Virus record (IMG/VR): IMGVR_UViG_3300036859_000158
Coordinates: 1 to 37,755 of that record
Source: a virus
Length of the DNA: 37,755 nt
Reading direction: 5' to 3' (one strand)
The stretch's first letter is position 1; each line of letters begins with the position of its first letter. The notes under the pieces are model-generated. The model searched no databases. It saw only the letters and a program-made list of their open reading frames with translations, and was not told the origin of the DNA. The position numbers were made by a program, and so were the translations under genes. Below are positions 1 through 37,755 of this stretch, piece by piece.

Positions 1-15
1 CTGTTGAAACGGAAA

Positions 16-82
16 ATGGACTCTGACCCCACTTTTCCCCATGCCGGCTTCTCCTTGGTGGAGGCCATGATTGCTATAGCGC
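16..82 (+). pseudogene. Interrupted host type IV prepilin-like gene (5' fragment)
   Basis: From the ATG at 16 the frame reads a short leader and then GFSLVEAMIAIA, which is the class III prepilin signature: Gly before the cleavage site, Phe at +1, Glu at +5, then a hydrophobic helix. Immediately afterwards the reading changes to charged residues where the 22-bp phage end repeats begin. I infer that a pilin or pseudopilin gene (PilV/GspI-like) was split by prophage insertion. A TTG at 4 in the same frame is an alternative start. The rest of the pilin is not seen anywhere in the window. The motif is seen directly; the function is inferred from the family signature. Confidence 0.5.
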
Positions 83-123
83 GTCAAATAATCCTGGAAA
101 ACGAATCAAATAATCCTGGACAA
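68..123. other. Probable right (tail-side) end of the transposable prophage
   Basis: TCAAATAATCCTGGA occurs at 84-98 and again at 106-120, so the period is exactly 22 bp; the similarity extends to about 18 bp. Phage Mu has two 22-bp transposase sites in tandem near its right end, starting about a dozen bases inside a terminal TG. Here a TG lies at 68-69, 16 bases outside the first copy. The terminal TG and a target duplication of 63-67 are inference; the true boundary could be anywhere in 68-84. Between this end and the first gene (about 124-349) I see only GC-rich palindromic stretches and no gene. Confidence 0.5.
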
Positions 124-349
124 GAGTGGCTGACGTGGTTTGCTGAAAGGAGCCAGAGGCACTACGAGGGCGGAAGCCCTGATGGTCACTTCCTCCCTCG
201 CCAATTGGCGGCCCGGCGCGCCGTTGCGCCGCTCTTTCAAAGAGCCCCGCTCAACCCTTCGCTTCCCCAATCGATCGCTCGACGTGGGCCGACCTGACGC
301 CCTTGGCAGGCCGGATTTGCGGCCGGTTGAACGGCCGTTTAATAGGGCT

Positions 350-673
350 TCACGCCCCGCCCATGTTGTCCCACTTCACTGCGCTCGGTCCATTCGTGCG
401 CCAGCGGAGCGCCAGCATTTCATCGGGCTTATCGGTCATGACGTAGCGCCCCGGCACTTCGGCCAGCGATTCGTAGGATTTCGAGCCGTCACACTTCGCC
501 GTGCCGTGATACCACTGGAGGTGCCCAAAGAACCACCAGGAGACCCAGGTCGCGCGGCGCCCGTCTCGCCTCTCGATATTCCGCCAGCTCGTGCGCCGGA
601 GCCACCCCCAGTCGAAATGCCTCTTCACTTGCGGCTGCTGGTACTGAAAATAGAAGTCTGCCGGAAGGTTCAT
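350..673 (-). CDS. Trp-rich phage protein, unknown function (last late gene)
   Basis: The ATG at 673 overlaps the stop of the preceding gene as ATGA, which favours this start over the in-frame one at 688. The 107-residue product is rich in Trp, Arg and Tyr, with a cluster of aromatic residues around positions 25-55, and shows no signal peptide or recognised domain. It is the last gene of the late operon before the phage end, where tail-fibre accessory or host-modifying genes are often found. Its function is unknown. Confidence 0.6.
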   Translation of the reverse strand: MNLPADFYFQYQQPQVKRHFDWGWLRRTSWRNIERRDGRRATWVSWWFFGHLQWYHGTAKCDGSKSYESLAEVPGRYVMTDKPDEMLALRWRTNGPSAVKWDNMGGA

Positions 674-1134
674 GGCAGGGCCTTCCACGCGGTCATGTAG
701 TCGGTCTTCACGTCCTCAATGGTCTTAGTGTTGCCAGGGCCGCTGCCCGTGTACTTCGTCAGGGCAGTCGCCTCGGCCGCCGTGATCGTCCCCTTGGAGA
801 CTAGCAAAGCCGCCAGACCACGGATCTCGTCCTTGAGCGCGTTGCAGTAGCTCCGCACCACGAGCATGGCGGCCTTGATCGCCTTGATCTCTGCCTCGCT
901 GAGGGCCTGCTCATCCTGCCGTGCGGTGTCATAGTCGGTGATCTCCTGGGCGGTGGCGGCGCGAATGCCGGGCGTGTCTACATTGCCGTCCCAGCGCTGC
1001 GTGCGCGGATCCGGGCGCTGCAGGGAATCGCCAGTCCAGATCCCCTCTGTCGCCGCGTCAAAGGCGAGCTCCGTGAAGCCGCCATCGAGGAACAGCGCGT
1101 CGCTCTTCCGAAACTTCTGTTGCCACTTCGCCAT
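670..1134 (-). CDS. Tail-fibre-associated protein, hypothetical
   Basis: The product has 154 residues. The N-terminal part (about 1-60) is mixed and polar; the second half (about 75-150) is predicted to be helical, with many Ala, Lys and Glu, and ends in a Thr/Gly loop region. It lies directly downstream of the large fibre gene and overlaps the next gene by ATGA, so it is likely translated with the fibre. Such small helical proteins next to fibre genes may be fibre chaperones or accessory tail proteins, but no family is recognised. Confidence 0.6.
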   Translation of the reverse strand: MAKWQQKFRKSDALFLDGGFTELAFDAATEGIWTGDSLQRPDPRTQRWDGNVDTPGIRAATAQEITDYDTARQDEQALSEAEIKAIKAAMLVVRSYCNALKDEIRGLAALLVSKGTITAAEATALTKYTGSGPGNTKTIEDVKTDYMTAWKALP

Positions 1135-1145
1135 CGGTTAGATCC

Positions 1146-2774
1146 TCACCAGATAAATCCTGTCATGAACACCGTCCCGGTGCCGGCACCGGTCAAGGCC
1201 ATATGCCCCCGCTGGAACTCAGTCGGGATCGGCGGGTACTCGTGCAGTGCCTCCGTGGTGGAGGCGGCGTGCGAGATGCCCCGCACGATGCCCTCCGTCA
1301 GATCCCCCGTGATCGCCACCCCGAAGCCGCGCGGGAAGCCGCTCAGGTGCAGTGAGCTGCCGCTCACCGAGTGCGAGCCGCGCACCAGGGCCTGGATCGC
1401 GCCGGGGGGGAGCAGCGTGGACCAGTCGTGCAGCTTCATGTAGGCCGTGTTCGTGTCTGTGTCCGTGAGCTTCTTCAAGAAGAAGCACGCCCGGTCCATC
1501 CCCACAAATGGATAGATGTTCCCACTGCCGTCAATATAGAACAGCCCGATCTGCGCAGAGCGCGTGTAGCCGGACGGCAGCGTGGGCGTCGTATCCTCAC
1601 GCGTCACATAGGCTTTGAACACGGCATCCAGCACGGTCGCGTGCGCGGACCAGGCGCTCCCGCTGAATTGCTTGAGGACGCCGTTGGCGTAGCCGCTAGC
1701 GGTGTTCCCCTGCCAGCGCAAGTGGTTCGTCGCGCTGATGGCGTAGTCCGCATCCAGGACCAGGTGATACTGCGTGGACAGCGCCGGGGTCGCCGGGTTG
1801 CGGAAGACAAAGCCCCAGAAGTCCGCGCCCGTGGGGTAGCGCGTGGCGTCCATCTTCTGGCTCGCCGCGAGCAACGCAGAGGGGTCTCCGCCAGAATCGC
1901 TCCACAGTTCGCACCACACCTTCGCGTTGGCGGGGATGGTCCCCGTGCGGGAGAGTTTGAGCTCGACGAGCTCCAGCGGCTTGCTCGTGGCGACCTGGAT
2001 ACCTTGGGCGAGCTTGGTCCGCGCGGCGTCGTCGCGCATGGCGGCCTGCGTGTTGTCGGTCGTGTGCGAGACATCGAGGAAGTAGTCCTTGGCGATGCGG
2101 CCGAAGAGGGCCTCCGTGCCGTCGTCCTTGCGGATGTAGAACAAGCGGTTCCAAGTGTTCAGCACTGCCGTGCTCTCCATGCCACCCGCGCCGACCACAT
2201 CCTTATCGAACGTCAAGCGCGCCGTCGGGGTGAAGCGCCGTCCGTTGTCCATCGTGATCCAATCGGCCCGGCGCAGCATGATCTGCGTCAGATCCTGATC
2301 CACCGGAGAGATCAGGTGCACGCCGCGCAGGTCCTCGGTGGGCGTGAGGGCGTCCAGCGTGACGATGCCCGTGCTGTGCGTGATCTTGACCGGACCGCTC
2401 TCGGTGAGGGTCTTGTGCTCGGTCTTCGTGCCGAGCGAGTCCGCACCGAAGAGCTGGTTGGCCGCGCCCTGGAAGATCTGCGCCACCGGCGCGAGGATGA
2501 TCTTATAGGTCTTCCCGCCCGTGTTGTGGGCGTTAGCGGCAGCGCTGTGCGTGAAGACGTCACCGACGCGGTTCGTGACCGTCAGCACCTCGACGGCGGG
2601 ATCATCCTCTGGGGCGGTGGGGAAGTCCGTGGCGTTCCAGATGACGACGAGGAAATTAAAGACCGCCGGGAATTTTCCACCCTCGCCGGAGCCAACAGTC
2701 AGGCTGGTCGCGCCCGCTGCGATGCCCGCTGCGAGCGTGGCCTTGGCAAAGTCTTTGATCGCGCCGCCCGGCAT
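1146..2774 (-). CDS. Large tail fibre / receptor-binding protein candidate
   Basis: This is a 542-residue beta-rich protein. The N-terminal 120 residues look like a virion-attachment segment. The middle (about 215-370) resembles a jelly-roll or carbohydrate-binding module common in phage fibres, with alternating polar and hydrophobic strands and a W-x-G-N-T motif. The C-terminus contains Gly/Ser/His-rich loops. It has no catalytic motif I can see. It lies with another fibre-like gene upstream and a small helical gene downstream at the tail end of the late operon, so a host-recognition role is inferred from position and composition. Confidence 0.65.
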   Translation of the reverse strand: MPGGAIKDFAKATLAAGIAAGATSLTVGSGEGGKFPAVFNFLVVIWNATDFPTAPEDDPAVEVLTVTNRVGDVFTHSAAANAHNTGGKTYKIILAPVAQIFQGAANQLFGADSLGTKTEHKTLTESGPVKITHSTGIVTLDALTPTEDLRGVHLISPVDQDLTQIMLRRADWITMDNGRRFTPTARLTFDKDVVGAGGMESTAVLNTWNRLFYIRKDDGTEALFGRIAKDYFLDVSHTTDNTQAAMRDDAARTKLAQGIQVATSKPLELVELKLSRTGTIPANAKVWCELWSDSGGDPSALLAASQKMDATRYPTGADFWGFVFRNPATPALSTQYHLVLDADYAISATNHLRWQGNTASGYANGVLKQFSGSAWSAHATVLDAVFKAYVTREDTTPTLPSGYTRSAQIGLFYIDGSGNIYPFVGMDRACFFLKKLTDTDTNTAYMKLHDWSTLLPPGAIQALVRGSHSVSGSSLHLSGFPRGFGVAITGDLTEGIVRGISHAASTTEALHEYPPIPTEFQRGHMALTGAGTGTVFMTGFIW

Positions 2775-2775
2775 G

Positions 2776-4047
2776 TTAGTAGATCAGGATCTCCTTCACA
2801 CCCGCAGCGCCATCGCCCCCCTTAGATGGACATGACGCTCCTCCGTTAGCACCAACGCCTCCATTCTGAGTAAACGTGGCTCCGTTGTCGGTATAGGTCC
2901 GACTGGCCATTAAGATGTTGCCAGCCCCTCCCCCTCCACTGCCAGGACCAATCCCATTGACACTGCCGTTATTTCCGCTCGTATTGAGGACTGCCGTCGC
3001 CGCTAGGTTGATTTGTGGTGCGATCAACACTATAGATCCTCCACCGGCGCCCCCCGCTGCAACGCTAGCTGACCCACAACCTGCCGCCCCTGCCGTGCCT
3101 CCAGCGGCCAGAAGGGTCCGATCAGTGGACCTGGCTCCCCCACCGGCACCACCAGGAGAAGTAACGCCGCCGTCGCCGCCTGATCCTCCCCCACCGCCAC
3201 CCCCTGCCACTTGGCCGAACAATCCAGCCATGAGCGACTGCAGAGCTGCTGCACCGCTCACTTGAGTGCCATTCCCTCCGGCAGTCGAACTGGCGCCACC
3301 GCCTCCCGGTTGGTCGGTGCCATCTGCTGCAGCCGTGGCTGCTCCTCCTGAGCTGTTCCCTGGCGCTCCTGCTTGGCCAGCGCCAGCCGCATTGATGGTG
3401 CCATTGATCGTAATGCTTTCTGAAGCGATTATGACAAGCCGAAAACCTCCCGCTGGCACCGTGATCGTCACGCCGCTGTTCAGAGTAAAGTTGCGATAGA
3501 AGTGGATGCCGGAAAGGTTCTGGTTGGAACTGATCGTGACGTCGTACTCGTGCGCGGCGGTACTACCCGTGCCGGTGTCCGCAGGACCGCGCGACAGGCT
3601 GGGAGCAAAGGGCTCAAAGACACGCTTGTCGGCGGTGCTCGTGACGGCGGCACCGCTCGTGATGGCGGTGGCGATCTTCACGCTGTCCGCCGGGGCGGTG
3701 CCCGTGGTGTTGACCTCAAACTTGGCCGCCGCGACGTTGTTGGAGCCGTCGCGTGTGAGCTTGAGGAAGATGTGATTTGTGGTGCTCGCGGCGCAGGTGA
3801 CGGTCGTGGAGCCTGGGACAGAGATGTAGTAGCCGGAGATCATGGCCTTGCCGAGCGGGATGGCGATGTCCAGCGTGCCGGAGCTGGCCGGAATCGCAAA
3901 GCCGGAGATGACGTAATTGCGTTCCACGCCAAGCCGCCACGGGGCGGCGTACTTCTCCAGCGTGTTGACCCCGTCCCCCGCCACGCCGCCGTTCACGTCG
4001 TTGACGGAGGGGGAGACGAGCTCGTTCGTGATGTCGTGGTCGCCCAT
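2776..4047 (-). CDS. Glycine-rich tail fibre / adhesin-like protein
   Basis: The 423-residue product has an N-terminal part (about 1-215) of Thr/Val-rich beta character, then about 200 residues of glycine clusters such as GGGGGGGSGGDGG separated by short hydrophobic strands. Gly-rich motifs of this type form the polyglycine-II sandwich of T4-like gp38 adhesins, and similar tips occur on other phage fibres. The stop is one base from the next gene's start. I infer a distal receptor-binding adhesin; a structural glycine-rich fibre with no binding role is the alternative. Confidence 0.65.
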   Translation of the reverse strand: MGDHDITNELVSPSVNDVNGGVAGDGVNTLEKYAAPWRLGVERNYVISGFAIPASSGTLDIAIPLGKAMISGYYISVPGSTTVTCAASTTNHIFLKLTRDGSNNVAAAKFEVNTTGTAPADSVKIATAITSGAAVTSTADKRVFEPFAPSLSRGPADTGTGSTAAHEYDVTISSNQNLSGIHFYRNFTLNSGVTITVPAGGFRLVIIASESITINGTINAAGAGQAGAPGNSSGGAATAAADGTDQPGGGGASSTAGGNGTQVSGAAALQSLMAGLFGQVAGGGGGGGSGGDGGVTSPGGAGGGARSTDRTLLAAGGTAGAAGCGSASVAAGGAGGGSIVLIAPQINLAATAVLNTSGNNGSVNGIGPGSGGGGAGNILMASRTYTDNGATFTQNGGVGANGGASCPSKGGDGAAGVKEILIY

Positions 4048-4048
4048 A

Positions 4049-4528
4049 TTAGCTAGAGCTCAGCGTGATCGTGATCAGGTACGTCAAGGTCTTACTGGTG
4101 TCCTTCACCTTGTCCGCGTGCGTGATCCGGTTCAGCATCACGCCGCTGTTCGCCGCCACGGTGTTAAAGATCCCCGCCTCGCGATAGGTGTTGCCGTTGC
4201 CCTGCGCCGTCCCCATGAACAGCCGCACGGTAAGCACGCTGCCGGCGCGGGTCATGCTGGTGAGCTGGAAGCGCACCACCTCGGCGACGAGGGCCGTCTG
4301 CCCATCCGTAACCGCCGTGCTGCTGGTACCCGCCGCCACCGCCGCGAGCGTGGGCTGCACGCCGAGGATGATGTCCCACAGCAGCCCACGCCCCGACGCC
4401 GTGACCAGGTTCTCGACGACTTCCTCGGAGACGAGCCGCCCCTCGGCATCGTGCTCCTGGATGGTCCAGATGCCCGTGACTTTCAGGCGCTCGCCCGCGC
4501 GGACCTTCTTCGCCAGCCATCGCGTCAC
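4049..4528 (-). CDS. Phage tail protein, baseplate/fibre connector-like
   Basis: The frame is open from an ATG at 4567, but the GTG at 4528 overlaps the hub gene's stop as GTGA, the coupling used throughout this phage, so the 159-residue form is preferred. The protein is Thr/Val-rich and beta-like. Around residues 60-130 it has the pattern of a family of tail proteins that sit between hub and fibres in siphovirus genomes: an alternating T-x-L-T-V strand and an E-A-G-I-F-N segment. The role is inferred from position and pattern. Confidence 0.6.
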   Translation of the reverse strand: MTRWLAKKVRAGERLKVTGIWTIQEHDAEGRLVSEEVVENLVTASGRGLLWDIILGVQPTLAAVAAGTSSTAVTDGQTALVAEVVRFQLTSMTRAGSVLTVRLFMGTAQGNGNTYREAGIFNTVAANSGVMLNRITHADKVKDTSKTLTYLITITLSSS

Positions 4529-6030
4529 CCCCACTGGGAGGACCCCCAGCGCGTGTCCCCGTCCCACTGGCCGACCCCGTTCGAGGTCACTAACGAGGCG
4601 TCCACCGCATCGGTCAGCGACAAGGGCTCATCGTCCACCACGGGGAAGGACACCACTTCGTTCTCGCGGATGCCGAGCGGCTTTTTGAGCCGCCGCTGGG
4701 CCTGCCAGTATTCCACCATGCCGTCGTACTTCTCGGTCGGCGCGCACTCGACTTGATATTCGCGCGTCAGCGCATTGACAAACTGCCAGAACTCCACGCT
4801 GGTCACGAGGTACGTGCCGCTCAGGCCCAGCGAGGGGACGTTCAGCGTTACGGCATGGCCGGGATATAGCCGGTCCGTGCGCGTAATGAACGTGAGGCGG
4901 TCCACCAGGGCGCTGCGCTTGCGGAGCAAGCCCTGCGCAAAGCCCTCCACCACTTCCTCGCCGTCGATACTCGTGTCCTCATGCAGCAGCTCGTGCAGCC
5001 CCGTGCCGCCGCCCGCCGCCTGGCGCAGCGTGATCTCGCCGGGGTTGTCGATCTGGAGCAGCAGCGGGTAGAGGCCCTTGAACGTGACGATCAGGGCTTC
5101 GGTCGTCGCCAGGATCGGCGTCGTGGTGTCGGCGGTGATCTCCGGGCTGTTCTTCTGCCAGTACCACTGCTTGCTCGCGTCCACCTGGCGGACGCCGACG
5201 GTTTGGGCCACGGTGCCGGTGGGGGATTGACGGCTGATCGTCGGGGGCTCGGCCAAGGGGAACGGCATCACGAAGGTGGTCTTCTCGCCGTCGCCCTTCT
5301 GCCGCTCGGTCTGCGTGGCGGTGATTCCATGCCCCGCGCGCACGTACACGCGGTTTGCGTACTGATCCAGCGAGCGGTCGCGCGCGATGTGCAGGAACTT
5401 GGCGTTCGTGGCGTCGATCGCAAACGGCGCGGGAAACGTGGACGTGTTGAAGAAGTGCAGCGTCTTATACTCATCCACGCGCCACTGGTAGCCCGTGAGG
5501 TCCGACAGGTCCCGCAGGGCCTCGGAGGCCGTGAGCAGCGGGAACACGGCCTTCGCGATCACGGGGCCGTCCTCGATCGTGCCCGCCAGGATGCCGTCCG
5601 CCGCGAGGACCGTCGTGATGATGTCCCGCACGATGGCCCCGGCGGTCTGCTCCACATAGGTCTGGTTCACGAGGCGGCGGTCCAGGAGCCCGTTCCAGTC
5701 CACGGCGTCCAGGTCGTAGACGTAGCTCGCGAGGTTGCCCTCGACTAGGTGGCGGCGCACGGCATTGTGCACGAAGCCGTCGAACAGCGTGGTCGCGTCC
5801 ACTTTGATCGTAAAGCGGTGATCCGGCTCCGGCACGAACGGATCGTTCGCAAAGCGGAGCGTGGCCTTGGCCGTCCCGCGCTCGCCGAGCGCCTGGTTCA
5901 CCTGGTAGCCCGCGTAGGCCAAGAGCTCGGTCACGTCCTGTCCCGCGACGAAGAGGCGAAACGTGCCCGGGGTGGCCCCACTGTGCCCGCCGCCGAATGG
6001 AAGACTGCCAAGTGTCGCGCCTCCGAACAT
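4525..6030 (-). CDS. Tail hub / distal tail protein
   Basis: The ATG at 6030 overlaps the tape-measure stop as TGATG; an in-frame start at 6066 would overlap more. The product has 501 residues. It begins with a glycine-rich stretch, then a beta domain (about 20-130) with an F-x-G-x-V motif typical of tail hub beta barrels, followed by a domain holding A-x-x-I-V-R-D-I-I-T, as seen in the helical part of phage hub proteins (gp27/gp44/Tal type). It is directly downstream of the tape measure, the expected position for a distal tail or hub protein that closes the tube and carries fibres. No peptidase or lysozyme domain is seen. Confidence 0.7.
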   Translation of the reverse strand: MFGGATLGSLPFGGGHSGATPGTFRLFVAGQDVTELLAYAGYQVNQALGERGTAKATLRFANDPFVPEPDHRFTIKVDATTLFDGFVHNAVRRHLVEGNLASYVYDLDAVDWNGLLDRRLVNQTYVEQTAGAIVRDIITTVLAADGILAGTIEDGPVIAKAVFPLLTASEALRDLSDLTGYQWRVDEYKTLHFFNTSTFPAPFAIDATNAKFLHIARDRSLDQYANRVYVRAGHGITATQTERQKGDGEKTTFVMPFPLAEPPTISRQSPTGTVAQTVGVRQVDASKQWYWQKNSPEITADTTTPILATTEALIVTFKGLYPLLLQIDNPGEITLRQAAGGGTGLHELLHEDTSIDGEEVVEGFAQGLLRKRSALVDRLTFITRTDRLYPGHAVTLNVPSLGLSGTYLVTSVEFWQFVNALTREYQVECAPTEKYDGMVEYWQAQRRLKKPLGIRENEVVSFPVVDDEPLSLTDAVDASLVTSNGVGQWDGDTRWGSSQWG

Positions 6031-8174
6031 CAGGACATCGCGTGCAGGTACGCGACGCGCGGCCACCCACGCATGACCTGCTCCGTGAGCACGCGCCCGT
6101 CCAGTTCGATGATGATCGTCTGCTCGCCGCTGAACATCCCGCCACGGTCCATTGGCCAGACGCCCTCACCCTCATGAACCACGGCCAAGCCAGTTTGCGT
6201 CACCGTGCCCCCATGCTGCAGCGCGGGCACGCCCAGCGCCGCCGCAATCGCCCCAGCCGCGGTCGCGCCTGCTGCCGCAATCGCGGCCCCCGCAAGGACC
6301 GTCGCGATGGTGCCCGAGGTGATCACGGCCCCCGCCGCGACTTCAAACGCCGGCGCGAAGGGAGCCCCGACCACGGTCGCGGCCAGGCCAGCGCCGATCG
6401 CCGCAAAGACTCCCGCGATAGCGATGACCACCCCTTCCATCACGCCGATCGTGGCTTCCGCCATGGCAATGGTGACCGCCAGGGTCGCGGCGCCGGCCGC
6501 GACGAAGGCCTTTTGCGTCACCAACAGGCTGGCTGCCCGAATCCCCTCCTGGGTCTCGGTCACCGCCGTCTTCGCGGTCTCCGTGGCCGTGTGCGCCGCG
6601 ATCTCGGCCGCATTGGCCGCCTCGCTCAAGCTCTGTCGCTCGAGGAGTTTCAGGGCCCAGTCGGCTAGGAGTTGCACCCCGGTATTGAGCGCTGTCTGGA
6701 CGAGGGCGATCTGCGTCGCCTCCCACGCCGCCTTGAGGTCGCCGCCCTTGACGATCATCTGCGCGATGCTGCCAGTCCACGTGCTCACGATCGAGGCGAG
6801 CGAGAAGGTGTTGCTCGCCACGAGGTCCTGGAGCTGCGTCTTCATGAAGGCCGTGAAGCTCGCCGCCTGGGCCTTCTCCAGCGCAGCCTGCTGCTGGCTC
6901 ACCTCGAAGACTCGCTCCCGCATCGCGATCTCCTGGTCGGTCCGCGTGAGCAGCTCGGCGTGCTCCGCCGCAGTTTCAGCCGCAGCGATCTGCTTGTTCC
7001 TATCGAAGACGCGCTCCCGCATCGCGATCTGCTCATCCGTGCTCGTGAGCAACAGGGCATGATCGGCTGCGGCGACTTTCTGGCTGAACTCGAACACGCG
7101 CTCGCGCATCGCGATCTCGGCCTCCGCGGCCTTTAGTAAGGCTGCCCGCCGCTGCGCCTCCTGCGCAGCCAGCGCGTTCGTGGACTTCTTGATGGCCGTC
7201 TCGCTCTGCTCCTGGGCGCGGACGGATTTAATGATCGCGGCCGTCTCGGCGTCGATGGCCTGGATGTTCTTCAGAACTTGCTGCCAGTGCTCCTTGGAGA
7301 AGACGTTCACGGACCAGATGGCGGCCGCGATCTCGGCCGCGGCGCGGGCGAATCCGACGAAGCGCGCGGTGAGGGTCGTCGCCGCCTCGACGAGCTGGTT
7401 AAACCCGCGCGTGGCGAGGGCGATCGTGGCCGTGGACATGTCCGTGACCCACTTGACGGCCGGCGCAAAGGCGGCGGCGACTTGTTTCCCGAAGCCATCG
7501 GCGGCGAGGCCCAGACGGTCGAAGGCGTCGTCGGTGGCGCGGAGCTGCTGGAGCGCCTCGGTGGAGAGCACGGCCCCGAATTCCCGGGCCTCCTTTGCCG
7601 CGCGGTCAAAGGCCTCGGCGTCCTGCAGCAGCACGGGGAGCAGCTCCGCGGCGCCGCGCCCGAGGAGCTGGCTGGCGACGGCCGTGCGCTCGAATCCTGG
7701 CGGCATGGCCCGTAGCTTCTCCAGCACGAGCGAGAAGGCTTGCTCCGTATCGGACCCCAGCGCGCTCGCCTCCAGGCCGAGCCGCGCAAAGGCCCGGCGC
7801 GACTCCTCCATGCCTTCATTCGCATTGATCATCTGCAGGCCAAGGGCGCGCGCGCTCTGGACGACGCCTTCGATATTGCCGCCGGCCATCTGAAAGGCCG
7901 CACCCCATTCCTGCAGCCGCTGCTCCGACAGGCCCGTGAGCGACGAGAGCTGCTCCAGCCGCTCCGCCTGCGCTGCCACGTCCTTGGTAATGCCCACGAC
8001 GGCTTCGGCCGCGTTCTTTACCGCCAGGCCGAAGGCGACGACCGTGGCCGCCTTGAAGCCCTTCTCGACAAAGCCGGCCAGGCCGTCGAGCGAGTCCTGG
8101 CTCTCCTTGACGCCCTGGAGGAGCTCCTGGGCCTCCGCTTTGATCCTGACGATGAGGGGATCCAGCTCAGGCAT
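6030..8174 (-). CDS. Tail tape measure protein
   Basis: The 714-residue product is Ala-rich and mostly helical. The first 200 residues carry the usual pattern of tape measure proteins, with a G-L-S-E-x-x-L-Q-E-W segment. Residues about 350-460 contain three tandem copies of a 29-33 residue helical unit starting with I-A-M-R-E-R-V-F. A long hydrophobic stretch (about 555-665, several Ala/Gly/Ile membrane-like segments) resembles the parts thought to enter the host membrane. By the usual ratio of about 0.15 nm per residue the tail would be near 107 nm. It follows the G/T chaperone genes in normal siphovirus order. Confidence 0.9.
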   Translation of the reverse strand: MPELDPLIVRIKAEAQELLQGVKESQDSLDGLAGFVEKGFKAATVVAFGLAVKNAAEAVVGITKDVAAQAERLEQLSSLTGLSEQRLQEWGAAFQMAGGNIEGVVQSARALGLQMINANEGMEESRRAFARLGLEASALGSDTEQAFSLVLEKLRAMPPGFERTAVASQLLGRGAAELLPVLLQDAEAFDRAAKEAREFGAVLSTEALQQLRATDDAFDRLGLAADGFGKQVAAAFAPAVKWVTDMSTATIALATRGFNQLVEAATTLTARFVGFARAAAEIAAAIWSVNVFSKEHWQQVLKNIQAIDAETAAIIKSVRAQEQSETAIKKSTNALAAQEAQRRAALLKAAEAEIAMRERVFEFSQKVAAADHALLLTSTDEQIAMRERVFDRNKQIAAAETAAEHAELLTRTDQEIAMRERVFEVSQQQAALEKAQAASFTAFMKTQLQDLVASNTFSLASIVSTWTGSIAQMIVKGGDLKAAWEATQIALVQTALNTGVQLLADWALKLLERQSLSEAANAAEIAAHTATETAKTAVTETQEGIRAASLLVTQKAFVAAGAATLAVTIAMAEATIGVMEGVVIAIAGVFAAIGAGLAATVVGAPFAPAFEVAAGAVITSGTIATVLAGAAIAAAGATAAGAIAAALGVPALQHGGTVTQTGLAVVHEGEGVWPMDRGGMFSGEQTIIIELDGRVLTEQVMRGWPRVAYLHAMS

Positions 8175-8342
8175 CTAGTGCCGTCTCCCCCGCGTCTGCT
8201 TCGCCTTCTTCATCGCCCGCTCCTGCTCCTTCGCCTCACGTTCATAGAAATAGGACCAGTCCAGATATTCGCGGCTGCTCAGCGGCTGCGGCCGCCCCGT
8301 CAGGAGCTCCGCCACGGTCTTGTGCAGCGCGCGCGCCAGCAT
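8175..8342 (-). CDS. Tail assembly chaperone T-like (likely frameshift extension)
   Basis: The 55-residue reading frame has the family pattern of phage tail assembly T proteins: a helix, then T-V-A-E-L-L, then S-S-R-E-Y-L-D-W and an aromatic Y-F-Y segment. The frame is also open upstream of its ATG and encodes sensible sequence (F-W-L-D-P-D-K-Q-F-R-F) overlapping the end of the G-like gene, so it is probably expressed as a G-T fusion by ribosomal frameshifting. The shift needed is +1, equal to -2. Its stop is next to the tape measure start. Confidence 0.65.
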   Translation of the reverse strand: MLARALHKTVAELLTGRPQPLSSREYLDWSYFYEREAKEQERAMKKAKQTRGRRH

Positions 8343-8358
8343 GAAGCGAAACTGCTTA

Positions 8359-8721
8359 TCAGGATCCAGCCAGAAAGGCCTTGCGCGCGGCCTTGGCGAC
8401 CTCTGGCGCCAGCCCCGACTCGGCCAGGATGGGGCTCAGGATCCGGTAGTAGAGCCCCGCCGACTTCTTCAGCAGCGCCTCATACTGCGCAGCGTCCAGC
8501 TTGGGCTCGACCAATCCGGCCAGGACCCACTCCTGTTCGAGCCGGGCCATGTTCACCTCGCCGTTGACCGTGGCCCGCTCGCGGCAGGCGTCCACTTCCT
8601 GCTTCGTGAGCCCCTTGATCTTGACGGTCCGGTTGAGCTCCGGAATCTCGATCGTCTTCACCGCGCAATCGGGCGCCGCGAGCAGGTCCTCGAGCGACGC
8701 CATTGGCTTCGTGTTCTCCAT
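8359..8721 (-). CDS. Tail assembly chaperone G-like
   Basis: The ATG at 8721 follows a good AAAGGAGG site; an in-frame GTG at 8739 would lie upstream of that site. The 120-residue, mostly helical, acidic protein lies between the tail tube and the tape measure, the fixed position of the G-type chaperone. The motif V-K-I-K-G-L-T-K-Q-E-V near residue 35 is common in this group. Such proteins coat the tape measure while tube subunits polymerise. The family assignment rests on position, length and pattern. Confidence 0.75.
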   Translation of the reverse strand: MENTKPMASLEDLLAAPDCAVKTIEIPELNRTVKIKGLTKQEVDACRERATVNGEVNMARLEQEWVLAGLVEPKLDAAQYEALLKKSAGLYYRILSPILAESGLAPEVAKAARKAFLAGS

Positions 8722-8740
8722 ACGTCCTCCTTTGTCCACT

Positions 8741-8815
8741 CGTTATCCGTTAATCGTTAAACGTTCAACGTCCAGGATCTTCACGAATAACGAATAACGA
8801 TGAACGATGAACGTC
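8741..8815. repeat. AACG-stutter repeat (copy 1)
   Basis: This AT-richer spacer is made of near-tandem 7-8 base units such as CGTTAAT and CGAATAA and their complements, with the two halves partly inverted, so it can fold on itself. The same family occurs at 22657-22686 and 23954-23983. It fills the whole gap between the tail-tube gene and the ribosome-binding site of the chaperone gene. Confidence 0.7.
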
Positions 8816-8816
8816 C

Positions 8817-9299
8817 TTACGCGAACGTGCCGCGCGTGACGACGCCGGTCGCCTGCAGCTCGAAGCTGATGCCGGCCACATCGTCCAGCGGGCTATCCAC
8901 GGAGTAGCTCGTGACCCAGCACTCGACGCTGTACTTCACCTTGCCCGTGGTGCCGCCCTCCGGGCCGTACTCCAGACTCTTCGTGTTCGCGTTGTCCCCG
9001 ATGTCATCCGACAGGATCACATCGATGGCCGGGTCGAACCGCCCCTCGCCGGAGAAGGTCGCATCGCGCAGGCCCGGGATGTACGTCTTCTCGTTGAGGC
9101 CGAAGACCGTCGTCTCCGCCATCTCCCGCAGCCGCTCAAACGACGCGCTGTTGAGAAACGCCGTGATGTCGGTCAATGTGCCCGCGCCGTTGTCCAGCTT
9201 GACGACCGTGTTCTTGCCGTGGGTGAAGGCCCCGAGCAGCGGCACCAGCCACGGCAGCCAGAGCCACGCACTGTTCAACCAACTGAGTAGCCTCGTCAT
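8817..9299 (-). CDS. Tail tube protein paralogue with hydrophobic N-terminus
   Basis: The product has 160 residues. From residue about 24 on it aligns with the start of the neighbouring tail protein: H-G-K-N-T, a F-L-N-x-x-x-F-E-x-x-R-E segment, then G-L-R-D-A-T-F-S and the motif Y-S-V-D-S-P-L-D-D-V near its end. This marks it as a tail tube subunit of the same family. The first 23 residues are extra: L/W-rich and membrane-like. The ATG at 9299 has an AGGAGG site 4 bases upstream, so the extension appears genuinely translated. Confidence 0.75.
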   Translation of the reverse strand: MTRLLSWLNSAWLWLPWLVPLLGAFTHGKNTVVKLDNGAGTLTDITAFLNSASFERLREMAETTVFGLNEKTYIPGLRDATFSGEGRFDPAIDVILSDDIGDNANTKSLEYGPEGGTTGKVKYSVECWVTSYSVDSPLDDVAGISFELQATGVVTRGTFA

Positions 9300-9326
9300 A
9301 GGTCCTCCTTGTTGTCGCCGTTGTCC

Positions 9327-10040
9327 TTACTTCCGCCCGAAGCCCACCACGAACGTCACCGAGCCCACACCCGTGACCGTGAGCGTGTAGCGCGTGTACT
9401 GGCGCACCGTGCCGGTGATCGCCACGCGCTCCTTGGCCGGCGCCCCCGTGACCGTCGCGAACGTCAGGATGTCCGCCCAGGCCACGGCGTCCGCCGAGTC
9501 CTGGATCTTCACGACGATGTTCGTGAAGCCGGAGTAAGCCGTCACTTGCAGATAGCCGTGCCCGCCGTTCGTCGTGGCCGCGCCATTGTTCTGCGCGGCG
9601 CCGTTCTGGTTGGCGGTCTCCGCACCGAGCGCGTGATGGCTCACCACGGCTTCGCGCCCGACCTTGGATTGCAGCTCGCAAGAGACCCCCACCACGTCGT
9701 CGAGCGGTGAATCCACGGAATAGTTCGTCTCCAGCGCGTCGAAGCCGGAGCCCCGCTTCCCGACCGCGTCGCCCTCCGGCCAGAGCAGCCAGATGCTGCT
9801 GGCGTCCTGCCCCAGGATCGTGGAGAGCTGCTCATCCACGGCGGCGGCCGCGCCATCGAAGCGGCCCTCGAGCGAGAACGTCGCGTCCCGCAGCCCGGCG
9901 AGGTAGGTCTTGTCGTCCTTCCCGTAGGTCGTCGACTCCCCCGTCTCGCGCACGTTCTCAAAGCCCGACTGGTTTAAGAAGCCGGTCAAATCGAACCCGT
10001 TCGCGTAGATCTTGGTGTTCTTGCCGTGGACGAATGCCAT
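9327..10040 (-). CDS. Major tail tube protein
   Basis: The 237-residue product has two parts. Residues 1-130 are the tail-tube domain (A-F-V-H-G-K-N-T start, T-Y-L-A-G-L-R-D-A-T-F-S, then Y-S-V-D-S-P-L-D-D-V). Residues about 150-237 form a Thr/Val-rich Ig-like domain of the kind displayed on the outside of siphovirus tails. The ATG at 10040 follows AAGGAG at a spacing of 8. The gene sits between head-completion genes and the shorter paralogue. Confidence 0.8.
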   Translation of the reverse strand: MAFVHGKNTKIYANGFDLTGFLNQSGFENVRETGESTTYGKDDKTYLAGLRDATFSLEGRFDGAAAAVDEQLSTILGQDASSIWLLWPEGDAVGKRGSGFDALETNYSVDSPLDDVVGVSCELQSKVGREAVVSHHALGAETANQNGAAQNNGAATTNGGHGYLQVTAYSGFTNIVVKIQDSADAVAWADILTFATVTGAPAKERVAITGTVRQYTRYTLTVTGVGSVTFVVGFGRK

Positions 10041-10042
10041 CG

Positions 10043-10261
10043 TTATTTCTCCTTCCGCCGGCGAGAGGACTGAGGGCTGAGTGCTGAGGACTGAGCCTCA
10101 GTCCTCAGTCCTGAGTCCTCAGTACTATTCGCGAGGCCAGCGGCGCCCCACGCCTGGCCGACTGGATCCGGCACGTCATAGGTCTTGCCGGCCTCGAAGC
10201 GCTGGCGCGTCCGGCCGTCGTTCACGCTGTCCTCATGATCTGCGCGCATCGTCACCAGCAT
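10043..10261 (-). CDS. Small head-tail region protein with repeat-derived C-terminus
   Basis: The product has 72 residues. Residues 1-45 look like an ordinary small phage protein with a K-T-Y-D-V-P-D motif of the type seen in short proteins of the head-tail region. From about residue 46 the code runs into the CTGAG repeat at 10065-10125, so the tail reads as Ser/Gln/Leu-rich low-complexity sequence before stopping. The original stop was probably lost when the repeat arrived. Function unknown. Confidence 0.6.
   Translation of the reverse strand: MLVTMRADHEDSVNDGRTRQRFEAGKTYDVPDPVGQAWGAAGLANSTEDSGLRTEAQSSALSPQSSRRRKEK
10065..10125. repeat. CTGAGGACTGAG palindromic repeat (copy 1)
   Basis: Repeated units of GAGGACTGAG and GTGCTGAG are followed by their inverse complements (CTCAGTCCTCAGTCC), giving a long imperfect hairpin. 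Further copies are at 12190-12250 and 15490-15563. This copy lies inside the 3' end of the small head-tail gene on the minus strand. Confidence 0.8.
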
Positions 10262-10274
10262 CGTCTCCTCCTGG

Positions 10275-10302
10275 GTAGGGGCACGGCATGCCGTGCCCCT
10301 AC
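10275..10302. repeat. GTAGGGG palindrome (copy 1)
   Basis: This is a perfect 28-bp inverted repeat with ends GTAGGGGCACGGC and its complement. It lies in the 45-bp gap between two minus-strand genes. Related palindromes with the same GTAGGGGC ends but different centres are at 17128-17154 and 19499-19527. Palindromes of this form are common between genes in many GC-rich environmental bacteria. Confidence 0.8.
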
Positions 10303-10306
10303 AATT

Positions 10307-10765
10307 TCATGCCGCAGTCCTCGCCACCACGTATTCGATCTCGGCCGTGAGCTCGAAGTAGGCGTGGGGCCTCGCCACCACCGCGGCTTCGTCCGTGGCG
10401 ATCTCGGTCACGCGCGTCACGAGCGCCAGGCCGGACCACTCCTCGTCCTGATAGAGCGCGCGGATCACGTCCGCGATCGCACGGTTCACGGCGACGCGCC
10501 GGTTCTCCTCGTCCATTACCCAGCCGATCACGATGACCGTGAGCACAGCCTTGACCTGCTGGTAGGTTGTGGGGGGGCGCCGTTCGATGCCTTCGATGAC
10601 ACCGTAGACGGGCCGGTCCTTCGCCAGCTCTTCGGCCTCGTCATAGTTCTTCCAGTCCCGCACGACATCTCCAGGCGTGAACCAGTAGGTCGCGCCCGCC
10701 GTGATGCCGGCCAGGCGGCTCTTGACGGCCGCCAGGATCTGCTCTCTGATGGGCTCCGTGGCCAT
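10307..10765 (-). CDS. Tail terminator / minor tail protein-like
   Basis: The 152-residue protein starts with a helix (P-I-R-E-Q-I-L-A-A-V), then mixed alpha/beta sequence with strands around V-K-A-V-L-T-V-I-V-I-G and E-L-T-A-E-I-E-Y-V. Length, fold pattern and position between the tail-completion and tail-tube genes match tail terminator (gpU-like) proteins of siphoviruses. The assignment is inferred mainly from gene order. Confidence 0.6.
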   Translation of the reverse strand: MATEPIREQILAAVKSRLAGITAGATYWFTPGDVVRDWKNYDEAEELAKDRPVYGVIEGIERRPPTTYQQVKAVLTVIVIGWVMDEENRRVAVNRAIADVIRALYQDEEWSGLALVTRVTEIATDEAAVVARPHAYFELTAEIEYVVARTAA

Positions 10766-11254
10766 TTACGTGCCCTTCAACGTCTCTTCAAGAATCCGTC
10801 CCAGGCGCGCGCGCGCCGCCGGCGCGGCCTCTGCCAGAGCCGGGCCCATGAACGGGCGCTTGGGCATGCGGATCGCCGGGATCCTGGCCGATCGCGCGAA
10901 GACCACTTGGCCGCCCACGAAGAAGCGCAGCGCCTTCGCGTGGCGCGGCCGCACGGTGTGGGCCTTGATCGAGCCGCCCTCCTCGTGGATCCGTGCATAC
11001 ACGGCCTTCGCCCCCAGCGTGCCTTCCGCGCCGGTCGCGGTCTGCGCGACCTTCGGCGGCCCGATCGAGCGGCGGAGGTGCCCCGAGCGCACGCGCAGCA
11101 CGTCGCCGGAAACCTTCTTGCTCGCCCGCGCCCACACATCCTTCATGATCTCCTTCATCGCACCCCCGAGCGCCGGGCGGAGCTTCCGCAGCGCCGCCTT
11201 GAGCTGCGGCCCCGGTGTGGACACAATGCCGACTCTGATTGCCAGCTCCGCCAT
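10766..11254 (-). CDS. Head-tail joining protein, HK97 gp10-like
   Basis: The open frame extends to 11350, but its first 32 codons come from the repeat at 11287-11378. The ATG at 11254 follows GAGGG and gives a 162-residue protein. A central basic segment (R-S-G-H-L-R-R-S-I) followed by Y-A-R-I-H-E-E-G-G and a C-terminal P-K-R-P-F-M-G-P-A-L are hallmarks of the HK97 gp10 family of tail-completion proteins. It is one base from the next gene. Confidence 0.8.
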   Translation of the reverse strand: MAELAIRVGIVSTPGPQLKAALRKLRPALGGAMKEIMKDVWARASKKVSGDVLRVRSGHLRRSIGPPKVAQTATGAEGTLGAKAVYARIHEEGGSIKAHTVRPRHAKALRFFVGGQVVFARSARIPAIRMPKRPFMGPALAEAAPAARARLGRILEETLKGT

Positions 11255-11286
11255 CAGACCCTCGTCGCAAGCTGTCGTTGCGCCTG

Positions 11287-11378
11287 TGTCATTGCGAGGC
11301 CAAGCCGAAGCAATCTCGTCAGAGGTTGCCGCGTCGCGGACTCCTCGCAACGACAGCGAGGCTGCGCTCGCAATGACA
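11287..11378. repeat. TGTCATTGCGAGG repeat (copy 1)
   Basis: This is a 92-bp element bounded by TGTCATTGCGAGG and its inverse complement, with an inner GAAGCAATCTC and the inverse-type GTTGCCGCG part. Other copies are at 12003-12087 and 15237-15329. Elements with these ends are widespread intergenic repeats in unrelated bacteria. It fills the gap between the connector gene and the gp10-like gene. Confidence 0.8.
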
Positions 11379-11394
11379 CGTCGCTAGTCATGTC

Positions 11395-11970
11395 TCACAC
11401 CCTCGTCAGCCGGAAGGCGTCCAGGATCTCGCGGACCGCGTCAAGCCGGCTGCGCTGATACGTCGTGATGGAGCCGTCTGCGATCGACTTGCTCTGCACG
11501 CCCAACAGCGCCTTATCCCCCAGATCCCGCGTGAGCCACACGAGCTCGATCGCGGCCTCTTCCAGCAGCTTGAGCGCGCCAGAGCCCGCCGCGAAGCCAC
11601 CCACATACACGATCTTGAGGTTTCTGATTCCGCCCGTGGTCGAGTGCTCATCGAAGCGCACCAGCCCCGCGTCCTCGTTCTCCAGCACATAGTCGGTGTT
11701 GTTCACCAACAGGGTATCGGCGCCGTACACCCGGTCCGGATCGTCATGGATCGTCGTGATCGAGGCGACCGGCGGGTTCTTCACCAGCACCATCGGCTGC
11801 CCCGCGCGCAGGCTGTGATACTCCGTGAACGTCGCCGGCTCGAGCGCACGGTTGCAATACTCCCGACAGAACTGATCCACCAGAGCGATCAGCCGCGCCA
11901 GCTCGGCGTCATGCCCCGTGCCCGTGACGTTCTTGAACGCCTTGACGGTCGCCAATGTGGTCAGTGACAT
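11395..11970 (-). CDS. Head-tail connector protein, gp6-like
   Basis: The 191-residue protein has a helical N-terminus with the pattern L-A-x-L-I-A-L-V-D-Q-F-C-R-E-Y-C-N-R, typical of the gp6/gp15 adaptor family, then a beta-hairpin region (P-P-V-A-S-I-T-T-I-H) and a C-terminal helix ending V-R-E-I-L-D-A-F-R. Such adaptors form the ring below the portal. The gene order (capsid, small capsid protein, adaptor, gp10-like, terminator, tail tube) fits. Confidence 0.8.
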   Translation of the reverse strand: MSLTTLATVKAFKNVTGTGHDAELARLIALVDQFCREYCNRALEPATFTEYHSLRAGQPMVLVKNPPVASITTIHDDPDRVYGADTLLVNNTDYVLENEDAGLVRFDEHSTTGGIRNLKIVYVGGFAAGSGALKLLEEAAIELVWLTRDLGDKALLGVQSKSIADGSITTYQRSRLDAVREILDAFRLTRV

Positions 11971-12002
11971 TTAAGGCGCCTCCGTCTCTCTGTTGTTGCC
12001 TC

Positions 12003-12087
12003 TGTCATTGCGAGCGCAGCGAAGCAATCTCGACCGAGGTTGCCGCGTCGCGGACTCCTCGCAACGACACGCGCGCTCGCAATGACA
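12003..12087. repeat. TGTCATTGCGAG repeat (copy 2)
   Basis: This 85-bp element has the same TGTCATTGCGAG ends and the same core (GAAGCAATCTC and GTTGCCGCGTCGCGGACTCC) as the copy 700 bases to the left, in the same orientation. It lies between the connector gene and a small Lys-rich reading frame. Confidence 0.8.
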
Positions 12088-12094
12088 ATCGCGC

Positions 12095-12181
12095 TCACGC
12101 CTTCTTTTCCTTGGCGGGCGGGGGGCCGCCCTTGTTCGAGGACGGCCCCTTCGCCTTCTTGTTCGGATGCGGCTTCTTCAT
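12095..12181 (-). CDS. Possible 28-residue Lys/Pro-rich peptide
   Basis: The frame from the ATG at 12181 encodes 28 residues, almost all Lys, Pro, Gly, Ser and Ala, starting M-K-K-P-H-P-N-K-K. A GGAAGGG stretch abuts the start codon. It lies between two repeats. A very basic peptide inside the head operon could bind DNA or the capsid interior, but it may also be untranslated sequence. Low confidence. Confidence 0.3.
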   Translation of the reverse strand: MKKPHPNKKAKGPSSNKGGPPPAKEKKA

Positions 12182-12189
12182 CCCTTCCA

Positions 12190-12250
12190 GTGCTGAGTGC
12201 TGAGGACTGAGTGCTGAGCCTCAGTCCTCATGCCTCAGTCCTCAGTCCTC
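12190..12250. repeat. CTGAGGACTGAG palindromic repeat (copy 2)
   Basis: Tandem GTGCTGAG and GAGGACTGAG units are followed by inverse CTCAGTCCTC units, giving an imperfect long hairpin. It ends right at the stop of the capsid-associated gene, between it and the Lys-rich reading frame. Confidence 0.8.
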
Positions 12251-12251
12251 G

Positions 12252-12695
12252 CTATGGCGTCTGCGTCGCGCCAGCCGGCTGGTGCCGCGCGTGCATGCGC
12301 ACGATGCTCGCCGAGCCCGGCGTGCCGACCGTGTGCGTGCCCGTGATGTTCCAGACCACGCGGATGTAGCGCTTGGCGCCGATGTACCCGACCTTGTACG
12401 TCAGCTCGTCCTCGGCCGGATCGTCGATCAGCGCGAACTCGCCGCTGCCGGCCCCGGTCTCGCCAAGCATGTCCGCGTCCGCCACGTCCGTATAGGTCGA
12501 ATCGTCGTCGCTCTCCTCCAGCTCGAGCGCGATCTTCACGGTGCCCGAGAGCGTGTCCCCGGAGAGGCCCACGTTCGCGATGACCTCCGCCCCCTCGTAC
12601 CCTTGCAGGTCCACGCCCGTGCCGTTCGCGTCCGCCGTGCGGTTGGCCGCCTTCAACGACGTCACGGCGCTCATCAGATTGTGAATGTCCTTCAT
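12252..12695 (-). CDS. Capsid-associated (decoration-type) protein
   Basis: The ATG at 12695 follows AAAGGAG; the longer open frame upstream is Arg-rich shadow of the capsid gene. The 147-residue, acidic, beta-rich product contains V-D-L-Q-G-Y-E-G-A, I-A-L-E-L-E-E-S-D-D-D-S and a V-V-W-N-I-T-G strand. This pattern is common in small proteins that follow the major capsid gene in siphophages and may decorate or stabilise the shell. The family role is not proven. Confidence 0.7.
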   Translation of the reverse strand: MKDIHNLMSAVTSLKAANRTADANGTGVDLQGYEGAEVIANVGLSGDTLSGTVKIALELEESDDDSTYTDVADADMLGETGAGSGEFALIDDPAEDELTYKVGYIGAKRYIRVVWNITGTHTVGTPGSASIVRMHARHQPAGATQTP

Positions 12696-12723
12696 GGGAT
12701 TCTCCTTTCGTCCATGCCGCCGC

Positions 12724-13902
12724 TTACGCCGCGACCTTCTGGATCCGCATCGCCTCGGCCACGACCACCTGGCCGCCCACGCGCCGCGTGAAGATGAACC
12801 GCACCTTGCCACTCGCCGCCTGCGTGAACGGATCACGCAGCACGGTCATCGTCCTGCGGTCCACGATGTCGTAGCCCCGCCGGTAGTCGCCGAAGATGAT
12901 CGGCTTCGCGTTGGCCGCAATGGCGTCGAGGTCCGGCGCCTCGAAGATCGGATAGCCCAGCAGCATGGACGGCTGCCCGGCCATGATGCCCATCTGCCAG
13001 AGATACTGGTTTTGCGTATCCTTGAGCTTGCGGACCGCGCCGATCGTGGCACGCCGCATGAGGAACGCCGCACGGCTAGCGTAGCCCTGCTTGACCGCGT
13101 AGGTGAGATCGATGACCCCATCCGCTTTGATCAGCGAGGCATCGCCGGAGTTCGTGAGGCCGACCGCCGCGTTCGTGATGATCCCTTCCGGCTGGCCCAC
13201 GGCCGTGCCGACGGCGAAGGCTTTGCCCTCGGCCACGCCGAACTGCTCGGTGGCCTCCATGGCGAGCTCCGCCTCCAGGTTGAAGTCGCTGTCCTCGAGC
13301 TCCGCCGTGGACACGTCCACCATGGCGTACAGCTCATGGACCGGCAGCTCCTCCACGCCGAAGGTGAGCCCCGTGGTCTCCGTCTTGGTCCCGGTCTCCG
13401 CCGCCCACTTCGCGGCGAACGTGCCGGTGCGCTTGCGGCTCTTCACCGAGCGCTGGCTCGTGGTGCGCACGCGCGCCAGCCCCCGGATCGGCGTGAATTC
13501 CACGATCCCCTTGATGATCTCACTCGTGATCTCCGGGGACGCCAGGAACCCCGCGGCCGTCTCGTCCATGGTCGTGAGCGCCTTCGCCTCCCCCGGCTCG
13601 CCGCGCCTGAGGTACTGCCGGTCCTCCGGCGTGACCCCGGCCAGCCCATGGCGGCACCAGCTCATGAATGCCTGGTGCGCCTTGCTGGCGGGCCGATCCG
13701 GATCGCGCTCCGGGCGCTCAAGCGCCGGGCGCTTCAGCTTCACATCGATCTCGTCCAGGCGGTCCTGGAGCTTTTGCATCTTCTCGGTCCACTCCTTCTG
13801 CGTGTTCTTCCCGGCCTCGATGAGCCGGTCGTTCTCCTCGCGCAGTTGCTTGACGAGGCCGGCCTGCTCCTCGATCAACGCTTTGATCTCTTCTGGTGTC
13901 AT
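12724..13902 (-). CDS. Major capsid protein, HK97 gp5 family
   Basis: The ATG at 13902 overlaps the protease stop as ATGA and follows GGAGG. The product has 392 residues. Residues 1-60 are a Glu/Lys-rich coiled coil, the delta (scaffolding) domain removed by the protease. The fold region starts near 110 with G-F-L-A-S-P-E-I and includes L-L-G-Y-P-I-F-E-A-P-D and I-I-F-G-D-Y-R-R-G-Y, typical of HK97-type capsids. A Mu-type gpT capsid would be expected with Mu replication genes, so this head is of different origin. Confidence 0.93.
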   Translation of the reverse strand: MTPEEIKALIEEQAGLVKQLREENDRLIEAGKNTQKEWTEKMQKLQDRLDEIDVKLKRPALERPERDPDRPASKAHQAFMSWCRHGLAGVTPEDRQYLRRGEPGEAKALTTMDETAAGFLASPEITSEIIKGIVEFTPIRGLARVRTTSQRSVKSRKRTGTFAAKWAAETGTKTETTGLTFGVEELPVHELYAMVDVSTAELEDSDFNLEAELAMEATEQFGVAEGKAFAVGTAVGQPEGIITNAAVGLTNSGDASLIKADGVIDLTYAVKQGYASRAAFLMRRATIGAVRKLKDTQNQYLWQMGIMAGQPSMLLGYPIFEAPDLDAIAANAKPIIFGDYRRGYDIVDRRTMTVLRDPFTQAASGKVRFIFTRRVGGQVVVAEAMRIQKVAA

Positions 13903-14606
13903 GTGGTCCTCCTTGTCGCTACGATGTGCTTCAGGTCCTCGATCATGGATGCGAACGACTGGCGCAGGGCCGGGTCGTCGAGTGAAAACGGCGGAGTGGC
14001 CGGAGCCGGCTCCGCTGATGCCAAGAGTGAGAGGAGCGCCGTCTTGGCCGACGGATGCTCCTGAAAATATGATTGCACGGCCGCGCAGAGCCCTGGATCG
14101 TCGGCCTGACAGAGCTCGCCGAACAGGTCCTTGAGCGCGGCGATGCGGGCGAGCGGATGCATGGCCCAGGTCACGGGCGAGATCTCCCAGAGCTTGATCT
14201 CCTGGATCCGCCACACGCCGGCGTTCTTGTCGATCTCCCACTTGATCCGGTCAAAGCCGATGCTCATCTCGGTGACGACCTCGTCCGCGATCAGGGTGGC
14301 CACGTCGCGCCCGACGGCCGTGTCCGAGATCCGCGCGCGAAAGGCGAGCCCGGTCGCGTCTTCGGCCAGCTCCAGCGGGCGGCCAATCGGGAGCCAGTCG
14401 TAGCGGTGCAGCGCCAGCACCTTGATCCGATTGGCGCCGGACGGCCCCCACTCCTGGATCGTCTTGGCAAACGCGCCCGGCAGGATGACGTCCGGCGGGT
14501 CCCCGTCATCTGGGACGTTGAAGATCGCGGCATGGCCCGTGAAGAGCCACCCCTCGCCGTCCTGCTCGATGGCTTTGCGCGTCAGCGGATAGGCTTTCCG
14601 TTTCAT
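13899..14606 (-). CDS. HK97-type prohead protease
   Basis: The 235-residue serine protease cleaves the capsid delta domain during maturation. Catalytic residues are visible: His67 in L-A-L-H-R-Y-D-W and Ser115 in E-M-S-I-G-F-D, followed by L-W-E-I-S-P-V-T-W-A. This arrangement is that of family S78 (HK97 gp4). The start at 14606 follows AGGAGG. The C-terminal 70 residues are variable and may act as a scaffold. It overlaps the capsid gene by 4 bases. Confidence 0.92.
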   Translation of the reverse strand: MKRKAYPLTRKAIEQDGEGWLFTGHAAIFNVPDDGDPPDVILPGAFAKTIQEWGPSGANRIKVLALHRYDWLPIGRPLELAEDATGLAFRARISDTAVGRDVATLIADEVVTEMSIGFDRIKWEIDKNAGVWRIQEIKLWEISPVTWAMHPLARIAALKDLFGELCQADDPGLCAAVQSYFQEHPSAKTALLSLLASAEPAPATPPFSLDDPALRQSFASMIEDLKHIVATRRTT

Positions 14607-14616
14607 CGTTCCTCCT

Positions 14617-16821
14617 TCAGGCGCGCACGACGGGCAGCGCCACGCAGCGGCAGTTGATCAGGTTCCCTGCCGCGCCGCTGGGATCATGCGGATAGCGCAG
14701 CCCATTACTGAACGGCTCGCCGCGACGCCTCGTCTCGCCGTCGATCGTGTGATCGTAGGGCGCCTCGCGCACGGCCTCATCGCGCGCCGAGAGCCACTCC
14801 GTCTCCTCGACGCCGAGCTGCTCCATCGCCTCGTCGCGGCCCTCGTTGTAGGCCCGCGCGGTCTCCGTGCGCGCGATCGTCTGGGCCTGTGGGCCGGACA
14901 GCCCCCGGTACACGTCGCGGATGCGCGAGGCGATCTGGCCCACCGACTCGGCGCCATCCGGCGCATTGAGCCCGGCGTCGATCGCGCGGGCGACCCGCTG
15001 GCGCGCGGTGGCCGCCATGGCCGCAAAGCGCCCGCGCTCAAGCTGCACGCGCAGGCGCTCCGCCGCGGTGCGGGCGTCCGCGCCGAAGGCGCCCGCGGCG
15101 CGCAGTTCCACCCAGACGCCCTCGCCCCCGCGCTGCTGGGCGCGCGTGAAATACGCGCGTGACACGTCCCGCAGGCGCCCGGCTTCTTCGTCCAGCTCAA
15201 AGAGGAGGTCCTCGGCGGCCTTCCTCGCGGAGGCCATGTCGTTGCGAGGAGTCGGCGACGCGGCAACCTCGGATGAGATTGCTTCAGCTGCGCCTCGCAA
15301 TGACACAGGCTCTGCGCCTCGCAATGACAACGAGCCGGCCGGCTGTGCGGCGAGATAGGCCTCCAGGCGGCGGAGCACGAGGTCCTGCTGCTGGCGATAC
15401 CACCGGGCCACCGCGCGCGCGTACTCGCGCTCCAACGAGAGCGTCTGTCGCACGAAGCCCTTCCAGAGGCGATCCCTTGCCGGGTCAGGGCTGAGGACTG
15501 AGTGCTGAGGACTGAGGGCATCTGCCTTTCGCTCAGTCCTCAGTCCTCGTTGCTCAGCACTCTCATCGGCCGGCAGCTCGCCGAAGGCGGGCCCGGTCTC
15601 CTCCCCCAGGGCGCCCAGCGGCAGCAGATTGAAGGGCACCAGCAGCACGTCGCCGTCGGCCACTTCGTCATAGCCGGTCGCGACGCGCTTCTCGTTGATC
15701 GTGAGCCAGGCGGCGTCCCCCACGCGGCTCCAGACTTTTTCGCGGTCCTCCTGCAGCGCCTCGATGGCGTCCCGGTCGTACTCCAGGCGCCGCCGGCCGC
15801 TGTCATCGAAGAGCGGCACGAGCCAGGCGTTCAGCTCGTCGCGGAACGCGTCGGCGAGCGGCAGCACCGTCTCGGTGTAGAACGCGCGCTTCGCCTCGCG
15901 GCGGTTTTCGTAGGTGGCCTCCTTCAGTCCGATCAATTCGGCCGGCGTGCCGTACAGCGTCGCAATGTCCTGCTTGCTCATGCGGCGCGAGTTGATCCAG
16001 TCCAGGTCCTTGGGGTTGATCCCCATCTCCTCCCAGGTCATCCCGCCTTCGAGCAGCAGGGGCAGCCCCGCGCGCTCGGCCCCGGCATACTCCTCGGTCA
16101 TCTGGGCCTTGAGGCGATCGAACTGCGGCTCGCTGAGGTTCTTTGCCACCACGAGCGCGCCGGATGGGCGCATGCCGTTCTTGATGAGGCTGAAGTTCCA
16201 CCGCTGTGCGGCGTTGTCCGTGTCCACGACGGTCGCAGCCACCTGGATCGGGGAGAGGCCGTACCAGTCGTTCGTCGGCGCGAAGAGCGTCATGTGGTGC
16301 ACGAGCGGCGCCGGGAGCCGCACCTCCACGCCGCCGGCCCGGTAGCGATAGGCGCTCACGCCCGCCGCCGCGTCGGGGATCACCTCCATGCGGTCCGGCC
16401 GCAGCGTCCACAGCTCGCGCGGCGGCTGCATCAGCGCGGCCGCGCCGGCGCCGGGGCCCACCCGCTCGATATAGGCGTTGCCGCTGATCATGAGATAGCC
16501 CGTCCAGCTCTGCGCGAACCGGCTGTAGCCCTGGAGCGGATTGGGCCGCGCCAGGAGCGCGCGCATCCGGCTGTCCTCCACCTCGCGGTCCCGGCCGCGC
16601 CGGCGATCGAACTCCAGCCACCGGAGCCCCCCCATGGCCTTGCCGATTTCATTGATGCAGGCATAGACGGTGACGTTCGCCTCATAGCCTTCCTTCGCCA
16701 GCCGCTCGTAATTGCGCGGCGTCGTGACGGGCTCCCCTGGCACGGTGAGCAGGACGACGGCCCGCGACGTCGCCGAGGCCTTGCGGCCAAGCCACCGACG
16801 CAGGCGATCGGTCCATTGCAT
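14617..16821 (-). CDS. Portal protein fused to MuF-like minor head domain
   Basis: The 734-residue product has three parts. Residues 1 to about 410 are an HK97-type portal: N-V-T-V-Y-A-C-I-N-E-I near residue 50, then I-S-G-N-A-Y, Y-G-L-S-P-I-Q and Y-G-T-P-A-E-L-I-G. Residues about 540-734 resemble the SPP1 gp7/Mu gpF head morphogenesis domain, with A-R-T-E-T-A-R-A-Y-N-E-G and a C-terminal N-C-R-C near 723-726. Between them, two repeat elements are read in frame: a CTGAG repeat at about 420-444 and a TGCGAGG repeat at about 498-528. Portals of this family are usually about 400-450 residues. The start overlaps the previous stop. Confidence 0.9.
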   Translation of the reverse strand: MQWTDRLRRWLGRKASATSRAVVLLTVPGEPVTTPRNYERLAKEGYEANVTVYACINEIGKAMGGLRWLEFDRRRGRDREVEDSRMRALLARPNPLQGYSRFAQSWTGYLMISGNAYIERVGPGAGAAALMQPPRELWTLRPDRMEVIPDAAAGVSAYRYRAGGVEVRLPAPLVHHMTLFAPTNDWYGLSPIQVAATVVDTDNAAQRWNFSLIKNGMRPSGALVVAKNLSEPQFDRLKAQMTEEYAGAERAGLPLLLEGGMTWEEMGINPKDLDWINSRRMSKQDIATLYGTPAELIGLKEATYENRREAKRAFYTETVLPLADAFRDELNAWLVPLFDDSGRRRLEYDRDAIEALQEDREKVWSRVGDAAWLTINEKRVATGYDEVADGDVLLVPFNLLPLGALGEETGPAFGELPADESAEQRGLRTERKADALSPQHSVLSPDPARDRLWKGFVRQTLSLEREYARAVARWYRQQQDLVLRRLEAYLAAQPAGSLSLRGAEPVSLRGAAEAISSEVAASPTPRNDMASARKAAEDLLFELDEEAGRLRDVSRAYFTRAQQRGGEGVWVELRAAGAFGADARTAAERLRVQLERGRFAAMAATARQRVARAIDAGLNAPDGAESVGQIASRIRDVYRGLSGPQAQTIARTETARAYNEGRDEAMEQLGVEETEWLSARDEAVREAPYDHTIDGETRRRGEPFSNGLRYPHDPSGAAGNLINCRCVALPVVRA
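15237..15329. repeat. TGTCRTTGCGAGG repeat inside portal gene (copy 3)
   Basis: This 93-bp copy of the TGTCATTGCGAGG family is inverted relative to the other two copies. It sits wholly inside the portal gene; 93 is a multiple of three and the frame stays open, encoding Ser/Arg/Ala-rich linker sequence that contains S-L-R-G-A twice and the motif E-V-A-A-S-P-T-P-R-N-D. Confidence 0.85.
15490..15563. repeat. CTGAGGACTGAG repeat inside portal gene (copy 3)
   Basis: The units GAGGACTGAG and GTGCTGAG followed by inverse CTCAGTCCTC units lie inside the portal gene, in the same linker as the other repeat. The frame is open through it and reads L-R-T-E, A-L-S-P-Q and V-L-S-P like fragments, which also occur in the repeat-derived tail of the protein at 10043-10261. 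Confidence 0.85.
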
Positions 16822-17117
16822 CAGTACGCCACCACGCCCATCGTGACGTCCTCATCGAGGATCTCGCCGGTGGAGAGCGTCAGCAGGAACGTGAGCTTGT
16901 AGCTCACGCCTGCGAGCCCACCGAGCACGCGCACCTTGGCCTGCGTGCCGCTGATCGTGAGCGTCTGCGAGGCCAGCACGGAGTTATCCGTCGCGCCGGT
17001 ATCGGTCCGCACGGCGCTCACCGTGCCGGTCGAGAGCGAGGCCCCCGTCGGGAGCTTCCCAGAAAACTCCACCGCGATCGTGTAGGTCTCGCTCGGCTGC
17101 TTCTCGAAGAAATTCAC
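16821..17117 (-). CDS. Small Ig-like phage protein upstream of portal
   Basis: The 98-residue, Thr/Ser-rich, all-beta product has strands that alternate polar and hydrophobic residues and a conserved-looking T-G-E-I-L-D-E-D-V-T end. It overlaps the portal start by one base. Small beta proteins between fibre-like genes and the portal occur in related phages, but no function is known. It may be a head fibre or decoration component. Confidence 0.6.
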   Translation of the reverse strand: MNFFEKQPSETYTIAVEFSGKLPTGASLSTGTVSAVRTDTGATDNSVLASQTLTISGTQAKVRVLGGLAGVSYKLTFLLTLSTGEILDEDVTMGVVAY

Positions 17118-17127
17118 CCATCACCTA

Positions 17128-17154
17128 TAGGGGCGACCCGCCGGGTCGCCCCTA
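17128..17154. repeat. GTAGGGG-type palindrome (copy 2)
   Basis: This is a 27-bp palindrome with arms TAGGGGCGACCCG and its complement around one central base. It lies between two minus-strand genes and ends just at the stop of the repeat-rich protein. It has the same end motif as 10275-10302 with a different core. Confidence 0.8.
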
Positions 17155-17156
17155 CG

Positions 17157-18845
17157 TCACGTCTTCCCAAAGACGAACGCCCGCGCCTTCGCGTCTATCG
17201 TGTAGAGCCGGGCCGCGGCCGGCGTCACATAGGCGCGGGCCGTAGCGGAAAAGAGGAGCGCGGGCGCCTCGTTGGCGTCGTAGATATCCCCCAGGGCACT
17301 GCCCGCACCCACACCTTCGGCCAGCACACTCCAGATTGAATTGCCCACACCAGAGACAGTGCTGCTCCCACTGGCCGATCCATCCGCCTCGATGAGGCCG
17401 CCACCAGCCGCATCCTCACCGATGCCTGTGGCAGTGCCAGCACCCGCAGCAGTCCCCGCGGTATTCCAGATTGCCGCGCTCGGCGCGTCGGCAGTCGCGA
17501 TCCCTGCTGTCGCTGCAACTCCCGCAGTCGTAGCGGCGCTCTGTCCATCGACGCTTGCCGCACCAGCGGCCGACCCCACGCCCTCCCACAGGGCCGTGCC
17601 CTGGCCGCTGACCGCCGCCGCTCCGGCACCGGTGGCATCAGTCTGCTTGGTCGCCCCACTCTGGCCTGCAACAGTGGCAACACCGACCGCCTGGGCATCG
17701 GACCCAGTCGCGGCGGCGTCTACGCCGTCGCCTGTCGCAGTCCCGACCCCGGCAGAGGACGCGTCTGCGGTGACGAAGGCCGTCCCCACGCCCGAGGCGG
17801 TCCCTGTCCCGGCTGCCGCGCCATCGGCTTGCGCCGTGGCCGAGGCACTCGCCGAGGCCGTTGCAAGGCCTGCGGACGCTGCGTCGCCCTGGACTGTAGC
17901 CGCCCCAACGCCGGTTGCGGTCCCGACACCGGCACTTGATCCTGGTGATCCAGCCGTCGCCCCACTGGTTCCCGATGCGGTTCCACTGCCCGCCGAGGAT
18001 CCGTCCGCTGTCCCCAGTGCGGCCCCGACGGCGAGGGGATCGGCGAGGCCCGCCGCGCTCCCGGCCGCTTCAAGGACGGTGGCAGCCGGAGCATCAACGG
18101 TCGCCACGCCGGAGGCGCTGAAGACCGAGAGCCAGAGCGCCGCACCCACCACAGCCGAGGCCGCCACCCCAGCGGCGGAGACCATCGTGTTCCAGATGGC
18201 GGCGGCCACGACGGAGGAACTTGCGCTCCCAGACGCTGACCCATCGGCCTCGGTGGGAGGTGTCGTCTCCGCCTTGAACGTGACGGTCTCTGCGAGGTTG
18301 AAGAAGCTGTCGCCAGTGCCGCCATCAGCAGCATTAAGCTGTAGATCGCAGGAGAAGCCACCACCCATTGTCCCGACGTTCGTAATGTAAATCTTGAGGA
18401 CGATGCGGTCATTCTCAGCAAACGCCATGTCGGTGACGTTCCCGGTCCAGAGCATTTCTGTGATCGTCGTGTTGAATTCCACGCCGTCATTGAACGGCCC
18501 GCCGCCAAGTTCGGTGAGCGTCGGTGGGGAGCCTGGGCGATAGCGGAAGACGCGATACCGCCCGCCGCAGTTCGCGTTCATGTTGGACTCGCGCATCCAT
18601 GCCGAGATATCCGTGGATGTCAGGGTAAACCCGCCAGCCGGGGCGCGTCCGGAGACCCAACCGATGGTGCCTGCAAGAACATCGAAGATGATTTCGGTCC
18701 CACCCGCCGCGGTGTCCACAGAGAACGTCGTGACACCAGCACCTGCGGTGGTCAGCATATCGACGACGGTATCGACGCCGATCACGCTGAGATCGACATT
18801 AGGCTGCGCCGTATTCGTGTTCCGAAGAAAGAGCTTCGTCGCCAT
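17157..18845 (-). CDS. Virion protein with about 15 Ala/Gly-rich 20-residue repeats
   Basis: The product has 562 residues. Residues 1 to about 195 are a beta-sandwich-like domain (Trp, Thr and Gly rich). Residues about 200-520 are a run of imperfect units of about 20 residues following the plan A-A-G-x-A-x-A-x-G-x-x-A-A, several carrying the aromatic element A-I-W-N-T or A-L-W. The end contains A-R-A-Y-V-T-P and A-R-A-F-V-F. Such repeats suggest a long regular stalk, for example a head fibre. The start overlaps the previous stop as TGATG. Function is inferred from repeat architecture and late position. Confidence 0.7.
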   Translation of the reverse strand: MATKLFLRNTNTAQPNVDLSVIGVDTVVDMLTTAGAGVTTFSVDTAAGGTEIIFDVLAGTIGWVSGRAPAGGFTLTSTDISAWMRESNMNANCGGRYRVFRYRPGSPPTLTELGGGPFNDGVEFNTTITEMLWTGNVTDMAFAENDRIVLKIYITNVGTMGGGFSCDLQLNAADGGTGDSFFNLAETVTFKAETTPPTEADGSASGSASSSVVAAAIWNTMVSAAGVAASAVVGAALWLSVFSASGVATVDAPAATVLEAAGSAAGLADPLAVGAALGTADGSSAGSGTASGTSGATAGSPGSSAGVGTATGVGAATVQGDAASAGLATASASASATAQADGAAAGTGTASGVGTAFVTADASSAGVGTATGDGVDAAATGSDAQAVGVATVAGQSGATKQTDATGAGAAAVSGQGTALWEGVGSAAGAASVDGQSAATTAGVAATAGIATADAPSAAIWNTAGTAAGAGTATGIGEDAAGGGLIEADGSASGSSTVSGVGNSIWSVLAEGVGAGSALGDIYDANEAPALLFSATARAYVTPAAARLYTIDAKARAFVFGKT

Positions 18846-19006
18846 CAGCGCAAATCCTCAGTCTTCCCGTACCAGCGCCCCACGCGACGGAAGCGGTAGC
18901 CGCAGCACCACCACCAGAGGCGCCTCGGGAGCGGTGAAGTGATCGTGTCCAGCCACTCCTCCAAGTCGCGGACCCGCTGGCGGAGCTTGCGGAGTTCTTC
19001 TGTCAT
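18845..19006 (-). CDS. Small coiled-coil plus Trp/Arg-rich protein
   Basis: The frame from the ATG at 19006 encodes 53 residues: an amphipathic helix (E-E-L-R-K-L-R-Q-R-V-R-D-L-E-E-W) followed by a Trp/Cys/Arg cluster (W-W-W-C-C-G-Y-R-F-R-R). It ends in TGATG with the next gene. A longer open frame in another phase (from 19046) lacks this coupling and looks like a shadow. Small proteins of this type occur beside head fibre genes; function unknown. Confidence 0.6.
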   Translation of the reverse strand: MTEELRKLRQRVRDLEEWLDTITSPLPRRLWWWCCGYRFRRVGRWYGKTEDLR

Positions 19007-19042
19007 CTGCTCCGTCGTCACAGTTCCCCGTCATGCCGGTTA

Positions 19043-19474
19043 TCAATCTTCCGTGATCGTGCTCGTGGTCTTAAGTCTCGGGATCACGCCCACGGCCATC
19101 GTGATGTTCGGCGTCACGGTGCCGCTGTAGAGCAGCTTCGTCGCACCAGACGAGGCCACGCCGACGCCGAAGTGCGTGATCGCCGTTCCGGGCGCAGCCG
19201 TGCATTCCCCAAAGTCGATGTTGGCGACAGGGGACACCGAGCCGCCAGAGACCGTCCAGCCGCCCGTGGTGCGCGCGACCGAGACGCGGGCATAGCCCGT
19301 GTAGGCCGTCTCGCTCGTCGCCTGCGTCCCGGCTTCGCCAGGGTCGGCAGTGTGCAGGCTGACGAAGAGGTTCGTCAGCGGGGACGTGGCGGCGTTGTCC
19401 GCGATGTTGGCGATGGCCGTCGCGTTGAAAATTAACTTCAGGAGATCATCCTCGAACGTGTTGCCCTTCGACAT
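19043..19474 (-). CDS. Conserved phage tail/head fibre-like protein
   Basis: The 143-residue product starts M-S-K-G-N-T-F-E-D-D-L-L-K-L-I-F and contains L-F-V-S-L-H-T-A-D-P-G-E-A-G and A-R-V-S-V-A-R-T, a family pattern I recognise from many prophages and usually annotated as a tail fibre or structural protein. The N-terminal helix is followed by a beta domain. The ATG at 19474 follows AAAGGAGG. It follows the terminase genes, so it is probably a head-associated fibre protein. Confidence 0.7.
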   Translation of the reverse strand: MSKGNTFEDDLLKLIFNATAIANIADNAATSPLTNLFVSLHTADPGEAGTQATSETAYTGYARVSVARTTGGWTVSGGSVSPVANIDFGECTAAPGTAITHFGVGVASSGATKLLYSGTVTPNITMAVGVIPRLKTTSTITED

Positions 19475-19498
19475 GCGTGCCTCCTTTCAGAATCATGC

Positions 19499-19527
19499 GT
19501 AGGGGCGAGGCGCCGCCTCGCCCGTAC
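19499..19527. repeat. GTAGGGG-type palindrome (copy 3)
   Basis: This is a 29-bp imperfect palindrome with the arm GTAGGGGCGAGGCG and a near-complement. It sits in the short gap between the terminase stop and the next gene's ribosome-binding site, and has the same ends as 10275-10302 and 17128-17154. Confidence 0.75.
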
Positions 19528-19530
19528 AAT

Positions 19531-21021
19531 TCACGCCGGCACCGCCGGCCGGATCACCCGGATGCGCGGGCCGCCGCCGACCTGCTCGGTGATCAGCCGC
19601 ACGAGCATCTCGAGCGCGTCCGGGCCGTCGTCGTGCACCCGGCCGTGCGGCTTGTACAGCACGAGCTGCTCGATCAACAGGGTCTGGGTCTTGCGGAAGC
19701 GGATGACGCCGCGCTCAATGAGCGGGGACAGTCGCCGGATCCGCAGGTCCTTCGGCACGCCCTCATGATCCACCTCGACCACCGGCAGGTGGATGTGCGC
19801 CTCGTCGCTCTGCCGTTCCAGGTCCTCCTTCAGCACGGACTGGAAGCCGACCGCCTCGAAGCCGAACGCGACATAAGGGTGCCGCCGGCCGTGCTCGATC
19901 GCGTCCGCGCAGATCTCCTGGGGCTTGCGCCGGCGGATGTCCGCCTCGCCCACGTTGATGTGCGGGTCGTTCATGGCGACCAGGCCGTCCACGATCGCGG
20001 AGAAGTCCGATTTGTCCGTCCGGCCGAGCGAAGGGTCGCACGTGCCATAGTGCATGAGCTCCAGGCCGACCAGGTCGGCGTCGTCGAAGTACTTGATCCA
20101 CTCGCGCTTGAACAGCGCGGTCTCCTCGTCGATGGGCTGGTTGCGAAACTCCTGCGCGTAGAAGACGGAGCCCAGCTCCTCCTTGCGTTCGCGCAGCCGC
20201 TCGATCGGCCAGACGGCCGGCCAGAGCGACGGGCCGGGCTCCGCGTCGTCCGGATCGGGGGCCTGCCAGAAGAACTTCGTCCAGCGCCGGTTCTGCTCCG
20301 GCGCGAGGATCTCGTTCAGGAGGCTCTCCGGATGGAGGATCGTGCCGATGAGGCGGATCTTCCCCCCCTTGCCGCGCGTGCTGAGCAGGGCCTTGAAGAA
20401 CCACTTCTTGAGCTTCTTCCGCTGCTCCTCCGATTCCACCGCCTCGTCGTTCTCCAGGTCGTCGCAGATGATCAGCGTGGGGCGCCATTGCTTGTGGTGC
20501 AGGCCGCGCATCTTCTGGCCGGCCCCGCGCGCCAGGACCCGCACGTCGTTGCCGGTGATGAAGTCCGTATCGCCGCCGTGCGGCTCGCAGGCCTGCGGAA
20601 AATCCGAGCGGAGCTTCTCGTTCGTCTCCAGCTCTTCCTTGATTGCGCCGGTGAAGGCGGCCGCCTGCGTCTCCGTGTCGGAGACGAGGACGATGAAATG
20701 CTCGTCGCCCTTGACGATGCCGTGCAGCGGCCGGCCGATGGACTCGTGCGTGGACTTGGCGTGCTCGCGCGGCGCGGCGGCGGCCAGGAGCTCGTCCTGG
20801 TCGTGCGCGACCAGGACCAGGTGGATGCTCGCCGGCGGCGCGCTGAAGTAATGCGGCAAATATGTCTGCTGGAAGAACGTGCGATCGGACAGGGCGCGCG
20901 CGATCCGGACGGCCTTCGTCGCCGGCGTGTCCCCCTGGAACGCCGAGCGGCCGGCCTCGATCAGCACGCGCAGCTCCTCGCGCTGCTTGTCGATCTGGAA
21001 GCTAGTGAGCGGCCGTGGCAT
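19531..21021 (-). CDS. terL: Terminase large subunit
   Basis: The ATG at 21021 follows AAGG; a TTG at 21054 would add 11 residues. The 496-residue motor cuts and pumps phage DNA into the prohead. The ATPase part has a deviant Walker A at 83-91 (A-P-R-E-H-A-K-S-T) and Walker B at about 182-189 (T-L-I-I-C-D-D-L) followed by E. The nuclease part carries C-D-P-S-L-G-R-T-D-K-S-D near 320-340 and a late D-G-P-D-A-L-E, the RNase H-like acidic residues. The type is that of Mu-like and related headful-packaging terminases. Confidence 0.93.
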   Translation of the reverse strand: MPRPLTSFQIDKQREELRVLIEAGRSAFQGDTPATKAVRIARALSDRTFFQQTYLPHYFSAPPASIHLVLVAHDQDELLAAAAPREHAKSTHESIGRPLHGIVKGDEHFIVLVSDTETQAAAFTGAIKEELETNEKLRSDFPQACEPHGGDTDFITGNDVRVLARGAGQKMRGLHHKQWRPTLIICDDLENDEAVESEEQRKKLKKWFFKALLSTRGKGGKIRLIGTILHPESLLNEILAPEQNRRWTKFFWQAPDPDDAEPGPSLWPAVWPIERLRERKEELGSVFYAQEFRNQPIDEETALFKREWIKYFDDADLVGLELMHYGTCDPSLGRTDKSDFSAIVDGLVAMNDPHINVGEADIRRRKPQEICADAIEHGRRHPYVAFGFEAVGFQSVLKEDLERQSDEAHIHLPVVEVDHEGVPKDLRIRRLSPLIERGVIRFRKTQTLLIEQLVLYKPHGRVHDDGPDALEMLVRLITEQVGGGPRIRVIRPAVPA

Positions 21022-21571
21022 ACTTCGCCTTGGTCTGGTCAATGAAGCCGTCAAACGTCTCGCCCAGCGCCGTCAGGGCGCCGGGGGCCGTCTTCGTCAG
21101 GTACTCCGTAAACTCCTTGAGACATTCGAGATACAGCGCCGGCCGGTCGAGCTGCTGGGCGGCGGCCTTCTGGGCGGCGATGTCGGCCTCCAGCTTGAGG
21201 CCCTTGTAAAAGAGGTTCGCCACTTCCAGTGTGTCCGCATTGGAGAGATCCGCCGCCGCCAGGCATTTGATCACTTGCTCCTTGATGATCTTGTGCCCGG
21301 CGCTGTCGAGATCAGCCTGGGGATTTTTGAGGATGATCTCGACGAGCGATTGCACCCGTTTGCTGGCCTCTTCAATCCGCCGCTGCGCGGAGGACCATTT
21401 GCCGTAGGCCCGCGAGAGCGCCGAGTCGGAGATCTCCTCGCCGCTGACCTCCTTGACCGCCGCGATGATGTCCTGCTGCGAGTAGGACCTGGCCGCGAAC
21501 ATGTTCTCCACGAGGTCGCGCACGCCCAGCTCGTCGATCCGGCTCCGCTCTTTGCGCGCCGTGGTCACCAT
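21002..21571 (-). CDS. Terminase small subunit, Mu gp27-like (DUF3486)
   Basis: The ATG at 21571 overlaps the methylase stop as TGATG; upstream open frame is shadow. The product has 189 residues. The N-terminus is helical with an HTH-like segment (S-Y-S-Q-Q-D-I-I-A-A-V-K-E-V-S-G-E-E-I) and S-A-L-S-R-A-Y-G-K, the DUF3486/gp27 pattern of Mu-like phages. The C-terminal half is a long helix-rich region for oligomerisation. It lies directly before the large subunit and overlaps it by 20 bases. Confidence 0.8.
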   Translation of the reverse strand: MVTTARKERSRIDELGVRDLVENMFAARSYSQQDIIAAVKEVSGEEISDSALSRAYGKWSSAQRRIEEASKRVQSLVEIILKNPQADLDSAGHKIIKEQVIKCLAAADLSNADTLEVANLFYKGLKLEADIAAQKAAAQQLDRPALYLECLKEFTEYLTKTAPGALTALGETFDGFIDQTKAKYATAAH

Positions 21572-22383
21572 CAGTAACTCATCACCGCGAGCTGGTTGAG
21601 CTTCTGCGTGTGGTCCAGGGAGCGGCCCATCGCCGAGCGGATCGGGCGCATGCGAAAGCCTCGGAAGAGGTCCCGGATCGCCCGCGTGTCGGCGTTCGTC
21701 ATCAGGAACCTGCCACGGATCTTCCGAAGCCGATCGGCGAGCACCTGATGGTCGCGCTCGGAGAACGGCACGTCGTAGCCCGTGGCGCCCAGGTACGGCG
21801 GATCGAAATAGAAGAACGTGTCCGGACTGTCGTAGCGGGCGAGGCAGTCTTCCCAATCCAGGTTCTCGATGATCACGGTCTGGAGCCGCCGGTGGATCCT
21901 CTCGGCCATGGCGCGCACCGCCTCGATGCTCCGTGCGCTCGTGCCGCCGCTCGTCACGCCGGTGCCGAAGTGCTCGCCGGCGCCGCCGAAGCCGAGGGTC
22001 TGGCAGTAGAGAAACCGCGCGGCCTGCTGGATCTCGGTGAGGCCCGGCTGCAGCTTGTAGGAGTCGAACAGCCGGCGGCTCTTGAGGAGCGTGCGCAGCT
22101 CGTGATCGAACGGCTCGTGATGATATTTGATGACAGCGAAGAGGCTGAACAGCCGCGCGTCCCGGTCGTTGTAGACTTCTGTTTCGCTGGCCGGCTTGTT
22201 CAAGAGCACAGAGGCCATGCCGCCGAACGGCTCGACGTAGCAGCGGTGCGGCGGAAAGAGCGGCAGCAGTGTGTGGATCAGGCGCGCCTTACCGCCCTGC
22301 CACGGCGCCAGCGTCAGCTTGCGATCACAGCGCGACTGAACAGCCGGTCGCCGGCGGGATCCGCTCTTCGTGGTCTTTGTCAT
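21571..22383 (-). CDS. DNA adenine methyltransferase, D12 class (Dam-like)
   Basis: The product has 270 residues. SAM-binding and catalytic motifs are visible: L-A-P-W-Q-G-G-K near 25-32, E-P-F-G-G at 51-55, and D-P-P-Y at 194-197 in F-Y-F-D-P-P-Y. The order fits the alpha-type D12 (Dam/DpnM) N6-adenine enzymes. Phage copies usually modify phage DNA against host restriction. Here the gene sits in the late operon between lysis and terminase genes and overlaps both neighbours by TGATG, so it would act on DNA about to be packaged. The target site cannot be read from the sequence. Confidence 0.9.
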   Translation of the reverse strand: MTKTTKSGSRRRPAVQSRCDRKLTLAPWQGGKARLIHTLLPLFPPHRCYVEPFGGMASVLLNKPASETEVYNDRDARLFSLFAVIKYHHEPFDHELRTLLKSRRLFDSYKLQPGLTEIQQAARFLYCQTLGFGGAGEHFGTGVTSGGTSARSIEAVRAMAERIHRRLQTVIIENLDWEDCLARYDSPDTFFYFDPPYLGATGYDVPFSERDHQVLADRLRKIRGRFLMTNADTRAIRDLFRGFRMRPIRSAMGRSLDHTQKLNQLAVMSY

Positions 22384-22643
22384 CACGACAGGTCCGGCAT
22401 CTTCTCGCCCAGGTCTTCGCACAGCGCGCGGATCTCGGCGCAGAGTTTCGCGTGCTTCTCTCGGGCGTCCACCAGGTCGTTCACGAGTACCGTCAGCTTG
22501 CGCAGGTCCAGCTCCTCGATCGGCTGGTGCTGCGAGGTCAGGCGGTTGATGTCCTCGCGCAGGTTGTGGATGCGGATCGCGAGCGTGGCCGCCTCGTTCT
22601 TCTTCAACTCCAGAAGCCCCTTGTTCTCCAGCCGCATGCTCAT
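22383..22643 (-). CDS. Coiled-coil small protein, unknown
   Basis: The 86-residue product is almost entirely helical, with heptad-like spacing of Leu and Ile from residue 5 to 75. Two starts six bases apart are possible (22643 and 22637); the first is preceded by GAGG at a spacing of 7. It overlaps the methyltransferase. No domain is recognised; it may be a regulator or a small structural helper of the terminase/methylase group. Confidence 0.6.
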   Translation of the reverse strand: MSMRLENKGLLELKKNEAATLAIRIHNLREDINRLTSQHQPIEELDLRKLTVLVNDLVDAREKHAKLCAEIRALCEDLGEKMPDLS

Positions 22644-22693
22644 GGAACAACCTCGCCGAATAACGAATAACGATTAACGTATAACGTCTTCAT
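22640..22693 (-). CDS. 17-residue coupled mini-ORF made from an AACG repeat
   Basis: The ATG at 22693 overlaps the previous gene's stop as ATGA, and the mini-ORF's own TGA overlaps the next gene's ATG, again as ATGA. The product starts M-K-T-L-Y-V-N-R-Y-S-L-F-G, which is almost the same as the first residues of the gene at 23990. The coding sequence is the stutter repeat at 22657-22686. It is a plausible translational bridge between two genes; a function for the peptide itself is doubtful. Confidence 0.45.
   Translation of the reverse strand: MKTLYVNRYSLFGEVVP
22657..22686. repeat. AACG-stutter repeat (copy 2)
   Basis: Units of CGAATAA and CGATTAA are repeated in near tandem. It forms the coding sequence of the 17-residue mini-ORF on the minus strand. 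The same family occurs at 8741-8815 and 23954-23983. Confidence 0.7.
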
Positions 22694-23109
22694 AGAAGCC
22701 TCTCTTGGCCGCGGTCGCGTTCCATCCGCTCCAGCTTCTCCACCAGCCGCGTCTGGATTTGCGTGTTCAGCAGGATCACCTTCTGGTTCTCGTCGGACAG
22801 ATTGCGGTACACCGCGTTGATGTCCTTAAACGCCTGCAGGTGGGCCGCCTGCATCTCGTCGTAGCGCTTCGTCACGCCTTCGAGTTTGTCCTGCCGGTAC
22901 AGGAGATAGGCCAGGATCGCGAAGCCCACCAGACAGAAGCCCACGCGCTCCGCCAGGTTGAGCCAGCGCTCCCAGGTATCCACCTCGTGCAAGGGCGGCA
23001 CGGCTTCGGGGGCGCCCTGCGCGAAGCCGGTCAGGACGAGCGAGAGCGACGCCAGGAACAGCACGAGCATGCCGAGCTGAATGAACCGACGCGAAAGGCG
23101 CAGGCTCAT
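22690..23109 (-). CDS. Two-membrane-segment protein with C-terminal coiled coil
   Basis: The ATG at 23109 overlaps the lipoprotein stop as ATGA, giving 139 residues. Hydrophobic segments lie at about 9-30 and 57-75, followed by a long helical tail rich in Gln, Glu and Arg. The topology suggests a lysis-related inner membrane protein (holin or spanin partner). No sequence family is recognised. Confidence 0.6.
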   Translation of the reverse strand: MSLRLSRRFIQLGMLVLFLASLSLVLTGFAQGAPEAVPPLHEVDTWERWLNLAERVGFCLVGFAILAYLLYRQDKLEGVTKRYDEMQAAHLQAFKDINAVYRNLSDENQKVILLNTQIQTRLVEKLERMERDRGQERLL

Positions 23110-23378
23110 GGATGGCCCCCCGCCTCGAGATGCCACTGCAGCACCGGCTTCTCCGCCTCCTCCTGCTCCTGCTCGCAGCGCTCCACCTGCAGGCGGAGCG
23201 TGCGCTCGAGTTCATAGCGCTCCAGCAGCCAGGTCTCCGTCACGGCGTAGCGCCCATCAGGCAGGTGAACGATCGTCCGGTCCGCGCTGATCACCTCCGG
23301 CGCCACCGGGCCGAAGTGGATCTGGCAGCCCGCCAACGCCAGCCCCAGCAGACCCGCCGCGAGGATCCAGATCCCCAC
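23106..23378 (-). CDS. Lipoprotein, outer-membrane spanin (Rz1-like) candidate
   Basis: The GTG at 23378 begins a 90-residue product with a hydrophobic leader ending L-A-L-A-G-C, a lipobox with the lipidated Cys near 17, followed by a helical Glu/Arg-rich region. Its 5' part overlaps the upstream membrane-protein gene by about 120 bases in another frame, the same arrangement as Rz/Rz1 in lambda-like phages. The length is similar to o-spanins. The start choice is uncertain because a longer open frame runs upstream to 23567. Confidence 0.6.
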   Translation of the reverse strand: MGIWILAAGLLGLALAGCQIHFGPVAPEVISADRTIVHLPDGRYAVTETWLLERYELERTLRLQVERCEQEQEEAEKPVLQWHLEAGGHP

Positions 23379-23589
23379 GCTTAACCGCCGCCTTGCGCTG
23401 CAGCTCGAAGAGCCGCGCGAGGGTGGGGCCGTCCTTAGCCCGGATCGCCTCGCCAGCGGCCTGCACGTCGTCGTCATAGGCCTCCTCCAGTGCCTTGCGC
23501 CGGCGCGCCGGCGCGTTGCTGAGCCACGCCTCGATGAGGGCCACCACGAGGGGCAAGAGCGCGCCAAGAATCGCGGCCGCGGCGGCCAT
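23257..23589 (-). CDS. Membrane-anchored protein, inner spanin-like candidate
   Basis: The product has 110 residues. An N-terminal transmembrane helix (about 3-23) is followed by a helical Arg/Glu/Ala-rich region to about 75, then a Gly/Pro-rich tail where the frame overlaps the lipoprotein gene. The start at 23589 is 4 bases after the holin-like stop. A single membrane anchor plus periplasmic coiled coil and overlap with a lipoprotein gene fit an i-spanin, though it is shorter than typical ones. Confidence 0.55.
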   Translation of the reverse strand: MAAAAAILGALLPLVVALIEAWLSNAPARRRKALEEAYDDDVQAAGEAIRAKDGPTLARLFELQRKAAVKRGDLDPRGGSAGAGVGGLPDPLRPGGAGGDQRGPDDRSPA

Positions 23590-23592
23590 GCC

Positions 23593-23754
23593 TCACGACG
23601 CGGCTTTCTCGATCTTGTGGCCGATCCCGATCAGGGCCAGGCCGCCCGTGATGAACCCGATGGCCACGTCCGGCCCATGCTGTTCCGCCAGCCAGCCGCC
23701 GACGCCCCACAGGATCGCGCCGGCCGCCGCCACCCATGTCTTCCATCCGCTCAT
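23593..23754 (-). CDS. Holin-like small membrane protein
   Basis: The 53-residue product has two hydrophobic segments (about 6-24, Gly/Ala/Trp rich, and about 30-47) separated by a short E-Q-H-G-P-D turn, ending in K-I-E-K-A-A-S. Two closely spaced helices and a charged tail fit a class II holin. It overlaps the previous gene as ATGA and lies just after the endolysin and a one-segment membrane protein. Role inferred. Confidence 0.6.
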   Translation of the reverse strand: MSGWKTWVAAAGAILWGVGGWLAEQHGPDVAIGFITGGLALIGIGHKIEKAAS

Positions 23755-23990
23755 GGTTGTCTCCTTTCTTCTTGCTCACAGAGCTTCGTTTCAAGCACCA
23801 ACCGCACCGGCTGCCCTCCGATGATCAAGCCCTGGTTGGCAAATAACCCGCGATAGTGCTCACAGGTCGCCTGGTCCGCGAAATCCCCCACGCGATGCCA
23901 CTCCGGGTCAGCGATCAGCAGCGCGCGGAAAAACCACACCGCGACCAGCGCGCCGAATAACGAAGAACGTTTAACGATTAACGTCTTCAT
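23751..23990 (-). CDS. Membrane-anchored small lysis-cassette protein
   Basis: The 79-residue product starts M-K-T-L-I-V-K-R-S-S-L-F-G and continues with a membrane helix to about residue 26, then a soluble part with one Cys pair. The start overlaps the endolysin stop as ATGA, and the stop overlaps the holin-like start in the same way. The first 13 codons come from the stutter repeat at 23954-23983. A role as a lysis regulator or signal-anchored factor is possible but unproven. Confidence 0.6.
   Translation of the reverse strand: MKTLIVKRSSLFGALVAVWFFRALLIADPEWHRVGDFADQATCEHYRGLFANQGLIIGGQPVRLVLETKLCEQEERRQP
23954..23983. repeat. AACG-stutter repeat (copy 3)
   Basis: This copy has the units CGAATAA, CGAAGAA and CGATTAA. 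On the minus strand it is the first coding sequence of the 79-residue protein, giving the same N-terminal motif as the mini-ORF at 22640-22693. Confidence 0.7.
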
Positions 23991-24523
23991 GCCGCCTCCG
24001 GCAGCGCGGGCTTCGGCCAGAACTGCCGCGGCAGCTCCAGATGCTCCATGTCCCGCATCTTCCAGTTCCCGCCCCAGACGAACCCGCAGCTCTTGGCGAT
24101 CTTCCCCACGTGCTCCCACGGGGTCTGATCGTCGGGCAGGATCCGGCGGCCCTTCTTCACGCGAAAATGCATGGCCACGCCCAGGCAGTGCGGCCCGGCG
24201 TAGGGAAGCGCGTTCGTGATGATCCGGCCCGGCGCGCGGTCCTCCGGCATGGCCTCTGCGCCGAATGTCTCCTGGATGGCGAGGCCCATCAGCGCGCGGG
24301 TGTTCTGGTCGGTCTCGCGGTGGTCCAGATCCGCCGCGATCTCGTCCACCGTGCGCCCGTGGCAGAAGTAGCGCGCCTGGACGATGTCCGGCCGGCGGAT
24401 CTCGGTGACAACAACGGTCAGGCCGGCCGACGTCAGGAACTCGTTCTTCGCGCACGCGTCGCGGAACTTCTCCAACGCCGCCATCATCGCCGGCGAGCCC
24501 TCGATCAACCGCGCACCCGCCAT
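23987..24523 (-). CDS. Endolysin, M15-type peptidase-like
   Basis: The ATG at 24523 follows GGGAGG. The product has 178 residues and no signal peptide, so release probably needs the holin-like proteins downstream. The pattern I-I-T-N-A-L-P, then H112-x-x-G-x-A, then G-F-V-W-G-G-N-W and D-x-E-H161 is that of M15 (VanY/L-Ala-D-Glu) endolysins. The usual S-x-H-x-x-G-x-A-x-D motif reads P-H-C-L-G-V-A-M-H here, so Ser and the Asp zinc ligand are replaced by Pro and His119. Activity therefore needs testing. Confidence 0.75.
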   Translation of the reverse strand: MAGARLIEGSPAMMAALEKFRDACAKNEFLTSAGLTVVVTEIRRPDIVQARYFCHGRTVDEIAADLDHRETDQNTRALMGLAIQETFGAEAMPEDRAPGRIITNALPYAGPHCLGVAMHFRVKKGRRILPDDQTPWEHVGKIAKSCGFVWGGNWKMRDMEHLELPRQFWPKPALPEAA

Positions 24524-24540
24524 CAGTGCCTCCCGCGCGC

Positions 24541-24588
24541 AATAAAAAGCCCGATTGAAGAGCCGTTTAAGGCCTCTTCAACCGGGCT
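24541..24588 (-). terminator. Strong rho-independent terminator at end of early/middle operon
   Basis: Read on the minus strand, a 15-bp stem (AGCCCGGTTGAAGAG and near-complement, one G-T pair) with an 11-base loop is followed by TTTTTATT. It lies directly between the early/middle operon and the endolysin ribosome-binding site, only about 20 bases from the endolysin start. The late operon must therefore start within those 20 bases or read through the hairpin. Confidence 0.85.
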
Positions 24589-24629
24589 CGGTGTTCCCGA
24601 CAACCAGGTCGTAAAACTATGTCAGAGCG

Positions 24630-24734
24630 TCAGCGCCGAACTTTCGTTGCCTTGCGTCCGGCGTTCCCCTTCGTCTGTAAACCCATCCTCCTCATGACTT
24701 TATTCGCCATCTTCTTCTTTTGCCGCTTGTTCAT
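24630..24734 (-). CDS. 34-residue Lys/Arg-rich peptide, possible
   Basis: The frame from the ATG at 24734 encodes 34 residues, about half of them Lys or Arg (M-N-K-R-Q-K-K-K start), ending K-V-R-R. The ribosome-binding site is weak (GGAA). It is the last reading frame before the terminator. A basic peptide here could bind nucleic acid and affect termination, but it may be untranslated. The surrounding bases from 24590 to 24760 show no other gene. Confidence 0.35.
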   Translation of the reverse strand: MNKRQKKKMANKVMRRMGLQTKGNAGRKATKVRR

Positions 24735-24760
24735 CGTTTATTCCGGCGGCCCGGAGGCAA

Positions 24761-24952
24761 TCATGGGGTGTCCTTCACGCGAGAGCCGGTGGTCGTCCGG
24801 CAGACCGAATGCTTCTTGACGACCCCCTCCTTGTCGGCTGGGTAGGTCGCCTCATCGCAGACGATCTGAGAAGACACCGGCGGGATCTCCGGCATCGGCA
24901 CACACGCGCCAAACAGCAAGCAGAAAGAGAAAGCCATGATGATTGATCTCAT
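24761..24952 (-). CDS. Small lipoprotein
   Basis: The ATG at 24952 overlaps the previous stop as ATGA. The 63-residue product has a leader with a hydrophobic core ending L-F-G-A-C, a lipobox with lipidated Cys near 16, followed by P-M-P-E-I-P-P and a short domain with two further Cys residues that may form a disulphide. It is the last clear gene of the early/middle operon. It may modify the cell envelope (for example superinfection immunity), which is inference. Confidence 0.6.
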   Translation of the reverse strand: MRSIIMAFSFCLLFGACVPMPEIPPVSSQIVCDEATYPADKEGVVKKHSVCRTTTGSRVKDTP

Positions 24953-25122
24953 TCGAGAGGATCTCCCGGCTTCAAGGGATGCTCGTTTCGCATATATGAG
25001 ATCTCGCCGGCCTGAAAGCCGAGTTGAATCGTACCGTAAAACCCCTTGGAACGCAAGGCTCGCAGCCACTTCAGGACCTCCTCAAACTCAAAGTGCGCCG
25101 GCGGCTTCCCCTGCTCGCTCAC
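24949..25122 (-). CDS. YezD-like small protein (DUF2292-type)
   Basis: The GTG at 25122 overlaps the previous stop as GTGA. The 57-residue product contains E-E-V-L-K-W-L-R-A-L, then G-T-I-Q-L-G-F-Q-A-G-E-I, which follows the helix-strand-strand plan of the small YezD/DUF2292 family (helix, then G-x-I/V-x-I-x-x-x-x-G-x-I). The function of that family is unknown. Confidence 0.55.
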   Translation of the reverse strand: MSEQGKPPAHFEFEEVLKWLRALRSKGFYGTIQLGFQAGEISYMRNEHPLKPGDPLE

Positions 25123-25307
25123 GCGCCGACCTCGGTGGCGGCCTCGGCGGCCACCGGCAGCTCCGTCTGGCGGACCTTGCCCGACACCTGGTCGATCGTG
25201 AGCTGGTAGCGCTTGCCTTTCTCGACCCGTAGCGGCGGGTTGAAGCGCCAGCGGCCGAGGGCGCTGAGCGCGCCTGTGAACGATGCTCTGAACTGTTCTT
25301 TGATCAT
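25119..25307 (-). CDS. Hypothetical small phage protein
   Basis: The 62-residue product has start and stop overlapped by its neighbours (ATGA and GTGA). The middle part (W-R-F-N-P-P-L-R-V-E-K-G-K-R-Y-Q-L-T-I) looks like a beta-hairpin, and the C-terminus is Ala/Glu-rich. No family is recognised. Confidence 0.55.
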   Translation of the reverse strand: MIKEQFRASFTGALSALGRWRFNPPLRVEKGKRYQLTIDQVSGKVRQTELPVAAEAATEVGA

Positions 25308-25672
25308 GTCCGCTCCTCGAACTCCAGCACCATGAGCTGCAGGCGCGTGAAGCCGGGGATGCCAAGCCGCAGCCCGTAGATCTTCACGACAGCCCCGTTT
25401 TTCGGCACCTGGATGTCGTGCTTCGCCTCCAGCATGCAGGAGCAGCCGTCCGCCGTGCGGATCAGGATGAACGTGCGCTGCCCGTGGATGGCCGAGTCGA
25501 TGATCGTCACCACTTCGGCCCACTCGGCTTCGGCCAGGCCGTAGAGATGGCACTCGTGCGCAGGGGGGACGGCCGCTTCCCCCCTCGCCATGCCGCTCAC
25601 GATCACCAGGAGCCAGGCCATCAAGATGAGCACGACGAAGAACGCATTCCAGAAGAGCTGCCGTTTCGTCAT
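25304..25672 (-). CDS. Exported or membrane-anchored protein, unknown
   Basis: The 122-residue product has an N-terminal hydrophobic segment (about 7-27) preceded by Lys/Arg, then a soluble Cys-containing beta domain (H-E-C-H, C-S-C-M). A cleavable signal peptide or anchor is likely, so the protein acts outside the cytoplasm, unusual in an early phage operon. It overlaps the previous gene by ATGA. No family is recognised. Confidence 0.6.
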   Translation of the reverse strand: MTKRQLFWNAFFVVLILMAWLLVIVSGMARGEAAVPPAHECHLYGLAEAEWAEVVTIIDSAIHGQRTFILIRTADGCSCMLEAKHDIQVPKNGAVVKIYGLRLGIPGFTRLQLMVLEFEERT

Positions 25673-26280
25673 ATCGCCACCCCGTAATCAGATTCGCCGT
25701 CATTGGCCTGACGACACGGTGCGCAGAGCCGGAACTTCTTCCGGTTCGGACTCACGAACCGACGGTCACATTTGAGACAGCGCTCCTTCGTGGGATGGGC
25801 ACAGGCGCGCCAGTCCGCCTCGTGCCGGAAGGCCAATTGGCTCAGGACGGTGGCCGGCGCATAACGTCGGTCATAGCCACGGCGCGGGCCGCGCGCCAGC
25901 GGGATCCTGGCCAGCGCCAGCGCCTGATTCCATGACCCGAAGCGTTTCTTCACCACGTCCAGGCTGAAGAGCGCATCCTCCCGGAAGCTCTCCGAATTGA
26001 ACAGCGGACCCAGCCTCCGGTAGGCGCGTCGGAGGCCTGCAAGGATCTCGGCGTCGCTATAGGTGCAGTGCTGGCGATAGGTGCGGCACGGCACAAGCCC
26101 CGCGCGCGCCGACGCCTTGGCGAAGTTGCCGAAGCGGTTGTTGATCAGCGACAGCGAGGCCCGGCCGTGGCTGATGTAGGCCTTCGAGCCGTAGTGCTCC
26201 GCGCCGACCTCGCGGCACACCCGCCGCAGGTCCTCCAGGAGATCCTCGTCAAAGAATACCCGTCCCCTATGGCCTGCCAT
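25669..26280 (-). CDS. Homing-endonuclease-associated repeat protein with zinc ribbon
   Basis: The product has 203 residues. Two helical repeats (about 11-62 and 76-125) both end in a R-F-G-(N/S)-(F/W)-x-x-A motif, the sign of the repeat domain found beside HNH homing endonucleases. The C-terminus has a zinc ribbon (Cys168, Cys171, Cys186, Cys189). There is no HNH or GIY-YIG motif, so it is probably a DNA-binding protein, not a nuclease. In the absence of a recognisable Mor/C activator it is a candidate regulator, which is inference. Confidence 0.65.
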   Translation of the reverse strand: MAGHRGRVFFDEDLLEDLRRVCREVGAEHYGSKAYISHGRASLSLINNRFGNFAKASARAGLVPCRTYRQHCTYSDAEILAGLRRAYRRLGPLFNSESFREDALFSLDVVKKRFGSWNQALALARIPLARGPRRGYDRRYAPATVLSQLAFRHEADWRACAHPTKERCLKCDRRFVSPNRKKFRLCAPCRQANDGESDYGVAI

Positions 26281-26500
26281 GCTGTTTCCTTCTCTTCTCA
26301 GTGTTGCGGCCGATCCGGTCCAGCTTCGCCGGGATGCGCTGAAAGTTGGTACATGAAAAGGTCCGATTCAACTGCTTCAGCTCGTCGCGGATGTCCATCA
26401 GAATGGCCGCCTGAATTGATTCCCAAGAATGCGTGTGTCCCCCTCGGCTGTTCGGCGTGCCTTCCGGCAGATTCCAGTCCATGTCTTTATGCCGCGCCAT
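26267..26500 (-). CDS. Hypothetical small phage protein
   Basis: The 77-residue product has a helical middle (A-A-I-L-M-D-I-R-D-E-L-K-Q-L-N) and a basic C-terminus (R-N-T-E-K-R-R-K-Q-H). This pattern occurs in small unnamed genes of phage early regions. Start and stop overlap the neighbours. Function unknown. Confidence 0.6.
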   Translation of the reverse strand: MARHKDMDWNLPEGTPNSRGGHTHSWESIQAAILMDIRDELKQLNRTFSCTNFQRIPAKLDRIGRNTEKRRKQHGRP

Positions 26501-26751
26501 CAGCGCGCCGCCTCCTTCGCCTTTGCCTTCCGTTTGTTCATCAGCTCAGTGATGAACGTGATGATGTCTTGGAGGCAGGTTTTCTCAAACACGCACTCTG
26601 GCGAGGGGTAAAAAGCGTAGCACCGCCAGCGCCCAAACCAGCGTACCTGTCCGAGCAGATGCCCGCCATCCTTCGCCGTCACGTCGTAGATAGACGTCTT
26701 GCGATCTGGAGGGCCAACGATCAAGTTAAAATCTATCCACTTCCCCGTCAC
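26500..26751 (-). CDS. Conserved small phage protein (aromatic W-R-C-Y-A-F motif)
   Basis: The 83-residue product has the pattern G-Q-V-R-W-F-G-R-W-R-C-Y-A-F-Y-P followed by a helix with C-L-Q-D-I-I-T-F-I, which I recognise as a small protein family common in prophages. The GTG start overlaps the gemA stop as GTGA. The biological role is not known. Confidence 0.6.
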   Translation of the reverse strand: MTGKWIDFNLIVGPPDRKTSIYDVTAKDGGHLLGQVRWFGRWRCYAFYPSPECVFEKTCLQDIITFITELMNKRKAKAKEAAR

Positions 26752-27275
26752 GTCGCCTCTTTCGCCTTCCAGCCGCGATCGCGCATTGCTTTGAGCCCTT
26801 CGATCAGCTTGTTCGCCTCCGCGCGCGTCTGCGCCCAGGGATGCCCACAGATGCGCCGGGAGAGGCCCAGCCGCGCCTCGCTCGCGTGGATCCCCAGGTC
26901 GGCCCAGAGGTGCTCGATCATGTGGAGCTGCTCGACCGTGGCCGGCTCGTCCGGCCGCCGCTCATCCCGGCCGTGTCTTGCGTTCCGCAGTACATAGGGC
27001 AGCGCCTCCCCGATCGGTGTCAGCGGTTTCGTCGCCGCGCCAGAGGCCGCGCGCCCCTCGTCGCCCTGCAGCGCCTGGAGCACCGCGACGAGCTGATGCT
27101 CGTCCATGTCCCGGCAGCTCCAGCGGCCGGTCACGGCAATCTGGATGTTGCGACGGTCCTGGTCCGAGATCCCGCGCCGCTTTGCCACGCTGTGGATCTT
27201 GCCCAGCAGCCACTTCCGCTTGTCGTAGGCCGGCCGCTCGCCTCTGTAGCTACGTGTGCGCACACGTGTCCTCAT
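26748..27275 (-). CDS. gemA: GemA-like regulatory protein (Mu gp16 family)
   Basis: The product has 175 residues. The pattern L-L-G-K-I-H-S-V-A-K-R-R-G-I-S-D near 23-38, M-D-E-H-Q-L, L-P-x-V-L-R-N-A, then a second half with Q-L-H-M-I-E-H-L-W-A-D-L-G matches GemA/Gp16 (DUF1018) of Mu-like phages, where it affects host gene expression and DNA supercoiling. The N-terminus is Arg-rich and its codons contain a 16-bp perfect palindrome (27252-27267). Position in the early/middle operon agrees with Mu. Confidence 0.85.
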   Translation of the reverse strand: MRTRVRTRSYRGERPAYDKRKWLLGKIHSVAKRRGISDQDRRNIQIAVTGRWSCRDMDEHQLVAVLQALQGDEGRAASGAATKPLTPIGEALPYVLRNARHGRDERRPDEPATVEQLHMIEHLWADLGIHASEARLGLSRRICGHPWAQTRAEANKLIEGLKAMRDRGWKAKEAT

Positions 27276-27625
27276 GCGGCCACCCGATGCTTGCGACGGT
27301 AGGCCGCCCTGGCCTGGGCGCGGTTCTCGTCGCGATGCCGGCGGCAGAACACGCCATCCGCGAGGCGCTTCCGTGGGCAGGCGCGGCAGAAGCCCTGCTC
27401 GTAGCGTGTCCGGTTCCTGGACGCCTGGTACTGACGCTTTGCCTCGGTATCAGGTGGCACCGCGTCACGCTGCTCACGCTGCCGTTCGGCCAGCGTGCGG
27501 GCGTCGGTCAGGACGGTCGGCTCGGGCTCGCCGCGCCAGCCGCAATTCATGCAGCGCACGAGATAGCCCGCCAGCATGATGTCGAACTCCTCGGTGAGGA
27601 GCCCCTGACACTTCTTGCAGCTCAC
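27272..27625 (-). CDS. Two zinc-ribbon protein, unknown
   Basis: The GTG at 27625 overlaps the previous stop as GTGA; the longer upstream frame is shadow. The product has 117 residues. The N-terminal ribbon is C-K-K-C then C-M-N-C (about 3-32); the C-terminal part has C-R-A-C, then C-R-R-H and Arg-rich helices. Such modules bind nucleic acid or proteins. It precedes gemA. No known family is assigned. Confidence 0.6.
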   Translation of the reverse strand: MSCKKCQGLLTEEFDIMLAGYLVRCMNCGWRGEPEPTVLTDARTLAERQREQRDAVPPDTEAKRQYQASRNRTRYEQGFCRACPRKRLADGVFCRRHRDENRAQARAAYRRKHRVAA

Positions 27626-27798
27626 TGGATTGCCTTTCCGCGCTCTGCCTCCAGGAGGGCGTTTCGATACTCGTCCACGGTCTGTTCCATTGCGCCCCTG
27701 CCGACATGGCCATCCCGGAATGCACAGGCCGTGAAGATCACTTTCCAGCGAAGAACGCACAGTTTCCGATCGCGCGCGTTCACCGGCCGCACGCTCAT
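27622..27798 (-). CDS. Hypothetical small phage protein
   Basis: The 58-residue product has an N-terminal basic part and a C-terminal amphipathic helix (V-D-E-Y-R-N-A-L-L-E-A-E-R). Both ends overlap the neighbours (ATGA and GTGA). No domain is recognised. Confidence 0.5.
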   Translation of the reverse strand: MSVRPVNARDRKLCVLRWKVIFTACAFRDGHVGRGAMEQTVDEYRNALLEAERGKAIQ

Positions 27799-28043
27799 TT
27801 CTTCCCCCTGGCGGCCGCCGCCGCGCGGCAGAGCCGGTCCACGGCCTGCTTGAACTTCGCCGACGTCACGGTGTCTGGCATCTGCTGGTGGATCACGAGC
27901 AGGAGCAGCGTGGCCGCCTTCAGCATCCGGCCGGCATTCTTGTGCAGCGGGCAGCGATCCAGCTTGGCGCGCGGAATGTCGCCGGGCTCGATGCCGATCA
28001 CCGTGATCTTGCAGCCGCACTTGTCGAGTCCCCAGCGCGCCAT
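27795..28043 (-). CDS. Cys-containing small phage protein, unknown
   Basis: The ATG at 28043 overlaps the previous stop as TGATG. The 82-residue product begins with a compact Cys-rich part (C-G-C near 9-11, then C-P-L-H) that may bind zinc, followed by two helices with a basic end. No family is known. Confidence 0.55.
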   Translation of the reverse strand: MARWGLDKCGCKITVIGIEPGDIPRAKLDRCPLHKNAGRMLKAATLLLLVIHQQMPDTVTSAKFKQAVDRLCRAAAAARGKK

Positions 28044-28210
28044 CAGTTCGCCTCCACGGCTTCGCGCCAGTTCGCGCCCCATTCCCGTCGGCAGAGCTCT
28101 TCGAGCCGGACCTGCTCGTCGGCGGTGAACTGCCAGCGCAAACGCCAGGCGGTGCGCAGGTTGTCCCGGCGGATCGCCTCGTTAATCTGCTCGGTCGTCG
28201 GTTGCGCCAT
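28043..28210 (-). CDS. Small helical phage protein
   Basis: The ATG at 28210 overlaps the previous stop as TGATG. The 55-residue product is amphipathic, with two helices (I-N-E-A-I-R-R-D-N-L and E-Q-V-R-L-E-E-L-C-R-R-E-W-G) joined by a W-R-L-R-W-Q-F segment. No function is recognised. Confidence 0.55.
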   Translation of the reverse strand: MAQPTTEQINEAIRRDNLRTAWRLRWQFTADEQVRLEELCRREWGANWREAVEAN

Positions 28211-28311
28211 CAATGTTTCTCCAGCCAGATCGCCCAGAGACACAGCCCGGCGAGGATCAGCGTCATGCCGATCGCCGCACTCACCAGCGCCACCGGCCCC
28301 AGCGCGGACAT
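28210..28311 (-). CDS. 33-residue single-pass membrane peptide
   Basis: The ATG at 28311 opens 33 residues with one hydrophobic helix (about 5-28, rich in Ala, Leu and Ile) and a Glu-Lys-His end. The TGATG overlap with the next gene supports translation. Small membrane peptides in the early region of Mu-like phages sometimes act on the host envelope; no family can be given. Confidence 0.5.
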   Translation of the reverse strand: MSALGPVALVSAAIGMTLILAGLCLWAIWLEKH

Positions 28312-28312
28312 T

Positions 28313-28402
28313 TCAGGCGCCCCCCGTCATTGTCAGGACGGCGCCGTGGAGCGCTCGCTCCGCTCGTGTTCGCGCGCCGCTCTCGCGTCCATACGCGCTC
28401 AT
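28313..28402 (-). CDS. 29-residue peptide, possible
   Basis: The ATG at 28402 overlaps the previous stop as ATGA and the frame ends two bases before the membrane peptide. The product is Ala/Arg/Gly-rich with no clear fold. The coupling argues for translation, but the length is too small for a firm call. Confidence 0.35.
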   Translation of the reverse strand: MSAYGRESGARTRAERALHGAVLTMTGGA

Positions 28403-28575
28403 GCCTTGGCCCCCACCACCGGCCAGCGGTCCATGAGCCGCAGGCGCTCTTCGATCAGCCCGTTCACGCACCGCTCGCAGATGCCGACATTGACGGCGCC
28501 CAGGAAGCGGACGCTGATGTCCGTCGAGGGGCAGAACACGCACTGCTCGATCTTCTTCGCCAGCTCATTGCTCAT
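28399..28575 (-). CDS. Stand-alone ClpX-type zinc-finger protein
   Basis: The ATG at 28575 overlaps the previous stop as ATGA. The product has 58 residues. Residues 11-46 follow the ClpX zinc-binding domain: C12-x2-C15 and C33-x2-C36 with F-L-G-A-V-N-V-G-I-C between them, like the K-L-I-A-G-P-x-V-Y-I-C stretch of ClpX. The spacing between the Cys pairs is 17, against 18 in ClpX. There is no AAA+ domain. In Mu the ClpX zinc domain helps to recognise MuA and other substrates, so a free copy could bind ClpX partners. This is inference. Confidence 0.65.
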   Translation of the reverse strand: MSNELAKKIEQCVFCPSTDISVRFLGAVNVGICERCVNGLIEERLRLMDRWPVVGAKA

Positions 28576-28871
28576 GCTTCCAGCCCCCACGTCTCCCGGT
28601 GCGGATGGTCCAGGCCCTCAATCCAGGCGACCGCCACGGCCGCCACCTGGATCAGCTCCTTCCGGAGATCGCCGCCATCCAGCACCTTGCCGTGCTTCCC
28701 GAGCACGGCCCGCGCCGCCTCGCCGACTTCCTCGGTCAAGACCGCAAGGGCGTACCAGTCGGAGCTTTCTGGATCGGCGCAGGTGAACTCGAACCGCCCC
28801 TCCGCCTTGAGCATGTCCTGGCGCGCCCGCTCGGCGCTGATTTCCTGGAAGATGGCGTCCCGCGGGCTCAC
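28572..28871 (-). CDS. MazG-like helical phage protein
   Basis: The GTG at 28871 overlaps the previous stop as GTGA. The 99-residue product has the pattern E-I-S-A-E-R-A-R-Q-D, then L-T-E-E-V-G-E-A-A-R-A, then E-L-I-Q-V-A-A-V-A-V-A-W-I-E, as in small phage MazG-like proteins. The E-E-V-G-E part corresponds to the metal-binding E-x-x-E helix of MazG-type pyrophosphatases. It may clean the nucleotide pool; the catalytic set is not complete enough to be sure. Confidence 0.65.
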   Translation of the reverse strand: MSPRDAIFQEISAERARQDMLKAEGRFEFTCADPESSDWYALAVLTEEVGEAARAVLGKHGKVLDGGDLRKELIQVAAVAVAWIEGLDHPHRETWGLEA

Positions 28872-29062
28872 GCTGTCACCGCATCAGGGCACGGCCAGCC
28901 GCCCTTCCCCTTGCATATCTCACAGGGCCTCACGCCGTGCGCCTCCTCGGGATAGCGATGCGGGCAGCAGTCTTCGCCACAATCTCTCTCCACAAAACCG
29001 TCCTCGCAGTTGCCGCACGGATGCCACTCGCCGTCGATGCAATCTGGATTCTCACAGCTCAC
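28868..29062 (-). CDS. Cys-rich zinc-binding small protein (DnaJ-type motif)
   Basis: The 64-residue product has a GTG start with GTGA overlap. It holds ten Cys residues, with C-x-x-x-x-C, C-G-N-C, C-C-P-H and C-E-I-C-K-G-K-G-G-W-P-C spacing. The C-x-x-C-x-G-x-G repeat resembles the DnaJ central zinc domain and small phage proteins of that type. Probable structural zinc sites; function unknown. Confidence 0.6.
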   Translation of the reverse strand: MSCENPDCIDGEWHPCGNCEDGFVERDCGEDCCPHRYPEEAHGVRPCEICKGKGGWPCPDAVTA

Positions 29063-29469
29063 GCCTCGCGCTCCTCGGGCTCCTTGTACGCGAGCCCCAG
29101 CTCGCGGAGTGCCGCGCGCCCGGCCTTCGTCAGGATCGCGCCGAAGTACGGCATGCGCTCCGCTCCCGTACCCCTAAACATCATCGGCTTGGTGATGCTG
29201 ATCAGCTCCGGGGCTCGTCTCTCGACCTCGCGCAGATCGCGGGCGATGAACATGTCCCATACGTCGGCCCCGTTCTGGACATTCCGCATCGCCTCGAGGA
29301 GTCCCTTGCGCAATCTTGGCGGCCGCGCGAGGGGTGGAGGCTCACCTGGGGCGCATGAGGAGCGACGAACGCCCGCATGGGCGCGGCGCGCCGAGTCTTG
29401 CAGCGGACCACGAGCTGCACCCCGAGCAGCGGCTCTCCCTCCTCGCAGCTTCTTCACGTGCTGGCTCAT
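29059..29469 (-). CDS. Hypothetical protein sharing its C-terminus with the PolX-like protein
   Basis: The 136-residue product has an Arg/Ala/Pro-rich first third of poor quality and a helical second half (V-W-D-M-F-I-A-R-D-L-R-E-V-E-R). It ends R-E-L-G-L-A-Y-K-E-P-E-E-R-E-A, nearly identical to the end of the neighbouring nucleotidyltransferase, because a stretch of about 50 bases is duplicated (29059-29109 and 29466-29515). The real start may be downstream of the first ATG. Function unknown. Confidence 0.5.
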   Translation of the reverse strand: MSQHVKKLRGGRAAARGAARGPLQDSARRAHAGVRRSSCAPGEPPPLARPPRLRKGLLEAMRNVQNGADVWDMFIARDLREVERRAPELISITKPMMFRGTGAERMPYFGAILTKAGRAALRELGLAYKEPEEREA

Positions 29470-29515
29470 GCCTCGCGCTCCTCGGGCTCCTTGTAGGAGA
29501 GCCCCAGCTCGCGGA
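29059..29515. repeat. 50-bp direct repeat at the ends of two adjacent genes
   Basis: The stretches 29059-29109 and 29466-29515 are about 94% identical and 407 bases apart. Each encodes the last 15 residues of a gene plus its stop and the ATGA/GTGA coupling site, so the repeat transfers both a protein tail (R-E-L-G-L-x-Y-K-E-P-E-E-R-E) and a translation-coupling junction. The tail is native to the PolX-like protein. Confidence 0.8.
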
Positions 29516-29951
29516 AGATCTGTCCCTCGGTCGTGACGTGGATGTGCTCACCGCGCCGGCCGGTGAAGCCATAGCCGCTGGCGTGCAGCTTCATTCCTAG
29601 CTCCTGCGCGCGCCGGCACAGCCTGATGTTGTGGCCCATCGAGCCCGTGCGGATTAGGAGCAGCGTGGCCCAGGTCTCCTCGTCGGCCAGGTAGAAGTCC
29701 ACCGGGATGCCTTTATAGTTGGCCAGTCGCACGATCCGATCGCCAAACTTCTCTGGCTGGCGCTGCTGGAGCATCCAGAGGCGCTGCTTGATCGCCGGGT
29801 GCTGGCCGAACTTCGGGAGCAGGACCAGGTCGATGTCGTTGACCACCGGGCGCAGGCGGCGGATGGAGCCGGCGATCTCGATCTTCTCGCAGAGCGGCGC
29901 CAGCTCCTCGCAGAGCGACGCGGCGATCTTCAGCGCTTGGTCGCGGTTCAT
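29466..29951 (-). CDS. Minimal PolX-type nucleotidyltransferase
   Basis: The product has 161 residues. Catalytic residues of the Pol beta superfamily are visible: Gly28-Ser29, Asp39-x-Asp41 in V-V-N-D-I-D-L-V-L, and Asp85 in I-P-V-D-F-Y. The end R-E-L-G-L-S-Y-K-E-P-E-E-R-E matches the conserved thumb tail of family X DNA polymerases. It has no 8-kDa or helix-hairpin-helix domain, so it is about half the usual length. It may repair gaps left by transposition, or transfer nucleotides; this is inference. Both ends overlap the neighbours by ATGA. Confidence 0.8.
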   Translation of the reverse strand: MNRDQALKIAASLCEELAPLCEKIEIAGSIRRLRPVVNDIDLVLLPKFGQHPAIKQRLWMLQQRQPEKFGDRIVRLANYKGIPVDFYLADEETWATLLLIRTGSMGHNIRLCRRAQELGMKLHASGYGFTGRRGEHIHVTTEGQIFRELGLSYKEPEEREA

Positions 29952-30415
29952 GCCTCCCCCTTAGCCTGCGGTCTCCGCCAGGGGCGAGAGGGGAGAACGA
30001 AGGGTCCATAGTTAACCGTGCCGCGGTAGATGGCTGCTCCATACTGCCTGCTCCAGACAGGCAGGCTGATCGGACGGACGATAAACGGTTTGGCGCGGGC
30101 CGCTTCGTTATGTGCGCGATTGAGTAAAACATGCCCGGACTGATCGTACAGATACTGATAGACCCGGGCCGCTCGATAGCGCGGCAAGATGGCAACAATG
30201 TAGGTGCGGTAGGGGTCGATTCCATGGCGCTTGCACCAGGCTGTCATATATCGGTGCCCCCTGCGGCTCAACCTGTCCGCAGTGATATAGACAGTCTCCG
30301 GATCATCCAGCCCGGCAGCCTCAGCAGGGAGAATCGCCCTTAGCCTGCTCAGTGGCAGCAGCGCGAGCGCGCCAGCAATCTTCATGCTCAAAGTGAGAAA
30401 ATCGCGGCGATTCAT
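29948..30415 (-). CDS. Protein with Tat-like signal, unknown
   Basis: The 155-residue product starts M-N-R-R-D-F-L-T-L-S and continues with a hydrophobic segment to about residue 30 and P-A-E-A, which fits a twin-arginine signal peptide. The rest is a mostly basic domain with many Tyr and Arg residues (Y-R-T-Y-I-V-A-I-L-P-R-Y-R). The ATG overlaps the previous stop as ATGA. A protein exported folded from an early phage operon is unusual. No family is recognised. Confidence 0.6.
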   Translation of the reverse strand: MNRRDFLTLSMKIAGALALLPLSRLRAILPAEAAGLDDPETVYITADRLSRRGHRYMTAWCKRHGIDPYRTYIVAILPRYRAARVYQYLYDQSGHVLLNRAHNEAARAKPFIVRPISLPVWSRQYGAAIYRGTVNYGPFVLPSRPWRRPQAKGEA

Positions 30416-30756
30416 GAGCGCCCATCCGGGAGCTGGTAATGCGCGCGTTTCTCGACCATCCACGCGACCTTCTCGTCCTCCAGGCGCTCGCCCAGGGCGA
30501 CGATGATGCACTGCTCCGCCTCCCCGATCCGGCGGCTGTAGCGCCGCGCGATCATCTTCACCCCCTGCACGCGCATCCACTCGGATGGCAGCGCGTTCAG
30601 CGCGAGACAGACGGCCTGGATCCAGTCGTCCGCCTGGCAGGCGGCCAGTCCACGCAGGTCCTGCGCGGTGAGGTCGAAGAGGATCTCCACCATGCACTCG
30701 ATGCGCGGGCCGCTGAGCGGCCGGTCGCTGTTCACCTGATAGGCCACGTCTGTCAT
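30412..30756 (-). CDS. Hypothetical helical phage protein
   Basis: The 114-residue product contains D-L-R-G-L-A-A-C-Q-A-D-D-W-I-Q-A-V-C-L-A-L-N and a basic segment R-R-Y-S-R-R-I-G-E. ATGA overlaps bound it on both sides. It follows the winged-helix protein, so it may take part in replication or regulation, but there is no domain evidence. Confidence 0.55.
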   Translation of the reverse strand: MTDVAYQVNSDRPLSGPRIECMVEILFDLTAQDLRGLAACQADDWIQAVCLALNALPSEWMRVQGVKMIARRYSRRIGEAEQCIIVALGERLEDEKVAWMVEKRAHYQLPDGRS

Positions 30757-31139
30757 GCCGGCGCCTTCGCCTCCTCGACTTCCATGTCCAGCGAGAGCTG
30801 CAGGAGAATGGCGTGCGGGGTGTTCTTGCGCAGGCGCGCCAAGCGTCGCGCGATGCTGATGATCCGGTGCACGAGCTGCTGCTCTGCGCGCGCCTGCTCC
30901 TCCGCCGTGGTGATCCAGTAGTAGCCGTGCGGATCTCCGGTCGCCGAGCCGATCGGGTAGCCGTGCTCCTCGATCAGATGCTTCACGAGCTCCTGGACCG
31001 TGCGGTCGTCGATCCCGGTGCGGCGGGCGACTTCGTCCACCGGCAGCGCGAACGCCAGCCCCGGACAGGCGCGGATCTCCGCCAGCACGAGCGACTCGCC
31101 TTCGCTCAAATTGGAAAGGAGCAGATCGTCCGCGCACAT
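30753..31139 (-). CDS. Winged-helix DNA-binding protein
   Basis: The product has 128 residues. The region about 30-65 reads V-D-E-V-A-R-R-T-G-I-D-D-R-T-V-Q-E-L-V-K-H-L, an HTH with a good recognition helix, followed by a wing (G-D-P-H-G-Y-Y-W-I). This resembles small phage winged-helix proteins in the replication region. The start overlaps the Gam stop as TGATG. Role in regulation or replication inferred. Confidence 0.65.
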   Translation of the reverse strand: MCADDLLLSNLSEGESLVLAEIRACPGLAFALPVDEVARRTGIDDRTVQELVKHLIEEHGYPIGSATGDPHGYYWITTAEEQARAEQQLVHRIISIARRLARLRKNTPHAILLQLSLDMEVEEAKAPA

Positions 31140-31666
31140 CAGGCCGCATCCTCCGCTTCCTCGGCGGTATCCTTCAGCAAAGCAGCGACGAGTTTGTCCA
31201 CGTCGCCGTCCACGGGCTTGATGACGACCACCTCGCCCGTATCCTCGACCGTGACGCCGAGGCGCTTGAGGTCCGCCGCGTCGAGATCCGCGAGCGCCTT
31301 GGCGATCGGCTTCTCTTTGGTCTGGATCAGGAGCTCGGCCTGCGCCGCCGGCAGGAGCTTCTTGATCCGCGCGACCAGCACGGCGTCATCCTCCCATTCG
31401 ATCTTCCCTGAGCCCTTGCGGTAGCCCACCTTGACGCCGTGGAAGATCTGCGTCTTGGGTTTGCCGAACAGGGCCGGCTCCGCCTCGATCGCCGCCTGGA
31501 GCTTCGCCTGCCGGGCCTTCGCCACCGCGACCGCGCCCTTGATGGCCCCGATCTCCGCGCGCTTGGCCCGCTCCAGCTTGTCGTTCAATCGTTCGACGAT
31601 CGCGGTCAGATGGCCCCGCGCGTCGGCATAGTCCTTCGTCAGCTTCTCGATGTCCGCCAGTGTCAT
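31139..31666 (-). CDS. gam: Mu Gam-like DNA end-protecting protein
   Basis: The ATG at 31666 overlaps the previous stop as TGATG; the upstream open frame is shadow. The 175-residue product has a long N-terminal coiled coil, then V-K-V-G-Y-R-K-G-S-G-K-I-E-W, a K-x-K-E-K-P-I-A-K-A-L helix and V-V-V-I-K-P near the end, the plan of the Mu Gam/host-nuclease inhibitor family. Gam coats linear DNA ends and protects them from RecBCD; it resembles Ku. Its place after MuB matches Mu order. Confidence 0.8.
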   Translation of the reverse strand: MTLADIEKLTKDYADARGHLTAIVERLNDKLERAKRAEIGAIKGAVAVAKARQAKLQAAIEAEPALFGKPKTQIFHGVKVGYRKGSGKIEWEDDAVLVARIKKLLPAAQAELLIQTKEKPIAKALADLDAADLKRLGVTVEDTGEVVVIKPVDGDVDKLVAALLKDTAEEAEDAA

Positions 31667-31749
31667 CAGAGCTCCTTCCCTCCGAGCATCCATCCACCGC
31701 CGAGGATAATGGCCCATCCGCCGATTAGCAGAATCACGTCCGCGATCAT
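31666..31749 (-). CDS. 27-residue membrane peptide
   Basis: The ATG at 31749 overlaps the previous stop as ATGA. The 27 residues are mostly Ile, Leu, Gly and Trp, forming one membrane helix, ending G-G-K-E-L. The overlap with the Gam start supports its translation. Mu has a small kil gene in this neighbourhood, but there is no sequence evidence for that identity here. Confidence 0.5.
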   Translation of the reverse strand: MIADVILLIGGWAIILGGGWMLGGKEL

Positions 31750-31916
31750 GGCGCCACATCGCCCTCTACCCACTCCGCCAAGGCCTCGAAGAGCGCCTGC
31801 TCCGGACCGAGAGGGGGAGGCACGGCCGGCTCGCTGGCGACCATGCCGACGGCAAGCGCCGCTCCCAGGAGGCACCCAGCCAACAGCGCGCTCGCACTGA
31901 TGGGCCATCGGCTCAC
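31746..31916 (-). CDS. Small exported/lipoprotein-like peptide
   Basis: The GTG at 31916 overlaps the previous stop as GTGA. The 56-residue product has a hydrophobic leader (A-L-L-A-G-C-L-L-G-A-A-L-A-V-G) with a possible lipobox Cys at 15, then a Pro-rich linker and an acidic helix. It lies beside another membrane peptide. Small envelope-targeted genes next to Gam may be host-inhibiting functions; this is inference. Confidence 0.5.
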   Translation of the reverse strand: MSRWPISASALLAGCLLGAALAVGMVASEPAVPPPLGPEQALFEALAEWVEGDVAP

Positions 31917-32356
31917 GGCTTCCCTCCGTTCTTCGCCGCCCGGAGTTGCTCGATCGTGACACCGGCCTTCGTGAGCTCCTCCCGCCAGCGCGCCACGAAG
32001 GGCGAGCCCTTCATCCTGCGATGCAGCAAGAGGAGGTTGTCCTTGGCGACGCCGCTCACGCGGTGCATCTCGCCGTAGGACAGGCCGCGCCCTGTCGGAG
32101 GCTTCAGCGCCAGCAAGGCCCAGGCCTGGATCGGCGTGCGGGCCGTCTCCAGGGGCGTCCCATACTGATCGGAGAACTTACGGATGCAGCACTTGCAATA
32201 GTACCGACGCAGGACGCCGTTGATGACGCCCCGCTGCGGGAGAATGATCAGGTCCTTCCCGTCGAAGCAGCGGGGACAGATGGCCGTCCCATCGGTCTCG
32301 TGCCAGTTGGCGCGCCGGAAGGTTTCGGCCAGCTTCTCGACCAGCTTACGCGGCAT
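31913..32356 (-). CDS. DDE-less IS1595-like zinc-ribbon/HTH protein
   Basis: The product has 147 residues. A zinc ribbon (Cys27, Cys30, Cys54, Cys57) is followed by Y-G-T-P-L-E-T-A-R-T-P-I-Q-A-W-A-L-L-A-L and an HTH (L-S-Y-G-E-M-H-R-V-S-G-V-A-K-D-N-L-L-L-L-H). This layout parallels the N-terminal half of the IS1595-type transposase at 37290, but the catalytic DDE half is absent. It overlaps the MuB end by 11 bases. I infer a DNA-binding protein derived from a transposase and kept by the phage, perhaps helping target choice or regulation. Confidence 0.75.
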   Translation of the reverse strand: MPRKLVEKLAETFRRANWHETDGTAICPRCFDGKDLIILPQRGVINGVLRRYYCKCCIRKFSDQYGTPLETARTPIQAWALLALKPPTGRGLSYGEMHRVSGVAKDNLLLLHRRMKGSPFVARWREELTKAGVTIEQLRAAKNGGKP

Positions 32357-33278
32357 ATTTGAGCGCCTTCTGTACGTGCTCGATCGTCATCTTGCCGCCT
32401 GACTTCGTGGCCAGGATGCCGGCGATCTGCAGGAAGTTGGACATGCGCCGCACGCTGGTGAGGAGCTGCGGGTCCTGGCGCAGGAGCCTCATGACGGGCT
32501 CGATGTCGCCCTCGCGGAGCACGGCGCGCAGGATCTGGACCAGGTCGGCCTCGATGATCGGCGGCAGCTCCCAGATGCGGCCGGAGACGCGCGAGGCGAG
32601 CTGCTCGAACTTCTCGGACGTGCCGGTCAGGTGGCGCTTCAGGTCGTTGATGCCGACCAGGAGCATGCCGACGCCGGTCTCGTCGTAGACGTGGCGGAGC
32701 GCGTCCAGCGCGGTGAAACAGAGCGTGTGGGCCTCGTCCACGATGATGCAGCGGCCGGAGCCTGTTAGGCGCGCCAGCACGCGCTTCATCAGCGCGTACT
32801 TGGTGCCGGTCTCATGGACGCGGATCGCCTCACAGAGCTTCTGCAGCACCGCGCGGTCGCCGATGTTCCAGGCCTTGATGAGGATGATGCTGCGGTCCTG
32901 GCTGACGATCTCCTGGATCGTGCGGCTCTTGCCCCAGCCGGAGCCCCCGATGAGCGCGGCGAGCTGGCCGAACTTGTGGCAGAAGCCGACGGCCTTCATG
33001 ACTTCCTTGGCCTGGCGCGTCTCGACGAACGGGAGCTTGAGCAGCGTGCCGTCGTCGCGCGCATCCTCGCGCTCGACGTAGGCCTTGAGCGCGGCGGCGA
33101 GGCCGGCGAGATCGCCCACGTCCTTGCGGTTGAGGAAGTTGCTGATCGTTGCGGGGGACATGCCGATGCCGCGCGCGATGTCGGCCTGGGAGAGCGGCTT
33201 GCCCTTGGCCTCACGCCGGGCGATGAGATGCTCCAGGCGCTCGCGGGTCAGCTCGATGTCGTGGGCATAGAGGCTCAT
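32346..33278 (-). CDS. MuB-like AAA+ target-DNA selection ATPase
   Basis: The ATG at 33278 overlaps the MuA stop as ATGA. The product has 310 residues. An N-terminal Xre-like HTH (about 28-55: L-S-Q-A-D-I-A-R-G-I-G-M) is followed by Walker A at 111-118 (G-G-S-G-W-G-K-S) and Walker B at 177-182 (C-I-I-V-D-E) and sensor-like G-I-N-D. This is the layout of MuB, which binds target DNA as ATP-dependent filaments and gives it to the MuA transpososome. It is translated directly after the transposase. Confidence 0.92.
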   Translation of the reverse strand: MSLYAHDIELTRERLEHLIARREAKGKPLSQADIARGIGMSPATISNFLNRKDVGDLAGLAAALKAYVEREDARDDGTLLKLPFVETRQAKEVMKAVGFCHKFGQLAALIGGSGWGKSRTIQEIVSQDRSIILIKAWNIGDRAVLQKLCEAIRVHETGTKYALMKRVLARLTGSGRCIIVDEAHTLCFTALDALRHVYDETGVGMLLVGINDLKRHLTGTSEKFEQLASRVSGRIWELPPIIEADLVQILRAVLREGDIEPVMRLLRQDPQLLTSVRRMSNFLQIAGILATKSGGKMTIEHVQKALKYAA

Positions 33279-35161
33279 GATTCCATCAGCTCCTTGTGGA
33301 TGGCGTCGCGCTCGGCGGCGCTGGTGTCGACGCCAGGCGCCGGCAGGGCTGAGATCGCCTCGGCGCGCGGCGGCGCGGACCGCTCGAAGCCGGTGATGGG
33401 CCGGTTGACCGTGCCGCCGGGCTCTGGCGCGATCTTCGGCTTCAGCGCATACACCTTGCCGGCCGGGCGCTGGTTCACGACCAGGCGGGCGGCCTGGTCC
33501 GGGTCCACGGCGATCGCGCGGTGCTGCGCGTAGTCGCGCAGGATCTGCCGGGACTTCTTGCGGCGCCGGCCGATCTCCTGCTGCTCCTGCTCGGACAGGC
33601 CCATCGAGAAGGCCTTGTCGGCCTTGGCCTCGCAGAGCAGCGCGTTGTTCTTGAAGACGCGCAGCGCGCCGATGTTGCCCGCGTCGTAGCGGATCTCGAC
33701 CTTTTGGTCGAAGTGTGGGATCAGGGCGTCGTGCCAGTACTTGAAGCCGAACAAGTGGATGCCGTCCCGGTAGACCTTCACCGGCTTGTGCTTCATGAGG
33801 ATGCAGTCCAGCGCGGCGGCGTCCGGAATGCGCTTCTCGACGCCCTGCCACAGCGAGCGCGGCGTCGCGCCGTCCATGCCCTCGCCGTGGTGCTCGCGGT
33901 CGTGGTAGGCCTCGATGCACTCGGCCACGCGCTGGCGGCATTCATCCAGAGACATGATCAGGCCGTTCTTGACCTCGGCGTTGAGCTTCTCGGGCCGCTC
34001 CTTGTTGTCGCGTCCGCACCAGCCGGGCAAGGTGCGCTCCCAGGCCGGCAGCGTGTGGCCGAACCAGGGCTCGATGGCCTTCGACCAGGGCGAGCGGACC
34101 TGCGCGTGCGTGACGGTGATGTTCAAGAGCGCGAGCACGGCGCGGCTGTCGGCATTCAGCGTAACGTCGCGGCTGTACTTGGTCTTCCCGCCCCAGTAGG
34201 TGCAGGTGTAGTCCTTGCCGTTGTCCATATAGAGGCGCTTGGGGAGGCCGAAGCGGAGGATGCCGGCGCGCAGCGCGAGCGCGATCGTGTGGGCGTTGGG
34301 GACCCAGTCCAGGTGCCAGCCGACGACCGTGCGGGAGCGCAGGTCCATCCATGCGGTCAGCCACGGCCGGAACGTCTTCCCGCCGTCCGTGACGAAGAGG
34401 TCCAACACGCGGTGGTCGCCGACCCACATTTCGCCGACGGCCAGATCCAGATAGTCGCGGTGGATCTTCGGCTCGGCCTGCGCGCGGTAGGCCTGCTCGC
34501 CGTGGCGGCGCTCGAGGACGACGGCCTGGGGAATCGTCGCGAGGTAGCGGTTGATCGTGGCGACGCAGGGCGCCGGGATGCGCGCCTTCTCGCAGAACTT
34601 CTCGACGTTGCGATGGACGGTCGTGATGGAGGGGCAGGAGGGGCGCAGGTACTCGTCCTCGATGACGCTCTTCAGCGCGTCGGAGATCGCGTAGAACTGG
34701 CCGGCCTTCTTGCCCCAGCCGGGCAGCAGGCCCGCGAAGCCGGCCTCCCGGTACTTGTCCACCCAGCCATAGAGGGTGCTGCGGCCTTCGCCGTGCTGCG
34801 CGGCGAGCGCTTTGAGCCGGGTGGAGACGGCGTCGCGCGATTCCATGATGGCGAGGGCGTCCAGCACAATCGGCAGGCGGCGGAGCGCTTCGTGGCGCGC
34901 GCGCTCCGGGTATTCGGCCAGGTTCGGCGAAGCAGAATCTGCAGCCGGCGGCTGCAATTCGCGCTGCCAGTAAGTGAGCTGCGCGGCGTCCGGGAGCGAG
35001 AGCAGGCGGAAGAGCTTGACGTGCCGGCCGTTGGCGGCCTTCTCGTCGGAGGCCTTCACGGCGAACAGGCCGTCGTCGATCTTCCGATAGATGGTCGCGC
35101 GGTCGAAGCCGGTGAGCTCGATGGCCTGCTCGATCGTGACGTAGGGATCGCGCTCGATCAT
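33275..35161 (-). CDS. MuA-like DDE transposase
   Basis: The product has 628 residues. N-terminal HTH domains (R-A-T-I-Y-R-K-I near 21-28 and a helical region at about 90-145) bind the phage ends. The RNase H-fold core carries Asp249 (M-W-V-G-D), Asp313 (Y-M-D-N-G-K-D) and Glu364 (K-A-I-E-P-W-F-G), which match MuA D269, D336 and E392. The C-terminal part (about 450-628) is a beta-barrel and tail region like that of MuA, which meets MuB and ClpX. It performs integration and replicative transposition. Confidence 0.95.
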   Translation of the reverse strand: MIERDPYVTIEQAIELTGFDRATIYRKIDDGLFAVKASDEKAANGRHVKLFRLLSLPDAAQLTYWQRELQPPAADSASPNLAEYPERARHEALRRLPIVLDALAIMESRDAVSTRLKALAAQHGEGRSTLYGWVDKYREAGFAGLLPGWGKKAGQFYAISDALKSVIEDEYLRPSCPSITTVHRNVEKFCEKARIPAPCVATINRYLATIPQAVVLERRHGEQAYRAQAEPKIHRDYLDLAVGEMWVGDHRVLDLFVTDGGKTFRPWLTAWMDLRSRTVVGWHLDWVPNAHTIALALRAGILRFGLPKRLYMDNGKDYTCTYWGGKTKYSRDVTLNADSRAVLALLNITVTHAQVRSPWSKAIEPWFGHTLPAWERTLPGWCGRDNKERPEKLNAEVKNGLIMSLDECRQRVAECIEAYHDREHHGEGMDGATPRSLWQGVEKRIPDAAALDCILMKHKPVKVYRDGIHLFGFKYWHDALIPHFDQKVEIRYDAGNIGALRVFKNNALLCEAKADKAFSMGLSEQEQQEIGRRRKKSRQILRDYAQHRAIAVDPDQAARLVVNQRPAGKVYALKPKIAPEPGGTVNRPITGFERSAPPRAEAISALPAPGVDTSAAERDAIHKELMES

Positions 35162-35613
35162 TTCCCGCCCTCGCCGAGCAGGCCCTTAATACGGGCTTCC
35201 AGCTCATCCTTCTGGGCCATGAGGCGCGCAACCTCCAACTGTTTGGCTTCTTCCGGCCCCGCCAGGAGGCAACCGATCGCGGCGGCCAGGATGTACATCG
35301 GCGTCTGTGAGCCGGTCACATTACAGAACGATGGCACGAGGATGGCCGGCATCAGATGTGCCACGGAACTCTCCGAGGTGTACTTGTCGAGCATGGACTT
35401 GGTGATCTCGCGTCCGCCCCCCAGCTCTGAGAGCTTGGACGCGATCTGGTATCTGGAGAGCGGGCACTGGCGGATGGCCTCGGAGAGGGCCCGGCGGAAA
35501 TTGGCATCCAGGGCCGAGGGCTTGCCATTAAGGGATGGCCTCGCCTCCTCAGTTAGGGGAAGTGCCTCCTGTTTTCCCCTTACGCCAGGCAATCCTTTGT
35601 CGGGAATTGACAT
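35158..35613 (-). CDS. Early helical protein upstream of MuA, regulator-like
   Basis: The 151-residue product contains F-R-R-A-L-S-E-A-I-R-Q-C-P-L-S-R-Y-Q-I-A-S, then I-T-K-S-M-L-D-K-Y-T, followed by V-P-S-F-C-N-V-T-G-S. I recognise this as a small family that sits before the transposase in many Mu-like phages; the first part looks like an HTH. The start follows AGGA and lies just downstream of the terminator at 35641-35695. The stop overlaps the MuA start by ATGA. Confidence 0.7.
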   Translation of the reverse strand: MSIPDKGLPGVRGKQEALPLTEEARPSLNGKPSALDANFRRALSEAIRQCPLSRYQIASKLSELGGGREITKSMLDKYTSESSVAHLMPAILVPSFCNVTGSQTPMYILAAAIGCLLAGPEEAKQLEVARLMAQKDELEARIKGLLGEGGK

Positions 35614-35640
35614 CGCTTTTCCTATGGGCCAGACTGTCTA

Positions 35641-35695
35641 ATAAAAAGAGCGGGGGCGCCGGCCAGTCCACTGATCAGCGCCCCGCGCTCTGAGG
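35641..35695 (-). terminator. Terminator-like hairpin between the ner-like and MuA genes
   Basis: On the minus strand a GC-rich stem (AGAGCGCGGGGCGC and near-complement, one bulge) is followed by CTTTTTATTAG. It lies in the 130-bp gap after the ner-like gene and before the gene preceding MuA. In Mu the ner and transposase genes are in one transcript, so this hairpin would attenuate or separate them. Confidence 0.7.
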
Positions 35696-35742
35696 GCGAC
35701 AGGAGGGTCAGTCCAACGCCCTTGGTGCGTTCAGAGGCGGAG

Positions 35743-36045
35743 ATGGTCCATCGCGGGAAACGTGAGTTCGTCGGAGCCATCAAGGTCATGCATCAGTACC
35801 GTGAAGCGTTCGCCGCAGCGCTCCAGAGATTGGAGCGGCGCGGCGGCAGGAAGGACTGGGCGCGCTGCCTATCGCTCCTGGCCGACTATCTCGCCGAGCT
35901 GGCACATTGCAATGAGCTGTACCTATATGACGTGGCGGATCGCGTCGAGAAGATCGAGCGATGGATAGAAAGGGGGCCAAAACTGTCTTCAAGGCCAGGC
36001 GCTCGGCGTCCATTGCTCGGCGGAACTCGGTGGCCGCGATCATGA
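35743..36045 (+). CDS. Plus-strand helical protein opposite the early operon
   Basis: The ATG at 35743 lies behind AGGCGGAG; a TTG at 35722 is also in frame. The product is about 100 residues, of which the first 80 are helical with Glu, Arg and Leu (A-L-Q-R-L-E-R-R-G-G, L-A-D-Y-L-A-E-L-A-H) and GC-rich third codon positions like the phage genes. The last 20 residues look like shadow of the other strand. It runs against the early operon. Function unknown. Confidence 0.45.
   Translation: MVHRGKREFVGAIKVMHQYREAFAAALQRLERRGGRKDWARCLSLLADYLAELAHCNELYLYDVADRVEKIERWIERGPKLSSRPGARRPLLGGTRWPRS
35786..36043 (-). CDS. Short ORF coupled to ner-like gene (first part credible)
   Basis: The ATG at 36043 overlaps the ner-like stop as ATGA. 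The first 25 residues (M-I-A-A-T-E-F-R-R-A-M-D-A-E-R-L-A-L-K) look like real coding sequence; from about residue 30 the codon use and Arg/Ser/Pro-rich composition look like antisense shadow of the plus-strand gene. It may be a real gene whose 3' part was altered, or only a chance frame. Confidence 0.3.
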   Translation of the reverse strand: MIAATEFRRAMDAERLALKTVLAPFLSIARSSRRDPPRHIGTAHCNVPARRDSRPGAIGSAPSPSCRRAAPISGALRRTLHGTDA

Positions 36046-36246
36046 CGCCTTTTCCTCGGGCCAGATCTGCTCCGGGCGAAGCCCGCAGGCTGCCGCGATC
36101 GCGCGCCTGGCCCACTTCGTCTTCTTGCGCCCGTGCAGGACATTGCTGAGGTAGGGCCTTGAGACGCCCAGCCGCCTGGCGATCTTGGCGATATTAAGGT
36201 TGTGCTCTTCGCGGAGGGCCGAAATAGGAACGGAAGCGTAGCCCAT
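36040..36246 (-). CDS. Ner/Cro-like transcription regulator
   Basis: The ATG at 36246 is chosen because the upstream TTG (36264) lies inside the promoter. The 68-residue product contains an HTH: L-N-I-A-K-I-A-R-R-L-G-V-S-R-P-Y-L-S-N-V-L-H (about 16-37), similar to Cro/C1-type and Mu Ner regulators. It is the first leftward gene, divergent from the repressor, and would dampen early transcription. The -10 box ends only 7 bases before the ATG, so the transcript may be leaderless. Confidence 0.75.
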   Translation of the reverse strand: MGYASVPISALREEHNLNIAKIARRLGVSRPYLSNVLHGRKKTKWARRAIAAACGLRPEQIWPEEKAS

Positions 36247-36253
36247 GGGCGGG

Positions 36254-36288
36254 ATAATAGACAAACAGTCTATCTGTTGTCAAGGACA
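36254..36288 (-). promoter_or_regulatory. Early promoter with overlapping operator palindromes
   Basis: On the minus strand TTGACA (36278-36283) and TATTAT (36254-36259) are 18 bases apart, a good sigma-70 promoter for the early operon. The palindrome TAGACAAACAGTCTA (36258-36272) covers the -10 side and TGTCAAGGACA (36278-36288) the -35 side; an extra half-site ATAGACA follows at 36291. These are probable binding sites for the repressor and the Ner-like protein. No convincing rightward promoter was found, though the repressor must have one nearby. Confidence 0.7.
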
Positions 36289-36316
36289 AAATAGACATTT
36301 TTTCTAGTCGTGAAGT

Positions 36317-36778
36317 ATGGTGAAATATCAAGGCTTTAAGGATCGCCTGGAAGCTGCTATACGGAACAGGCGCCTAAAGAAAAAGGAGTTCGCCACCCTC
36401 GTCGGCGTGACCCCGAGAGCGTTGAGCCGCTATCTGCACAGCGAGGCGTTGCCATCTCGATTCGTCACGATGAGAATGGCTGAGCTGCTCGGCGTCACGA
36501 CGGACTGGCTACTCAACGGCAACACGTCAGGCTTGGCGGGGGATCGCATCCAGGATGTGGCGGCCGGCTATGGTACTGACGGCTCGTTCAAGGCTCGGCT
36601 CGCGGCCATCGCCGACGAGCTGACCGACGAGGAAGAGCGCCAGACAGTCATGCGATGCGCGGAGGCCTTGCGCGTCGGCCCGATGGAGATCCGCGCGCAC
36701 CTGATCAATCAGATGAAGATGGTGGAACACTTGCTCATGCTGGCCGCCAAGGAGACGCGGAAGAAAAAATCACGGTGA
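36317..36778 (+). CDS. Xre-type lysogenic repressor
   Basis: The product has 153 residues. An N-terminal HTH (K-K-E-F-A-T-L-V-G-V-T-P-R-A-L-S-R-Y at about 22-39) is followed by M-A-E-L-L-G-V-T-T-D-W-L-L-N-G, the typical Xre/CI pattern. The C-terminal half is helical, without a Ser-Lys S24 self-cleaving domain, so induction would not be by RecA-type cleavage. It lies at the early end and faces away from the ner-like gene, as the c repressor does in Mu. It is the best candidate for the immunity repressor. Confidence 0.8.
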   Translation: MVKYQGFKDRLEAAIRNRRLKKKEFATLVGVTPRALSRYLHSEALPSRFVTMRMAELLGVTTDWLLNGNTSGLAGDRIQDVAAGYGTDGSFKARLAAIADELTDEEERQTVMRCAEALRVGPMEIRAHLINQMKMVEHLLMLAAKETRKKKSR

Positions 36779-36893
36779 CGCCGACTGGACTTTTCGATAG
36801 CGGTGCTATCCGATCGGGCAGGGCTTGAATCGGCCATTTGTAAAGGACTCGTAAAGTTGCTAGTGGCACAAGTGTTGCCGGTATCTGTCGACC

Positions 36894-37277
36894 GTGGGCG
36901 AAAGACACCTGCGCTCCTGGATCGAGAAGCTCGGGCCGGCAGAGCAGAATATCATTTGGCGCTACGTCGCCCTGCTCGTGGACGGGAGCGAGCGAATCAA
37001 AACATCAATCGCCGTCGAGCTCCGCATCCTGGAGGCCTCTCTCGGTGACGATGACCCCGAGGATTCCCCTGCCGGCCAGGACGCCGCGCAACCAGCCGGG
37101 AGAAATTCCGAAGAGTGTCACCTGCGGCCAACGCACTTGGAGAAGCCTAACACCCAGGGCCCCCAAGAGACGGGTGAGTTGATCGTGGTCGGACTGATGC
37201 ACGATAAAATCAAGGGGAATTATATACTTTATTCCCTTGACAAATGTCAGGGAGTTATGTATACTGGTATTAGATAA
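36894..37277 (+). CDS. Hypothetical protein near the early end
   Basis: A GTG start gives up to 127 residues. The first 70 (L-R-S-W-I-E-K-L-G-P-A-E-Q-N-I-I-W-R-Y-V-A-L-L) are helical with phage-like codon use; the rest becomes less convincing and runs into the IS1595-type promoter. The gap from 36779 to 36893 holds no gene. The phage left end was expected in this area but no clear end motif was found. Function unknown. Confidence 0.45.
   Translation: MGERHLRSWIEKLGPAEQNIIWRYVALLVDGSERIKTSIAVELRILEASLGDDDPEDSPAGQDAAQPAGRNSEECHLRPTHLEKPNTQGPQETGELIVVGLMHDKIKGNYILYSLDKCQGVMYTGIR
37237..37265 (+). promoter_or_regulatory. Consensus promoter of the IS1595-type transposase
   Basis: TTGACA at 37237-37242 and TATACT at 37260-37265 are 17 bases apart, almost a perfect sigma-70 promoter, followed by AAGGAG at 37276-37281, 8 bases before the ATG. 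Just upstream, AAGGGGAAT and ATTCCCTT (37212-37238) form an inverted repeat overlapping the -35 box, which could be an operator or part of an IS end. Confidence 0.75.
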
Positions 37278-37289
37278 GGAGACGATACC

Positions 37290-37755
37290 ATGAACGACAA
37301 ATTGACCATTAGCACTTTCAAGCTCTTTAAGTTGTTTCCCGATCAGGAAGCCGCCCGCCTTTACTTGGACTCCCGCCTCTGGCCGAATGGAGTAATCTGT
37401 CCAGAGTGCAGGGCCGGCGAGCGGATCACTATTCGCAAAGGCGGCTTCTACCGCTGTAATGCCTGTAAGCTGGACTTCACGGTACGGACGGGTACCATCT
37501 TTGAGCGGTCGCATATTCCCCTGCACAAATGGGTCTACGCGATGTATCTCTTGGTCACGGCCCGCAAGGGCATTTCGTCGCTCCAATTGTCGAAGGAGAT
37601 CGGTGTCACCCAAAAGACCGCCTGGTTCATGCTCCATCGCCTGCGGGAAGCCTGCGGGGCTGATCTGCCGATCTTGCGAGGGACGGTCGAAGTCGATGAA
37701 ACCTATATCGGGGGAAAAGAAGCGAATAAACACGCCAGCAAGAAGCTCCGACAAG
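37290..37755 (+). CDS. IS1595-type (ISXO2-like) transposase, 5' part
   Basis: The frame is open to the window end (155 residues of a protein usually about 300). A zinc ribbon (C-P-E-C and C-N-A-C at about 37-59) is followed by an HTH (L-S-K-E-I-G-V-T-Q-K-T-A-W) and then V-E-V-D-E-T-Y-I-G-G, which holds the first catalytic Asp of the DDE core. It may belong to an IS inserted at or near the phage end, or to host sequence outside it. Confidence 0.85.
   Translation, partial: MNDKLTISTFKLFKLFPDQEAARLYLDSRLWPNGVICPECRAGERITIRKGGFYRCNACKLDFTVRTGTIFERSHIPLHKWVYAMYLLVTARKGISSLQLSKEIGVTQKTAWFMLHRLREACGADLPILRGTVEVDETYIGGKEANKHASKKLRQ

Follow-up and report, generated by a model that had tools for sequence, protein, structure and literature searches.

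Two gene junctions in the late operon of a Mu-like phage raise the question of whether a short repeat can act as a portable start site for genes. The window that we analysed, i.e. the whole stretch of DNA, is a 37,755-base IMG/VR virus record of Mu-like genome type, with genes for a MuA-type transposase, a MuB-type ATPase, a terminase, a portal with a MuF-type domain fused to it, and major head and tail proteins. Nearly all the phage genes are carried on the minus strand. In the late operon the M15 endolysin is followed, in order, by a 79-aa membrane protein, several small genes, a 148-aa membrane protein, an 86-aa helical protein and a D12 DNA methyltransferase. A search of 22000-25000 for sigma-70-type promoter-like sites gave none. 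At two of these junctions the initial annotation had noticed a stuttering AACG repeat that begins with an ATG overlapping the upstream stop codon, and proposed that the repeat brings a start site and a translational bridge, by which genes might gain a new N-terminus. The features needed to follow the argument are:

33275..35161, minus strand, MuA-type transposase, by which the phage was placed (PF09299, PF00665; phrog_310, E 1.5e-96)
23987..24523, minus strand, M15-family endolysin, D-alanyl-D-alanine carboxypeptidase-like (PF13539, E 4e-8; phrog_6523 endolysin, E 2.6e-7)
23751..23990, minus strand, 79-aa membrane protein, MKTLIVKRSSLFGALVAVWFFRALLIADPEW..., residues 2-13 encoded by an array
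23954..23983, minus strand, heptamer array copy 3, CGTTAATCGTTAAACGTTCTTCGTTATTCG, with ATGAAGA directly before it
22690..23136, minus strand, 148-aa ORF, membrane protein, with a listed GTG start and the ATG of MSLRL at 23109; its stop overlaps the start of the mini-ORF
22640..22693, minus strand, 17-codon mini-ORF, MKTLYVNRYSLFGEVVP and a stop codon, formed by an array, with ATGA at each end; not present in four relatives
22657..22686, minus strand, heptamer array copy 2, CGTTATACGTTAATCGTTATTCGTTATTCG, with ATGAAGA directly before it
22383..22643, minus strand, 86-aa helical protein, native start at 22643, matched by the N-termini of its homologues
8741..8770, plus strand, left arm of a convergent pair (copy 1), CGTTATCCGTTAATCGTTAAACGTTCAACG
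8784..8813, minus strand, right arm of the same pair, which on the minus strand begins straight after the TAA of 8817-9299

The arrangement itself was found as described. On the minus strand both sites have the form ATGA: the stop codon of the 148-aa gene (TGA, 22692-22690) overlaps the ATG at 22693, and that of the endolysin gene (TGA, 23989-23987) overlaps the ATG at 23990. The sequence reads ATGAAGACGTTATACGTTAATCGTTATTCGTTATTCGGCG at the former site and ATGAAGACGTTAATCGTTAAACGTTCTTCGTTATTCGGCG at the latter. The near identity of the first 13 residues is also borne out, as 10 of the 13 are shared between the mini-ORF and the 79-aa ORF, which begins MKTLIVKRSSLFGALV.... The TGA of the mini-ORF (22642-22640) in turn overlaps the ATG at 22643 of the 86-aa gene, which is the further ATGA that had been reported, and the repeat at 23990, read as it stands, encodes the N-terminus of a membrane protein.

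The phage was placed by its transposase. A search of Nitrospirota for MuA gave relatives at 57% identity (the prophage in genome G228) and 41%, and one at 48% was added on searching the order of the best genome; all three come from one Nitrospirota order, to which Nitrospira sp. RCB (L128/G006) and Nitrospirae NS_1 (L046/G005) also belong. This order, which includes Nitrospira, is most likely the host lineage as judged from the transposase matches. Methylomirabilota was tried as the host lineage and rejected, as it gave only remote MuA matches (best 33%). A pattern search of the viral contigs for relatives of the M15 endolysin gave 0 matches.

The repeat is an array with a period of 7 nt, (CGTTANN)4CG, which on the other strand appears as AACG every 7 nt. 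Arrays of the latter form with at most one mismatch gave 6 matches in the window against 0 in 100 of 100 shuffles, and are therefore not due to chance. The convergent pair at 8741-8813 supplies no gene start codon. Copies 2 and 3 are alike over 47 nt at 85%, both edges included, as would be seen if one element had been duplicated inside the phage and the common peptide came from recent shared descent. Yet arrays on chromosomes of the host lineage are nearer to each of them: copy 2 differs at 2 of 30 positions from L227 and L260, and copy 3 at 2 of 30 from L212, L223 and L231, as opposed to 4 of 30 between the two copies. Also, the window copies match the host-array consensus at both edges, and the edges that they share (AGA before, CGG after) are common among the host arrays. 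Since each copy is closer to host arrays than to the other copy, the two look like independent arrivals, neither a duplicate of the other, and we regard duplication within the phage as very unlikely.

On scanning one genome per species, heptamer CGTT arrays were seen in many phyla among the matches listed. Within the Nitrospirota order, four-unit arrays of the same build are present in 85 of the 236 genomes, and a group of the array-bearing genomes has the units of the window (AAT, AAA, ATT, ATA and AAC between the CGTT cores). We inspected 100 arrays at 54 loci in six genomes; the reversed pattern, used as control, gave 0 in these except for 2 in G416. A host array typically has an edge that is often AGA, GGA, TGA or CCT, then (CGTTANN)4CG with about four units, and then usually G or T, and two arrays frequently face each other as a convergent pair, their arms 5-35 nt apart. 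The base after CGTT is A in 53-56 of the 58 elements and the next two vary, CGTT being fixed by the search design. Using a simple ORF caller in the six genomes, we found 56 of the 58 elements to be intergenic, and 26 of the 47 adjoining gene 3′ ends to lie within 11 nt of an array or slightly inside it. For six genes the stop is supplied by CGTTAA, and the gene extends 6 nt into the array. Gene 3′ and 5′ ends are adjoined alike, in both orientations. Neighbouring units have the same sequence less frequently than expected (0.064 against 0.148, sd 0.026; L209-L262), which argues against simple slippage as the sole source. It may be noted that L214 4013-4101 and L224 1267-1348 are the same locus in two genomes with one arm differing by exactly one 7-nt unit, and that at other loci (L213 and L235) the flanks are kept with the unit order different or the array absent. 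The stutter of the window is thus a member of a chromosomal (CGTTANN)4CG heptamer-array family of this order. Our leading guess is that the arrays are a tolerated, fast-turning-over intergenic repeat and not a coding module, and that a protein may bind at their constant CGTTA core.

If the repeat carried both a start codon and the stop/start overlap, and so gave genes a new N-terminus, the junction at 22693 would be expected to owe its overlap to the array. The 148-aa and 86-aa proteins have homologues in the IMG/VR phages G001 and L169 and in prophages of G228 and G274. In the window, 46 nt flanked by ATGA on either side separate the stop of the 148-aa gene from the start codon of the 86-aa gene, whereas in 4 of the 4 relatives, which differ from the window by about half of their residues and give no near-identical pair for comparison, the junction is free of the array and the upstream stop directly overlaps the downstream start. 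This overlap is 4 nt in G001 (GCGCATGAGCG) and 11 nt in L169, G228 and G274 (ATGGCAAGTGA or ATGGGAAGTGA). No AACG arrays were found in the L009 and L010 records. The direct overlap in the array-free relatives, together with the matching start of the 86-aa protein, indicates that the overlap came first and the array was added. We infer that the array was put into an existing stop/start overlap at 22693 and did not bring the start, contrary to what had been proposed from the window by itself. Purine-rich stretches precede all three ATGs (22693, 23990 and 22643) as read from the sequence, and the candidate ribosome-binding sites of the two array starts would belong to the upstream genes and not to the repeat: GAGAGG inside the upstream gene for 22693, and GGAGG 4 nt upstream of the ATG, within the endolysin gene, for 23990. 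For 22643 the candidate is GCGAGG, just beyond the array.

The host lineage bears on the same question. Both window copies begin ATGAAGACGTT in the same translated frame, one of them is in frame with the 79-aa gene, and L289 in a genome of the host order has the same arrangement, all of which would suit a portable start module. But among the 236 genomes only five arrays are phased to an ATGA as in the window, with ORFs of 8, 8, 8, 10 and 36 codons, and none of these forms the N-terminus of a gene. Also, ATGAA precedes GACGTT in 0 of the 169 multi-phylum pattern matches, among the matches listed. Host arrays that follow a TGA are read as the similar peptides MTLIVNRYSLIG, MTLIVNRYSLNG and LKTLIVNRYTLIG, which soon stop and open no genes; as these are nearly the same peptide, M-K-T-L-x-V-x-R-x-S-L-F-G represents the consensus of the family in a single frame. 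On the sequence comparisons, the shared protein start is best taken as the repeat read through in one frame and not as a unit that supplies starts. The start-module reading is not supported at 22693, the one informative site, and we consider it most improbable overall.

At 23990 the repeat does provide, as read, N-terminal coding sequence. This much of the proposal is supported, in contrast to the bringing of a start, which finds no support at 22693; the N-terminus may have been gained by way of the array. Two lysines and one arginine precede the hydrophobic segment of the 79-aa protein, giving it an N-terminus like that of a membrane anchor. No convincing homologue was found in the viral contigs, the phage records, the 236 genomes of the order or PHROGs, and the strongest of the weak genome matches, among those inspected, are other frames of other genes. 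Repeat-derived ORF extension, as by RU and Rickettsia palindromic elements, would place a repeat in frame inside an ORF whose homologues are without it; for the 79-aa ORF, which reads the array in frame, neither a homologue nor an array-free junction was found in these sets. Either the ATG already was the start of a gene, into which the array was then inserted in frame, or a new frame arose from the array together with the sequence next to it; the order of events was presumably the same as at 22693.

We also asked if array insertions are kept only when the mini-ORF restores the coupling of both genes, so that the bridge would be a selected one. At about position 1501 of L289 (minus strand), a chromosomal sequence of the host order, a 500-codon ORF ends in ATGA, followed by a 36-codon array ORF (MRTLTVQRYTLPARRK...) and a 354-codon ORF with a GTGA start. 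This double arrangement, like that of the window, was found independently, and the near-identical bridge leaves room for a selected function. Counting strictly, we obtained 3 bridges (the window site, L224 and L289) in 16 co-directional junctions against 0.79 expected by gap shuffles, although 2 of the 3 had been included for their look. In the window gap alone a mini-ORF bridge arises in about half (48%) of the shuffles, i.e. an expectation of about 0.48 at this one site. Because of this ascertainment and shuffle rate the bridge count is not taken as evidence for selection, and the translational bridge that had been ascribed to the repeat finds no support beyond chance. Most insertions at co-directional genes are also without a bridge. 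A selected bridge is therefore unlikely, though we allow it a small chance.

A further possibility is that the arrays act at gene ends as RNA hairpins or terminators, their coding being incidental. Convergent pairs are indeed frequent at gene 3′ ends, and the 8735-8825 pair gives a better fold than its shuffled versions do (z -2.6). The arrays at 22693 and 23990, however, are single arms, with folding no better than that of their shuffles (z -0.63 and -0.17), and over 19 pairs the two arms show less complementarity at their variable bases than shuffled pairs do (2.79 against 3.78, sd 0.29). No Rfam families matched. The folding of the single arrays and the low complementarity of the arms argue against selection for an RNA stem. 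The hairpin or terminator reading of the two single arrays is disfavoured on both counts, and we hold it to be quite unlikely.

Taken as a whole, we have good confidence in the account that arrays of host type were inserted behind pre-existing stop/start overlaps and are read through by the frame. Members of the array family occupy short gaps at gene ends, singly or as convergent pairs, and two single arrays would have entered the late operon independently, at junctions where stop and start already overlapped. At 22693 the insertion would have left an ATGA on each side, the second of which may be a target duplication, so that a 17-codon ORF came to bridge two genes by accident; at 23990 the array would have landed in frame behind the ATG and become the 12 residues after Met of the 79-aa membrane protein. 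The common peptide follows because both arrays conform to the consensus of the family and begin 3 nt behind an ATGA. The identity of the arrays, their distribution in the host lineage and the array-free junctions of the four relatives (22693 site) were observed directly, whereas the insertion, its manner, the translation and a like order of events at 23990 are inferred. It is plausible that this phage draws coding sequence from repeats. A bolder version, which we rate as unlikely but worth stating, is that the host arrays are raw material: the in-frame array would give a new membrane protein of the lysis region its charged start, other repeats would serve as the portal-MuF linker, and junction arrays would be kept when they leave a bridging ORF. 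The finding as such extends the reach of a chromosomal heptamer family, common in Nitrospirota, into a phage, operon junctions and coding sequence, and the regular build (four units, CGTTANN, adjacent units differing beyond chance) makes both spread and function testable. Also, it cautions that two proteins can share an N-terminus solely because one repeat landed twice behind start codons.

The nearest known kind is the bacterial heptameric intergenic array, here with a new unit, in a new host phylum and in a phage; no description of a CGTTANN array family in Nitrospirota was found among the papers searched. The (GGGANTN)n heptameric G-rich arrays of Xanthomonas (Rehm et al. 2015, PMC4692102) mostly have four units, are about 90% intergenic and are dispersed on the chromosome. 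Our arrays resemble these in the 7-nt period, in the constant core with variable positions, in lying near the end of the upstream ORF, often as two convergent arrays, and in being dispersed and mainly intergenic, but the core is CGTTA as opposed to GGGA and the carriers are Nitrospirota chromosomes and a phage. Unlike the G-quadruplex repeats of Xanthomonas and Nostoc, the CGTTANN/AACG unit has no G-tract and no quadruplex potential. The TAACTGA direct repeats of Beggiatoaceae, Cyanobacteria and Bacteroidetes (MacGregor 2015, PMC4679880) are likewise short heptamer arrays in many intergenic gaps, some overlapping stop codons, and a few are read inside ORFs, at protein ends. However, the TAACTGA unit is invariant and mostly in one orientation towards the start codon, whereas CGTTANN varies at two positions, its pairs are convergent and its arrays hug stops and starts alike. 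Geobacter metallireducens has heptanucleotide elements of four and five units, proposed as regulator sites (PMC2700814), which are similar in being few tandem heptanucleotides, with one class paired on opposite strands, but are built of GGACCGG and MTYCTGA. The enterobacterial RU-1/RU-2 are small mobile sequences fused to ORFs (PMC2759123); in these too an intergenic repeat has become part of a reading frame, where it sometimes provides a predicted membrane or signal segment, but they are MITE-like and 100-170 bp long, as opposed to the heptamer arrays of the window. Precedents thus exist for repeats read into ORF ends (PMC2759123, PMC4679880).

Other repeats were seen in the window and its relatives. 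The portal-MuF fusion protein (14617-16821, minus strand) reads in frame through two of them, 15487-15561 and 15237-15310, residues 421-445 being a CTCAG-type heptamer array and residues 504-529 a ATTGCGAGG element; both encode linker residues of the portal and fall in a poorly conserved, gapped stretch of its alignment with the G274 portal. The former belongs to a second heptamer family, GACTGAG/CTCAGTC, present as facing inverted arrays at window positions 10066-10126, 12189-12250 and 15487-15561, the core pattern of which occurs in 110 of the 236 genomes of the Nitrospirota order. The latter is one of three copies, 92-96% alike, of a TGTCGTTGCGAGGAGTC...GCAATCTC element (11282-11355, 12020-12069 and 15237-15310), two of which are at or between gene ends and one within the portal gene. 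A GTAG-headed palindrome, GTAGGGGCACGG..CCGTGCCCCTAC, lies at window 10275-10302, and a close version is present between or beside the heptamer arrays in chromosomes of the host lineage (L209, L215, L219, L222 and L242); it resembles REP sequences. A 52-nt direct repeat (29057-29108 and 29464-29515, 94% identity, 407 nt apart) is found at the ends of two adjacent ORFs. In the G274 prophage a CAGG tetranucleotide run stands immediately 5′ of an ATG of the D12 DNA methyltransferase gene (L176, about 16365), and slippage of this tract could be an on/off switch for the gene. Finally, in the G228 prophage an AACGTGA/AACGTCA heptamer-like array (L174 15778-15830), the only four-unit AACG array found in the G228 genome, encodes, as read, the C-terminal end of a prophage protein (...NGETKDVNDAKGETSNVKRQTGDEGTDAER and a stop codon).

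Follow-up and report, generated by a model that had tools for sequence, protein, structure and literature searches.

The early region of the Mu-like phage examined for the current report contains a gene for a 58-residue protein that carries a stand-alone C4 zinc domain of the ClpX type. In our judgement this is a real accessory protein, divergent within a type that is known from phages but for which no function has been described. Deposited phages and IMG/VR contigs widely encode short stand-alone domains of this kind. The DNA on which these conclusions are based is the IMG/VR virus record IMGVR_UViG_3300036859_000158, positions 1 to 37,755, and we refer to the whole of this stretch of 37,755 nucleotides as the "window".

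The zinc-protein gene and its phage setting

The gene occupies positions 28399..28575 on the minus strand and is a real early or accessory gene of the phage, recognized from its open reading frame (ORF), its codon statistics and the comparison of its ClpX-profile scores with those of shuffled sequences, at a Pfam score that lies below threshold. Translation from the ATG yields MSNELAKKIEQCVFCPSTDISVRFLGAVNVGICERCVNGLIEERLRLMDRWPVVGAKA, in which the cysteines are spaced C-x2-C-x17-C-x2-C and no AAA+ part is found anywhere in the ORF; an upstream GTG at 28590 is an alternative start that would extend the product to 63 aa. The GC content by codon position is 0.60/0.41/0.93, as compared with 0.66/0.45/0.94 for the MuA gene of the same phage, and the codon log-odds of 0.35 per codon falls within the range for the phage's long genes, whereas the other two minus-strand frames at this locus give values of -0.49 and -0.62. 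The start of the gene overlaps, in an ATGA, the stop of the gene at 28572..28871 (minus strand), which lies upstream in the same transcription unit and encodes 99 aa with similarity to phrog_2831 (of unknown function) and, weakly, to MazG. The zinc-protein gene therefore looks translationally coupled, inside a series of small minus-strand genes. A search for viral relatives of the upstream neighbour found none. On the downstream side, at 28043..28210 on the minus strand, is a small ORF for 55 aa for which the family search gave no match.

The series of small genes is located between the genes for a Mu Gam-like end-protection protein (31139..31759; Pfam Phage_Mu_Gam) and GemA (26748..27275; Pfam GemA), the latter forming the downstream border of a variable early stretch. 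The series is also downstream of the genes for a MuA-type transposase (33275..35161; Pfam Mu-transpos_C, rve and others) and a MuB-type AAA ATPase, which is contained in an ORF at 32346..33941 (Pfam AAA_22, with relatives in L002 and L010, below) and whose true start is probably close to 33280, where MuA ends. All four genes are on the minus strand. Candidate repressor genes of the phage are located at 36040-36264 and 36317-36778. With MuA, MuB, Gam and GemA all detected by Pfam, the IMG/VR contig is Mu-like, and an earlier note on this DNA was right in placing the zinc protein in the early region of such a phage. The nearest relatives of its MuA are encoded by the contig L002 in IMG/VR (54% over the alignment) and, in cellular DNA, by the prophage L010 of a Nitrospira MAG (55%), so that a Nitrospira-like bacterium is the likely host.

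Elsewhere in the window, positions 25669-26280 encode a protein with two HNH_repeat stretches (a homing-endonuclease-associated repeat; Pfam, 57 bits), and positions 28868-29062 encode a protein of 64 aa in which some ten cysteines form repeated motifs of the CxxC type; by eye it resembles a DnaJ-type zinc centre, and its PHROG match is very weak. A 52-nt direct repeat, 94% identical between its copies at 29057-29108 and 29464-29515, occupies the 3' ends of two neighbouring genes whose products both terminate in RELGL[A/S]YKEPEEREA; the upstream gene of this pair, at 29466-29951, encodes a DNA polymerase beta thumb domain, and its final portion was apparently duplicated onto its neighbour. From 37398 to the right end of the window runs a frame whose zinc motif (CPECRAG...CNACKLDFTVRTGTIFE) is like that of insertion sequences, and the contig may therefore run into an insertion sequence or host DNA at this end.

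A survey of other Mu-like early operons, as suggested in the earlier note, turned up no clear copy of the zinc-protein gene in the Mu-like phages that were checked: none is present in the early regions of the related phages L002 and L003 or of the prophage L010, and the Mu, D3112 and RcapMu genomes lack it as well. BalMu-1 has a weak candidate, roughly 30 residues long and scoring 13.6 bits, at its far right end and outside the early operon. The gene is therefore an optional accessory and no general part of the control of Mu-like transposition. Between the MuB region and Gam, L002 (7815-8015) and L010 (13362-13577) encode a conserved CxxC-x18-CxxC protein of 67-71 aa that is missing at that place in the window and that has no family match above cut-off. 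It scored 12-15 bits with profiles that included stand-alone domains, and was rejected as a relative of the zinc protein when Pfam gave it no ClpX match.

Similarity to the zinc domain of ClpX

As judged from the aligned sequences, the similarity of the 58-aa protein to the ClpX zinc domain is weak, yet in register and beyond chance, and the protein is probably a divergent member of the ClpX-type family. Its four cysteines form two CxxC pairs, the first of them C-x-F-C, in register with those of ClpX, and it keeps the Phe of C-x-F-C, the Val-Arg core and the Ile-Cys ahead of the second pair. Shared with the N-terminal domain of ClpX (PF06689; PDB 1ovx, 2ds5-2ds8) are the C4 arrangement, C-x-F-C, Val-Arg and Ile-Cys-x-x-Cys-Val, and also the succession of knuckle, hairpin and helix that is predicted for the zinc protein. 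The differences are the absence of the AAA+ motor, a spacing of x17 in place of the x18 of E. coli-type ClpX, which leaves a one-residue gap in the alignment, the loss of the Gly that follows the first Cys pair and of the pocket residue Ile46, and a score under the Pfam cut-off. The earlier note's description of a 58-residue ClpX-like zinc protein without the AAA+ part is thus borne out for the ORF, the motif and the similarity, but has to be amended for the spacing, which is x18 in ClpX, and for the Pfam score, which is sub-threshold.

With Pfam zf-C4_ClpX (PF06689) the protein scores 15.5 bits (E 0.016), short of the gathering cut-off of 27, and with the RING family zf-C3HC4_3 it scores 16.3 bits, likewise below that family's own cut-off. 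In NCBIfam its only match to a ClpX model reaches 10.8 bits, where the cut-off is 359. A phmmer search of PDB returned three matches, all of them ClpX zinc domains, at non-significant E values of 0.39-0.65. A profile of 31 cellular ClpX domains, drawn from Nitrospirota loci, gives the protein 13.9 bits (shuffle maximum 12.6), and a profile of six stand-alone phage domains gives it 20.1 bits (shuffle maximum 15.2); with either profile, none of 5000 shuffles in which the cysteines were kept fixed equalled the score of the real protein, and in an earlier run one of 2000 shuffles equalled its score with the cellular profile. With 12 stand-alone viral domains in the profile, the score rises to 28.1 bits, against a maximum of 19.3 in 5000 shuffles, a result that is partly built in because six of these 12 domains had been picked by a DNA pattern modelled on the zinc protein itself. 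As a control for this bias, chance ORFs that fit an x17 DNA pattern which the zinc protein fits as well were scored with the cellular ClpX profile; they reach -0.4 bits at most, and the zinc protein, with its 13.9 bits, falls between them and the real x17 relatives (26-64 bits). The zinc protein is also the best match (E 4e-7) in a set of 6139 reading frames taken from the window together with 16 Mu-like sequences, and the other Cys proteins of the window's early region have scores near zero. No close homologues of it were found in IMG/VR, in INPHARED or in 296 genomes of the phylum to which L010 belongs.

Structure prediction yields weak and in part circular results. From the single sequence, AlphaFold gives a poor model (pLDDT 51.9) for which Foldseek finds no match. 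With an alignment of nine relatives the pLDDT is 74.6, residues 31-50 reach 84-91, and the order of elements is knuckle, hairpin and helix. Foldseek likewise finds no match to the better model at E<=0.001; in its ranking the ADD domain of DNMT3A comes first and ClpX third (E 0.74), and ADD, parkin and ZZ domains are among the structural matches. Structural re-alignment against 239 PDB chains puts the ClpX N-domain first (Z 4.0, rmsd 4.9 over 54 residues) and the next-best chain at Z 3.2, a ranking that is partly circular, as the alignment of relatives used for the model includes ClpX domains. The different zinc fold that the earlier note had named as a refutation was not seen, and the first place of the ClpX N-domain is a weak one that has to be read with this circularity in mind.

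Stand-alone ClpX-type zinc domains in other viruses

The earlier note was aware of no described phage protein of this kind, but stand-alone ClpX-type domains are carried by many phages and IMG/VR contigs, and in phages they have been annotated as "Clp protease", "protease" or hypothetical proteins. The ClpX zinc domain matches PHROGs 6797, 12435 (annotated "protease"), 5259 and 20296, as well as 88 phage records, many of which represent stand-alone genes and some of which represent full ClpX or short host-like contigs. Stand-alone copies of 65 aa occur in the Pseudomonas phages PP9W2 and BUCT566, a copy of about 62 aa adjoins CII in a Klebsiella phage, and copies of about 110 aa are present in phages P88, PhiR44_2, D6 and PhiR41_1, that of P88 being better conserved than the window protein; the 109-aa copy in phage Alize bears the label "ClpX C4-type zinc finger protein". 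Klebsiella phage ST974-OXA48phi18.2 and the IMG/VR loci L098, L103, L105, L235 and others likewise belong to this group. Several of the copies in Pseudomonas and Klebsiella phages adjoin replication, CII or Nin genes.

A scan of IMG/VR for the x18 pattern yielded at least 48 short complete ORFs, of which at least 33 are ClpX-like (with a median length of 66 aa and 28 distinct domains among the matches listed), together with at least 65 fused or long ORFs. The corresponding scan for the x17 pattern yielded 24 besides L098, L101, L103 and L105, or about 28; the x17 relatives L098, L099, L102, L103 and L105 score 25.5-54 bits with Pfam zf-C4_ClpX. Many viral contigs also encode full-length ClpX-like proteins of ~400 aa with both the zinc domain and a Walker motif, as is seen in L112, L119-L123, L141-L143 and others.

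The zinc protein of the window shares with the stand-alone phage proteins its small size (mostly 53-165 aa in the latter), its one zinc domain and its lack of a motor, and its x17 spacing is found in several of the stand-alone viral relatives too. It differs from them in its setting, a Mu-like early region, in its Ile46 position, which stays hydrophobic in nearly all of the x18 proteins, and in its greater divergence, the recognized members scoring 26-64 bits with the cellular ClpX profile. None of the loci with stand-alone domains, which are short, was visibly Mu-like in tblastn searches with MuA, MuB, Gam and GemA. In a search mainly of the open literature, we found no paper on the function of stand-alone ClpX zinc domains of phages.

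Insights into what such domains might bind can be drawn from E. coli, where the dimer of ClpX zinc domains docks lambda O, MuA, SspB, RssB and trigger factor, and where a side pocket of the domain is lined by Phe16 and Ile46 (PMC7804408). Among the matches listed, the Ile46 position is hydrophobic in 27 of the 28 stand-alone viral domains and in 98% of the motor-fused ones. The high proportion among the stand-alone domains indicates that their pocket is generally kept, which fits a role in docking or as a decoy. The ORF of the zinc protein is short, lies in a phage genome and encodes one ClpX-type domain without a Walker motif, as is usual for the stand-alone type. The hydrophobic Ile46 position, a common feature that we took as a criterion of our own for that type, is replaced here by a charged residue, Glu43, or Arg44 if the helix moves by one. 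The pocket Phe is retained, but the pocket has been altered in this copy. The MuA protein of Mu ends in LEQNRRKKAI, whereas that of the window phage ends in ERDAIHKELMES (the C-terminus being ...AERDAIHKELMES, without the RRKKAI tag) and those of its relatives (L002 4334-6274, L010 10001-11959) end in DQLLNG, also without RRKKAI. The best-known ClpX tag of MuA is therefore absent from these phages.

Possible functions of the zinc protein

The reading that we favor, with a probability of about 40%, is that the protein is a single C4 zinc domain with a treble-clef fold, descended from the N-terminal domain of ClpX or close kin to it, which in its motorless form would act as a small, probably dimeric, protein-docking module produced early in infection. 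Such a module would engage a partner protein at a short hydrophobic segment of the latter, as the ClpX N-domain does, and without a motor it would hold or shield the bound partner and not unfold it. The expected partner would be an early or replication protein of the phage, or else the zinc domain of ClpX itself or one of its adaptors, and the docking surface would have diverged in the window copy. Zinc binding, dimerization, docking and the identity of the partner are putative for the 58-aa protein.

A more specific proposal is that the protein serves as a ClpX decoy or anti-adaptor, which might occupy the substrates or adaptors of ClpX, or pair with its zinc domain, and so delay repressor degradation or the remodelling of MuA. 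The ClpX-type similarity, the retention of the pocket Phe, the location of the gene among the early genes of a Mu-like phage and the shared use of the ClpX zinc domain as a hub where lambda O, MuA, SspB, RssB and trigger factor dock (PMC7804408) would all be in keeping with such an activity. However, the Ile46 equivalent is charged, the window MuA is without the RRKKAI end of Mu, and Mu-like phages have no general need of the protein, since Mu, D3112, RcapMu, L002, L003 and L010 are without a copy and BalMu-1 has nothing beyond the 13.6-bit candidate at its far right end. We consider this proposal possible but on the whole unlikely. The mixed rings with ClpX that the earlier note envisaged are impossible for a protein without the AAA+ part, and at most mixed zinc-domain dimers might form.

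It seems rather unlikely that the window encodes a generic small zinc protein, of a nucleic-acid-binding kind or similar to the translational regulator Com of Mu, whose likeness to ClpX reflects convergence on the treble clef. Treble clefs are common to many families, as the ADD, parkin and ZZ domains among the structural matches illustrate, and the Pfam score for the ClpX family is below threshold and about equal to that for the RING family zf-C3HC4_3. Convergence of this sort is nevertheless at odds with the gap between pattern-matched random ORFs (no higher than -0.4 bits) and the zinc protein (13.9 bits) in the cellular ClpX profile, with the near-zero scores of the other Cys proteins of the early region and with the lack, at E<=1, of a Pfam match to the Com family.

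Redirection of host transcription is a frequent early step of phage infection, and the zinc protein might be a treble clef that targets a sigma factor or RNA polymerase in the manner of Bacillus CsfB/Gin, in which a ClpX N-domain-like fold is combined with sigma-factor binding. CsfB (PDB 5N7Y) is a 64-aa dimeric treble clef with a cysteine spacing of x15 (C14 to C30), whose closest structure is the ClpX N-domain and for which the authors doubt common descent (PMC5890618). The zinc protein, a putative C4 treble clef, resembles it in its small size, about 60 aa, and in functioning without additional domains. Unlike the zinc protein, CsfB has the x15 spacing, a sporulation function and no profile similarity: with the stand-alone profiles the CsfB sequence scores -0.3 to 2.5 bits, as compared with 25-28 bits for the zinc protein, and Pfam shows no Gin match for the latter at E<=1. 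We regard an anti-sigma role as quite improbable. A zinc finger of the DksA/TraR type (PF01258), binding in the secondary channel of RNA polymerase, is very improbable indeed: the x17 spacing is that of DksA, and the best phmmer matches in Nitrospirota genomes are DksA-like (E 0.01-0.05; 23.3 bits with a profile made from those hits), but this identity is largely refuted because the alignment register is wrong, the second CxxC of the zinc protein falling on the first CxxC of DksA when an unbiased DksA set is used, with which 19 of 5000 shuffles score as well, and there is neither a coiled coil nor a Pfam zf-dskA_traR match at E<=1.

Implications for phage biology

ClpXP controls replication and the choice between lysis and lysogeny in several temperate phages. 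Beyond the protein-docking module that we favor for the window copy, the stand-alone copies found beside replication, CII or Nin genes would suit the protection of an O-like initiator. It is conceivable that many kinds of phage have repeatedly taken the ClpX N-domain as a separate early protein, which would occupy the docking step and so shield replication proteins of the phage, such as lambda O-like initiators and MuA-like transposases, from ClpXP, the window protein being a fast-evolving version in a Mu-like phage with its pocket retuned to a partner of its own; as a general scenario this strikes us as quite unlikely.

The main gain from the analysis outweighs the window protein itself, and consists in the recognition that lone ClpX zinc domains are common, mis-annotated and apparently unstudied. 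For further work, the best-conserved copies known from E. coli phages are preferable to the protein of the window. If stand-alone copies compete at the docking point of ClpX, they would represent a general and simple means by which phages might tune a central protease of their hosts.
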